A stretch of 64,000 nucleotides of DNA from Wuchereria bancrofti. Its lineage: Eukaryota; Nematoda; Chromadorea; Rhabditida; Onchocercidae. The stretch lies in contig SSBO01000001.1 in NCBI GenBank assembly GCA_005281725.1, forward strand, positions 6,990,399 through 7,054,398, given 5' to 3'. Positions 1 to 64,000 of the stretch are shown here, one piece after another. The notes below the pieces were generated by a model. That model was not told where the DNA came from, did no database searches, and saw nothing but the letters and a program-made list of their open reading frames with translations. Position numbers and translations under genes: made by a program. Numbering within the stretch: the stretch's first letter is position 1; each line of letters opens with the position of its first letter.

Positions 1-219
1 AATGCAAACTCAAACATTCCTTAATTAGATATCACTACACATCTTCAATGTACGCTAAGAAGAAGAAAAATAAGTTATTAGCTACTTGTAAAAATCACTG
101 GAAGGATTACAAATTTCCAGTTTATAAATCATTCCCATAATTTCTTTTCATATAATCCATTGATAAAAAAAGAAGATTACTTCAGTTCTATCTATATTTC
201 ATTGATTCACTCGTTTTAG

Positions 220-1436
220 AGTTTTGAAGATCTCACGAATATTATGAAAATTTTGAAGAAAAATCGTGGATTTCGTGCTTTGTTACGTGTTGTTCTTGTC
301 TTCATGAATTTTATCATTGGAGATTTTACGGCCAGAACAATTCGAGGCTTTAAGGCATCAGATCTCACAAAAGTGATTTTTCTATTATTACAGTAAATTT
401 TTTGAGTAATCTCGGTAATATTCTTTTTTGTTTTTAAATTGTAAAATATTAATTTCACATTGATATTTTAGTACAACTATTTTGCAGATATGTGCCACTG
501 AAGTATGTAACTCACCAAAAACAACATTGCTAAATATTGTAGCATCGTCTACTATTTCGGAATTTCCTGAAGTTTGCGTCTTTCGTGATACTCTTCCGGC
601 GCTAGAGAGAGCATCACGAGGTTATTCACTAACTTTTACTTATGACTAATAATCGATTACGATTGTTGGTATAACATGCAACCATTTTTTTACTTATCAG
701 TTTGATTGCATAATAATTATATCAACAATCGTAATCGCATAAGATCTTTTTATAATTGCATAAAATCTTTTATAATTAATTGGCCCTTATCTAATCATTC
801 AATTTTGAGGACTGTTTGGTGGTTTTTTCCTGAATATACGACATTACCAGAATTTTTAGGAAGTTTATATTTTTAAAAGATCATAAATTATGGAAATGAA
901 AGCAATGAAAAATGCAGTGAATTTTTTTTTTTCAAAAGGAGCTAATATTATTTCAACCTAAAAATCATTTTTGGTTTTGTGATCAGTGAACTTCCAAGAA
1001 CTTTCTGCAACAGTACGACGCTTCGAACGGGACTATTTGCGATTTGATCTAGAAGCGAGCCGTTTAGATAATAATGCACAAATGGTTGGATATAGAGAAA
1101 TGATTAGAAATAAAGTAATGGAAGTGAAGAGTAGCTATCGTGAATGCAAGGTTCTCGTTCCTTTATTTTTCGTTTTATCTTTCGTTTTTTTTATTCAAAA
1201 TTTTATTCAAAAAAAAATTTATTCAAAATAGGATATTATGATATTGCAGTATAAGTATGATATTGCAGACTGGTCTCTGCAAAACGATGCGTTTCTTTGG
1301 CGAATTAGTAGATGAAGATATTGGTCCCGAGATTCCGGAAACATTTTTTGCCAGTATTGCCACTTTCTATCGTCAGCTTCAACGGGCCTGGATTGATGTA
1401 CATCTACATGGTATCCCAATGACCAACACTATTTGA
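220..1436 (+). CDS. Formin, C-terminal part of FH2 domain (partial)
   Basis: Formins nucleate and processively elongate actin filaments through the FH2 domain. Four exons read in consistent phase: 220-372, 488-620, 987-1150 and 1269 onward, with acceptors TTTTAG, TTGCAG, GATCAG and TTGCAG. The first encodes the FH2 stretch with the motifs NRGFRALLRVVLVFMNF and RGFKASDLTK. The second gives KTTLLNIVASS and LPALERASR. The third is the charged helix VNFQELSATVRRFERDYLRF. The fourth gives MRFFGELVDED followed by FFASIATFYRQLQRA. This order (core helix, KTTLL, ERASRVN, FFGE) is diagnostic of the second half of FH2. The N-terminal half, FH1 and any GBD lie left of the window. The 3' end is unsettled: the frame reaches TGA at 1434-1436, but GT donors at about 1398 or 1410 could splice onward to an autoregulatory tail. 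The subclass (FHOD, INF or DIA) could not be decided. Confidence 0.85.
654..737. repeat. Inverted repeat inside formin intron
   Basis: Two 20-bp arms, 654-673 and 718-737, are reverse complements with one mismatch (core CGATTACGATTGTTG and CAACAATCGTAATCG), separated by 44 bp. They lie in the intron between the second and third visible formin exons. The transcript could fold a stem here. No terminal features of a known transposon were seen. Confidence 0.7.
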
Positions 1437-4282
1437 ATATTTGAACTAAGATGTCTCATAGTATATAATTTTACAAAACAAGTGTAATACACATTGCTTC
1501 AAGGTTATCAATTTCGCTTATAACTGATGGAAATTTTACAACAGCGGTGATATATATATATATTTTTTTTGGTCAATTCAAATTTTGTTTTCTTTGTAAG
1601 AAAAATATGATGCTTTATTGCTGCATGTTTGCAAAGTAGTGGAGTCACTACCTGCTACAAAACGGATTATATTTGATTCATCTTATTGGCATATTTTTCG
1701 GTTCCCAGGGATTCATTCTACCATTTCTAAACTAAGTGCAACCTTTGACATTTAGGACAAATTTTTTGGAGGATATAATTTCATTTACTTCTTGTATTAT
1801 TATCATTATTATTACTTATTAATATTATTATTACTACTATTATTATTATCATTATTATTATGCATGTTTTGACTTCGTACTTATACTTACCTCAAAGAAT
1901 AACAGTAAAAGAATTTTTTCTCAATTTCAAGCACTTTCAATAGGAAATTTATCATATCATTTGACTGTGGCACTGATTATCCTATCACAATTATCCTTGC
2001 TATCAGCTAAATTCTTTTTTATTCGCTGAAAGAATAAGTTTAACAGGTAAACTGTTTTAGTGCAACATCTGAACTGTTATTGTGTGAAAAATATTTTTAG
2101 TTATAATTTCTACTTTCTGCATCGTTACCGATTATTGTTCATTTTATGTTTTGATAAATCAGTTTGTTTTCTCATTCTCACTTATTTTAGTAAGTTTTTA
2201 CACCCACACGCACGCACGCACACACGTGCATATACATCTGCACGTTTTGATTGACATTTCAACGATTTTTTTTTATTTTATTAAACCGATCATATTTAAA
2301 AGTTAATTACATATGCATTTCTTTTTTTACAATATATAGTAAAACAATTTATTTCGCTAATATTGATTTTATAATCAATCATTTACTCAACTATTGGTAT
2401 TGTATCAATCAGTTCATTTAATCCACTACGGTGGGTCTATGAAGTTAGTTGAAGATCTATGAAACAATCGATTAAAAGACTGCCATTATTGAAATGCTTA
2501 TGTTAAAGGGCATTAACACGAACTACTTATTAAAAGTTGTTTGATACGGTTAATGCAGTAGTAAGGTCAAGATTCGAAATGTATAATGTCAGAATTGAGA
2601 TTGAATGGGGTCAGGATTCGAAGAAATGCATGGTAACAAGATGAAGGAACTGTCGACCATTTTTTTCATTTTTTGTGGTTAAGATGACACTATCAAAGCA
2701 GCAACTGACAAATAAGCAGTGGTAATTAGAGTATGGATTGGGGCTATCGTTCAGCACCAAATGTCAGGTTAAATCTAATACTTTGATTGTCATTTCCCGT
2801 AGACTAATCTGATATAGATTGTCATTGATTTAGTATAGGTTGGGTCTTAGATGCTAAGTATCGCTTCGTGTTATTATTAACTTAGTATACTAATTATTAT
2901 TAACTTAGTATGTTGAGTTAAATATCGTTTCACGTTAACTATTATTAGCTTAGTATATTTGATACGTTACATATCGTTTCTCGTTGATTATTATTAACTT
3001 AGTATATTGGGTTAAATCTTCACGTTAACTATTACTGACTTAGTATATGAGTCTGACACTTGTTTCACATTTATTGATTCAATTTCATACCACTTTATTT
3101 GGAGCAATCCCGGTGTTTTGCAGTGATGTAGTACTACTCGTTCATTAAATGATTAGTACAAGTACGAAAAAAGTATATAGCGCTAAAGGATTTTGAAAAT
3201 GTTCAAAGCAAGCTAAAATATGAATAAGTTAAAATATGATGTATTAATGTTCTCATTGTTCCGTAAAAGGCATAACCTATTTAATGACATTTTAAAATGC
3301 TTCACAGTGCCGCCTAGGTTTTACGTGTCACATGTATTATTACGTGACAATGGAGGTTTCGGTTAAATTAGTGAAGTTATATGAGTGTTTAAAATGAATC
3401 ATTGAATCACAAACGGAAGCAAAATTCCATTGATTGAAATCACTCATTTTGCATTCAAGTGTTATTTATAATCGTAGAAGTATCTCAGAGAACAGCATTG
3501 AAAAGCTCTGAACTCAGAAATGGATCGAGGGATGACGATTTTGACTGATTCAATCGATTTTGATCGTCTCGATCGATATTCGTTCAAAGCTTTCTAATTA
3601 AAGAATGATCAGAAGATCAGCAAGCTTCATCATTAAATTGTGTGATGAAAAGAAAAGTGACAAAAGTTAAAAAGCAGATTGAATCATTCACTATCAGCTA
3701 GATAAAAGTAGAGAGAAATGGTCTGTTTAATATTTTATTAGTGGTGTATATCATTTTTCTATTTAACCAAATAGATTTATGCAAAATTTTATAGTTAACA
3801 TAAGACAAGAACTCGTATTCTAATGCTCAATTTGAAAATGTTCAAGTATGTTGCATTTTAACTTTTCGCCATATATTTTGTTCATTAATATTAACTATTT
3901 TGTAAATTATACTCACATTAAACAGCTAATTTCTAAGTCAATCTTATTTATTTTGTGATTAAATTTAACATGAAAATCATCGTAGTTCAGATATACGAAT
4001 ATACGACATTCAAAAACCTGATAAAAGTTTGATTGAAAATAGTTTTTTTGCAGACAGATAAAATTATCTAGAACTATTAATAATGGATCAACGGGAACAA
4101 CCATTATCATTTAAAATCGATAATATTGCATATACAGTCCCGTTTTTAATATCCATAATATGTTATGATTATTTATATAAGTCGATAGTTAATGATAAAT
4201 GCTGCATTCAACACTATTGATAACAGATGTGACAACAAACGTATCATTTATTGCTCATTAGAATGTAGGAGATAATTATGTG
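1437..4282. other. Intergenic, AT-rich, simple repeats
   Basis: No exon was recognised between the formin and the zinc-finger gene. The stretch holds an ATT/TTA trinucleotide run near 1795-1862, a CA/GCAC-rich run near 2200-2240, and a degenerate tandem array near 2868-3050 listed separately. Short open frames here have no recognisable family signature or good splice context. Confidence 0.6.
2868..3050. repeat. Degenerate tandem array, unit about 45-50 bp
   Basis: The string CTTAGTAT recurs five times (near 2881, 2905, 2951, 2999 and 3039), each preceded by a variant of TTATTATTAA and most followed by TTGAGTTAAATATCGTTTC-like sequence. The spacing varies between about 24 and 50 bp, so the copies have drifted and carry indels. 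It has no coding capacity and is most simply a decayed minisatellite. Confidence 0.65.
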
Positions 4283-5383
4283 ATGATACCGTTATGTGAA
4301 ACTGCAACTAATAGTGATATTTACTTTTATGGATTCAGTTCTAATGCTTCAACAGGAAACAATGCTGATTTACTGTCAAATACCACACAGACAGTCAACT
4401 TGCGCACCTCTTCTAATCAAGTTATCACTTTTTCTTTGCAATTCTTTGTGTGGGTACAGCAATTAATAAACGAACAAAAAAAACTACGTCAGCAAATATT
4501 GCAACAAGTTATCGCACGAGAAATAAGGGCATTATCCCAACAACTTGATGAGCAACAAAAGAAAAGGCCTAGAAGCATCCACGTAAGTGAAGTTTCTTGA
4601 ATTTTCAAAATTTATTCAATAGAATCGATTATACTTATAAGCTTAGACAAATGAATCGTCGAATTCATTTCATATTTTAGCTAAATTTGAGAAAAATATT
4701 CAAGAAAGGTTAAGAAAGTAGAACGATGCCGGCATATTATTTATGCATCTGGTTTGCTTACAAAGCTTATAATGGAAAGACAAAGAAAATTAAAATTGAC
4801 GAATAACTTTTCCGTTATAATTAGGCTAATTTTCTCTATTCCTATTAATTAAATAAACTTCTGTTTCATTAATCAAAAACTAATTCTTAATTGTACCAAA
4901 TTCTTTCTTAGTCAGATTTATCTAAAAAATTATTTTTTTTTTCTCAAACTTGTGACTTATGCAAAAAAGAAATGCATAGTTCGAAACTATCTTGTCATGT
5001 ACGAATGGTCCATTTGAACATACCAGTATATTTCTGTATGAAATGCAATAAAAGTTCAAATTATTCAAAGAATAACATCAAAACTCATATGACAAGAATG
5101 CATAAAATAGCAGATGTTCGTTTTTTAATTTATTTTATAATTTTTAAGTATTTTCATTAATATCAGTATTAATTCACTCATAAAATGTTCAACTTTTCAT
5201 TCCTTTTTACGTATATCATTTTGGAAGATTCTTTCCTGTCATTTTAATCTACAAAAAACGAAAACTGATGTTAAAAAAGATTGAACGATTATCATTTTTT
5301 TTTTTCAGCCTCAGCCAATCGATTGTGCATATTTGCATGCCTTAAAAGTACGAAATTTAATGAAGAAGTCTTTCCAAAAGTGA
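4283..5383 (+). CDS. Small C2H2 zinc-finger protein
   Basis: Three exons in phase 0 throughout: 4283-4582 (donor GTAAGT), 4912-5115 (acceptor TTTCTTAG) and 5309-5383 (acceptor after a long T tract), stop TGA 5381-5383; 192 aa. Exon 1 is Ser/Thr/Asn-rich and then has a Gln-rich amphipathic helix (QQLINEQKKLRQQILQQV), a likely coiled coil. Exon 2 encodes two zinc-finger-like modules. The first is C-x2-C-x11-H-x4-H (CDLCKKEMHSS onward) and the second C-x2-C-x13-H-x4-H (CMKCNKSSNYSK onward). The histidine spacing is slightly irregular, and no TGEKP-type linker is present. Nucleic-acid binding is inferred from the finger type only. The start is the first ATG of the open exon; an acceptor GGGTACAG at about 4458 could instead make the Gln-rich part an internal exon. 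No ortholog was recognised. Confidence 0.6.
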
Positions 5384-6884
5384 AAAGTCGAAGTGCTTTA
5401 AACAACTTCGGTTATTTTCCTATAGTAAACATGGCTGAATCAGACGACAGTAATTAGTTCTCTGAACCAATGGAAAGCTTTAAAAATACGAAAAAGTTAT
5501 TGTGATAATCCTCATAAAAATAGCCAAATATTAGACCATCGCTCGAAAGGCCATTTCAGATAAACAATGCTAAAAGAATTAGCTCCGAAAAGTAAGAGCA
5601 CTTCCCTTTTCATTCACGAATATTTGATTCGCTGAACGTATGAAAGGGGAAGTATAATGGGTTATTAGCCTGTTCAAAAATCATAGGAACAGAATAGCAG
5701 TCCAAAAAAAATCAGCCAATTCTATATTGTTTATTTTTCTTAATTTCCTTTTTTTTTTTTTTTGAAAACCCGATTTGTTTAAATTACTGAATGATATAGT
5801 AAGAATCTTCAGATATAAAGTTCTAACAATATAAGAAAATATGTAGAAAGTGCTATGTGATATACATGTAATTAAAATTAATTGCCTAAAAAGTCATTCA
5901 TTATTCGCAGCTATTTTTCAATGATGTAAATTACTAGCAGAGCAAAAGCTTAACGATATTTTGAAATAGAATTCATTATGTTATGACATCTTCACTATCA
6001 TCCATTCATTTATTCTCTACCGACAAATAATGCAAAAGATGGCATTAAAGTCTAAACTATTTCATCTTTATTTTTTTATCGAAACGCAATCGCTTTGTTT
6101 ATTTTAGGTTGTTTAGATTATAATTCAAAATGAAAAATAGCCAGTCATTAACCTGAATCCAAATATTTCTCATTACCAGCAATACATTATGGTTTCACAT
6201 ACACTTCAGAATGATTAAATGATAAATCGAACGATGTCTATGAAAAATCTTAAATCCATATCCAGCATTTCCAAGCTTTTTCACACATATTTTTGTTTTA
6301 ATTTTTCAAATTCATTAATTTTTTGTCATCTTTTTTATGTTGTAAAGCGTGATAAATATTTCATTGTTCCTTCAGTATTCTGTGTATCATATTATGTGTT
6401 GAGATTCCTTCGCTAGTTGGAGAGAAAATCACGCGAAAAAAAAATCGAGTAATTAGTAGTTATAAGTATATTTGCTTCTCTCAATAATGTTGGAATCTAT
6501 GTATTTCGAATTTATGATTTTTATGATTATATATGCTTAAAATAATTTCGACAACGTAAAAATCTATTGTGCATTATGATGATCTCGTTAATTCCATTTT
6601 AGATATCGATTAATTTAATGGATGATAGATTAGCTAGTGATAATTTATCAGTCATTCTGTGTTGGTGAAATTTGGTGATCATTTTATGCTAATGACAAGT
6701 TAATGATCGCTCCGGATTAGATTACCTTGAACATTTGTTACTACAAGAATACTGTAACCGTAATTTAGCAAATTTCATTTTTTTTAAAATCATTAATTTA
6801 AATTAACTCATTAGTGTAATGAAGTAAAGGCATCAATGTTAAAATTTGATAGGTTGATAAAAGGAATTTTTGATTGCCGTTACT

Positions 6885-6998
6885 CTAATTTTCACTGTTT
6901 ATTACTTCAACTTCTCATTGACTGCTTTAACTTTTCATTTACTATTAGTTCGACTTCTCATTTACTATTACAACTTTTCATTGACTACATTTCACTTT
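6885..6998 (+). repeat. Short-period degenerate tandem repeat
   Basis: Four to five imperfect copies of a 22-26-bp unit resembling TTCAACTTCTCATTGACTG follow each other with substitutions and small indels. The overlapping short reading frames in this interval are translations of the repeat and should not be taken as genes. Confidence 0.65.
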
Positions 6999-7065
6999 CT
7001 AATGCCTTTGCTTCTTTTCTTGTCACCCATAAATAAGCAAGGAAGGGTATTTTTCACATCAAAAC

Positions 7066-7109
7066 CTGACTAATTTCGTGTGTATTTCTGTGTGTGCTAA
7101 ATTAGTCAG
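7066..7109. repeat. Hairpin, 11-bp perfect stem
   Basis: CTGACTAATTT at 7066-7076 is matched by AAATTAGTCAG at 7099-7109, and the A-run before and T-run after can extend the pairing past a mismatch. The loop is 22 nt and GT-rich. No gene is attached to it. It could be a decayed small inverted-repeat element or chance. Confidence 0.5.
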
Positions 7110-10100
7110 TTTTCACCTTAATTTTTCTTTTCTTTTTAAATGATATTTAATTTTATGTTGATCTTCAAATTTATTATTTCATTCTTCTAATAATAAACAC
7201 TTTCAAATTCAGCCATTTCAGTTATTTTCTACATTTAAATTCATTTGTTCATAAATGTTCATGTTGAGTTATAAATTTATTGAATAAAAAAAACTACTTC
7301 AACGTAAGTGCGCTTTATAATTATTATGGAAGAACTAATTCATGGATAAAATTACATAGCTGGTTGAATCATAAAATCATTAAAATTTTTTGTACTTGAT
7401 GAAATCAGACCATTTGTATCCACTGTAAATGATGTTCTGAAAGAGTAATGATAATTTACATATATAATCCTAGAACTAGCTTAAATATGAGATTTCTAAG
7501 ATAATTAAATTTCTCTGGGATATGTAATGCTTGTGCACAATTCATCTAGCCTAGCACTAGTATTCTGGGCTATTTAAAAAGAAATGAATAGTGAAAGATG
7601 GATATAGCCTAGTCAATAAAATGAGGGGAAGAGAAAGCCTAGTGGGGTATGATTGTTTTTCTATTACAGTTCAAATACTTTTAATCATTTCTTAATTATT
7701 TCAGTCATGAAGTGTCTATTTGTTTGTAACACTCTTTTCTGCCTTCTACAAAATATTTCTCATTTGTCCTACATTTTTAGCTCATTTTCACATCGCTTTG
7801 ACGAATGAGCCAAATCAAACATTAACATTACTACATTCAATAAGCTTGCTATGAAATAAAAAGTTCACATTCATCTTCATTTTTAGCCTTTGAAAGTTTA
7901 AATTCAACTTAAATAATTTCGTCTAAAAATGCTTCAGTAGATTTCGTTTTCTTTTCAAAATTTTTGCTTTAATTTGATTGCTAAAACTTGTTCAGAAAAG
8001 TTTGAACTAAATGTGCGTATTGAATAGTAGAAGGCCCTTTGCTCCGCCAAATGTGTATGATGAATTTGTAAGTGCAATGACGGTGTTATTGTGACAGAAT
8101 TGAAGTACGACGAGCATTTATTAGCATCTAACATAAGAAGCTAAGCCAGAGCATTTTCAGCTAAGCCTTAGACTAGTGTATATGTCCGTCCTCTGTTGTC
8201 ATCATCGAATTTGCAGTTTACGAATAGGAACAAAATGATAAAGAGCCTAGAAAACAAATATTTTCTCCTTATGTTCTTATCACTTTTACCCCAGCAGTAT
8301 ATCCTACAAACTAGGCTGTTAACATTCAATAAAATGATTGTATCAGCAATAAATTATCATTGTTGTTTCGACTGTCTTTTTCCATTCATTATCAGAAAGG
8401 TTTCGTTTTTTTTTAATAATTTTTTCATCGGATTATTTTTAATCATCTTTTCATGATTGAGACTGACATATAAATTGTAGCTAGACTAATTATTCTGATG
8501 ACTAGTTTACGCTTCTTTAAATTCCCACTGGAATTCAGAATTTTTTTCTTGAATTTTTCAAATTAAACATTTGATATTTATTTTATCATTTTTCTTTTTT
8601 GTATTGCTTCAGCTAGAGATTGATTCTGAAAATTACCAGAATTGTTCGATTCTAGCACAATCATTTTGGTTTCTTTTTTTTAAATCTTGTTTATTCAAAT
8701 ATCATGATGAGTGGATATTTTTAAAGAAAATAATTTTTGAAAAGTATTTCTTAAACTTATATGTTATGCTTAACTTCATAACCTGAAGAAGTGATGTCAT
8801 TCAGGAGGAGTGAGGGAAGTGATTTTATAAAAAAAAAAAAAAAACCGATATTTCAATGCCTCCTTCTGCTCTGACTAAAAAAAGATAAAATCGTGTAAAC
8901 TCGTCTCTTGTTCTAAGTCTATTCTGACAATTAAGATCAAATGTCAAACTACCAATAACTAAATTTATCACTTATATTTTTGTCGTTATTTCAACTTCAC
9001 CACTTACTACTGCTTATAATCTTAACTATCTTTATGAAGATGGTACCAAATTATTAGGAGCACCATGACTTACATTTTTCGAAATTTCACTATGCTTCCA
9101 TTTTCTTACTATTGTGTTTGAATTATATCAGTCATAATTCTTTCATCAGTGACGCTATTGACAAATTTTATTTCTCAGCGTATTAAAAAAGTTGATCACC
9201 TAAATATCATCATCGGTCCAAATGAAAAATTTTCTTACCACTTGTTGCTAATAAATATGGAATGTTTTTTTCTGAAAAGATTTTTATTCGAAAGAGAACG
9301 GAAAAATTAAAAGACATCTTAACGGAAACTCTAGAAATGAAATTTCGAAAACTACTCAATCTTTTCCTAATTTGATCACTCTAAAAAGTATTAATAATAG
9401 AGTTCGCAGGCCTCATCAAATATAACTATTCCTAATTCAAATCAATAACCTACCAGAAATCTTTCTAGACTCTTCTAACCTGCACCTCATAGAAGAAACC
9501 AAATTTTCATTCAAAATTTTCTAAACTTTTTAAAATTAATGTGGTATCGCTTCGTTATTTCAACATATCTCATCAATAGATTAATTTTGATTGTATATTT
9601 AATCCTAAGTTAGAAAAGTATATTCATATATGTGATATGATATAAGAACGTTCATTATGTGAATCAATCGTTTAAAATATATATTTATTATGATAACTGT
9701 ATTCAAACTAATATCAGAATCATACTGAAAGTTCAACGTGATAATTTAATAATTGAAAAAAAATCAAATTAATCCAAATTTTCAATTCTGCATAATGTTC
9801 ATTTCGCAGTGCAGATACATAACGGGGAAAAGGGAAAAAGTGGAAGAATATATATATATTCAATATAACTTCATTCAATATAACTTTACAGAAGTAAAAA
9901 CGAGGAAGGGAAGAGAGAAAAAGACAGAGAGAGAGGGAAAGAGCATTAGGTAGAAAAATGCAATATATTTTTTTGCAGCAAATAAAGCAGCAATATGATA
10001 TAATGCAAGAAGCTTAATAACTGATAATTTATTTATTCAGGGACAATAAATAGTTGTGGATATGTGAGATGAGACGATTATGATCAATGTCATTTAGTCA

Positions 10101-10563
10101 TTCATTTCATCTTTTTGACAGAAATAAATGAAAAAAAAAGAGGCTTTCATTGTTTTATGATCATTTCATTTTTTTATCTTATAAAGATTGCTGTGAAAAA
10201 AGGACAACAAAAGACTTTTTCTTCCATTTGGTCAACAAAATTTTCAATTCATTTCATTGCTTTCTTCCTTTCTGCATTGTGTAAGAATTGGGCGTAATTA
10301 AATGGATGGAAAAACTAAATGCTTGTTTGGTTAAATTAGCCTATTTAGTTAAGCTATGACAGAATAATACACTTGGAAAATCAATATGTTAGAGAAACTT
10401 AAACATCTAAAACAATGCGATGCAAACGAAACAAATTAATTAGCTTATTTATTGATCAAGAAATTTCTCTGTCTTCATCCTTTTTCAGATAATATGTCAG
10501 ATGATACACTAATTTTGCTACTTGACAACAAGCTTGCCAATTAATTTATAACTCTCGGAAGAT

Positions 10564-10606
10564 GATTGCTAGTTCAGTTCTACTAACTTAGTAGAACTGA
10601 GCAATC
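10564..10606. repeat. Compact stem-loop with one bulge
   Basis: The left arm 10564-10585 and right arm 10589-10606 pair over 18 bp (GATTGCT and CAGTTCTACTA against TAGTAGAACTGAGCAATC) with a single 4-nt bulge and a 3-nt loop. The structure is compact, lies in non-coding DNA and has no recognised gene around it. Confidence 0.6.
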
Positions 10607-13267
10607 TTACATTTATGAAAACTGATGATGAAAATTTTTCGAGGATTTTAGTATTATATTTAAAATAAAAGAAATATACATAAAAAGTTGACATTTGTTA
10701 ATAATTTCCGATTTATATTTTGCAAATTCAAATTTCGATCAGTTATCGTTAAAGGGAGTAATTTTTTTGAAGCAAATATGAAATATAAATGGATAGTTAA
10801 TGAAGTGTGCCATGTGTTTAGCTTATGAATTATTCAGTACTTTCTCCAAAGTTTAGTAAATACTTATTGCTGGTTGATTTTCATCTTCTCTATTTCCTAT
10901 CTCTTTCTCTTTCTCTCTCCTTCACTTCTCTTTTTTGTGACTAATTGATGAAAGGAAAAATTCATTATTCCTCATTTTGAATTTTTGTCAAGATGAATTT
11001 ATTGATTCGGACTTCAAATTTAATCTAAGCATTATTTGCCAGCTAAATGCAAATATGTTCCTTATTAAATCATTTTTCGCTTTTTTCTTTTTTTTTTATT
11101 TTGCTAACATTTAATTTCAAATTAATGCAATATTTTGTCATCGTACTCCACAACTTAGAAATAATGAAATTTGCGCGTTTAATTCCTACAATATCTCTCA
11201 ATTAACTGCCATATATAATTAATGGTAACAGTAATCATTTAAGGCTTTATACGTGTAAAAATCCTTACTAAAAAAGATCGTTACAACCCCCAAAATCCTA
11301 TACTTTTTATACGAAATTGACGCTAATTTCAGAAAAAAAGGAAAAGAAAAGCAAAAATTTGTTAGCATATTACTTAAATATTTTTAACAACCATTAATTA
11401 TTAATATTCTACTTATTATATTGTTTAATTGTTAATGTTGACACACCAGTAAAATAATAATTAATTTAGAGTAGAGTTTCATCTACAATTTATGCAAATT
11501 ATATGATATTACAAACATTGAAATTTACGTATTGTTTTTTTCAGCTTTTCATATTGCTATTGCATTTAAAATTATCATAAGTTTTAGGCAAGTTTACAAA
11601 AATTCTTTTTGCTGATAAAAATAATGAAAAAATAATTTCTCAATCAACTGTTCATGCAAATTATTTCATCTCATAATACTTTCTTGAGAATTTAAAGAAT
11701 CTTTCAAAAATTGAACTTGTTTTTCCCATCACAAATTTTTGATGAGATGCGGAATTGTTATTAAATGTAGCTAGCACTACCCATTTTGAATTATACACCT
11801 CGTAAAATATTCACTGAGAAATTGCATTATGATTGATTAGCTTTTATAAATACGCCTGAAATAGGATTTAACGAAGTTAACCAGCTGGAAAATGAGACTG
11901 AATTGATTACTGAGCATTGATATATGATTTAAAATGTCGCAATAAACCCATGGAAAAAGCACTTTTTTTAATCGAATTATTCCCAATTTTTCCTAATCTT
12001 TTTATTTGCCTAGTACATATTCCATTCCTTACCTGGAAAGGTATTCAAATTAGCATATTAGCATTAGCTCAGTGAAAATCAGTTTCATTCATGCAATAAT
12101 TGATTAAATCTGTTCAACAAATATTCATTGTTACTTTAGCTTGGAAGTTAGCAATTCACACTGTTTAACTATTGATAATTTCAAAATTCAATGTGAAACA
12201 TTTAAATGCCAATTTATAAAGACCCTTAGAAGCTTGTGGGTTAGAAAAGCTACAGTGAATCAGTCTAGAACAAATACAACAAAAATAGTAGTATCCGAAA
12301 TCGTATTTTGCATGTATTAAGCTTCTGGATCCGATGCCACATAATTAACTGTGCTTGAAAATAGCAGATAAACTGTTTTGCTAACAATTTGTCTCTTAGC
12401 TAGGCAAATTAATCGCTTATCCATCATTTGGAACATCTGGTATTATCCACAATGCTTTTATTCAAAACTTATAAAAGCATATATCTCTGTGCCATTGACT
12501 GATTCGTTCAATAACTTACTTTCTCTATGTCGGCTTCTTTTGAAGAGAAAAGAAAAAAAAAGCTGAAAAAAAGACATGACGATAAGTAAAGAATCATCGG
12601 TTAAAATGAGGGATATTATCTATTAATTAGCTTTATAGTCTTAGCTTTGTGTATCATAGCTTTAATCCAAAAGTCAACAAACATCTTCCTTGTTGTAAAT
12701 ATTTAAAAAATTGGAATGACAAATTTTTGTTGCGAATTGACACTTAGTTCACGCAAATTAATATTTATTTCTTTTTACAGATGAGAACAAAAGGAAAGCT
12801 TTGCACGATGCACTAATTTTTATGTGCTAATGTACTGATGCTAATGCTTAATAAAACAAAAATAAGAGAAAGGAACAAAAAAAAAAGCAAAATGTATCAT
12901 TCATTATATTATATTCGAAATCTTTCCTACTAGGCTTAACAATAAATTTCATATTTAATGTAATTATTCCTATCTTAAACGTATTTTTCTTGTTACATAT
13001 TTTGTTTTCATACATTATCAATTAATAATTATTATTAGGAAGATTTCTTAAAACATTCTTCAATGACAATAATTATCGTTAATTTTTTTTCATAATTTTT
13101 CAAATGACTTCACGTTTTTTCCTATTTATGGTACAAAGAGAAAAAAATGGAAAGAAAAGGAAGGCGAGAGAAAAAGGAGAGAGGAAGGACATAGGAATGA
13201 AAAGATAAGTTCTAAATTAATTTTATTCACATAACGAATTTAAAATTTTTATGTTGAAGAGAAAGAG

Positions 13268-16200
13268 ATGAACAGAGTAGCCCGTATGGTTCGACATTCC
13301 AGTGCTTGGGAAACATTTATGACACGTTCCGAAGAATCCATTTTTACGGAACGGAAAACAAGTGAGAGTGGTATTGAGGTAGAAACACGTAGTGGTAGTA
13401 TTGTAATGGTCGATTTTGATGTTGAAGCACCAACTGAAGCAACCCGTCGCAAAGAACGACTACTGAATACGCTTAAAAGAGAGGTAAATTGAATTCATTT
13501 AAATTTAAATATTTAATACAATTCTTATTTGACCTTATATGAATATTTTCTAAATTCAAAATGGCCATTCGTTGGTCATTTATTATGCATCCATTATATT
13601 GTAAAATTTTAGGTGAAAATTATTATGGAAGAATCCGTAAATCGGAAAGCAATTAATGCTAAAAGTACATACGTGACATCATTGTGTGGTAAGGATAAGT
13701 TTATGATTCAGTTAACATCCAACTTCTTAACTCAGTCGTTAATTTACTACTCAAATTTGTATGCAAAATTCACTGATATTACTTTGGTATAGCAACGATT
13801 CAGCATTTTGTTGTAAAGCTTTAAGAAAAATCTTTTTGTCTCTTTCAAAAAGAAATTTTTTATTTCAAAAATGGAATTTCTCGATTAGCTTAATGTTATT
13901 CTGAATGTTGCAGCAGCAGTGGAGCAATGTCTATTGGACGGTTTAAAGCGTCGTCTGCTTGGATTATTCGGCGGACGATCAACTTATGCTCTTCTACATA
14001 ATATTGCAAAGTTTTGTCCAGAAGCAGCAACTGTATTAACACTTACAATCAGAGCTCATGACGACGAAATTGTGTCTGTCTGAGACGGATTATTTATATA
14101 TATACTTTTGTAGTTTAGATAAAATAAAAAGTTGATAAATTGGCCTTCCCAATGTTACTACAATTTTTTTAGTGCACTAAATGAATTTATCATTCTGATT
14201 CAAAATTTTTATAAATTAAAAGTTCTAATAAAGATAGTCTGTTACAAAGTGAAAGGTAACACTGTTATTAGATCTGAAATTAAATTTACTTTATTTAATT
14301 GACGTTTATTATTAGGTCGTGCCCGTCATCATATTTATGGATTAGATTTGCACTGTTGGCAAAAATATTACCAGCAATCATTGGATTCATTCATAATTCT
14401 GTACAGTATGTTTTTCTTATCGGTTTGAAAAAGGGTTCAACTAAAGTTGTTTTTTAATAGGACGACACTATCTGATCGGTTAAAGAGGTGGATATGAGAG
14501 AAAAATCGGAATCATTCTTTATAAATTCTATTTTTAAATGATTCAAAAGATTTCACGAAAAAATTTTATAGCTGTCGGCGATACTATGAGAAGAATTCAC
14601 TAATATTGGATGCTGCCAAGGGCGGTGTTGTAGCAGCTCTACTCGGTATTTAATTTTTATTTAATATTTGATTTCTTACTTTGTCCTTCAATCTCTCCCA
14701 AAATTCATGCCATGTGATCACTTCCTATAGACAGTTCCCATATCGCATGATATGCTTTAAGAAAACTGAAAGTAAATCACTAGTTCATTGTTTAAAACTA
14801 ATTAATTCGAAATAGCGAGTTAATTAAACAAAATAACATGATGGTCAGCCTTATATTCCATTCTGACCAATTTGCAATTTTGTTGGATGAAATCGTACAG
14901 ATAAGTTGAACTTTCAGCGATCATATAAATACTGTTTTTCTGAGACGTTATCAAATCCAATTTTCAGTTTTATTATAAATTCTCAACTCAAAGCAAAAGA
15001 ATGTTTTTGTTGACATTCAATTATGAAGCAGCGGGAAGGTTGTTATTTCAAATATTAATTTAGATAAAAGCATAGACAAGTGCAAATAGCATATATTATT
15101 TAGCAATATTTGAACATTTTCACTATTATTTAGACTTTCGTCTCTGAAAGAAAAAGGATTAATCAAAGAATTACACCAAGATTTTCATTTATAAGGTAAA
15201 AAAACATAAATGTATCCTATAGGAATGGTGAGAATATTATGGCAATATAAACAGGTTAGCATACTTAAGAAAAAAAAGTTAATTCAGTGGGTAATAACTC
15301 TACTGATATATGATAATAGGTAGCAAAAGAACATGTCACTAATTAACAAAAATGGTATAAGTACCAAGTACCAAGGTGATATAAAATACGTTTATTGATA
15401 AGTGACAATAATAATAATTGATAACAGTGATAGGCAATGTTTAATGTTGAAAAGAGAAAGAAAACCAGGAAGTGTATAAAAATACCTGTAGTTGATAGAT
15501 TAATAATGGAAGTACGATAATGGAAGTATGTTTTTTATCAATAAATCAAATGTTTCCTATTATGTTTTAGGAGTTATAATCATTAATTTCAAGAGATATG
15601 TGCAAGAGTAAAAAAGAGAGAGGGCGAGAAAGAAAAGAAAGGGGATAGAAGTGAGAAGAGAAAAACATTAGTAGATACATAAAGTATGAAATTTAGTTAA
15701 TTAAAAATTATTCCAAACAGGACATTCCATGAAATGAAGAATACATTTTAATGTTTTTGCATATTTGAAACGAGAAAAAATAGTTCCAATTGGAGACGAT
15801 AATGGAATTATATTAGAAGCATCATCAAATTTCATTTAATATTCGTTTCACATTCCTTTCTTCATCATTTTTATCATTTTTTTTTCAAGTTTATTTCATT
15901 CACATCTTAAGACAATCTCATCCGATGTTATTTCCTCTTCTTCTTCCTTTGATAGTATTCAAATGTTAATTCATGTATTGGTTTAGGGACTATAAAATTC
16001 TTTCGATAGCATTATTTTTTCTTGAGTTTCAATTAGTATCTTTTCTAGTGATATATGACAGAAAACTGTGACTTTTATGTTTAGTCGGCAATCTATGTAA
16101 CTTCAAGCAATTCCTGTTATAACAATATTCAGGCACTTTTGTGGTCAACCAACAAACTGGATTGGGTGATGCGAAAATTTTCCCATCTATTTGGGACAAG

Positions 16201-16632
16201 GGCAACCAACAAGGCTGATTAAAAATTTCCCGTGTGATATACTCCTTTTCCTTTCCTCTATTTTAAACAATGACATCCCTTTAACAGCACAACGTTAATC
16301 TAATGGCAATTAGAATTTTAATAACGGTTGTATACATCAATAAGATATATATATACTTCCCATAAAAGTGCTGAGGAGAGAGAGAAAAAAACGAGAGAGA
16401 GAAAATAATTTATGACAATAGTTAAGAATGACAACTGCAAAAAGCATCGATGTTAAAAGATATCAAATGATCTAATTGCTGTAAGGCTTGTTATCATTGC
16501 TGCTACTGCTGCGGAATTAATTGAATTTTTACGTTATGCGCTCTCATTCCTTCATACAACCATCAATTATTTCTTCAATTATCCGCTAAAAATGTGCGGT
16601 ATGTGCACATACATACATTCACACACACACGC

Positions 16633-16670
<38 letters not shown>

Positions 16671-19600
16671 ACACACACACACACAATGTACACACCTCAA
16701 CTTCATACAAATATACTTTCCAATGCTTATATGTACTTTAATGAAACTAATTCAAAACTGCGTGTGTGTAAAAGGTGTTACATGCATGTGGAAGATACTT
16801 AAACAATAGCTGCTGCATGTACATGAAAGATGCTGAAGCAATACTTGTTGCATGTTGAATGTTTGTCTAGGCTGTAATGAGAAATTAATTAAATGATTTA
16901 TTTGATTGAGTAGTGACTGGTCGAGATTCATTATTTGCTCTCTAAATGTTACACAATAAATTCGATGAATTGAATGTAAGAAAAAAGTCTAAAGGATAAA
17001 GTTATGGCTATTGTAAAAAACTGAATTGATTTAAAAACAAAACTATGAATGTGTGTGGAAGATGCATTAAACTGAATAGGTTTTTTAGACTCTCATTTTT
17101 TAACTAAGAATCCTATTAAATTAAGAGTTGAAAAGTGACAAGTTTTGGTTATCATTTCCTTTTTAATGCATAGTCTTTGCAGAGCCGCAAGTTTATGCAA
17201 AATATTGCGTCTTCAATTTCAGATCAATTTCAAAATCTTGAAGCGAGAATTTGGATTGAATTTTTTAGTAATAGAAAAGCGAGTATTTTAGAAACCATGA
17301 ATTGGTTTCTAAATTAAGTGTTTTAATGCTGTTGTAGAACATATAGATGATATGATTACAGCTAATCACCTACTTTTCTTCTTATTGCTACTGCTAAATT
17401 TTTTAATGCCATTTCATTAGGCTTTGTTGAAAGTGCAAACATTGCTACATAACACAATAAAGAAGGTATATTATGCAAATATGCTCTTTACTGGAAGAGT
17501 TTTCTACAGTTCACATTCTGCAATGAGATCTCCAACTTGTTCATAATATAGTAGTGGAAAAGTGATAATATCAGTTGCACATCAGATCCATTCTGTCAGT
17601 CTGTGTGTGTATCACCACCCACTTTTGGCATCTGAAGTAGAATCCTCCAAACTGTATCATCATCCAATTATCATCTATGAATTTCATATGAAAACTTCCA
17701 TTGTTATCAGAAGCTATATCATAAGAGTGGTAAGAAATAAATGCAGAAAATGAACATTATGAATTATAAATGATTACAATATCTCGTTTGATAACAGTAG
17801 AAACATTCGTTTGATTCAGTTTTCGTTCTTCCTTCTATAAGGCTTAAAGCTTTTAAACTTTTTTTTAAATAATTTTAAATAACTTTGTTTTAGTAATTTA
17901 CTAGTTACTTTAATAATTTATTAAAAAATTTAAAATGTTTTATTCTCATACTTTCCAAACATTTATTATAAAGAATCTCAATGTTGTTGCTTCTCTTCAA
18001 TTTCCATTATCACCATTCTCTTTCGACTTGCAGTTTAATTGGTAAATAGTGTTCTTAAATGCAAACAGAAAAGGTTTTTTGAATGAAACTTCAGAATTTA
18101 ATTTTTTCAACGGAATACTACACATGTTAAATTGCAATAAGGTTTTATGATTTTCAGTTGGTCCATGTGCTATTGATTATACGATGATGGATCATCAATG
18201 TGATCCATATGAGGAACCCTTAGCCGGTGAATTGGTTGAGCGACATCGTAGCATTCATTCATGTTCAGCTACTCCTCCGACGCCCAAACGACCACCATTA
18301 ACGGTTATTTCTTCAAATATACCCGAAATATCTGAATACTTTTTACAAAGAAAAAAAGTTGATATGTTAGGAATAACTGGCTTCTAAAACTATCCTGAAA
18401 AGCAAAAAAAAATGATGACGTATTGTTTGTTTATTGAATGAATTCTAATATATGTATCATTCCAATTTGTCACGCAGCTCAAGTAATAATTTGATGTGAA
18501 CTCTCGGATCAGTGCAGGTGATGAAGCGTGGTAGCAGCATAGTAACAAGCGTTGATAGCTGTTCATCACCCATGTGTACATTTGGACGCGATTATGTGTA
18601 TTCATTACATCAGAACGTGAAAGCATCATTGTTATACGGTAAAAATAATGTCACCGCGACTGTGTCACCTGATGGACCCCCAATGAAAGGTTATCTATCG
18701 CTGCATCAGAATTCACCGGGAAATGTAACTGTGAAATGGTCACCCAATCAATTGATGCATTCAAGGTTCTAATCATTTGCCACTCCGTTTGCTTGTCAAT
18801 TATTTCTTATCAGTTGCTACATTCATCTAACTTACTGACTAACATGTTTATCATATATGAAATCAATTAAGCATCTGGGAGAGATGAAATCAGAGTGAGA
18901 TATTTTCAACTCTATGAATTCAGTTCGCAGCCATCCTCAGCTTCTTGTGATAATCTTCCTTGTGATGGTGATTGGCTTTGGAGGCATATTATCAACATCA
19001 ATATCAGTGATATAATCTACATACATATACATCAGTATAGTTAGTACCTTATCAGTAATTTTTTTTTGTTTAAATTCGAAAGAACTTTTTTCTATCTAAC
19101 TTTAACGACCAAATCCGAAATTAAATTATTCAGTTATAAACAAAAATCGGATAAAGGAGAATTCTGCAACAGTCTTGACTACTACTATCTGCTTATGTAA
19201 CTTATCATCGATAAGATCAAGCCTATTTGATGCAGAAGGAAGATAATTTTGGAATCAATTAATGATTTCAGACGAGAATTCACCAACGACATTAATTTTC
19301 GTTGGCGGTGACGGCGTGCAACATTCACCGATGCAATTTCCAGCAGGCCATCATCTGCTTGCTTTCCTTTCCTGTCTCGAAAGTGGTTTAGCACCTTACA
19401 ATCGACTCGATCCACCCTTATGGTTTTCCAGAGAGAAAGGTTATCAAATACTACAATTAAATCAAATCTTTCAAATCAGTGATGCTATTGCATCAAATGA
19501 CCACTTTTATAATAATGTAGCAAGTTGCACTGCAAAAAAATTGAGAGTTGAAATTATCATTATAAATTCAACATCTATACCAGAAATTCATACGTATTTT

Positions 19601-22600
19601 TATTATTATTATTATTATTATTAATTATCATGCAAGTATTAGGAAAACCGTATCCGGGTTAAGCCAATTTAATGCTTTCAAAATTGTCTGGTAACTTCCA
19701 AACGATATATGCATTTGTAAAGTGTCATTCTCTTCTCTGATTTTATTCACTTAAGGTAAAATATTGCCGAAATTACGACGAAAGAGCATAACAAAGGAGT
19801 TGAATATAAGCCATGATGAAGAGAGCAAATCACAGGATTATGTATTTCGCTTAGTATCAACATGTACACCTGCTCTACTACTTAATAAGCCAAATCACTT
19901 AGATGAAACTATGATTCATGAAATATCCACAATCAATGATTCAACTACTAAACTGAGGTTTTTCTAATTTTTTCAAATTTCTCACTCGAACTACACAATA
20001 ACTGTTCTCTTCTAAAGTTGTTGAATAACGAAGAATTGAAACCTTGAAAAAAATGATTGATTGAATTTTCCTTTTTTCCGAAAAATGACTGACTAAATGG
20101 CAAAAAGTTGAAAGTCCTAGAAAAAAGTGACTGACAAAATTTTCTTTTTTTTCTTCCAGTGACTGATCAAATGAGGACGAAAAATTGAAAGTCTTAGGGC
20201 AATGAATTTATTAATTTTCCCATTCTTTCAGAAAACGAGACGAGAAGCGGACGGTGAGTGAAAGTGAAGTGGACGAGCTTATGAGGTTAGTTAAAAAAAG
20301 TTTTGCTGTGACCACAGGTCATCACAAGTCCCATTATTGGAGTTGCCTAATGATTAAATAACTGCGGAACACTTGCTGAATGACTAGCAAGGCTTGTATA
20401 CGTATCAAATGAACCTCTCAACAAAAGAATTGGTATAGACGCAATGAAATGATCAATTAGGAAATTATCTGGATATATATATAACCGCAGATTTTCCGTT
20501 AATTTTTTCTAATGTAAAATGAAAAGATTATGTTTACTTAAAATACATATTTTAATACATTTCGTAAAACTTTCCGGATCTGCAGACAGAATTTCAAAAA
20601 AGCATGTTCTTCCATGAGGATGCAAATCTTGGCTCGAACTTTTTACGGATGTAAGCTTTAATTTCATGTTTGCTTTACATTTCATTATTTTTTCCTTTTT
20701 TTTTTTAGAAATAATCATTTATTTTCTGCATCTGTGATCTGCAATGATTATAGATATCTGTAAAAAATCCCCATTTTCTCACATTTCCTCTTCATCCAGG
20801 AATCATATGGTGGATAGAACGAGGATACTAAGAAGAAGAGATCAGAGTAGGGAGAACCAAAGATTTTTACTAAAATTTAATTAGCCTTTCTGTAAAACAT
20901 TTCATTTATCCAGTTACTTCTCCAATCATATCATCAACTCTGACAACCACCATAAGTCATTTCTCTGTTCTTTGTTTTTTCAATTGCTATTTTACCACTA
21001 TACGAGTAGCGGTATGCAAATTACGTGCGTATATGAGTATTACTATTATGCCATTGCTAATTAACGATAGGTCATTTATAGGGCTAGCATATTGCGGTCA
21101 TTTACGTACTATTCGAAATCATTTGTCATGTTTGGTTGATTCGAAAACAACAATAGAGCAAACAACTGGTCCGGTTAACGAGGATTTCTGGAAAGAATGT
21201 CGAAATTTAAAATCTGTTGGTGCTTTTGTTCTTTGCTCTACTTGAAGTTTTCTTTTATGACTGCTATCAATTGATTCTCAGGAAAAAATGGAGAAAGAAT
21301 TCCTATCGAGAACTTATCGATTTGGCATCAGCGGAAATGAATCTTCTATGCTTCGACGTAAGGTTTGGCCATATCTACTAGGCCTAGTGAATTGGACACA
21401 AGATTTCGAACAGCTTAAGAATACATATCGCGCAAAATACTACAACGATGTAGTAGAATGGGAAAAGATCGAGAAAATTGTTCGTGAACGTGATCGAGAA
21501 GCATTTGTAGCCGGTTAAGAAGCTTTTTTTCCTAATAAATCTCTGGAAAAAAAATTATAGGAATATTTTGAGAAGACATGAATTGGAGAAAATCAAGAGA
21601 GCTATATTCATGAAATATTTCATGGTTAAATTTTAATCTGGTCTTAAATTTATAATTTAATCTTTAATTTTATGTTTCATCATTTGTCATAATTGTTAGT
21701 ACAAATGAAAATGTTTATTCTAGATGAAAAGACTAATTTTACATAAGTAATAGGATAATAAAATTAAGGAACATGATAAAATGGGTTAAAGAATTAGTAT
21801 GAGAAAATTAAGAAAACAAAGTTATAATTTTAATTTACACAGAACTAATTTCAATGAAAGAAGGTATTTCTAGCTCGAATTCGATATCAAGCATGCAAAG
21901 CTGAATCTAACCCATCATTCCATGGAACATCGCTGAACAATGAAGTATTCGAGGAAAATAATGAAATACCCAAAGATCAAAAGGATAACGATGAGGTTAA
22001 CCTACACTTCTAGTGACATAATTTTTTTTTCTACTTGACTTTTTTCAATTGCAGTTTTCCTAAAAGATTCATTTCCTTTCCAAAAAAAAAAAAAAAAAAT
22101 TAATCTACCCATTTATTGACGTATTTCAGGAAGATATCATGGAAAAATTCAGTGCCAATTTACACCGAATCGAGAAAGATGTAGAACGTTGTGATCGAAG
22201 CTCAGCTTATTTTGCCAAAAAAGAAAATCTACAAAAGTTGAAAACAGTAATGTGTACGTATGTATGGCGGAATTTAAACGAAGGTTACACGCAGGGAATG
22301 TGCGACTTGGCCGCTCCACTATTGGTCATCCTCGATGACGGTAAGTTCAATTACTCGACAAATGAAATTTTAGTAATTAAGAAAGAAATAATGATGGTTA
22401 TCTTTGTTATTGCAATTTAGTAATTACTTTATTACTTAAATGTTTCGCAAAAGTATACCAGCAAAGAAATTAATTGGTAGTTGTGATATAAAAATGTTGC
22501 ATATGCAGCAGAAATCAATCACACTGTACAGAAGGAGTGGATATTCGCAGTCTATGTGGAAGGATAGACACTTATAGTGAAATGAAAGATTATAAATCAT

Positions 22601-23785
22601 CTGCTAGATTTTGACATGCGATCGTTACAGAACCACTGGTACTAGCATGTTTTGATCGGTTGATGCTCCGAATGAAGCAAAATTTCCCGCAAAGAACTGG
22701 AATGGATGATAACCTGGCTTATATGAATTCTCTCTTACAGGTTCCTTTTTCTTTTCACTATCAACTTTCCGTAGTAAACATTATGTCATCTTTTCTTGTT
22801 CTTTTGGACCATTATGACTTATGAAACAGTTCTGTTCTAGAAGTTACTGCTTGCTTCTAGGTGATGGATCCGGAATTTCTCGAGTATATAACTGAAAATG
22901 GTGACGCAATACATCTATCTTTTACTTATCGATGGTTCTTACTTGACTTCAAAAGAGGTTTAATTTCTAACGGCCAAAATTTAATTCTTAGAAATTGCTT
23001 ATTATTTATTAGATTTCTAAATAAATAAATAAACCGATGAATAAATAAATATTCATAAATAAATTAACCAATTAATAGATTAAATGAACAGATATCCTAT
23101 AAATAAGTGAATAAATAAATAAACAAATAAATAAAATAAAAATTAATCAAGTTCCCATATCGAATAAACAGTTTATGATATATTTGCTTTTAGAATTCAC
23201 CTATCCACAAGTGTTCCGCATTTGGGAAGTAATTTGGGCAGCATCCTCACTGGTCACTACTCATTTTCATTTATTCTTAGCCCTGGCGATGATCATCGCA
23301 TATCGTCATATAATTATAGATAATCGAATGGACTTCACCGATATTATCAAATTTTATAACGGTTTGTAAAATGAAACTATAATTAATTTTACCAAAATAA
23401 ATTTTGTTGATTGATTAAACATTTTGCTAAACATTTCTTTAAAAGAAAACGATTTTTCAATAAAACTAAAAATTAAGCAAATATAGTAAAATGATTTTTG
23501 CACATTTTTAAAAAGTACTTTTACCATACTTGAATTACGGTAATTTGGTTTATTATCGCAAGAAATTTTAAGGACTTTAATATCATTGATTATTTTATAT
23601 GCCTGATTTAATTTCCTATGAATTATTTTCGAATCTATTTTAGACTAGAAAAACTGAAAAAAGTGCAATTGAAATTTGTAGAGATGGCAGAAAGGCACAA
23701 TGTTGAGGAACTTTTGGATTCAGCACGGAATCTTTTGAAACGCTTGCAAACAATTATTGTGGAACTTGAGCCGATCAAAAATTGA
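13268..23785 (+). CDS. tbc-8: TBC-8 / SGSM-type RUN and TBC domain Rab GTPase-activating protein
   Basis: This is the ortholog of human SGSM1/2 (RUTBC). In C. elegans TBC-8 acts in neuronal dense-core vesicle maturation. Twenty exons in continuous phase give 923 aa: 13268-13483, 13613-13688, 13914-14073, 14316-14405, 14572-14645, 18158-18303, 18518-18765, 18924-19036, 19272-19439, 19756-19957, 20232-20285, 20800-20846, 21082-21215, 21282-21513, 21874-21995, 22130-22340, 22631-22740, 22861-22957, 23194-23361 and 23682-23785. The RUN domain spans roughly residues 50-225 ([28 protein letters not shown]). The middle PH-like part has [20 protein letters not shown] and [12 protein letters not shown]. 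The TBC domain fills about 577-923. Both catalytic fingers are present: IEKDVER with Arg714, and YTQG with Gln749, so an active dual-finger GAP is expected. Start is the first in-frame ATG; the RUN similarity begins near residue 58, so residues 1-57 are an unverified N-terminal extension. The third-exon donor (GTCTGT) and the twelfth (GTAGGG) are the weakest joints. Confidence 0.92.
14646..18157 (+). other. Large intron 5 of tbc-8
   Basis: A 3.5-kb intron separates the end of the RUN domain from the exon starting [13 protein letters not shown] sequence. It holds a purine-rich tract (15604-15665) and a CA microsatellite (16621-16686). No nested gene was recognised on either strand. Confidence 0.7.
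16621..16686. repeat. CA/TG dinucleotide microsatellite
   Basis: About 33 AC units interrupted by a few GC and AT steps, within intron 5 of tbc-8. It produces an open frame of alternating Thr and His that is not a gene. Probably length-polymorphic. Confidence 0.9.
23010..23140. repeat. AATA tetranucleotide-rich stretch
   Basis: Repeated AATA/TAAA units with occasional substitutions fill most of intron 18 of tbc-8 before the exon at 23194. Simple-sequence DNA with no further feature. Confidence 0.75.
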
Positions 23786-26208
23786 ATTTAATCATTAAAG
23801 CTAGAAACTTTCCAGTATAATCATTTATGCTACTATTTATTTCCTTGAGATATGAAGTGAATTTTGAAAATTTTCTTTCATTCCGGAAAAAAATTCTCTT
23901 CAATGGTACTAAGCAGACAGAAAATAGTATACTATTTCTACCTTATAATTTTAAGGAAAACGAATTGAGCTTATAAATATTAAAATTAGTATAAGAACTC
24001 CCGTAAATGCAGTCCTAAATAAAAATAGGAGTATAGCATTTCTTTCTAATCAAAACTCAATAGATTTGGGATTTTTTTATCCAATTCTGATCCATTTTGT
24101 AGTTCTGATTTACGTTATTTTGAACAAACGAAAACTTTGATCTTTCAAATATTTTTATTGGCTACACCAATCACTTCAAGAGAGTTAAAAAATCAAAATC
24201 AAACGACTATTTTTAACCTATTTCTGTTGGTGTAGAATTATTAAATATATAATTAAATAATGAAGTAACTCCCAAATTTTGATCGTTTTTTTTTTAAATC
24301 ACTTCATTTCGAGATCGAAGTATATATGCCTGTTTCTTCTATACTAATTTACAAATGTCACTTTTGATGTTCAAATAACCACTGTTTTCCCTGTCATATT
24401 ACTAATTCAATATTTTGTCCTTCGGTGATCTGATCCAGGCTTTCCCATCTATCCATTCATCAATAACTGTTCATATTTATAACTTACTTTCTTTGCTTAG
24501 CTATTTTTGATTTATATTAATCATTTGTAAAAATTTTTTCAATTCTAACTGCAAAAAGCAATCAGATATTGTAAAGGTAATTATTATAGTATTATTCGTT
24601 GCATCAATATCGACAAATCTGAGTTCCACACTTCGTTATAGGGGAAACTTACTTCGTCATTGTAGACATGAAAAAGAATACTCCATTTTGTCCTAAATTA
24701 TGGTTTAATGAATTTTTGGATTGGAAAGTGATGCTTTATTTTTTAATTTATTACCTAGTCAGTACCGCTGATAGATAAAAATCTAACTAAATTTTTCTGA
24801 CAACAATAGAAGAAAATTAGAAGATTCATATCAATCAAAAAGTTAAATGAAAAAATTTCATTTAAAAATTACAAGGAAGAATCAAACCACTGAAATATTT
24901 AGTTTTTTTTTTATGATCGACTAAAAATTGTAATAAAAGTAAATAATATCAGTATGAATTTAATAGAAAAGATTTGCGTATTTTTCAAATTTTCTCTTTT
25001 GATCTTAATAATTATTACAGCACGAAATCGAATCTCTTGCCAAAACAGTCTTCTCGGGATTTTTGAAATATTAATCGGAGTACAAAAAGAAAAAGAAAAA
25101 CTGAAGGTGAAGATTAAAAAAACCTGAAACTTACTAATTTAAAATAAATGAATTAAAATCAATAAGTGTAAATTAAAATCAATAAGTGTAGTGCTGTGTC
25201 ACTTGAGTCATTTGACACGAATAAAATGCTAAAAACACACAACACCAGGAGAGTTCAACTTAAATTCTTCTCTATCAAGTTATTGTACTATCATTTTCAC
25301 TTCTGCTAATAAAGGAATTATTATATTCCTCTGTTATCCCATATATTTACATTTACATCTAACGAATCTCCTTGAAATCAACAACCTCTCCCAAAATAAT
25401 AATTAAATTACCGAATCTTCCACGACGATAGGATGAAAACTTGTAAAGCAAACTTTATTTGGTCCAGATCAGGTAAAACAATCTCATATCTATGTTTTAA
25501 GTTACACGGTAAACTCAAAACGTTTAACACGTTTAAACTTAAATATATACTCATTGATAAGATATCACAATTGTTCCGAATATCTAACCATAGTTTTATC
25601 CATCTATCTCATCGTGATCATTACTCTATTATTGACCGAATACTGTAGTACTATTGCGTGACTAGCGTAAATGGAATTTTTGATTACAATTTAAACTCCA
25701 TCAATGCATAATTATGTCTATTTATTCCATTTCTTCCTTGTTTTTAAATCATAAATTCAGATAGTTCAACAAAGTTTTCAAACATTACTGCATTGCAATA
25801 ATGTCATATAGCATGCATGCATACCAAATTATATTGCTGTATAGCATGCATTTCAAATTATACTAATGCCTTACAATAAAGAAAAGTTTTTTTTCGATTA
25901 AAACTGGTTTTAAAAGTGGTTATGAAGGCTTAGCTTTACCCTTTCCTAACAAACGTATCTTTGCCATTTTTCGTTAAGCTACGAAAATATTAGTGAATAC
26001 TTGCATCAAATTATTCCAAATTCTCAGAATATGCGACAACAGCATCAGTCACATACAATGTCCACTTCACATGGCTATTTACTTTCCATTGCTATGAAAG
26101 AGAATAAACAATCTTAAAATGTGGGTTTTAAATTTGCTTCATTTCATCGATCATCTTTGATTATTAATTAATAATGTTATATATGTCTGTGTTAAAAATT
26201 CTTTTCTA
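23786..26208. other. Intergenic between tbc-8 and the reductase
   Basis: AT-rich, with no recognised exon. A possible tbc-8 polyadenylation signal AATAAA lies at 24018-24023, 233 bp past the stop. A perfect 20-bp tandem duplication occupies 25151-25190, and two copies of a TATAGCATGCAT motif lie between 25807 and 25862. Confidence 0.55.
25151..25190 (+). repeat. Perfect 20-bp tandem duplication
   Basis: The unit AATTAAAATCAATAAGTGTA occurs twice head to tail without mismatch. It is non-coding and most likely a recent slippage or duplication event. Confidence 0.9.
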
Positions 26209-28732
26209 ATGAAGGTACAGAATGATGTAGCATTATCGAACTACAATTTTCATCATTATCAGAAGTCCGAATGTCCTGGAATGTCATATCGTCAGCTTGG
26301 AAAGACATCTATTAATGTTTCAACTATAGCATTTGGTATGTAAAAAAAAAAAAAATGAAGTGATTCATTTATTAGTTAAAAATCACTAATAAAACATAGT
26401 TAATGATTGTCACTGTACATATATGTGCAGGATGTGGAGCAATGGGTGGATTATTTGGTAATTTTAAAGATTCATTGGATAAACTTCTGAATGAAGCATT
26501 GAGAAATGGTGTAAATTACATCGATACTGCATATTGGTATGGTCAAGCACGATCCGAAGAACTTCTTGGACAAGTTGTTATCCTTTTCTTTTAACTTAAA
26601 TTTTAGATGAATTTTTCATCTGACATAATATTTTCCTTTGAATATTTTCAGGTATTAACCAAAATTCCACGACAGATATATTACATCAGTACTAAAATAG
26701 GCAGATTTGAACTAGATTTTTCGAGACCATATGATTATCGAGCTCATATTCTTCTCGAGCAACTTACAATGAGCCTCAAAAGATTGAAACTAACCTATGT
26801 GGATATTTGTTATTTGCAGGTCTTATTCTTGACTTGATATCTAATTTTTTTAACAAATTAAATGTATATTAGTATTCATGTATGTATGTTATTGTCTTAA
26901 TTTTAAAAGTTCATTTTCTTTACTTTTTTCTAGGGCATATCAAATAATTTAACCCTCATTATAGCTTATAACTATTTATGTTTCACAGGTTTAATTTGAC
27001 TGGTCAAAAATTCTTGAGCACTTACTATACGGGTTAATAAAATGATACGATACACAAAAGTTTGACGTGAATTATCAATCCTTGAAGTAACGGATTAATA
27101 ATTCGATTTTTAGATTACGAGTTGAATTAGTATAATGTTTTTCTTCCAATCTATCATAATATTTTTACTTATTCACTCATTTATTCATTTGAAGTTACGG
27201 AATGCTGATTTTGATTCATTAGCCGAAACAATCTTTGGCGAATCGTTAGAAGCACTACGAATAGCTAAACTTACTGGAAAAGTAAAATATATTGGTTTAG
27301 CCTCATATACACTTCGAAATATTGTGTACGTCAATGTGTCTTCAAAATACTTTAACAACTGTACTGTCTCAATAAATTACTCTTCCCTTCCTTGTAAACA
27401 ATGATTAATTATGGATAAATTAGGTATAAATTATTGGTACAGTTCAATTTAGAAATTTTACAGCTACGTAATTGAAAACACTGATTTAAAAATAGACATT
27501 GTGATGAGTTATGGACGAGCAAATCTTTGCGACAATTCATTGGGTGAATATATACAGCGACTTAAGGTTAACAAATAATTGCTAAACAATTAAAATAATA
27601 GTAAAATAATTACTTAAAAAAGTGGTAACAGAAGAAAAGTACTTTAAAATCCTAAATTTCAGGAATTTGAACGTTATGAGTAGGAAAAATAAAGTTTCAC
27701 ACAAACTGAGAATCACTATCAATCGACTTCATACTTATCAGTCTTTAAGAAAATTTACAGTTAAATGGAGTAGGCATTGTGAATGGTGCACCATTATTGA
27801 TGGGCCTTCTAACAAACAATGGACCACCAGAATGGCATCCTGCACCATCATCTGTCTTTCAAACTGTCTCTGAAGCTATCTCCTATTACAAGGTTAGATT
27901 ATTTCTGAATTATTAATTCTCCAATTTATTAACCTAACAGACTGCAGACAAATCTGCAGGTGCTGCAAAAGCAACTGAACCCTCCTCATGTTTTATTATC
28001 GAGGATTACTAGTACCGGCAAGATTTAGGGATAAAGTTTCCTCCTCAAACATAAGAACAGACATTCCTGAATCTTTTCACCAAATCGAACAATGGTACGA
28101 CTTTCCCATGCGTTTAAGAAATTTAAATAGTCGAAACTCGAATCGTTACAGTTTTCATCGAAGTTTAAACGACCATAGTTAATTCATATAGCCTTACCAA
28201 TAAAATTTAGCTAGATCAAAGGTCAGTTTTTAGTGTGTCTTTCAAAAAGCATAGGAGAAAAATATCATCAAACATTGCTCTTAGCAAACAAGGAATCTGA
28301 CATAAGTTGGTAGCAAATTTAGAGTAAAGGAACGTCATTAGTAAAACTTGCTATCGATTATGCGATACAATTTCCCGGTGTCAGTGCATGCCTAGTTGGC
28401 ATAAGCAATATGGACCACCTTTTGCAATGCCTACAAGTATGTTGCGATCGCTTGACGGATGATGAGGAACGAATTCGAAGTCGAATTATTCGAAGGTAAA
28501 CTTTTCTATAGTAATCACGCATAGATGAAATGCCCTAAATTTTGTTACCCAAACTTTTTCAGTTCATTTTGGTTTAAGATACTTTGATAAACTGAACAAT
28601 GCGAACTGGGAAAGCATAGATTTGTATAAGTACTGGAAACGTATGGAGCACATAAACTGGAACAAAACTTTCAAAAAGCATACTCGTGTACAAATAGGGA
28701 AACAGCAGTGCAAATGCACCACATGCACATGA
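26209..28732 (+). CDS. Aldo-keto reductase, L-galactose/arabinose dehydrogenase type
   Basis: NAD(P)-dependent oxidoreductases of this group oxidise sugars such as L-galactose or D-arabinose in plants and fungi; animal homologs have poorly known substrates. Eight exons in phase: 26209-26335, 26431-26573, 26652-26819, 27195-27325, 27464-27566, 27761-27892, 28323-28495 and 28579-28732, giving 376 aa. The TIM-barrel markers run in order: MSYRQLGKTSINVST, GVNYIDTAYWYGQARSEELL, YYISTKIGRF, TGKVKYIGLASYTL, APLLMGLLTNNGPPEWHPAP and SACLVGISNMDHLL. Catalytic Asp74, Tyr79 and Lys105 are visible. The position of the catalytic His is occupied by Gln146 in this model, at an exon joint with a weak acceptor (TTTGAAG). 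The start ATG at 26209 gives a 20-residue leader before MSYRQLG; the inner ATG is an alternative. The last exon has two competing acceptors, at 28563 and 28579 (see findings). Confidence 0.87.
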
Positions 28733-29444
28733 GGTTTGTACTTTGAAATTAAAAACTTTCTTTTTTCTAAAGATTCAGAAAAGCTATAAAAAGTGTTCTA
28801 GACTAAAAATTATGCTCCATTGTTAACCAATAACATAATGAATAAACATCAACAATATAGCACATGAAAACCAGTCGACAAAAACAAGTGACAAAAAAAC
28901 AATAACAGTCGACATAAATTTCCATTTACAATAGTAAAGAAAAACCATCACTATGACTTAACAGCTGCAAAAACAAATATGATACGACCATGAAACTCAC
29001 TAAAAATTTCGTTGATATTTCTTCATATATCACAAAGATTAAATGTTTACAAGTTATCACTTTCCTACTATGCGCCGATGTTCGATTCTCCCGAATATAG
29101 TGGCACTGTTTCTACCATCGTCATTACTCACTTCACTATAATCTAACGATTTCACCATTAGATTCTAGTCATTATAAATAAAATTATATAATAAACAATG
29201 AGACTTCATGAAAACAATGTCTCAAAAATAACAAAAAAAGGCTTCCTATAAAAGGTTGCAAGAAATGGCAAAGATTTTATAAATTAAAGTAACAGTGAAA
29301 TATCGATATTTATCTATATCTATATTTCATCGCTAGATTCTAGTAATTATAAATAAAATTATTTCAAAAACATGAAGTATGGAAAAAAATAACTGAAGTG
29401 CTAGCCAGTCGCCAAAGTCAATTCCATATACATTATGTCGTGAG
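28733..29444. other. Shared 3' flank of two convergent genes
   Basis: No coding exon was seen. Both the reductase (+) and TIF-IA (-) end into this 0.7-kb stretch. A direct repeat of about 35 bp with few mismatches (TAGATTCTAGT-x-ATTATAAATAAAATTAT) occurs near 29155-29190 and 29328-29364. Confidence 0.55.
28841..28846 (+). terminator. Polyadenylation signal AATAAA
   Basis: A canonical AATAAA lies 109 bp past the reductase stop codon, between the convergent reductase and TIF-IA genes. It is the best candidate for reductase 3' end formation. Confidence 0.5.
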
Positions 29445-32400
29445 TTACCGGTCTGCGCCTGCAATTAGCGAATTCCATATTAAAAGAACAACGGAGGCTG
29501 AAAACTTTTCTAGCTATATTTTGCAAACTTCTGTTTCGGGCAAAGTTAATTTCTAAAAGTGTAACAGCACGTAATAAAGTTGAGTAAATATTAACCTAAT
29601 TTAAAATGATAGCTGACAATACACTACAAACACAACATTAACGAAAATTTTTCTATAATAGCAACGACATAGCAAGGTAAAGAGCACAGGAACCCATAGC
29701 TAAAATGTTATCCACATAAGTCAAATAAGTCAACATTTATAACAAGACAGATAACTACCAAAAAAATTAAACATACCTGAGAAAGGTGAAGTTTTGAACT
29801 GTTTGAGTCCAGGTGATGTCGAATAAACTGTTAAAAATTCGTTAGCAATTTTGAGAGAAGCATTATTCTCTTCTATAATATTCAAAACTTCGCATTAGAT
29901 GCGAATTATCAAAAATGTAGTTAACATATAACAACAATTACTATAGCTTAAATGTAAGAGTTGAATACAGATCGAAAAAATAGTGAAAAGTTCTTTGTGT
30001 AAACGATTAAATATGACTGAAGAGAGAAGTTCGATTATGACTAACCAAGTCGTTCGAATTCATTTTGATCTCGCCTAATATCATCAAGAAATTCCCATGA
30101 GCCATTATTTCCCTCGTAATTATGGCAATCCACCGCTTCGATTATATTTCTCCACAGCAATTCATTTTTCAGAGTAACCGCATCTTCAGCAAGAGGTGAA
30201 AACTTTCGCATAAGCGGTGCAATAAAAGACAGCGACCTGAAAATCGTAACTACAATGGTCAAATACTATTAAATCTATACTTTTAAAGCGATTTTTTTCG
30301 TCCTTATTTTTGCCAAATGGACATGAATACAGACTTCTGTGACTCCATTTACTTCATAAAAGTATTCCTTCAATTCCTTCAACTTATAGCTTGAATCTTT
30401 TTCCACCCTCCTCTAAAACGATATCCTTTTTAATTTATCCTCAGTTCTAAAATTCCAAAAAAAAAAAAAAAAAAATCCTCAGCCAAGCCAGTACGACATA
30501 TTCTAAATTTACCCCTTCAAACTGTATGAATCAAATGGAAAATGAGATTCGAAAGGCATCATCTCTGCTGGTTTTGCTGGTAAAATATGATTCACATAAA
30601 CAAGCTGCACAGATCTGCAAGGTTCCAAAAATGAAAATTAATACATCCAAAGTTCCTTTATTTTAAAACTAAACTGGATCTTCAGGATTTCAAATTTTAT
30701 CACAATTTTAGTGCAAAATAGTTCATTGTAGCGTAAACTAGTCTTTAAAATAAGTATAAAAATATTATTAAAACTAAGGATTTTTTAAATAGCACATTCC
30801 TGGAAGTAGTGTTATATGTCAAAGACCAACTTTTTGGGAGATTATAGAACTTATCCGAAAATATATGATAAGTGGAACGAGACAAAATTTCCAACAAGAG
30901 TAACAGAAGAAAAATGATAAATTTCATATAAAACAACTAAGTTTGACCTGCTTATTGTTGCAAAACATAAAGCGACTGGATGACTAATGTATGATAAAGG
31001 TTCTAATGTACTGTGGACAATATGTCCTAGCCCCCAGTGATGTATCTTGGCCACCTCTGAAAACAAATATTTCAAAGATTTTAATTTTCTTTTCCAAGTT
31101 TATATCGAACATTGAAGTTTTAGAAGAAACATGGAAGAAAAAAAAAACACTAACCACAGATTCCTGTGGAACTATAAGTCAACTACATGCTTTCCAAAAA
31201 ACTTCATATAGCTCCCTAATTTATTTAATTTGTTCTATCAAGACTACGGTGATTCAAATCAGTTATTTATGCAACAACAAATGTTTTCTCAGCCTTTCTA
31301 GGCTTCTAAAAATTAGTAACAAAGAATGATAGGATGCTTCCATTAGCATTTCGTCTAAAAACGTCACCATAAAACACATCAAAACTACCCGTATTAACCT
31401 TTTGCTTGTACTATTTCACGGTATCGAAAACAAAAGGCAACAAGAAATGCTTGAAAGACAGCATAGAATGTTCCATGTCGAGTTGAACCTGCAGTAGCAC
31501 CAGTTGTTCGATCAACCATCTCATTCACATAAGTAGTACACCAGTGTGACAACACTTCTAACCACTCCATCGTTGTACTAAAAATATTACGGGATTACTT
31601 TAGTTTTCAAAATTCCCATTTTTCAATTGGTAAATTCGCCTCAGTTAATCTACTATCACTAAAGATTACAAAAAATAATTTTTAAAACATATCTATAACG
31701 TAACGAAATTGCAGGAGAGGGTTACCTCAGATTAATATATGAAGCACGAGAAAGCATGCTACTGATGTAACAAGCGGCACCCTGCGCTTTTTTCCAGTCA
31801 TTAGGTGTCTGGTTCAATCGCGTAATAAAACTCCAGAGCCAACTCAGAAAATTTTTTTGATAACTCTGCAACAACAAAAAAGGTCGTTAACTCAAAAACA
31901 AGAATTATAGCAGACAAAGCGAAAATCTACCTAAGGAAAAAGAAATAGGGAAAATAATTCTGAATAACCACACCGTATCAAGGCTGCAAACGTAAAACCA
32001 AAGGAAAGATATGTTCTTCAAACCATGAGCCATCAAAAGATGCTCTTCGAATACAACCAATAACTCCTTTAATATCTTCTTTTGTCTGGGCGTTGATGGC
32101 AACCAATCTGTAAGCAACAATTTGAAATGTACTTGATAAGAAATTTATTGAGTTAAGTGAGCTTTAACTTCTTAAGCACTAGCTTTGAAGACAAATATCC
32201 TATTTATAGCTTCGTTTTCATGACTAGCATTTCTCTCCATAAAATGAACATTATAAGTGTTTTTGTGATGAAAATTCAGTTACTAAGAAACTTTCAAACA
32301 TTCAAGAAGAAACGTACCTATTTCTGTCGAATTCTCCTGACTACAAAGTTTCCCTATATAATCGAACATAAGTGACATGCAAATATCCAACTTCTCCACC

Positions 32401-35043
32401 TTGTCATTATTATCTTGCACTTCATTAACATTCCTTTCGTATTCTTCATCCTTAATGTAACAAGACTGTGAAAATATGCGCTTAATACTGATCAGAAATC
32501 ACATTCTTGCCACATCCAATACTATTATCAAAACATATAATGAAGCTTAAGTATTGTGATTTTAAGCAAACCAAGATGAACTGACAAGTGACACAGAAAA
32601 TATATGGATAATGCATATGTAACCATCATCAATATGCAGTGGTCAAAGGAATCATCGAACAGTTATGAGAATGATTCATCATTTTCCTTCAATTTAATGC
32701 TTTCTTTTAAAGAAAGAAAAAAAAAAACACATATATCCATTAAACTAACCAATAAGAATACATTTAGACCATCATCACAGCTATCCTCTTCCCTGCTTGA
32801 ATTTTCCGCTTTCGTTAACACTGCCTAAAACTGTATTTTTGATTTTTAAAGTATTAACTAGCTGTAATCAAGTCGATTTATCAGTAAATGCTTCATGAAA
32901 CATAAGAAAAATGAATTAATACAAACATTAATACTCACATCGAGTTGAGCAAGGCCATCAGTAATGATGGATAAGATATCTTCTCGACACTGCGTGATGT
33001 TCTGACATATTAATATAAGATTTCTTACATAACTAACATATCGAATTGATGATGCCGAATGATGAGGAAAGCGCTGACGAATAATTTTGACGAGACTTTT
33101 TGTTGCTCTGAATAAAGAGATATATTCGTGGTGATGTACATTTTCAGCAATTATTCTACCTCGTAGGAACATTACTAATTTTTTTGAATTAAAAAGTCTC
33201 TAGGTTACACGCCCACTTTAATCAAGAAAAATAGTGTCTGAGACGGAGTAAGCTAAACATGAATATGGTCAGTGAAGACGAGCAGGACTAAATTGTGAAT
33301 TAAGTATGTAGTTCCACAGAACATTCCCAACAAAAAAAGTACTCAGGAATTCAGAAGTTAGGTAAAATTAGCACGAAGAATGACAACGTATACTATGGAA
33401 CAGTCAAGTTTACTCAATGAATTCTGTTATTTCAGCCATTTCAAGGCATACATTTATTGTTAGGCACATTGTTATGTTCATGTTTTTTTCTAGAGTTCTA
33501 TTCCGTTGTCGCTGCAGTTCATATCAGCGATATAGTCCTTAATCACATTAGAAAAAAGTAATGAGGATTACTATGAGGAAGACTAATGTTTAATGAAAAA
33601 TTAAAAATATAAGAACTGACCTTAATTAATCAAATTTCTTTCATTTTTCTTCTATAAAAACTGATGAAAATTTCTTAAAAATACTTAAAAATAAACTTCT
33701 GCAACACTATCTGAAGCTAAAAGATCGAAGTGTATGTTAGCGTAGTCAAAATAAGAACTTACACAGGAAAACACTTTACTATAAATGTCAAACCATCAAT
33801 TGCCAATTTGTATATATTGTCTTGTTCTTCTTCTGTCAGACATAGCACAAACATACCGATACTCTTGTTCATAACATTATTTTTACCCTCTAAAATATTC
33901 TGAATTGAAATAAAAGACTTAACAGTAAATCAAATTTGAAACAAACTATTAACAAGAAAAAGCCCACTTGACTCCTACACTCCATTCCCCGCAATGCAGT
34001 CATTTTAATTCCTTAACATAGTTTCTACCAAATGATTTTAGAGTGCTTCTATTTGTCCTTTTTCTGTTCTGAAGTTCGTAACAAACAAATTGTTTAACCT
34101 TGACTTTGATTAGCAACAGAAAGGGGTTGGATTTTAGCAGACAGATGTTCCACGAAACATCTTATAACCGACTCGGTGTGGCAAATATACTGCACACCAA
34201 TATCTCGAAGTAATTTGACGAACTGAGGTCGGATATCACTCGGAACAAATTGCCAATCCACTTGCTAAAACGCATTTCACAATTAACTGAATTGTTTACC
34301 GCCGAAGTTACTTAAGATTATTACATATTATACTAAAGTCGCATGATGTACCAAAAACTTTTTGCTGCGTAGTGCTGGTAACTTATAGGTAGAGGAAGGA
34401 AGATAAAACCAAAAAGTATCCATAAAAACAAGTAAATAAATGCCTAATAATAAGATTACAAATGACATAACATTAACTCACATTAAAAACCTTATAATAA
34501 GAATATCATTAATATTACGAATCCAAAATGCACTTGTAAGATGTAAACTAACAACAAATTTCAACACCAGCTGTTTACAACGATGGTCAAACAGATGGGC
34601 GATATCCACAAACTGACGAAGAAAATCGATCACTGCTTGAGAATCCCACTGGTTTAAAAAATCAATAGCCTTACATAGTTTATCGTAAGCAATCAAACCA
34701 TTCATGTCCCCCTAAAAAAATCATCATAATAACACTGTTCATATTACTGTAAAATGAAAAACAGTCACTGAAAAACAGTAGTGCAATATTGAACTAAGAA
34801 ATTATATTATGTCACTTAACCGTAATAATTGCATGCTACATGCGGACTGATCACCAACACATTTACAATATTAAATGCTGCCCATAACATTTGCTTCAAA
34901 TAGCAAAAATATGCAGTACTTCGGAATGTCTCAATTATTTCCTGATGATTTCAATCAAATAAATTTCAATGAAAACTTACTGAAAGATATGCACCAATAA
35001 CAGTTTCTCCCGAGATTGTTTCTTGCTTAACGTTGTTCGCCAT
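29445..35043 (-). CDS. tif-IA: RRN3 / TIF-IA, RNA polymerase I initiation factor
   Basis: RRN3/TIF-IA binds RNA polymerase I and makes it competent for rDNA promoter recruitment; it is a HEAT-repeat nuclear protein. Fifteen exons, listed 5' to 3', keep one frame and give 605 aa (human RRN3 is about 650): 35043-34981, 34711-34553, 34264-34118, 33899-33763, 33107-32939, 32824-32750, 32465-32318, 32107-31974, 31865-31726, 31577-31399, 31056-30948, 30614-30513, 30236-30046, 29827-29777 and 29458-29445. Family landmarks seen are KSLVKIIRQRFP, SYVRNLILICQNITQCREDIL, KLDICMSLMFDYIGKLC, FLWFYVCSLDT, QGAACYISSMLSRASYI, HGTFYAVFQAFLVAFCFRYRE and the conserved FPFDSY motif. An acidic segment with DSCDDG matches the acidic loop of RRN3. 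The start MANNVKQET is the first ATG behind a TTTTCTTTTAG acceptor. The least certain joints are the second and third donors (GTTAGT, GTTGCT). The last exon is only 14 nt. Confidence 0.9.
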
Positions 35044-35089
35044 TTCAGCATGACAATCGTTCGAAACAGAGCGACAGAGAAAGCGCTAC

Positions 35090-35100
35090 CTAAAAGAAAA
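35090..35100 (-). promoter_or_regulatory. Likely trans-splice acceptor for tif-IA
   Basis: On the minus strand TTTTCTTTTAG ends at 35090, 46 nt before the ATG at 35043. No upstream coding exon is visible, so spliced-leader addition is the simplest reading; an ordinary 5' UTR intron is the alternative. Confidence 0.5.
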
Positions 35101-37019
35101 ATTATTATAAGATGAAAAAGTATTCGCCTGCAATCTCCGAAAATGCATCCTCTACTTACGTAAAACCGCGCAGACCTAATCTTCCCACTTACAACTTTGA
35201 TACATTCAACCAGAAATATAACAATCCATGAAATAACTAAATAACGCTACATCACTTCTCTTCGCTGAACCATTATGCAAACAACAGTTGCTGCTACTAA
35301 TGTGATTTTCTTAATGTTTTATTTATTGATGGTACAAGTAGGATTATTTTAATGGTGAAAGAATTCCTTTTTTTTATTTGGAAATGATTGAATAAAGTGG
35401 TAATTGTCGTTTAGCTTCATTCCTTCATTCCAAGCTTACAGCATTTATTTCTTTGTAAATATAACCGTCTTTAACGATTCCTTCACGTTGGAGAAATCGT
35501 TAATTAAAAAGATTAATTAATTGGATGAGGATCGTTTAGCAGCTCATTATCATCAATATCTGGCAAATGTCCATCAAATGCTTCACTTTCACTTTACTGT
35601 TGATAATATACTTTACAGTACTGTTGGCTGTTTATTCTATCCTTTCTTTTTTTTTCTCTTTTTTTTCTTAAAGAAATTTTTAATTGACAAATGATTTTAT
35701 TGCAAACTCTGATTATCTTACAGCGGTTCTGAATTTAAGAACACCGTTTGATCTATACTACTCCATTTGTCAGTTCTTGTACTTCATAAATCTTCGGAAG
35801 GAGGTAATCTTTAATATGCTGCAAAGGAAACCAAATTGTTTTACAGATATAGAAATTGTTAGATTAGAGCACTTTTTGATTTGCACTAATCCTAAAGTAA
35901 GAGAAAGAAAAAAAATAAGTATGACTAAATAAAAAAAAGAAACTTGAATGCCCTCACATCACATACACAAATATTTTTATGGCAAAAAACATAACTGAAA
36001 ATTAACGATAAAACTCGACTACATAATCATTAAATTCGATTAATTGGTGTAAATGAACAATTGTTCACTTTCCACAAAATATTACTTTTTTGAACATCTA
36101 AACAAATTGTGTTCAAGATTTTAGCTGTAATATACAATTGAACTGGATAATTTTGCTTTATGCTGGACATGTCTCTGAAGGTCAGTAATTGAATTTCTTT
36201 TTGATGTCGTACTGATGAAATACATTTTTTCTTCTTTTTGATGTGTAGATGTAATTATTATTGACTGTGCGACCGATTGATATCTAAAAGATGAGTGGGT
36301 CAAATTCTTTGTTCCTTTTGCCATTCAAAAAAAAAAAAAAATTATGGAGCAGTTTATCATAAACAGTTTGTCTTTTCGATGCCTGCAAAGTGAGATGTCA
36401 TTTTGAGAGTTGTGATATAATAGAGAATTAAGAGAAATATTCACTAGAGAAAAGTATGTGCGGAACAGCTTTAAAAATGAAAAATATTATTAATCAGTCT
36501 ATTAGTTTCATTATTAGTAATAAAGTATTGTTTTTTCGCTTCATTCAAGAATTAATAAATTCGTAAAAGAATGATTGCTAGCAGGATTAAAATGCGAAAA
36601 TTAAGACGAACGTGAGAGCAATTCCGGAATTCATATACAAATTATCTAGCCTTAGGACTTATGAGGTAAACTGTATCATTGCTATCAACTGATAATCATA
36701 TAGAAAGAGGTGTTGCAAACATTGTCCAAATTAACATTAACAATAGTAAGTAAGAATAGAGAAGGAGTGAGTAATGAAATTAAAGGAAGAGATCAAATAA
36801 TGACAATAACATTCTTTTCATTCTCTCTTTATCAAGCTATTAAATTTCGAGTTATTGCATGCTATTCATCTAAAGTATTTTTCTAGAAATTCTATTCCCA
36901 TATTTGGCAGCAAGTGAATTTTATCTCAGAACATTGGAACGGGTAGCAATGTATTTAGCAATTAAAAAATAGTAATAATAAACTGGTATGTGAGAAAAGA
37001 AAATTAAAAAATATAATTC

Positions 37020-37560
37020 CAGCAGAAGAAAAGTGTCAGTAAAAATAGCATACAATAACTAATGCAAACAAACAGATATGCAAACGTGCTGACAGTAGCC
37101 AAAAAAAAGTAAAAACAAAACCAAAATGACATATTAGCTCAAAACGTATGTAGTAAATGGAAATATTATACCAAGCAATAAATAAAACAACAAAGAAGTG
37201 TAAATCATTTCAAGTAAAAAAGTATACGTTAAGTGTAATTAGTTGCAGTAAGTGAAAACCAGTCATTAAATATAAGTAATGTATAGGACAGCATGCAACG
37301 AGTTAGAACAAACAGCAGCAAACTAAATAGAATAAATAATATCAAAGCATGCAGTAAGTAAAATAAGAAAATAACACGAGAATTTGGTGGGAGAGGTATG
37401 CTTATCAAACAAAAGATCATGTAATAAGCAAAAAAAGAAAAAAAAACAGCACAAAAAATTAAAAAACATGAAGTAAATGAAAAATATGCAGTCAGTGAAC
37501 TTGATTCTATGTTTTAAAGAAGTATTAAACGGAATTTTTCCCATAGCTAAAAAAACACAT
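37020..37560. repeat. Degenerate A-rich minisatellite, block 1
   Basis: Loose copies of a 45-60-bp unit contain GCATGCAGTAAGTAAAATAA-like cores (for example 37346-37366, and weaker ones near 37301, 37419 and 37487). Low G+C and strong A bias on this strand give long hydrophobic open frames on the opposite strand that are translations of the repeat. Confidence 0.55.
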
Positions 37561-39669
37561 ACAAAGTCCATTTATATTTTAAAGTGCAAACTGCACACAA
37601 TTACTACAGAAAAAAGATAAAAATAATTCAACCAACCTCTTCATTCCTCAATTATTTTGGTAGTTTCAGTGAAATAATTTCAGTGAAACTTCGTAATAAC
37701 TTCGTAATTTTTTAAGGACTAAACAATGATTTTTAAAGATGACTTCAGGCTTTTATATTGAACGCGTGGATTTATTAATGACTAAAAACTTTCATGCAGT
37801 TAATTAGTAATTTGCACCATTTATTACAAAAATAAATATTGATTGACTGTATTGCTCAATGACGTGATCTGAGTACTGTGATGAATTAATTGGTGATGCG
37901 TTGCTTGATGTTTATTAAAAGATGCATAATATTATGGATTAAGATTTTGTAATTTGTTGATGACATCGACATTTAATTAAAGGATGGTATGAATAGTTGG
38001 GATCTTAAGTAAGAGAAGAATGAGGTAAGATTTTCCATTATCACTGTTGGCAATATTTTGTGGACACAGATAAAACTCTTCAGTAGAAATGAAATAGAAA
38101 CTGTTGTGTGAGAGCGTATGTGAGTTAACAGAAGTGAAAGAACTAAAAAATGATTCCTTTAAAAAACAATGTCAGATGTCACTTTATCAAATCGATACAA
38201 ATGGTTGCCTCCGCTCGATTAAGTTTTTTAATCAGCATTCCTCATCTTTACTTTGCAAAAAGGAGTTTTTCGCATATTCTTCGATTTCTACTTATTGCTT
38301 TTGATAGATTATCAAGTAACTAGTGAAGACAAATAATTCCTGTATAAAAGTCCCATATAACTGTGCTTCATAAATTTAAATTAGGTTTCCAGATTTCAGG
38401 CTTCTGCCATTATTTGAAAACTCCGAGTAAACATTCTTGTTCACAAATGATACACATAATTCTTCAGGAATTGTGAAATCTTATTATAAATCACGACAGT
38501 AATAAATGATAAGCAAGGAACTAGTGGTAGTCTGATAAGATCATGGAGCAGCTACAAAAGCATTTCATTCAGCTAAATAGAAACGAGAACAAACTACTTT
38601 ATACACAAGTGAGGAAACAAAGCTCATACTTTCATATCCTGTATTTGTTTGATGTGATAAGCCTTCTCGTCATTAAACTGCTCGTCTTCTGTACGATCGG
38701 TATGAAAATTAGTAAGGAATTCAACTAGTTTCTCCTTATTGCTCAAAAAAATATCGGCAACAACCTTCGATTTGTTCGAATTTGCCACAAAAACTTAGAA
38801 AATCGAAAGATCCAATCCATATGTAGGTAATAATAGTTTGCTCATTGAAATAAATCTTATATGATGTACTTCAAAGGTATTCCTACCAACAGATTGCTTT
38901 TGCACATTTATGAATTATGAGCGTACTCATTTCATTCTAATTTGCCATACTTGTCATTGAAGATACCACCTTGGAATAATTAATAACACTGAAGGACGAA
39001 TTTATGTCCTCATAATTTTTAACACTTTTCAAAGCAAATTGTTTGCAAAAACAGCATATTTTATAATAGCTAAGTTTCAGTTTCAACGATATTTTTTTTT
39101 GATAATTATTTTTCACATATGTGCACTCTATCATTCACTTTAAAAAGCCAACTAAATTAATGTACTAAAGATTGAAAAGATCGAATTCCATCATAAAAAC
39201 TTTTTCTTTTATTACCTAAGAAGAAAAATTGTTTTTATATGCTCGAAAGAATTGATTCCTACCAGTAATTCCGATATAAATTCACGAACTAAGGGAAATA
39301 TCAGAAGTTATAGATACAGCAAAATTCTCTATAATACTGAAAAGAATGCACTAAGATGACATTTATACGTCATCTGTTTTCTATAGATAACAGTAATATG
39401 TATTGATGACAATTTCTTAGTACGAAAATGACCGATTCTTGCCACTGTTTTAAGTTACACAATTGCATCTTGATGGTGATTTTACAAACATACAAGCACA
39501 TATTTGCTACCATTCATAGTTAAGCAGTGAACTTAATATAAGTTGAGTTGCGTTTGTGATGGACTTAATATAAGTTAAGTAAGTTTAGATAAGTTTATCA
39601 CAGAGTTCCTGTAAATGCGCATCTATTATTGAATGAGCATTTCTAATTTACTAATGATGTGTGAACAAA

Positions 39670-40170
39670 AAAAAAAAAAATGAACGTGAAGTTAATAATA
39701 AAATATATAAAGATAAAAGCATAAACATAAATTGACACTAAAATATATATAAATCAAGTATACAAAAAAGCATGCAGAAGTAAAATTAGTAATAAAATAT
39801 AAAAAACAAAGTAAATGATAAAGCAAGCAGGAGCAAAATAATAGAATGTATGAAAATAAAGTAACTAAAAAGACATGGAAAAGTAAACAATAAAATAATT
39901 ACGAATAAAGCGAATAGGAAAGCATTCAAAAGTAAGGTCAATGTGAAAATATACAAGAACAAAATAAGTGAAAGCTAGTAGTAAAATGTAATAAAATAAA
40001 ATAAGTAAAAGAGGATGCAAAAATAAAGTTAAGAACAAAATATATATGTACAAATGAAATAAGTGAAGTGCAGGCAAAGGTAAAATTGATAATAAAGTAT
40101 GTGATAAAGTAAAGAAGTAGGACAAAGTAAAACAGTAGGTAGAAAAAAAAACAAGTAGAATAGAAGATAA
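39670..40170. repeat. Degenerate A-rich minisatellite, block 2
   Basis: Eight or so drifted copies of a unit of about 55 bp with a core like AAGCATGCAGAAGTAAAATTAG followed by TAATAAAATATA. The clearest copy is at 39767-39805; related cores recur near 39827, 39871, 39918, 39967, 40012 and 40065. The core matches that of block 1, 2.3 kb away. The 86-codon open frame on the minus strand is the repeat read as Leu/Phe/Tyr-rich peptide. Confidence 0.6.
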
Positions 40171-40329
40171 AAGTGTAGGTTAGCGCGAGTTAAAAGTGCG
40201 AGTTAAAGATAATTTTGATTATGTTGCATGGAAAAATCATAAACGGAAACAGATTTTATCGAGCAGACGCTATGCATGTTAAGCGGTTATATCTGTCTTT
40301 AGCAGATTGTTAAGCAATAATGAAGTTAC

Positions 40330-41455
40330 AAAAAAAAAAAATCGAAAAAATCAATAAATCAAACAAAATTCAACGTATCAAAAACTAGAAAACCCAAACA
40401 AATTGAAAGTTCTGAAAATTTCGGTAGTAGAAAATAATCTATAATTTTCGCAATACAATTTATCAAATTCAAAAAAAGTGAAAAGATCTATAAATTCAAC
40501 AATTCAAAAGATTTATGAATTAAAGATCTCAAAGGTTTAAAATTGAAAAATCCAATAAAGCTAGGAATATAAATGAATCAGAAATTCAAATATTCGGATG
40601 TACAAAAACTTCGAAATTTCGAAAGAACTAGAAATTCAATAAATTGAAAAATCATGGAAGTTTCATAAAGTCGAAAAAGTGTAATATTTGGAGGTATGCG
40701 TAAATATCATCCGAAAATTAATAAACAAGAACGCATGATTACAAAACTATGGAGAAAGTATATTTTAAGAGAAAATTTAGGAAAAACAATTAGTGGAGAA
40801 GATTAAAAAAGTCAAAAATTAACCGAATAAAATTCACAAACTGAAAAAATTTGGAGTTAAAATATTTTGAAACGAATTCAAAATCTTTAAATGAAATCCA
40901 AAAAAGGGATCGAAAATTCAAATAAATTAGAATAGATTCTTGAATTCAAATAAATACAAAAACTAGCATATCTAAGAGCAGAAAAAATTTGACCGTTTTA
41001 AAATTCAAAGAAGCTGAATATCTTTAAAAGTACGAAAATAAAATGATTCGAAAATTTTAAAACAATTCAAGAATTTGAGCGGAATTCGAAAATTTGGTAA
41101 AAATGATTTAAAAAGAATCATACGAATAAAAGTAACCAAACAATATTTTTTTTTCAGTTGGAAGAGAAAAATTGAAAAATCAAAAAATCCAACAATTCAG
41201 AAAATTCGTAAATTAAACAATTCAAAAAATTCAATAAATTTAGGGACTTATTAATGGCCTGGAGATTTTCATTTCAAAAAAAAAACGTCAAAAACAAAAA
41301 TAGCAGCAACAAAATAAGACAATTCAAGGTTTTGTGGCGGTCAAATGATTTGAGATCATTTCCTCAAATTTATGGAGCGACTTCAAAATTTGCAAAAAAT
41401 TCCATCGACGAAGAGCAAAAGGGAAAAACAAAAACTTCAAAATTTTCATTGTGAT
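40330..41455. repeat. A-rich low-complexity tract with AAATTCAAAAATT-like iterations
   Basis: For over 1.1 kb the plus strand is dominated by A with small variations on AAAATTCAAAAATTCGAAA, and T is scarce compared with A. Period is irregular, roughly 10-20 bp. It looks like a very decayed short-period satellite rather than coding or intergenic unique DNA. Confidence 0.6.
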
Positions 41456-42751
41456 TTTCCACAAATAACCATTTGTAGCAGTAATAAGTAATTAGTAACG
41501 ACATAAAAAACCATTAACTAAAACAAAAGTGAGCGGGAGTAACAAATAAAAACAAAATAAGCAAAACTATTAAAAATCGTAAAGTTGAAAAATTAAGATA
41601 TTAAGTTACATAAAATTCATGACAAATATACGCTAGTCCATATTTAATTACTGCAATGCTTAAAATTAATAACGACGAAAACAAATAATCAAACAGCAAA
41701 TCATCAAACACAAAAGATGGACATGTAAAACACAAATAAATAAGTAAAAAAATAGCAAAGCTAAGTATAAATAATAGAATCAAAACAATTCTTTTTTCCT
41801 TTGAGTTTTGTTTGTTTTTTAACTTGGGGCGTCTGACTTTTGTAGCTTAAATCATTTGTTATTGCAGACAGCAACAAATACAGTGATATTTTCATAGAGT
41901 ATCAACGAATGAGATGAAGAAAATGAATAAATTGATGGAAAAATGAACTGAATTAAATGAGTGTGGGAGGGTAGTTGAACTATAACTTACTAGTGCAAAA
42001 AACTTATCTAAAGGCAACAATTTGATAATTCTTTCTAAGTTCAGTGCTTCCGCATATACTATATGCAACATCAGAGTATTGATTAGTTATACCACAATAA
42101 CTGAGAGAAGTCGGGATCAAGCGATCATTTAGTGCTGGATATAGACTTTTTTCTACAATTTTTTAATGCCGAATTAAAAAGTATAGAGCATTATAACTCA
42201 ACATATTTAATAAGACTTCAATGTTTCCGCCTGCTTAATAAAATTCATTTTATTTATTTGCTAAATTTAAATTACAACTGTTGATTTAGATTTTGATAGC
42301 TTAGTTTCACACCGCTGTTTTTCCATAGTGTTGCAATACAAACACCTTTTTTTGTTAGTTTAATGAATCAGAAAATATTATCACTAATTTGTTTCTATTT
42401 ATTTGCTTTTACATATCATGCTTATAACCACAAAAAGTAATGTATGTAATATATAATATACATACACCATGAATTTGGTGTGAAAGAAAGAATTTTAAGT
42501 AAATCATAAAAGATGTGAAACCACTCGAAAAGTTTGAAAACCATACACAAAATAGTTCTAAAATTTTGCAAAATATTGATAAATAATTTTAACAAAAATG
42601 GCACATCCATGCTGCTCGTAGCTTTTTATGAATTGTTTCACATCTAAGTAAACGTCATTGCAACTAAATATTCGAGCTATATTCATAAAAGGAATATGAT
42701 AGTACAGATAATGACAAAGCCAAGTGTAGAAGAAGGAATCGTGAATACATG

Positions 42752-43475
42752 TTAAATTGATCGACAAATTTCGGACAGTGTGCAACACATTCCATCAATG
42801 CATATTACCGGACGCCCTCCGGATAGCGGAACGCATGACTGTGAATTTGCACATTGCAGGCCAACAATACGTCCACTATTTGGACATTTTTGTGGTACCT
42901 AAAGAAAAGCATTCATTTCATCTACATCTGCTAAAAATATTTCAGTTCACAATTCGAAAGAAAAGCTATTTACCAAACAGGACGGAATCGGAGACAATAG
43001 GGACGGGAAGGAATCGGCGGTCAAATTTCAAAGCATTTACATGAAGTGAAATGATAAAAAAAAAGTTCATAGAGTACTTCAAGTGTAACCGAAACAATTT
43101 CTTAGAACAGTCTGAGAATTTCTTATACATTTGCTAGTTGAATGAGAAACCAACCGTACAACAAATTCCTTGTAGACAAGCGACGGGTTCTTTAGTGAAC
43201 TGAAGGCATTGTTGAGATTGGATACAACCAACCACGAGAGCTCTTCCGCCATTACTACAAATTAGTGGAGCTTGATAGGGTAGTTTAATGGGATTTCCTG
43301 ATTTGGTGCAACATGCACCTCTGATACAATCAACCGGATCAGTTGTGTAAGGGCTACACTGTTGGGCACTCGAGCAACCTAAAGCCACAGCATGTCGATC
43401 AGCAGGGCACTTGAAATCAGCCAAGTTATGGTGTGCCAAAACAGTAGTTGTTAAAAGATTGAATAAAAATTGCAT
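42752..43475 (-). CDS. Secreted six-cysteine CC-motif repeat protein, left copy
   Basis: Two exons, 43475-43155 and 42898-42752, phase 0, 155 aa. An N-terminal hydrophobic stretch MQFLFNLLTTTVLAHH is a probable signal peptide. Then come three modules with six cysteines each, spaced C-x10-C-x5-C-x9/10-C-x4-CC: they start CPADRHAVALGC, CSNGGRALVVGC and CPNSGRIVGLQC and end GACCT, GICCT and GMCCT. The intron falls in phase 0 straight after the second module. The CC-ending module resembles the CC domain (PF04942) or lustrin-type cysteine modules of nematode secreted proteins; function is unknown. Compared with the right copy, Ser replaces Leu directly before the third Cys of module 3 (ANSQSC). 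The arm boundary lies only 34 nt past the stop, so its 3' UTR differs from that of the right copy. Confidence 0.8.
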
Positions 43476-43493
43476 TCTTCCACACTATTACTT

Positions 43494-43500
43494 CTAAAAT
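43494..43500 (-). promoter_or_regulatory. Likely trans-splice acceptor of left CC-motif gene
   Basis: On the minus strand ATTTTAG ends 18 nt before the ATG at 43475. No upstream exon in frame was found, so this is a probable spliced-leader site; the same site exists in the right copy ending at 49623. Confidence 0.5.
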
Positions 43501-44693
43501 GCTAATACTTTTTTTTAAAAGATTGAAGCAGTGGTTAATTCATTATAAATCATATTCATTGTTGCAAAATATATTCAACTGATGTTCCGAGATGTCTTTG
43601 TAGGACAACAAAGCAAGAAATTTTAGAAGTCTTAAATTTCTGCCTTTGTTGTTTCATAATATTGAAAGACAACATTGAATTTTTGTCGAATAATTCGAAA
43701 TGCTCCTCGAACAATGTGCAATGGTTAATGCAAAGAAGGAAGTCTTGAATCAAAAAAAAAAAAAAAAAACGTCTGAAATCTTCAGTAACACTTGAAATTG
43801 AAACTTCTATCTCAAAATTCATTTACAAAATATTTACGCTTTATTGTGGCATCGTTTTAATGAATGAGAATGGCTCACAAATAGACTGCGACAACGTGAG
43901 GACAGTCAGAAAAACCAACAAAAGCTCAAGCAGAAAACAACACATTCGATTTGATTGCACAGGTGAAAGAATGCATTTTGGATTTTTAGTTCATAATATT
44001 TGTTAGGGCGATCAGTGTACCAATCAAATCCATAACTTTTCGAATTGATGTCTTTGCTTTCGAATTTAACAATTTGATCCTCTGATAAGATGCTTATGTC
44101 AGATCAAAAAAGAGTGCTGCTCTATCATTTCTTAAGTTTAATTGTTGGCTTTTGCATGGTCAAATCAAAAGCGATGTTTGTCCGTTTTTATAGCTTCAGT
44201 TTATTTATCGACTAAGCTTCTAAAATTCCCGTTGAATTGTTCGATTATTTTACGCTGGTAATCTATTGCAATTTCAAATTCATTCATTGCTGACTTCTCA
44301 GATGAAAGTTAGCTTTTAAAACAATCATATGACAAGTTGACTGATTTGTATACAATAGATTTTCTTATCTCCCTCTTTTCTCGATTTTTCAGCTTTTAAG
44401 TAATCCATTTTTCATCACTTCGTCCTAATTTAGTAATTGAGGAGCAATCAAATTATCAGGTTCTTTATATAAGGTCAAATTATTCCTCGACGAAGAAGAA
44501 ATTTCCCAAACATTACTTTATACTAAATGAATGGACGTTAATGATCCGTCGTTGCGTTATATCAATTTCTATTAAACTAAGTTTACGTTAACACTTCAAC
44601 TTCCGGTCCATTTCTTTTGCTGAAAATATCACAAAAAAGAATGTTCATTAATGAGAAAATTTAGGTGGAATGAGCAGAAAAATAATTAGGAAG

Positions 44694-45383
44694 TCAATAA
44701 GCACAACATATACGCTGTATACATAATACCGGGACTCCTTGAGCTAAGCATTCGCATGATTTTGAATTGTCACATCCCAGGCCAATTACTTCGCCGCCAT
44801 ATGGACACTGTTGAGGTACCTAAAAGTTATGTGTAGAAATTTATTATTCCATTTTTCTTTTTCGACAATAAAATAAAAAAAAAAAAAAAAAAACTTAATT
44901 AAACTTTAATTCCTTGAGTATTTGATATTAATCGATATAACTTGTTTTACTTCTTTCCTTATCTCAATCTTCTACCCTTATATCTCTATAGCTTTCCTCT
45001 ATTCAAACTTTTCCCTTTTTTCATGCTCTCTTTTTATTTTAATTACTAAATTTATTCATTGATTCAACGATTTCATTCAGTAATTTATTTGATATTATTA
45101 CAGTGCAGCACAATCCCGTAAGGCATGCAACATTTTCCGCTGACGGCAAGCAATCATACGATGTTCCGCATGTCTTTCCTGTGAAGGTACCATTATTTGA
45201 ACATGGTACTGTGCAGCATTCCGAGTCAAGGCACACAACATGATCCGTTGGCTTTATTTTGTACGGTTCACATTGCGCATCCATAGTGCATGCATGTGCA
45301 ACCCATTCACCACCATTCATGCATTGTATACTAGTAGCAAGAACAGGTAATAACCAAAATATAGTTAATACAATGATTGTCAT
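44694..45383 (-). CDS. Secreted six-cysteine CC-motif protein, intact paralog
   Basis: Two exons, 45383-45102 and 44819-44694, phase 0, 135 aa, stop TGA. The start ATG follows TTTTGCAG directly, and MTIIVLTIFWLLPVLATS is a clear signal peptide; the reading frame stays open further upstream but lacks that context. Three six-cysteine modules follow: CMNGGEWVAHAC to SECCT, CSNNGTFTGKTC to GLCCT, and CPYGGEVIGLGC to RICCAY, the third with one extra Cys. The intron sits after the second module at exactly the position seen in the neighbouring paralog (CCT, then V-P-Q), which argues for tandem duplication of one ancestral gene. It lies 1.2 kb upstream of the paralog on the same strand. The inverted-duplication breakpoint at 45116/45117 falls inside its first exon. 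Confidence 0.78.
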
Positions 45384-45391
45384 CTGCAAAA
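45384..45391 (-). promoter_or_regulatory. Likely trans-splice acceptor at the ATG
   Basis: TTTTGCAG on the minus strand abuts the start codon of the intact CC-motif gene, leaving no untranslated leader. A spliced-leader site or the end of a 5' intron would both fit. Confidence 0.5.
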
Positions 45392-48000
45392 TTTTGTGAA
45401 CTGCATACTTGCCAATAACAAATAATGCAATATAATGAGATAAAAATAATAATAGCAAATAACAAGTGGTTTGCAACTGGCAAACATTTACGACCGTAAT
45501 TATTACCACTTTATTAACATTATTAAAATTCACTAAAAATTTCATTTTCAAAATTCATTTGATGATATTTAAATGACGAAAATTTTTCTGCCATTTATAT
45601 CCTATCTAACTTTTCAAAATTTTCTCCTATTGTTTAAACACTTTACTTGAAAATATACAAATCTCATAATTTTCTAAAATCTAGCTGAAATTGCCAACTG
45701 CAGTGAAATTTATTTTATACAAATTGCAAATCAATGTTTTTTGAGTAAAGCAAATCTTTCTGAGACATTTTGTTCAATAGCAAAAATATAAAAATGAAGA
45801 AATACCATTTTCCTGCAGAATGAAAGAACTTAAAGCAGAAAGTTTAATAAGAATTTAATTCATTTGAAATTCTGACAAATTCCATTTTTGAAAGCAAAAA
45901 AAAGAAGTTTCGGTGCTATTAGTGGAAATACAAAGATGATAACTGAAACAAAAAAACTGGAAAAATGAACAATCTAATGTAGTAATAGTTTGTTAAATGA
46001 TAAGTGAAATTAGAAAACAAATAGTTTTAGAAGGACTATTTGTTTTAGTGATAAGGAAGATTATTATTGTAACGACATTGATTAAACGGGAGAGAAAGGA
46101 ACGAAGAGGGAAAGAAAGGATTTTAATAAAACATTAATGAAAATTATATTGAAATAGGTTGCATCAATATTAGTAATTAAATTTAAGATGAAAGAAAAAA
46201 ACTGAAAAAAGTAAATAAAACGATACGCTAAATCTTCAAAAAAGAAAAAAAACTATCAATGCTTACTACTCACTTATGCATTTTTGATAATTTTTGATAA
46301 ATGGAAGAAAAAAAAGATGCTGGTATAAATTTTACTTCAATTATAATTCAATAATGATAATAATAATAAATAAATAAATAATAATATAATGAAGTCACTT
46401 TAGTTTTTTAGTATTTTTAAAAAATATTTAAAAAATTCTTCATTTTTCTAGTTTAGCTGATTATTGTATTTTTATGTTTAACCTTTCTAATTTCGTATAT
46501 TTTAATGAAACAAAAATTTTTTCTTCATGCAATCAGATTAATTTAAATAAATTTTGATGATTGAATAATAACTTTTTGTTTGCAAATGCAACAATAATAA
46601 CAAATATTTTTGTTTGTGCTTACATGTAAATGAGTTTTGTAAACAAAATTTACGCATTTGATTTCATCACACTATCATTTGTGCAGCTGTCATAGAAACA
46701 TTTTCAGGAATATTTATAGATTGTAACGGGTTTTCCGGAATATTTGGAAATGTTTGATAGGAACAAATTGGATTGATTATGTGAAATGAAAGAAAAGAAT
46801 AAAACAGCATATACGTATATAAGTGTGCGTATATGTACGTGTGTTTCTGCGTGTGCAGAAGGTATGCATAAATGTGGAAGGCTAACTTAGAAATGTATAT
46901 TCACAGTAAAAATGAGAAAGGATAAATGCTTAATTATGATGACAATGCAATTTCAAATGGAATAGTTGTAGATTTAAAATGTTTAAATCAATACTTAGTT
47001 ATTGGTACTCGATACTTGATTAGAATTCACATTTACAAACTCATAATTCTTAGTAGGACATTTTAAAATTTTGAGCTATGAAATCATTGTTTGTAATAAT
47101 TTCCCAAATTTTACTAATTATTGCCTTATTGCTGAAAATCTAATTTTTCAATCAAAAATCTAATAAATAAATCATTAGAAATCAAAATTTTTTTTAAAAG
47201 TATTTGGAATAATAAATTTAGAAGAAAATAACATATACTAAAAATTGAAATCTGAATAAATTACTATCTTAAAACGATATTGTGTCGTATCATACCATAT
47301 TGTTTTGCGAAAATTAATATCTAAAATTTATTATTATTGGCTGATGATGAAAGATGAACAGAACTAGTTCGAATGATGTAAGTTGATAATAGTATTTCTT
47401 AAACAAAGCGTACAATAATTGTTTCATTCTATAAAAAAGCATTTATCTAATCATTCGTGGTTAGAGGAGTGAAATGAATGGAACTAGGATAGCAAATATT
47501 TAGAAGCTTGCCCAACCTAAAAGAAGTAGAATTTAAGTTATAAATTAAAATTGATAGCAAAATGAATAGAAATGATAAAAGATTCTTCCAAAAAAATCTT
47601 CTAAAAAATAACAAAGCTCAAGAACCATCATTTTATCCTAATAGAATTATTTGATATTTGATCTTATTTGATAATAAAAACTTTTCTATTATCAAATAGT
47701 TGCATTTGATACTTTTAAGACAAGATTAATAATTCATCTTCACCTACCAGTTAATTAAGCTGTTGGTTAAGGTGCCAGTTCCATATGTCAGCTAATTAAC
47801 CTGGTGGTAGCACCAACATATTTGAAATGAACAAATGGTCGAAGAAAAATAGAGTATTTTGCGGGAAATTTATGCATCTAATTGCTACATATTTATATAA
47901 ATTAAAATATAAATTAAAAAAGTAAGTTTGTGCAAAATTTTTAAGGAATCAGACATATTTACAAAAAAAACTGGAACCAAAATTTTGTCATACAAGAAAA
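45384..48000. other. Unique spacer between the inverted arms
   Basis: AT-rich non-coding DNA holding the upstream region of the left intact gene. It contains a perfect 12-bp stem (47665-47676 with 47687-47698, TATTTGATAATA and TATTATCAAATA) and a second imperfect stem around 47744-47810 (GTTAATTAAGCTG against CAGCTAATTAAC). No gene or transposase was recognised. Confidence 0.6.
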
Positions 48001-48423
48001 GGATTGTGCTGCACTGTAATAATATCAAATAAATTACTGAATGAAATCGTTGAATCAATGAATAAATTTAGTAATTAAAATAAAAAGAGAGCATGAAAAA
48101 AGGGAAAAGTTTGAATAGAGGAAAGCTATAGAGATATAAGGGTAGAAGATTGAGATAAGGAAAGAAGTAAAACAAGTTATATCGATTAATATCAAATACT
48201 CAAGGAATTAAAGTTTAATTAAGTTTTTTTTTTTTTTTTTTTATTTTATTGTCGAAAAAGAAAAATGGAATAATAAATTTCTACACATAACTTTTAGGTA
48301 CCTCAACAGTGTCCATATGGCGGCGAAGTAATTGGCCTGGGATGTGACAATTCAAAATCATGCGAATGCTTAGCTCAAGGAGTCCCGGTATTATGTATAC
48401 AGCGTATATGTTGTGCTTATTGA
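48001..48423 (+). pseudogene. Beheaded copy of CC-motif gene
   Basis: Only the last 15 nt of the first exon (48001-48015, coding GLCCT), the intron and the complete second exon (48298-48423) of the 44694-45383 gene are present. Signal peptide, start codon and two of three cysteine modules are missing because the duplication breakpoint cut through exon 1. Sequence left of 48001 is unrelated and offers no obvious replacement start. Splice sites of the remaining intron are intact, so a chimeric transcript is possible but unsupported. Confidence 0.85.
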
Positions 48424-49641
48424 CTTCCTAATTATTTTTCTGCTCATTCCACCTAAATTTTCTCATTAATGAACATTCTTTTTTGTGATATTTTCAGCAA
48501 AAGAAATGGACCGGAAGTTGAAGTGTTAACGTAAACTTAGTTTAATAGAAATTGATATAACGCAACGACGGATCATTAACGTCCATTCATTTAGTATAAA
48601 GTAATGTTTGGGAAATTTCTTCTTCGTCGAGGAATAATTTGACCTTATATAAAGAACCTGATAATTTGATTGCTCCTCAATTACTAAATTAGGACGAAGT
48701 GATGAAAAATGGATTACTTAAAAGCTGAAAAATCGAGAAAAGAGGGAGATAAGAAAATCTATTGTATACAAATCAGTCAACTTGTCATATGATTGTTTTA
48801 AAAGCTAACTTTCATCTGAGAAGTCAGCAATGAATGAATTTGAAATTGCAATAGATTACCAGCGTAAAATAATCGAACAATTCAACGGGAATTTTAGAAG
48901 CTTAGTCGATAAATAAACTGAAGCTATAAAAACGGACAAACATCGCTTTTGATTTGACCATGCAAAAGCCAACAATTAAACTTAAGAAATGATAGAGCAG
49001 CACTCTTTTTTGATCTGACATAAGCATCTTATCAGAGGATCAAATTGTTAAATTCGAAAGCAAAGACATCAATTCGAAAAGTTATGGATTTGATTGGTAC
49101 ACTGATCGCCCTAACAAATATTATGAACTAAAAATCCAAAATGCATTCTTTCACCTGTGCAATCAAATCGAATGTGTTGTTTTCTGCTTGAGCTTTTGTT
49201 GGTTTTTCTGACTGTCCTCACGTTGTCGCAGTCTATTTGTGAGCCATTCTCATTCATTAAAACGATGCCACAATAAAGCGTAAATATTTTGTAAATGAAT
49301 TTTGAGATAGAAGTTTCAATTTCAAGTGTTACTGAAGATTTCAGACGTTTTTTTTTTTTTTTTTTGATTCAAGACTTCCTTCTTTGCATTAACCATTGCA
49401 CATTGTTCGAGGAGCATTTCGAATTATTCGACAAAAATTCAATGTTGTCTTTCAATATTATGAAACAACAAAGGCAGAAATTTAAGACTTCTAAAATTTC
49501 TTGCTTTGTTGTCCTACAAAGACATCTCGGAACATCAGTTGAATATATTTTGCAACAATGAATATGATTTATAATGAATTAACCACTGCTTCAATCTTTT
49601 AAAAAAAAGTATTAGCATTTTAGAAGTAATAGTGTGGAAGA
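48424..49641. other. Duplicated intergenic stretch
   Basis: Mirror of 43476-44693. It includes an 18-nt T tract at 49348-49365 of the same length as the left arm's A tract. An 88-codon open frame (49295-49561 and its mirror) has no recognised motif and probably is not a gene. Confidence 0.6.
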
Positions 49642-50365
49642 ATGCAATTTTTATTCAATCTTTTAACAACTACTGTTTTGGCACACCATAACTTGGCTGA
49701 TTTCAAGTGCCCTGCTGATCGACATGCTGTGGCTTTAGGTTGCTCGAGTGCCCAACAGTGTAGCCCTTACACAACTGATCCGGTTGATTGTATCAGAGGT
49801 GCATGTTGCACCAAATCAGGAAATCCCATTAAACTACCCTATCAAGCTCCACTAATTTGTAGTAATGGCGGAAGAGCTCTCGTGGTTGGTTGTATCCAAT
49901 CTCAACAATGCCTTCAGTTCACTAAAGAACCCGTCGCTTGTCTACAAGGAATTTGTTGTACGGTTGGTTTCTCATTCAACTAGCAAATGTATAAGAAATT
50001 CTCAGACTGTTCTAAGAAATTGTTTCGGTTACACTTGAAGTACTCTATGAACTTTTTTTTTATCATTTCACTTCATGTAAATGCTTTGAAATTTGACCGC
50101 CGATTCCTTCCCGTCCCTATTGTCTCCGATTCCGTCCTGTTTGGTAAATAGCTTTTCTTTCGAATTGTGAACTGAAATATTTTTAGCAGATGTAGATGAA
50201 ATGAATGCTTTTCTTTAGGTACCACAAAAATGTCCAAATAGTGGACGTATTGTTGGCCTGCAATGTGCAAATTCACAGTTATGCGTTCCGCTATCCGGAG
50301 GGCGTCCGGTAATATGCATTGATGGAATGTGTTGCACACCGTCCGAAATTTGTCGATCAATTTAA
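49642..50365 (+). CDS. Secreted six-cysteine CC-motif repeat protein, right copy
   Basis: Exons 49642-49962 and 50219-50365, 155 aa; the same product as the left copy except Leu instead of Ser before the third Cys of module 3 (codon TTA against TCA). Signal peptide and all eighteen module cysteines are kept, so it should be functional if transcribed. The duplication brought 1.64 kb of upstream sequence, including the acceptor ending at 49623, but not the start of the neighbouring paralog. If the two genes depend on a common upstream promoter, this copy lacks it. The stop codon is 34 nt from the duplication edge, so its polyadenylation signal must come from new flanking DNA (an AATAAA is present near 50965). 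Confidence 0.8.
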
Positions 50366-53300
50366 CATGTATTCACGATTCCTTCTTCTACACTTGGCTC
50401 TAGCATTATTTCAAATCTTATCAAATTTATTGATTATTTCTATTTCATCGTTTATAACTTACCAACAATCTTTTCCAACTGTAAATGTATCCTACTGCAA
50501 AATTGATTGACATATATAAATCTAACATCCTTGTATCTCTTCATAATTTCAAACGTTTATTGTAAATCTATTTACGAAACCCATTGATTCTTACAATTTT
50601 AATTTTATTATTAATCATTATTTGTTGATATCATGCATTCAGAGTCCAATTAACATCACTAATAGTAACATATATGATACCTTATTTCATCTTATCAATC
50701 AAAATTTGGTCTTTTTATGTATTCAAAGTGTTATTATTCGATTTACATTTGTAGTTGTTATTATCAAACACAGTTTTCACTTTATTTTGATGACTTTTTC
50801 AATTTTAATGTTATTACTTATCATTTTTTCTTGATACTATTGTCTATGCACTTTTTTCTCTACAACTTTATTAACTTTCGATTAATTCCATCTTAGATCA
50901 AAACCATAAAATTACGATTTGAGATGAATTGAGATGTGTAAGCTTTATAACTGAAATGTCAACAATAAATTTGTATCCCTTTTGCATCATTGTTGGTTGA
51001 GTATGTCATATCGTTGAAACAAATTTCGGTCTTTTTCAGAAGTTCCGGAAATTTCAGGTTTTTTATATTGTTTTTCATAAATGTATAATGATAGATGAAT
51101 CTAGATTATTTAAAAATATTGGGTATTTATAAATTCTGCATAATTTGTCTATTATCATACTTATCAAAATGAATAAATAAAGATGAGACTTATAAAATAG
51201 CTTGGAATTTAAAATTCATACTTTCAAAGTTCATTTTGCTTAATATCCGATAAGCGCATCAAATGTAAAATGCTGTAATTATTGGGTATGGAACAGCTTT
51301 CTTGCTTCCTTTATCCTTTTTCACCTGCATTATTTATTTGTTTCATTACAGTCTGTTCAGACTTTTCAGTAAAAAAAATTTAATTTATTAAGTTCTAAAG
51401 TCTCAGAACTCTGAATATCCATTAATTAAATGATGTTGACACTGCTGATGCCAGCTACTTCCACTATTGTGTAGAGACAAATGAATGGAGACTTCACCGT
51501 CCTACTTTTAAATCGATACGTTCATTAAATTTCTTCAATATTTTGTCGTGCAGTTGAATCGCAGCTATAATTAATCATTAAAAAATTTAGTTTTTTAAAT
51601 TATTTATTTCAATTATTCATACACTAAATTTAGTGAATTAACATTATATGAAATTAAACATCTCATATTAGTAGATCCAAATATTATCATAACAATTACT
51701 GGAATTGTTCTCTTAATAAATGAAACTATATGATTATTTATCATTCATTTCCTGTTTTATCGGATTTCAATCTTTCGCAGTTTAACACTTCAGAAGTTTC
51801 ATATAGAACTTTACGATTTAATAGTTAGACGAATCAAAAATCTTAAATTTTAAACTTTTTAAACGGATTGCAAATTTATAAACTAATCTCACAAAAAAAG
51901 AAAGAGGAATTGAATCACTTATAAAAAGACAATTGCAGAATAGAATCCATAAGAAAATAAAATAAATTATTTTTATCCAAATAAAGAGTCACAATGAGTC
52001 TGAACATTACCCACAAATCTGAACTCAATTTACAACAGTTGTAAATACCACACTTTGTAATGAATCCTTGCATAACTCTTTAAATGGAACATAAGAAAAA
52101 AAAATCAAATATGCCATAGAAACCGATTTTAACTTCAATCATACTTCTTGATATTACTTGTTTTTAGAAACCGTTCTTCTCTTTTAACTTTTTTAACAAA
52201 TATTCGAGAAGTTTTGAAGGATTTTTAATATATTTTGTTGCAAAAAGATACAACAATAATTCGACAAATCAAAAATAATACCAAGTGATTTGTTCTTTTA
52301 AATGAAATAATGAAAGTTACAATTTAGTATAATTTTACACAAATTATTTTTATTAATCCTATTTGCATAATAATTACAGTTCATTAAAAAAGGTAGTTTA
52401 TTAAAAAATTGACATGATTTATGAAGTAATTAGCAAAGTTATTTGGCCGCTTTATTTTAACGTGCAGATATGATCTCATTGAACTAAATTTAAAGAACAA
52501 ACGTGACTGTAATAAAATGTGAATAAACGCGATTTCAGCATAGTAAATTCCACCAGTAAAAACAAGTAAGCATGACGTCGTAATTATAGGTGGATTTCAG
52601 GAATAAACAAGAATTATGTTGACGACTAAACTTGATTTTACTATCACAAAAATATTGCAGTAAAGGTAGTTTTAGTATATTAGTTGTTATATTATCACAG
52701 GCTTTTTCATTAAAAAATTGCTTATTTTCTTTTTTCCCTCTCTAATTTCATAGAAAAATTATTCATACAAACACTGCATAAAAGAAACAAATCTGGCTTT
52801 AAATTTCAATAACCATGGATTCTTAAAAAAAGAAACAATAACAGAAGGAAAAAAACCAATTTGAAATTAAAATTCTCTTAGAAACTTAAATTGGTCAAAA
52901 TTATATCTTTTACAATTTTCACTTTATTTATGTCAGAGAAGGCATAAAATTGGCAACGAAAAAAAAAACTCGAATTTCAATAATCGATCAGAAACTCTTA
53001 GGCAAATTTTCCATTGTTAATAATTTTTAATATAATTAAATTACCATTTCGCAACAATATAAATATTGATATATTACATTTCCGATATATTTTGTTAATT
53101 ATAACTCCAATTTATCGTATTTAATTATCTCAATTGATTTTATTTTTGCAACACTTTCAAATATAAGCGAAGTGTTCTTTTTTTTCTTTTTTGATCAAAT
53201 AATGTGTTAATAACAGTTATTTATAGCTTGGTTATTTCATTCTATTGGAAAACTAATAAGTACTAAGAAGTTTTCATTTACTAATAAGCTTTGTCTATTA

Positions 53301-53727
53301 TCGTAGTCATGCAATTATACTTAACACAAGTGAAGAAATGAATAGAACAAAGGAAAAATTTTTTCCTTCTGCAACAATCCAGTGAATTGATATCAAAGTT
53401 ATAGTGTTAAGCTAAAACTTCAAGTAAATAATTATAAGTCAAACATTTATCTAAATTTTAATTTTAGTTTATAATTTTTGTTAATTTCTTGCCTAAATCC
53501 ACGCTTCCTTTAGCCTGTTATTTGTTTCTACTAATTTTCACTATTACAATATGGTATACTTTTAATTTCAATTAAATTTAACCATATTTTTTCTACTCTT
53601 TAAAAAAATTTTTCAAAATACGATTCACGTTATTTAGATTAACGTCATCTACATTTCCTATTATGTAACTGTTAAATTTTAAAATTCATGTTGGACTAAA
53701 AAATATTTACACTATAAGGCATATTAA

Positions 53728-53857
53728 CATATATACATGCATAACCATATATGCACACGTACGCATAAACACATACAAACATACACACACAAACACACGC
53801 ACATACAAACGCACACACACATACACACATACATGCATGTATATACACATACACAAC
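53728..53857. repeat. CA-rich imperfect microsatellite
   Basis: Irregular CATA, CACA and CAAA units over about 130 bp. Open frames of Thr/His/Cys/Val composition on both strands arise from it and are not genes. Confidence 0.85.
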
Positions 53858-55929
53858 ATGCTGCTTGCTACAGCAAGATGTTTTGTCCGCTCTTTTTAAG
53901 GCCTCGAACTGACGAAAATCGATCCTTAAAACATTCAATTCTCACGAGGCGATTATTTCGTTTATTCATGTCTGTGTGTCTTTCTGTCCGTTTATTTATT
54001 TATTTTTTCCTACTTCTCTCCTCATCTTTTTCCTTTGCTTATTCAGTTGAATATTTTACTGGGCCTAGTCGATTTGAAACTAAGGCAATAGAAGGAGCAG
54101 CAACTTGGCATTACAATGATAGGCTTTCCACTCCATTTCTTTGGCTTATTTCTTACTTTTAATCATAAAATGGATGACTAACCAACTAACTTTGCTATCA
54201 TAAGCAAAATTCAAAGATAGCTTCTTTTTTCTTTTAAAAAAGCAAAAGAAAAGTTTCATTAAATTAAAAATCTTTTTTGCGTTTCTTTCTTAAATAAAAT
54301 TATAAACATATATCTATGATGATAATATTATTGGAAAAGATTTGAAATGTGGGAAATTCTTACACATTTTATTTAATTTACTGAATTGTAAAAAAATTAA
54401 AAGGGAAAATTAACATATTTGTTCATTTTCCGTTTACATTTTTATCCATCCATAATTTTTCACTAAACTTATAATTGTTTATTTCTTTATTAATTAGTGA
54501 CTATTGCTTCATCGAATCATAATTAATAATTATCCTTGTCATAGAACATGGTCATTTCTTCATCGAATCACGATTGTTTCTTCATCAACTCATGATGTCT
54601 TGTTCGTGATTTCAATTTTTCTATGCTTAAAAATTGCTATCAAATTATTGCTAATTTAATCTTTCATTGTTTCCTTTCTTTCTAAATTAAACTATTAAAT
54701 AATGCGATTTGTCCCACATTTAATCAAGAAATTAGTAAAAAAATCAGTAAAGATTTATCAATTGTTGAGCATTTATAATGCCTAATATTATTCAAGCTTA
54801 TTTCGGAAAATTTCACATTATTATAATAACGATAATAATAGATTGGCTAATATTGACTGGTTAACTAATTAAAATTTCGCTCGATAATTAGTCATGAATC
54901 ATGCGTTTTATAATTTCATTGTGATTCTTTGATTATAAACTATAAAGTTATATATAAGTTATAAATTTGCAAATTGAAATTTGTAAAATATTTCAAGTAA
55001 GTAATAATTAGGTTTTAATATATCATGTGAAACTGTAAAACTTGACTTCATGAAATTTTCAACAATTATTGAAAATTTGAAACCACAAAAATGAAAAAAA
55101 TCCACATTTAGTATTGAAATTAAAATTTTCTACCTCAAAATAATTTTATGAATACTTAAATCACGAAAATAAAGAATTATAGAATTATGAATACTTCATC
55201 TTTTAATTGTCAATTTTTTTTTTGGTCCGAATTTTCAATATCATAAGCCAAAAAAAGATGCTAATAGTGCTATACGAAGGATACACTTCATAATTTCTGA
55301 TTTATTAAATGTTGTTATTAGAAAATTAAAATTCATAAATCTTTTATTCATTGGTAATGAAATTTTACTTTCCAAAATTTACCTTTTGTTACACACTGTT
55401 AAAATCAAATTTTGCAAATCGATTACATGTTTATGAATTAATTATATACTCATAATTATTTATGTACTTGAAAATTGATTATCTGTTTATAAATTGTTTT
55501 TTTTTACAAATTAACTATATATGTATTTATAAATCATTTATATAATATATAAATAAACATGCATGATTCGAAAGCATAAAATACTCGTAGAGAAATTTCA
55601 TTTATTATCAGCGACAATGTATGAAATCTCACATCGTGAATTAATATCAATGTGCGCTAAAATGCTTCCGCGCTAATATCTCAATTAGCTCAAATGACAC
55701 TTATCTATTGTTTTTTTCTTTTGAAATTTGCAATAATAAAAGTGAACGAAAAATGCTATTTCATCTATTCTTCCCCTTTTTTCCTTTTTGTTCTTATCAC
55801 TATAACTAATATGCCTATTTGCCATTTTAAAATTTGCGCTTTTTTTCTTTTTTTGGTGGAATTTTATTTTGCCTATCAACCATTTCTTTGCTATTTTCAA
55901 GTTTGTGTGCCATTTTAGCAAAATTTTGT

Positions 55930-56330
55930 TTTGTCTGTCACAGTGGACAATTACTACTAATACTTGTTTTCCTCTTTTTTTCCTTAAATTTCAATTCGAA
56001 TCTCAATTAGTCCTTCTTTCTTCTTTCCTTCTTTCACTATTCTTCCATTTCTTTCTGAGAATTCAGATTTCAAATTCTGTCCGAAATTTCACTTCGTCCT
56101 ATCGTCATTTCTTATTAATTACTATTTTTTCTCTTTCTTTCCTTTTTTTATTATATTGTTTATTAACAATGCTTCTCTATTTATTCTTATCACTAATTAT
56201 TGTTATTCTTTTTTCCTCTTTTTCCTCCTCTTTTCTTCATTTTTCTTTTCTTTCTTCTTTCCTTCTTTTCTTATATTCACTAATTATTATTTCTTCTTTT
56301 ATTTGCTTATTTATGCATGCACACAATTTC
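55930..56330. repeat. Pyrimidine-rich tract
   Basis: Mostly T and C with runs such as TTTCCTCTTTTTCCTCCTC, giving overlapping Phe/Leu/Ser-rich open frames on the plus strand. It lies 0.4-0.8 kb upstream of the complexin start. No splice or coding signal was identified. Confidence 0.6.
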
Positions 56331-56734
56331 CATCCTATCCAACCATTCATTTAAAGCACATTCATTTGTGCATCTGTTCAAATCCGCCACTTTAACTGAA
56401 TTATGAAATTAATAAGTAAAAATGAGAAGAAATAAAGTTAACTTAAATGAATTCATTCCGTTTCTAGTGATTGCTCCAAACTTTTTATTCTTCCATCTCT
56501 TTCATCTTCACCTATGGCATCATTTAAAATTTGAAAAAAAAAAATGCAATTTTTTGGATTTTGTTACAATACTTTTCATACGAATCTTTTCTTTTTATGT
56601 TTATTTTATTTATTCATTCTTTTCCAACAAATCTTTCATCCTTTACTTTCAAAAAATATATATAAAAAAAATTTTTTACCGAAAAGAAGTAAAAAACTTT
56701 TCAACAATAGAAATTAAGAGGCAATTCCTTTTTC

Positions 56735-56747
56735 TTTCTTTTTTTAG
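56735..56747 (+). promoter_or_regulatory. Likely trans-splice acceptor for cpx-1
   Basis: A long T-rich run ending TTTTTTTAG stops 26 nt before the cpx-1 ATG at 56774. It fits a spliced-leader acceptor or the end of a 5' UTR intron. Confidence 0.5.
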
Positions 56748-56773
56748 AAATTTGACAAAAACGGAAACAAAAA

Positions 56774-58159
56774 ATGGCTAGCTTTCTTATGAAGCAAATG
56801 GTTGGTGGAAAATTGAATGAAATGAAAGGTATGAAGTTTTATTAAAATTCCAAAGTATTACTTCAACTATTTGCCATATTTTTATAAGTTAAAATGCAAC
56901 TTAAATTAATGTCTTTCAAAGAAAAAAAATGAATCTCCTATGTTCCAAAAAAAAAAAAAAATGTGATTGTAAATGGAATCTGGAAAATTATGCCAATAAC
57001 TCAGGTAAATTAATGCTTATTTTTATTCGATAGGTGGAATCGATAAATTGACCGGTGATAAAGATGGTGAAGGTGGCGAGAAAACGGAATCCGGTGAAGA
57101 TCCTGAAGTACAACTTTCAAATTTTACTTTTTATTTTGTATTTTTTTCATTTTGTAATAACAAAAAAAAGCGTCAGATAGTTATGTTTAATTAATGTCTT
57201 TCTGCTATTTTACAATTTACAGTCACTTAGGAAATTGCTTGTTTATTTTACATATTTTGTCTCATTACTTGTGAGAAATAAAAATTTTGAATTAATGAAA
57301 AAATTATATTTGAAATTCCATAATAGTTTTGAATGCTTTGATATTTATGGCTAATAATTATTTATACTTCAATTTCATTTTTCACATCATTAATTATTAA
57401 ATTGAAATAAAAATGTTGATAAAAATGATCATCTGCAGGTCGTAGCAGCACGATTAGAGCAAGAAGAACGACGGAAAGAACGTCATCGAAAAATGGAACG
57501 AGAACGTGAAAAAATGCGCCAAGATATTCGCTCAAAGGTAGCAAATTCTTTGAATAATTTAATAAGTTTGTAAAATTTTTAAGACTAAGGAAGATAAAAA
57601 AAAACTCACTTAAAAAAAATAAATAATAAAAACTTTTCTGTCTAATAATTTTTGGCACAAATCCAAATCATTTAATTCATTGCTACTTTTAGTATAACAT
57701 TCAAAAGAAAGAAGATGGGATCGGCGGTATACCATTTGACATGTCAATGGATGGTCGTATTGTTGGTCCATCGATAAAGAAAACTCCAGAACAAATTGCG
57801 CAAGGAATGGAAGATGACGACAGTACTATTTTCGCTGATAATTTCGATATTTTCATTAAATTATTTCGTTTTTTGCTCTTACTTAATTGCAATTAATTAT
57901 TTGCTTTCTTAATTTAATTAACTGCACAAAAAAAAGTGAAGAAAAAAGAAGTAATATAATAATTAGTAAACTTTATTTTTAGATTTTAAGGAGCCTTTCT
58001 TTTTTAAAAAATTTTGATAAAAAAAAGCAATGAACAAATAAATGTTATATTTTAGGTCTTATCGGTCAACTTGGCTTAACCGAGCAAGTCGAAAAGGCAA
58101 AAACTGCCGTGAGTGAAGCACTGGAAACAGTAAAAGGCTTTTTACCATTTGGAAAATAA
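56774..58159 (+). CDS. cpx-1: Complexin, SNARE-complex regulator
   Basis: Complexins bind assembled SNARE complexes and both clamp and promote synaptic vesicle fusion. Five exons in phase: 56774-56828, 57034-57107, 57439-57537, 57693-57822 and 58056-58159, 153 aa, close to C. elegans CPX-1. The N terminus MASFLMKQMVGGKLNEM is the family signature. Residues about 44-76 form the accessory and central helices (ARLEQEERRKERHRKMERER, then MRQDIRSKYNIQKKE), with the SNARE-binding Arg and Lys-Tyr residues kept. The middle has GRIVGPSIKKTPEQIAQGM. The C-terminal part LIGQLGLTEQVEKAKT ending KGFLPFGK is the amphipathic membrane-binding region typical of the nematode protein; there is no CAAX box, unlike vertebrate complexin 3/4. 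The fourth-exon donor GTACTA is weak but gives the conserved DDSLIGQ junction. Confidence 0.96.
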
Positions 58160-60803
58160 ATTTGTAAAATTATGAAAACAAGAAAAGGCAAAAAGACAAT
58201 TGTTTTTTCTTATCACATATTTTTCAACACAAGAAAATGTATTAATTTTGAATTTCACTTTTATATATATAATTCAAATTATAAGCATGAAAATTGCAAA
58301 TTATTAGCATGAAAAAAAGAAACCATTAAGGTTAATAATAATCATAGCAAATCAATTTTTAAACTTTTCTCAAAAAATTTTTCAAAATGATACATATTTT
58401 TATAAGATGACTGCATATCGAAAAATAAGTAAGAAATAAGTGAAATAATTATTAATTAAACGGAAAATCGGAATTAAAAATTATCACTAAAAGTTTTTGA
58501 GCGCACTAAAAAAAAACGTTAATTATAAAATTTGACTAGTAAAAAAATATTTTGTTTTTTTTGTTCGTTTTTCTTTTGATAAATCAATGGAAAGATATGG
58601 TGCTCTTAAACATCCTAAGGGCATTTTTTTAGCGGCTGCTTTGATTAATTTTGGAAGATTTTTTTCCTTTTTTGATTAAATTATAGTTTTGAGAAAGCTT
58701 GCCCTTTCTATATGTTGACAATTTTTTCTTTTTTGTCATCCTAAAAAAGAAAAAAACATCGCTGAATTGAATTTTTCATTTTATGGGCAACGTTTTAAAT
58801 TCAAAAGAAAAAAATTTAACCATGTAAACATGAAAGCAAAAAAATTTATTGTAATTAAATAATTGTGCTCAGTCTTATGTTTTTTAACTATATAATTCTG
58901 ATTAAGATTTTATTAATTAAAATTTCAACTTTTTTTTTAAAATAGGTAATATCCTTTAAATTAACATTTTTTTCTTCTATGAATATTTTTGCTACATGGT
59001 TATGATCAGAAATTGCATTAATTATAAGTTTAAATTAGAAAGTTAATATTTTTCCTTGAAAAAATGCAATACTGCAATTTTTACAAATTTCCTCATGAGG
59101 AAAGTTTTTTCCGATGAGATTTTATAAATCTTATTTTTAGTTATAGGTAGTGCTATATAAATTAGCACAATTACTTGAGCAATAAATTTATTGCATTCGT
59201 TTGTATTAAATGAATGAAAGAAACTAAATGCAAATGAAGCAGATATTGTTGTTGACATAAGGATAGATGAATTACGATTAATATTTTAGACTTCGATGCT
59301 TAATTATAGTAGTACTGTAGAACGATTAATTGATTATTTATGTTATGTTGATTTTTGCTCGTCATTGTTAGCCTTTTGTTTATATTCGTAATGCTGTTGA
59401 GTGCATAATTAATTAGCTAATGTGACTTTTTTTTTGTCAAAATTTGACCTTCGATTCTTTTTTATATGTACATAGAAAATTTTTTAATTAAAAATTCTAT
59501 TAAGCGTATTTATTTCCAAGAAAAGGAAAAATAATTAAAAAATTTTAAAGTCAGAAAAAATTTTTTGTTTTTATCTTTTTTCAGATATAGGCAAAAATAA
59601 ATATCGAAAAATGAATGTAATTATTGGCATTAATTATTTCACTCAATTCATCATTTTTAATCAGGCATTTAGTTGATAAAATAATATTAAGTTTGAATTC
59701 AAAATTTGCAATAAAATCATTTGCTAAATTACTTTAATAAATTTGCGTAAAATTTTCCATAATTAATTTAACAAAACTATTAACAAAAAATTTAATTTGA
59801 AAGAATTAAAATAAAATTTTATGAAGCATCTCTTTTTATCTGTATCAATCCTTTACTTAAAGGTATTTTTCTAATAACCCCAAAAATTTTCTGCAATTAA
59901 ATTTGGTGAGGAAAAAATTTGTGGCGAAAAAAATATCGTTAAATATAATTAATTGCATTCCTTACTCTAGTTGATTTGTTGGTTTTTATTGGTTTTTGTG
60001 TTATATCACATTAATAAAACGTTTAAGGCTTAAATATTTTGAACGCTTTTTGTAGAAAAAAAGTTTAAATGAAAACTGTGATAGTGTGCTGCTAAATAAT
60101 ATATGTCACAATGTTATGTCAAGTTTTGAAAATAGAAAAGTTTTTTAGTATGCTACGATTGAACACACTTTACGTGTGTTATAACTGAAAACATTTTTAC
60201 GTGTGCTGTAGCGAAAGTTATATCGAAGTTTGTATATACTTGTTTTATATGGAATAAAATTTAGATATTTAGAAAGTTTAGTAATTATTTGTTAAAAGTT
60301 ATGCACACTAAATGTTTGTATTTTTTTATTCCATTTGTATTATTTATGAATGAAATTGAATCAGATAATCGATAATAAAGATTTCAACAAATGACACTAT
60401 GTTCATCATGTATGGCACGCATTATATCATACAGAGAAAAAATCAAAACACAGTTTGCACAGATTTAAAATTTCTTGTATTATTTAATTAGTCTTCTTTT
60501 ACTTTAAAATTCTTTTACAGCATAACCAAAAACCGGCCATTGATTCGACATTTATATCACTTTATAATGATCAAAAGAATGTGGATGGATTACTATTATC
60601 ATGTTATTAATTTGTGTTTTTGTAATGCATTATAAGTCAAATCAAAAAATCCGAGAGCATCCGTGACAAACGTTAAGAATTTTAGAAAATTTGTATCAAG
60701 TAGTCAGAAGTCCGAAATCATTTCTTTATCTGTATGAAATACTATAAAAGTTATATATCATCATAATAGCCCATAATTTTTTTCATCTTTGATTGAATAC
60801 TTT
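58160..60803. other. AT-rich region between convergent genes
   Basis: The 3' sides of cpx-1 (+) and the membrane-protein gene (-) face each other across 2.6 kb. The stretch is very AT-rich with many homopolymers. No exon, RNA gene or organised repeat was recognised. Confidence 0.6.
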
Positions 60804-63800
60804 TTAAGGCAAATATTTTTCTTCTTCAGCACGTTGTTCAAGCAACATTGATTGAGCTAGTTCACGTTTTGCCGTACGATTACGATGTTCACGATGGGTA
60901 CGACATGAGCGTACCACAAGTAATATCGTTGTCAATAGCAAAATCATACCTAATAAGCCTATAAAAATGATTTTCAAAGAAAATCACACTTTTTACAGTT
61001 CAACAAATTTATAATAGTCAAAAATGGTGAAAAAAAAAAGTTTCAAAAAGTTGCTTTTATAGAAGAGAAAAAAAAAACTAACCATTCAAAATTATCCTTT
61101 GAATAATAACCTTTTTAAAAAATACCATTCCAAAAAAAAGTAGATAAATAAAAAAATGAAAAAGAACTGATTAAATTTCAAAAAATGATTGCATCAATAT
61201 TTATTGATATTTTATGTATTATTATTATTTATACAAAATGATTTCTTCATAAGATAACAACAAATATCTTAAAACTACAATTGGTTTTTTTTTTCAAACA
61301 AATGAAGTGTACCTAAAATAATGACAACAGCCAACGTAGGTGTAATTTGTATATCGTATAGCCTTATTGTAGTTGATCCCTTATGATGTGGCGATGATTC
61401 ATGTAATGGATATTTGATATAATCAGACTGCTGTTCATTATCATGATCGTTAGATATAACAACCTGAGTGATTTCTTGTTACATACAGTAAGAGCTAATG
61501 ATTGCTTACAGTAATAAGCATGCCAATAACTGCACACTGTAATATCACAGAGATTCAATAAAGTAATTAATACCAATAATCATTTTTTGAAAAAGCCACT
61601 ATTCTAAGAAACCCAAATTTATTGCTGTACCTTTTTTCTTTGCTTTTTTTTTAACAATATATATAATGTATTGTTAAAATACAACTAACTTCTGCCTGAT
61701 CATAAATTAATGAGTTTTGATGAGTACAAATATTGTAGGGATAAAAAGTTGGAGTATGACAAATGCATGTCGTGTTTGCATGCATGCCAAATATTGGCTC
61801 ACCGTTACGACATTGTAATTGGTTACAGAATGCATTTGGTTGATTGAAACAGCATGTGCATCTGGAAATATGATTTGTATTACTAATAATTTGAATTTAT
61901 TGAACAAGAAACTTGAAGTCAGAGAAAACCCTATAATAATAGCATACTTTTTAAGCATAAACTAAAAAAAAATAAATAATTAATTTCTGTCAATATCGAA
62001 TAGGGTGATAATTTAATAATTATTAAACAATGCTATTTGTATCGGTTCAATTTCTTACAATAAATTTCTGTCAACAACGAACAACATAATTTAGTGGTGG
62101 TTATGATATTCCTCATGATGTACTGATAATCCAAATAGCATTACCACATAAATGTTATTTGCATTGATTGAATTTGATAATAATTTATAGTTAGTAATCA
62201 ATTTGCACTACTTTTTTTAAACAAAATCTTGAATTAGTACGCATCAATAAACAAACTCTTTATGCTGATTTTCAGGCGTGAAATAACATTGTGTCATAAA
62301 TTGTTGGCAATTGTTTTCTAATATAAGTTGCCTGAAAAATGAATTTAACAAAATATCATTATATTTAAACAGAATTAAAATATTTTATTTGAAATGTAAA
62401 TAGATTAATTATATCCAGTTAAGTATAAAACCTGATAATGAGTATATAGGTTCATGCAAGCAAATGCAAGACACAAATGAAATGAAGCAAGTTTTGCAGC
62501 AACAGAAAGCATGTATACATACACATTTAGTAAATACAAGCAATGTTAACCTGCAAATGCAAACGATTGGTAGTTGATCATCTTCATGCCGTTGCATTTC
62601 TGGAACAGCAAGCAAAGATTTGTAACGTTCAATTTGCTTGCAAAAATGTGAACGCCAATCGAATGCACATCGACAGGTGCGACCAAAAAGTGCGACTAAT
62701 GTAGGTGTGACAGTATATGTTGTTGCCAATAACGATACTTAAATATAACTTAAAATGTATCTTGAAAAGTGAAAAAGGAAGGAACAAAATAATAGAAAGG
62801 CAAAGCATAATTAATAACAGATACGATAATTAAATAAATTAGAGAGCAATAGAAAGGTTAGAATGAGTCAAAAATTGACAGGTGGAGAAGAAATTATTTC
62901 AACAAATTTCAAATTGTTCATTCAAATTTAGTAATACATAAAAAAAATGCCAAAAATGAAAGATAAAAACTAAAACACAAACAAAACGAGTAATATTGAT
63001 TAATTAATGATAATAATGATGAATTTTGCGACATCTGTAAAATTGCATGTAACAAAAGTAATCGATGTTTGATCTGGATAATTGCTTGATTTGAATATCT
63101 ATGAGATAATACTATTAACGATTTTTGAATTTGGTTTTTCTTACTATAGTGCTTTCATTCAATTAATTTTGCTTGTCATAATGATTTAATGCAATTTTTT
63201 TATCCCACCACAATTGATACTGTAATTCATTTCTTTACAGTAATAATACTTATTTTTTTCATTCATCATGATTTCATCAACAAATAATACTAATGATGAT
63301 TGCTACAAATTGAACAGAGATAGTACAAATTGTTTGAGTGGTACTCGTATAAATTAAAATAGAGAAAATTTTGAAAATTTTTATGTTCATTGCAGTATTA
63401 AATTAATTACTACCACTATGGCTATTATACTTTTCCCATATACAATTTTTAAACATAGTTTAATTAATAAACATCAACACTAACCGATATTTGATTCACA
63501 ATATCCACTGTTACCATGTTTCAACTTAGCCATCACTAATTGTATTGGCGAATGTACAAATACTACTAAAAATAATAGTAATGGGATGAAAGGAATTGAT
63601 AGCGATTTATTCCATTTCCAATTGAAGTTCCATTTTTTATATTCATTTCTTTCGTTTCCCATTTGCCAAGCTATATCATCAGAAGCTTTTTCATATCGCC
63701 ATATTCCCATATTTTTAATTTTTGAAATAATTTGTTTCTCATTTCTAGCAACCATTAATTGTTCGGTTGTGGAAATTTTATTATTTAACGAAGGAGTTTC

Positions 63801-64000
63801 AGCTAATTGTTGTTTGTTTCGTAATGATAAATGCCAAGATTCTCTGCGATATGTGATCAAACTCCAAGACTGAACAAATTTCTTCATTGTATATTCACTA
63901 TCAAATTTTCGCTCATTCTTTTCCTGAATAGAGTGAATGATTCCAGCACAATCGTGCAATTTACTCGTACTCGGGAAATTTTTACACCAAATTTGTTTGG
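60804..64000 (-). CDS. Single-pass membrane protein with cysteine-rich ectodomain (partial)
   Basis: Six exons in consistent phase, 5' to 3': 64000 (edge)-63485, 62737-62551, 62331-62257, 61861-61690, 61463-61313 and 60958-60804, stop TAA. The first exon is open to the window edge and holds a hydrophobic stretch SIPFIPLLLFLVVFVHSP. This is either an internal signal anchor or, if translation begins at the ATG at 63662, a signal peptide. The ectodomain has many cysteines (GRTCRCAFDWRSHFC, PIVCICR, ENNCQQFMTQC, ECTCCFNQPNAFC, TTCICHTPTFYPYNIC). A transmembrane helix follows (TLAVVIILGLLGMILLLTTI), then a basic-acidic tail of about 35 residues (RSCRTHREHRNRTAK) ending EEEKYLP, with an acidic-dileucine-like SMLLEQ. 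I did not recognise the family; a receptor or adhesion role would be a guess. The acceptors TTTAAG (62738) and TTATAG (60959) are the weaker joints. Confidence 0.72.

Follow-up and report, generated by a model that had tools for sequence, protein, structure and literature searches.

The inverted repeat and its genes

The window, that is, the whole stretch of 64,000 nucleotides of Wuchereria bancrofti DNA analysed here, contains no N and lies in a contig of 12.4 Mb. Within it, two arms of 2399 bp (42718-45116 and 48001-50399) are reverse complements of each other and enclose a spacer of 2884 bp. No indel separates the arms, and only two substitutions do: A at 42777 is matched by G at 50340 in the right arm, and G at 42837 by A at 50280. 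This bears out the description, made in a previous sequence-only reading, of a near-identical 2.4-kb inverted pair with a unique 2.9-kb spacer. The same reading had reported no net indel and one confirmed substitution; the first count holds, and the second is to be raised to two. The elements of the locus, named where needed after database protein models (P numbers), are as follows.

42569-42642, minus strand: left-flank sequence in which the C-terminal tails of three models find their best six-frame matches in the window: W. bancrofti P0001, B. pahangi P0011 and B. malayi P0010, the last weakly
42718-45116, minus strand: left arm, 2399 bp, 2 mismatches and 0 indels relative to the right arm
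42752-42898, minus strand: gene 2, left copy, exon 2, read from open frame and splice sites
43155-43475, minus strand: gene 2, left copy, exon 1, agreeing with W. bancrofti model P0001 in 108/108 residues
44694-44819, minus strand: gene 1 exon 2, within the left arm, read from open frame and splice sites
45102-45383, minus strand: gene 1 exon 1, crossing the inner left junction 45116/45117, read from open frame and splice sites, with relatives in Cercopithifilaria, Thelazia and others
45117-48000, no strand: spacer, 2884 bp, containing the gene 1 start; one full-length place in the genome
48001-50399, plus strand: right arm, 2399 bp; the arm has two full-length places in the genome
48001-48015, plus strand: remnant of gene 1 exon 1 (its last 15 bp), mirror of 45102-45116, severed by the right inner junction
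48298-48423, plus strand: duplicate of gene 1 exon 2, a fragment without the gene start; in tblastn, the protein of exon 2 aligns with 48298-48420 at 100%
49642-49962, plus strand: gene 2, right copy, exon 1, read from open frame and splice sites
50219-50365, plus strand: gene 2, right copy, exon 2, which departs from the left copy at two amino acids
50400-50507, plus strand: right-flank sequence, into which B. malayi P0009 and B. pahangi P0012 read on without a break; a tblastn match (50319-50507) spans the junction

Gene 2 is present in each arm as a complete two-exon gene of 155 residues, its frame intact in both copies. The product is a small, cysteine-rich protein with a hydrophobic start and repeated cysteine modules ending in CC, and is probably secreted. 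Gene 1, a relative of gene 2 encoding 135 residues, starts at 45383 in the spacer and runs leftward into the left arm; its exon 1 encodes a hydrophobic start and two cysteine modules. The right arm holds only the tail of this gene (the last 15 bases of exon 1, and exon 2). Neither protein matched any Pfam family at E up to 1 or, specifically, the CC domain PF04942, whose single genomic match sits on another contig; the source label of P0001 is "CC domain-containing protein". Further relatives of these exons were found neither elsewhere in the window (tblastn, E below 0.1) nor elsewhere in the genome at E ≤ 0.001, all 7 of the 7 matches lying within the locus. With gene 2 in two copies and no relatives elsewhere at that threshold, the proposal that an unstable palindrome drives amplification of a cluster of secreted-protein genes finds no support. 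Scanning the window with Rfam (at gathering scores) and with ARAGORN returned nothing. Two CA-rich simple repeats that match each other lie at 16606-16686 and 53764-53856.

In a search of the worm's own genome (86.5 Mb, 108 contigs), the arm was placed at full length twice, and a different contig gave one further match of 50 bp (3/3 candidates scored). The spacer was placed at full length once; it also gave six short matches, of which the longest spans 81 query bases. The search scores the best candidates only, and these repeat counts are lower bounds. The same applies to the search for several genomic copies, as of a transposable element, which yielded just the two full-length places of the arm. 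Chance as the origin of the arm match is excluded.

A larger and older duplication, with diverged homology beyond the arms, was considered and rejected: local alignment scores of the outer flanks over 200, 500, 1000 and 2000 bp were reached by 61%, 13%, 32% and 51% of random window pairs, respectively. The arms are thus bounded. On the inner side, the alignment score over 2000 bp exceeded that of all random pairs, but at this length the two pieces overlap inside the spacer. BLAST extends the pair by 10 bp at the cost of 3 extra mismatches (42708/50409). Of the first 10 bp past the outer edge, 7 match; judged against random pairs, this has a P of about 0.01, rising to 0.06 at 40 bp. Originally, then, the arm may have run slightly past its present outer edge.

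Both arm differences fall in the outer 120 bp, within exon 2 of gene 2, and each alters an amino acid; introns and intergenic arm sequence are identical between the arms. The placement of both differences within 120 bp of one end has a P of about 0.005, by a test picked after the data had been seen, and could also come from short reads correcting the arm edges only. The 99.9% identity may be somewhat too high, since minor differences between arms this similar can be smoothed out when a consensus is built.

Relatives of the two genes in other worms

Three of the gene 1 relatives, P0015 (Cercopithifilaria johnstoni), P0017 (Thelazia callipaeda) and P0019, read across the left inner junction when aligned by eye, in a comparison that left out Gongylonema P0020; the models from Loa (P0018), Dirofilaria (P0021) and Acanthocheilonema (P0016) differ or skip sequence near this point. 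The three spanning models suggest that the left inner join is probably ancestral and that the right one, 48000/48001, is new. Naming the original arm from the wholeness of gene 1 on the left was also considered; should the spacer be able to flip, this says nothing on arm age. The C. johnstoni matches to genes 1 and 2 share one contig of 75,948 bases, and the two genes therefore probably lay next to each other before the duplication took place. None of the database matches to gene 1 (44694-45383; n=7) bears a Wuchereria or Brugia name, though the frame is open here; the gene is either unannotated in those records or lost in Brugia.

The search with the gene 2 protein gave 14 proteins, among them B. 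malayi P0009, P0010 and an isoform model, P0014, and B. pahangi P0011 and P0012. The best database match, W. bancrofti P0001, equals the left copy up to residue 148 and then takes its last exon from the left flank: in a six-frame scan, the best match of its tail in the window is 17/17 residues at 42642-42592. By the same scan, the tail of B. pahangi P0011 finds its best match, 18/19 residues, at 42625-42569. The best match for the tail of B. malayi P0010 is weak (5/9 at 42642-42616, score 28 vs 22 for the next place) and begins at the same base as the last exon of P0001. The other model of each Brugia species, B. malayi P0009 and B. pahangi P0012, crosses the right junction instead, over 63 residues at 50319-50507 that are 76% and 75% identical, respectively; the residue from which they enter the right flank, at 50400, is the same in both. 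When the portion of P0009 ending in the right flank was itself used as a protein query, the same four Brugia models came back (4/14 candidates).

Both Brugia species thus have two copies of gene 2 with different flank tails, and these gene models indicate that the duplication predates the split between Brugia and Wuchereria. The comparison is one of predicted proteins, which can be wrong, and covers about 430 of the 2399 arm bases, all in gene 2 and its downstream end. In Brugia, a gene copy adjoins each flank with its 3′ end (by a weak match at the left flank in B. malayi), an arrangement to be expected if the copies are inverted on collinear chromosomes, and the two B. pahangi tags, QQG55_3335 and QQG55_3345, are close together. 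The arms are presumably inverted in Brugia too.

Homogenization of the arms and competing explanations

Copies group by species and not by position. Within species, P0009 matches P0010 without a difference over a run of 135 residues, and P0011 matches P0012 over one of 97; in the part common to the copies, differences number 0/90 residues in B. malayi and 0/87 in B. pahangi, vs 6 substitutions and a 3-residue gap between the two species. The copies being identical within each Brugia species, no site in the compared part can unite left against right copies. Between B. malayi and the window, 19 (left copy) or 21 (right copy) of 143 codons differ, corresponding to at least 0.044 changes per base; the 143 codons are four stretches of our own choosing from which the places of frame change are omitted, and 45 of them are read in a frame other than that of the gene in the window. 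Had the arms gone unconverted, this B. malayi rate would predict about 106 differences across their 2399 bp, against the 2 observed. At both sites where the arms differ, all four of the four Brugia models have the left state, indicating that both differences are derived on the right side. The Brugia models also show frame changes relative to the window that are partly species-specific and are common to both copies of each species.

On this evidence the inverted duplication is very probably old, its arms having been kept alike by arm-to-arm gene conversion, with conversion the simplest agent that would account for the pattern. In the ancestor of Wuchereria and Brugia, a single inverted copying event would have placed a 2.4-kb piece, comprising the whole of gene 2 and the tail of gene 1, 2.9 kb away. 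The first copy was probably made by replication-based template switching, a mode on which the junctions alone are uninformative. Later gene conversion between the arms, within a chromosome or between sister chromatids, would have held them near-identical inside each species while the species diverged. Base composition may point the way biased conversion would, but gives little: GC is 0.336 over the arm, with 0.331 reached by 4 of 87 other 2400-bp stretches, and 0.30 in its non-coding part vs 0.24-0.26 in the non-coding parts of the spacer and flanks.

The sequence-only reading had left the choice between a young event, gene conversion and an assembly artefact. Conversion, acting on an old duplication, is the part of that statement that stands; the junctions in the Brugia gene models speak against both youth and artefact. 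Two differences and no indel over 2399 bp are what a very recent duplication, confined to this species or strain, would produce. However, one copy in B. malayi and one in B. pahangi run through this same junction on the right and into sequence homologous to the right flank, and each of these species has a second copy with a different tail, which makes an explanation of the identity by youth highly improbable. We consider it just as improbable that two haplotypes, or a fold-back read, were joined in opposite orientation during assembly. The locus contains no N, its flanks are distinct, its arms differ at two sites, and the single-copy 2.9-kb spacer is unexpected from a simple fold-back; moreover, gene models from two other species reproduce the right outer junction, and in B. 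pahangi one copy is joined to the left flank. What lends the artefact some plausibility is an apparent case about 220 kb away on the same contig, where inverted blocks of 640 and 563 bp are 100% identical and accompanied by a single N.

This case came from a control scan for near-identical pairs (at least 150 bp, E 1e-20) over 264 kb, comprising 200 kb upstream plus the window and thus part of one of 108 contigs. Four pairs passed: the pair described here, one of 2.6 kb in direct orientation (99.8%), and two inverted blocks that are nested. The latter, 640 and 563 bp long, match L021:2819-4022 with L021:6178-6740 and L021:8132-8771; the N, at L021:3459, lies between the first two blocks, and the arrangement looks like a scaffolding join. 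The direct repeat of about 2.6 kb has its copies about 14 kb apart (L035:8261 to L036:891 and L037:2222-4850), and its longest open stretch is 95 aa. This assembly therefore has other near-identical pairs, some of them suspect; the pair in the window differs in having no N and in its support from other species.

Two further explanations accept the Brugia copies but dispense with conversion. Separate duplications in each lineage at a fragile site would leave the same identity within species; to fit the data, though, the outer junctions must have recurred at the same places in three lineages, and P0009 and P0012 enter the right flank from the very same residue, at 50400. We regard such recurrence as scarcely credible. 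Least probable of all is that an old duplication had both its copies held identical by purifying selection. The intact frame of gene 2 in both copies here would suit it, but identity between the arms extends to their introns and intergenic sequence, the two differences that do exist are exonic, and the Brugia copies are identical even though their models shift frame relative to the window. Conversion is preferred, since purifying selection would not keep introns and changed frames identical.

Comparison with known inverted repeats and implications

Maintained inverted repeats of paralogous gene pairs have been described in Caenorhabditis, at F44E5.4/F44E5.5 and at the HSP16 locus (Zhao et al. 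2007, PMC1803023), in an account that names gene conversion as one mechanism and argues for selection on structure too. The present locus resembles the pairs presented there: its near-perfect inverted arms carry opposed gene copies, it has counterparts in several nematode species, the duplication appears older than a species split (as read from gene models, with a B. malayi left tail of 5/9 residues), and the copies are closer within species (0 differences) than between them (6 substitutions and a gap). It differs from the examples in PMC1803023 in the length of its spacer (2884 bp vs 126 and 414 bp), in its filarial host, in that one arm cuts a neighbour gene, and in the frame changes present in both Brugia copies. 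The locus is thus a filarial-parasite extension of a pattern already published for Caenorhabditis. A search of the literature on gene conversion, concerted evolution and inverted duplication in filarial worms, judged by titles and opening abstracts, returned no description of it.

The palindromes of mammalian sex chromosomes are much larger than this pair. As reported for those on the X and Y, arms are more than 99% identical, conserved across species and homogenised by arm-to-arm conversion (PMC8981503; PMC3723533); near-identical arms and retention across species are found here as well, with arm-to-arm conversion as the proposed agent (compare PMC8981503). The B. malayi models sit on a contig of 14.7 Mb, and the X of this species is given as 24.9 Mb (PMC7181701), so the locus is probably autosomal, and in this respect unlike the mammalian palindromes, if the two sizes come from comparable assemblies.

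More speculatively, the arms may let the 2.9-kb spacer flip, possibly as a polymorphism in worm populations. Flipping would be harmless to gene 1, which is whole in either orientation because both arms carry its last exon and splice site beside the inner junction. As part of the same tentative proposal, conversion would also have put frame changes into both Brugia copies of gene 2, leading to decay of a probably secreted protein that is kept in Wuchereria. The locus suggests, in this regard, that conversion can spread damaging changes to both members of a gene pair. It is easy to mistake near-identical inverted copies for recent events or assembly errors; with a pair that appears old and, as judged from two sister species, homogenised in each, dating such copies by their identity would mislead.
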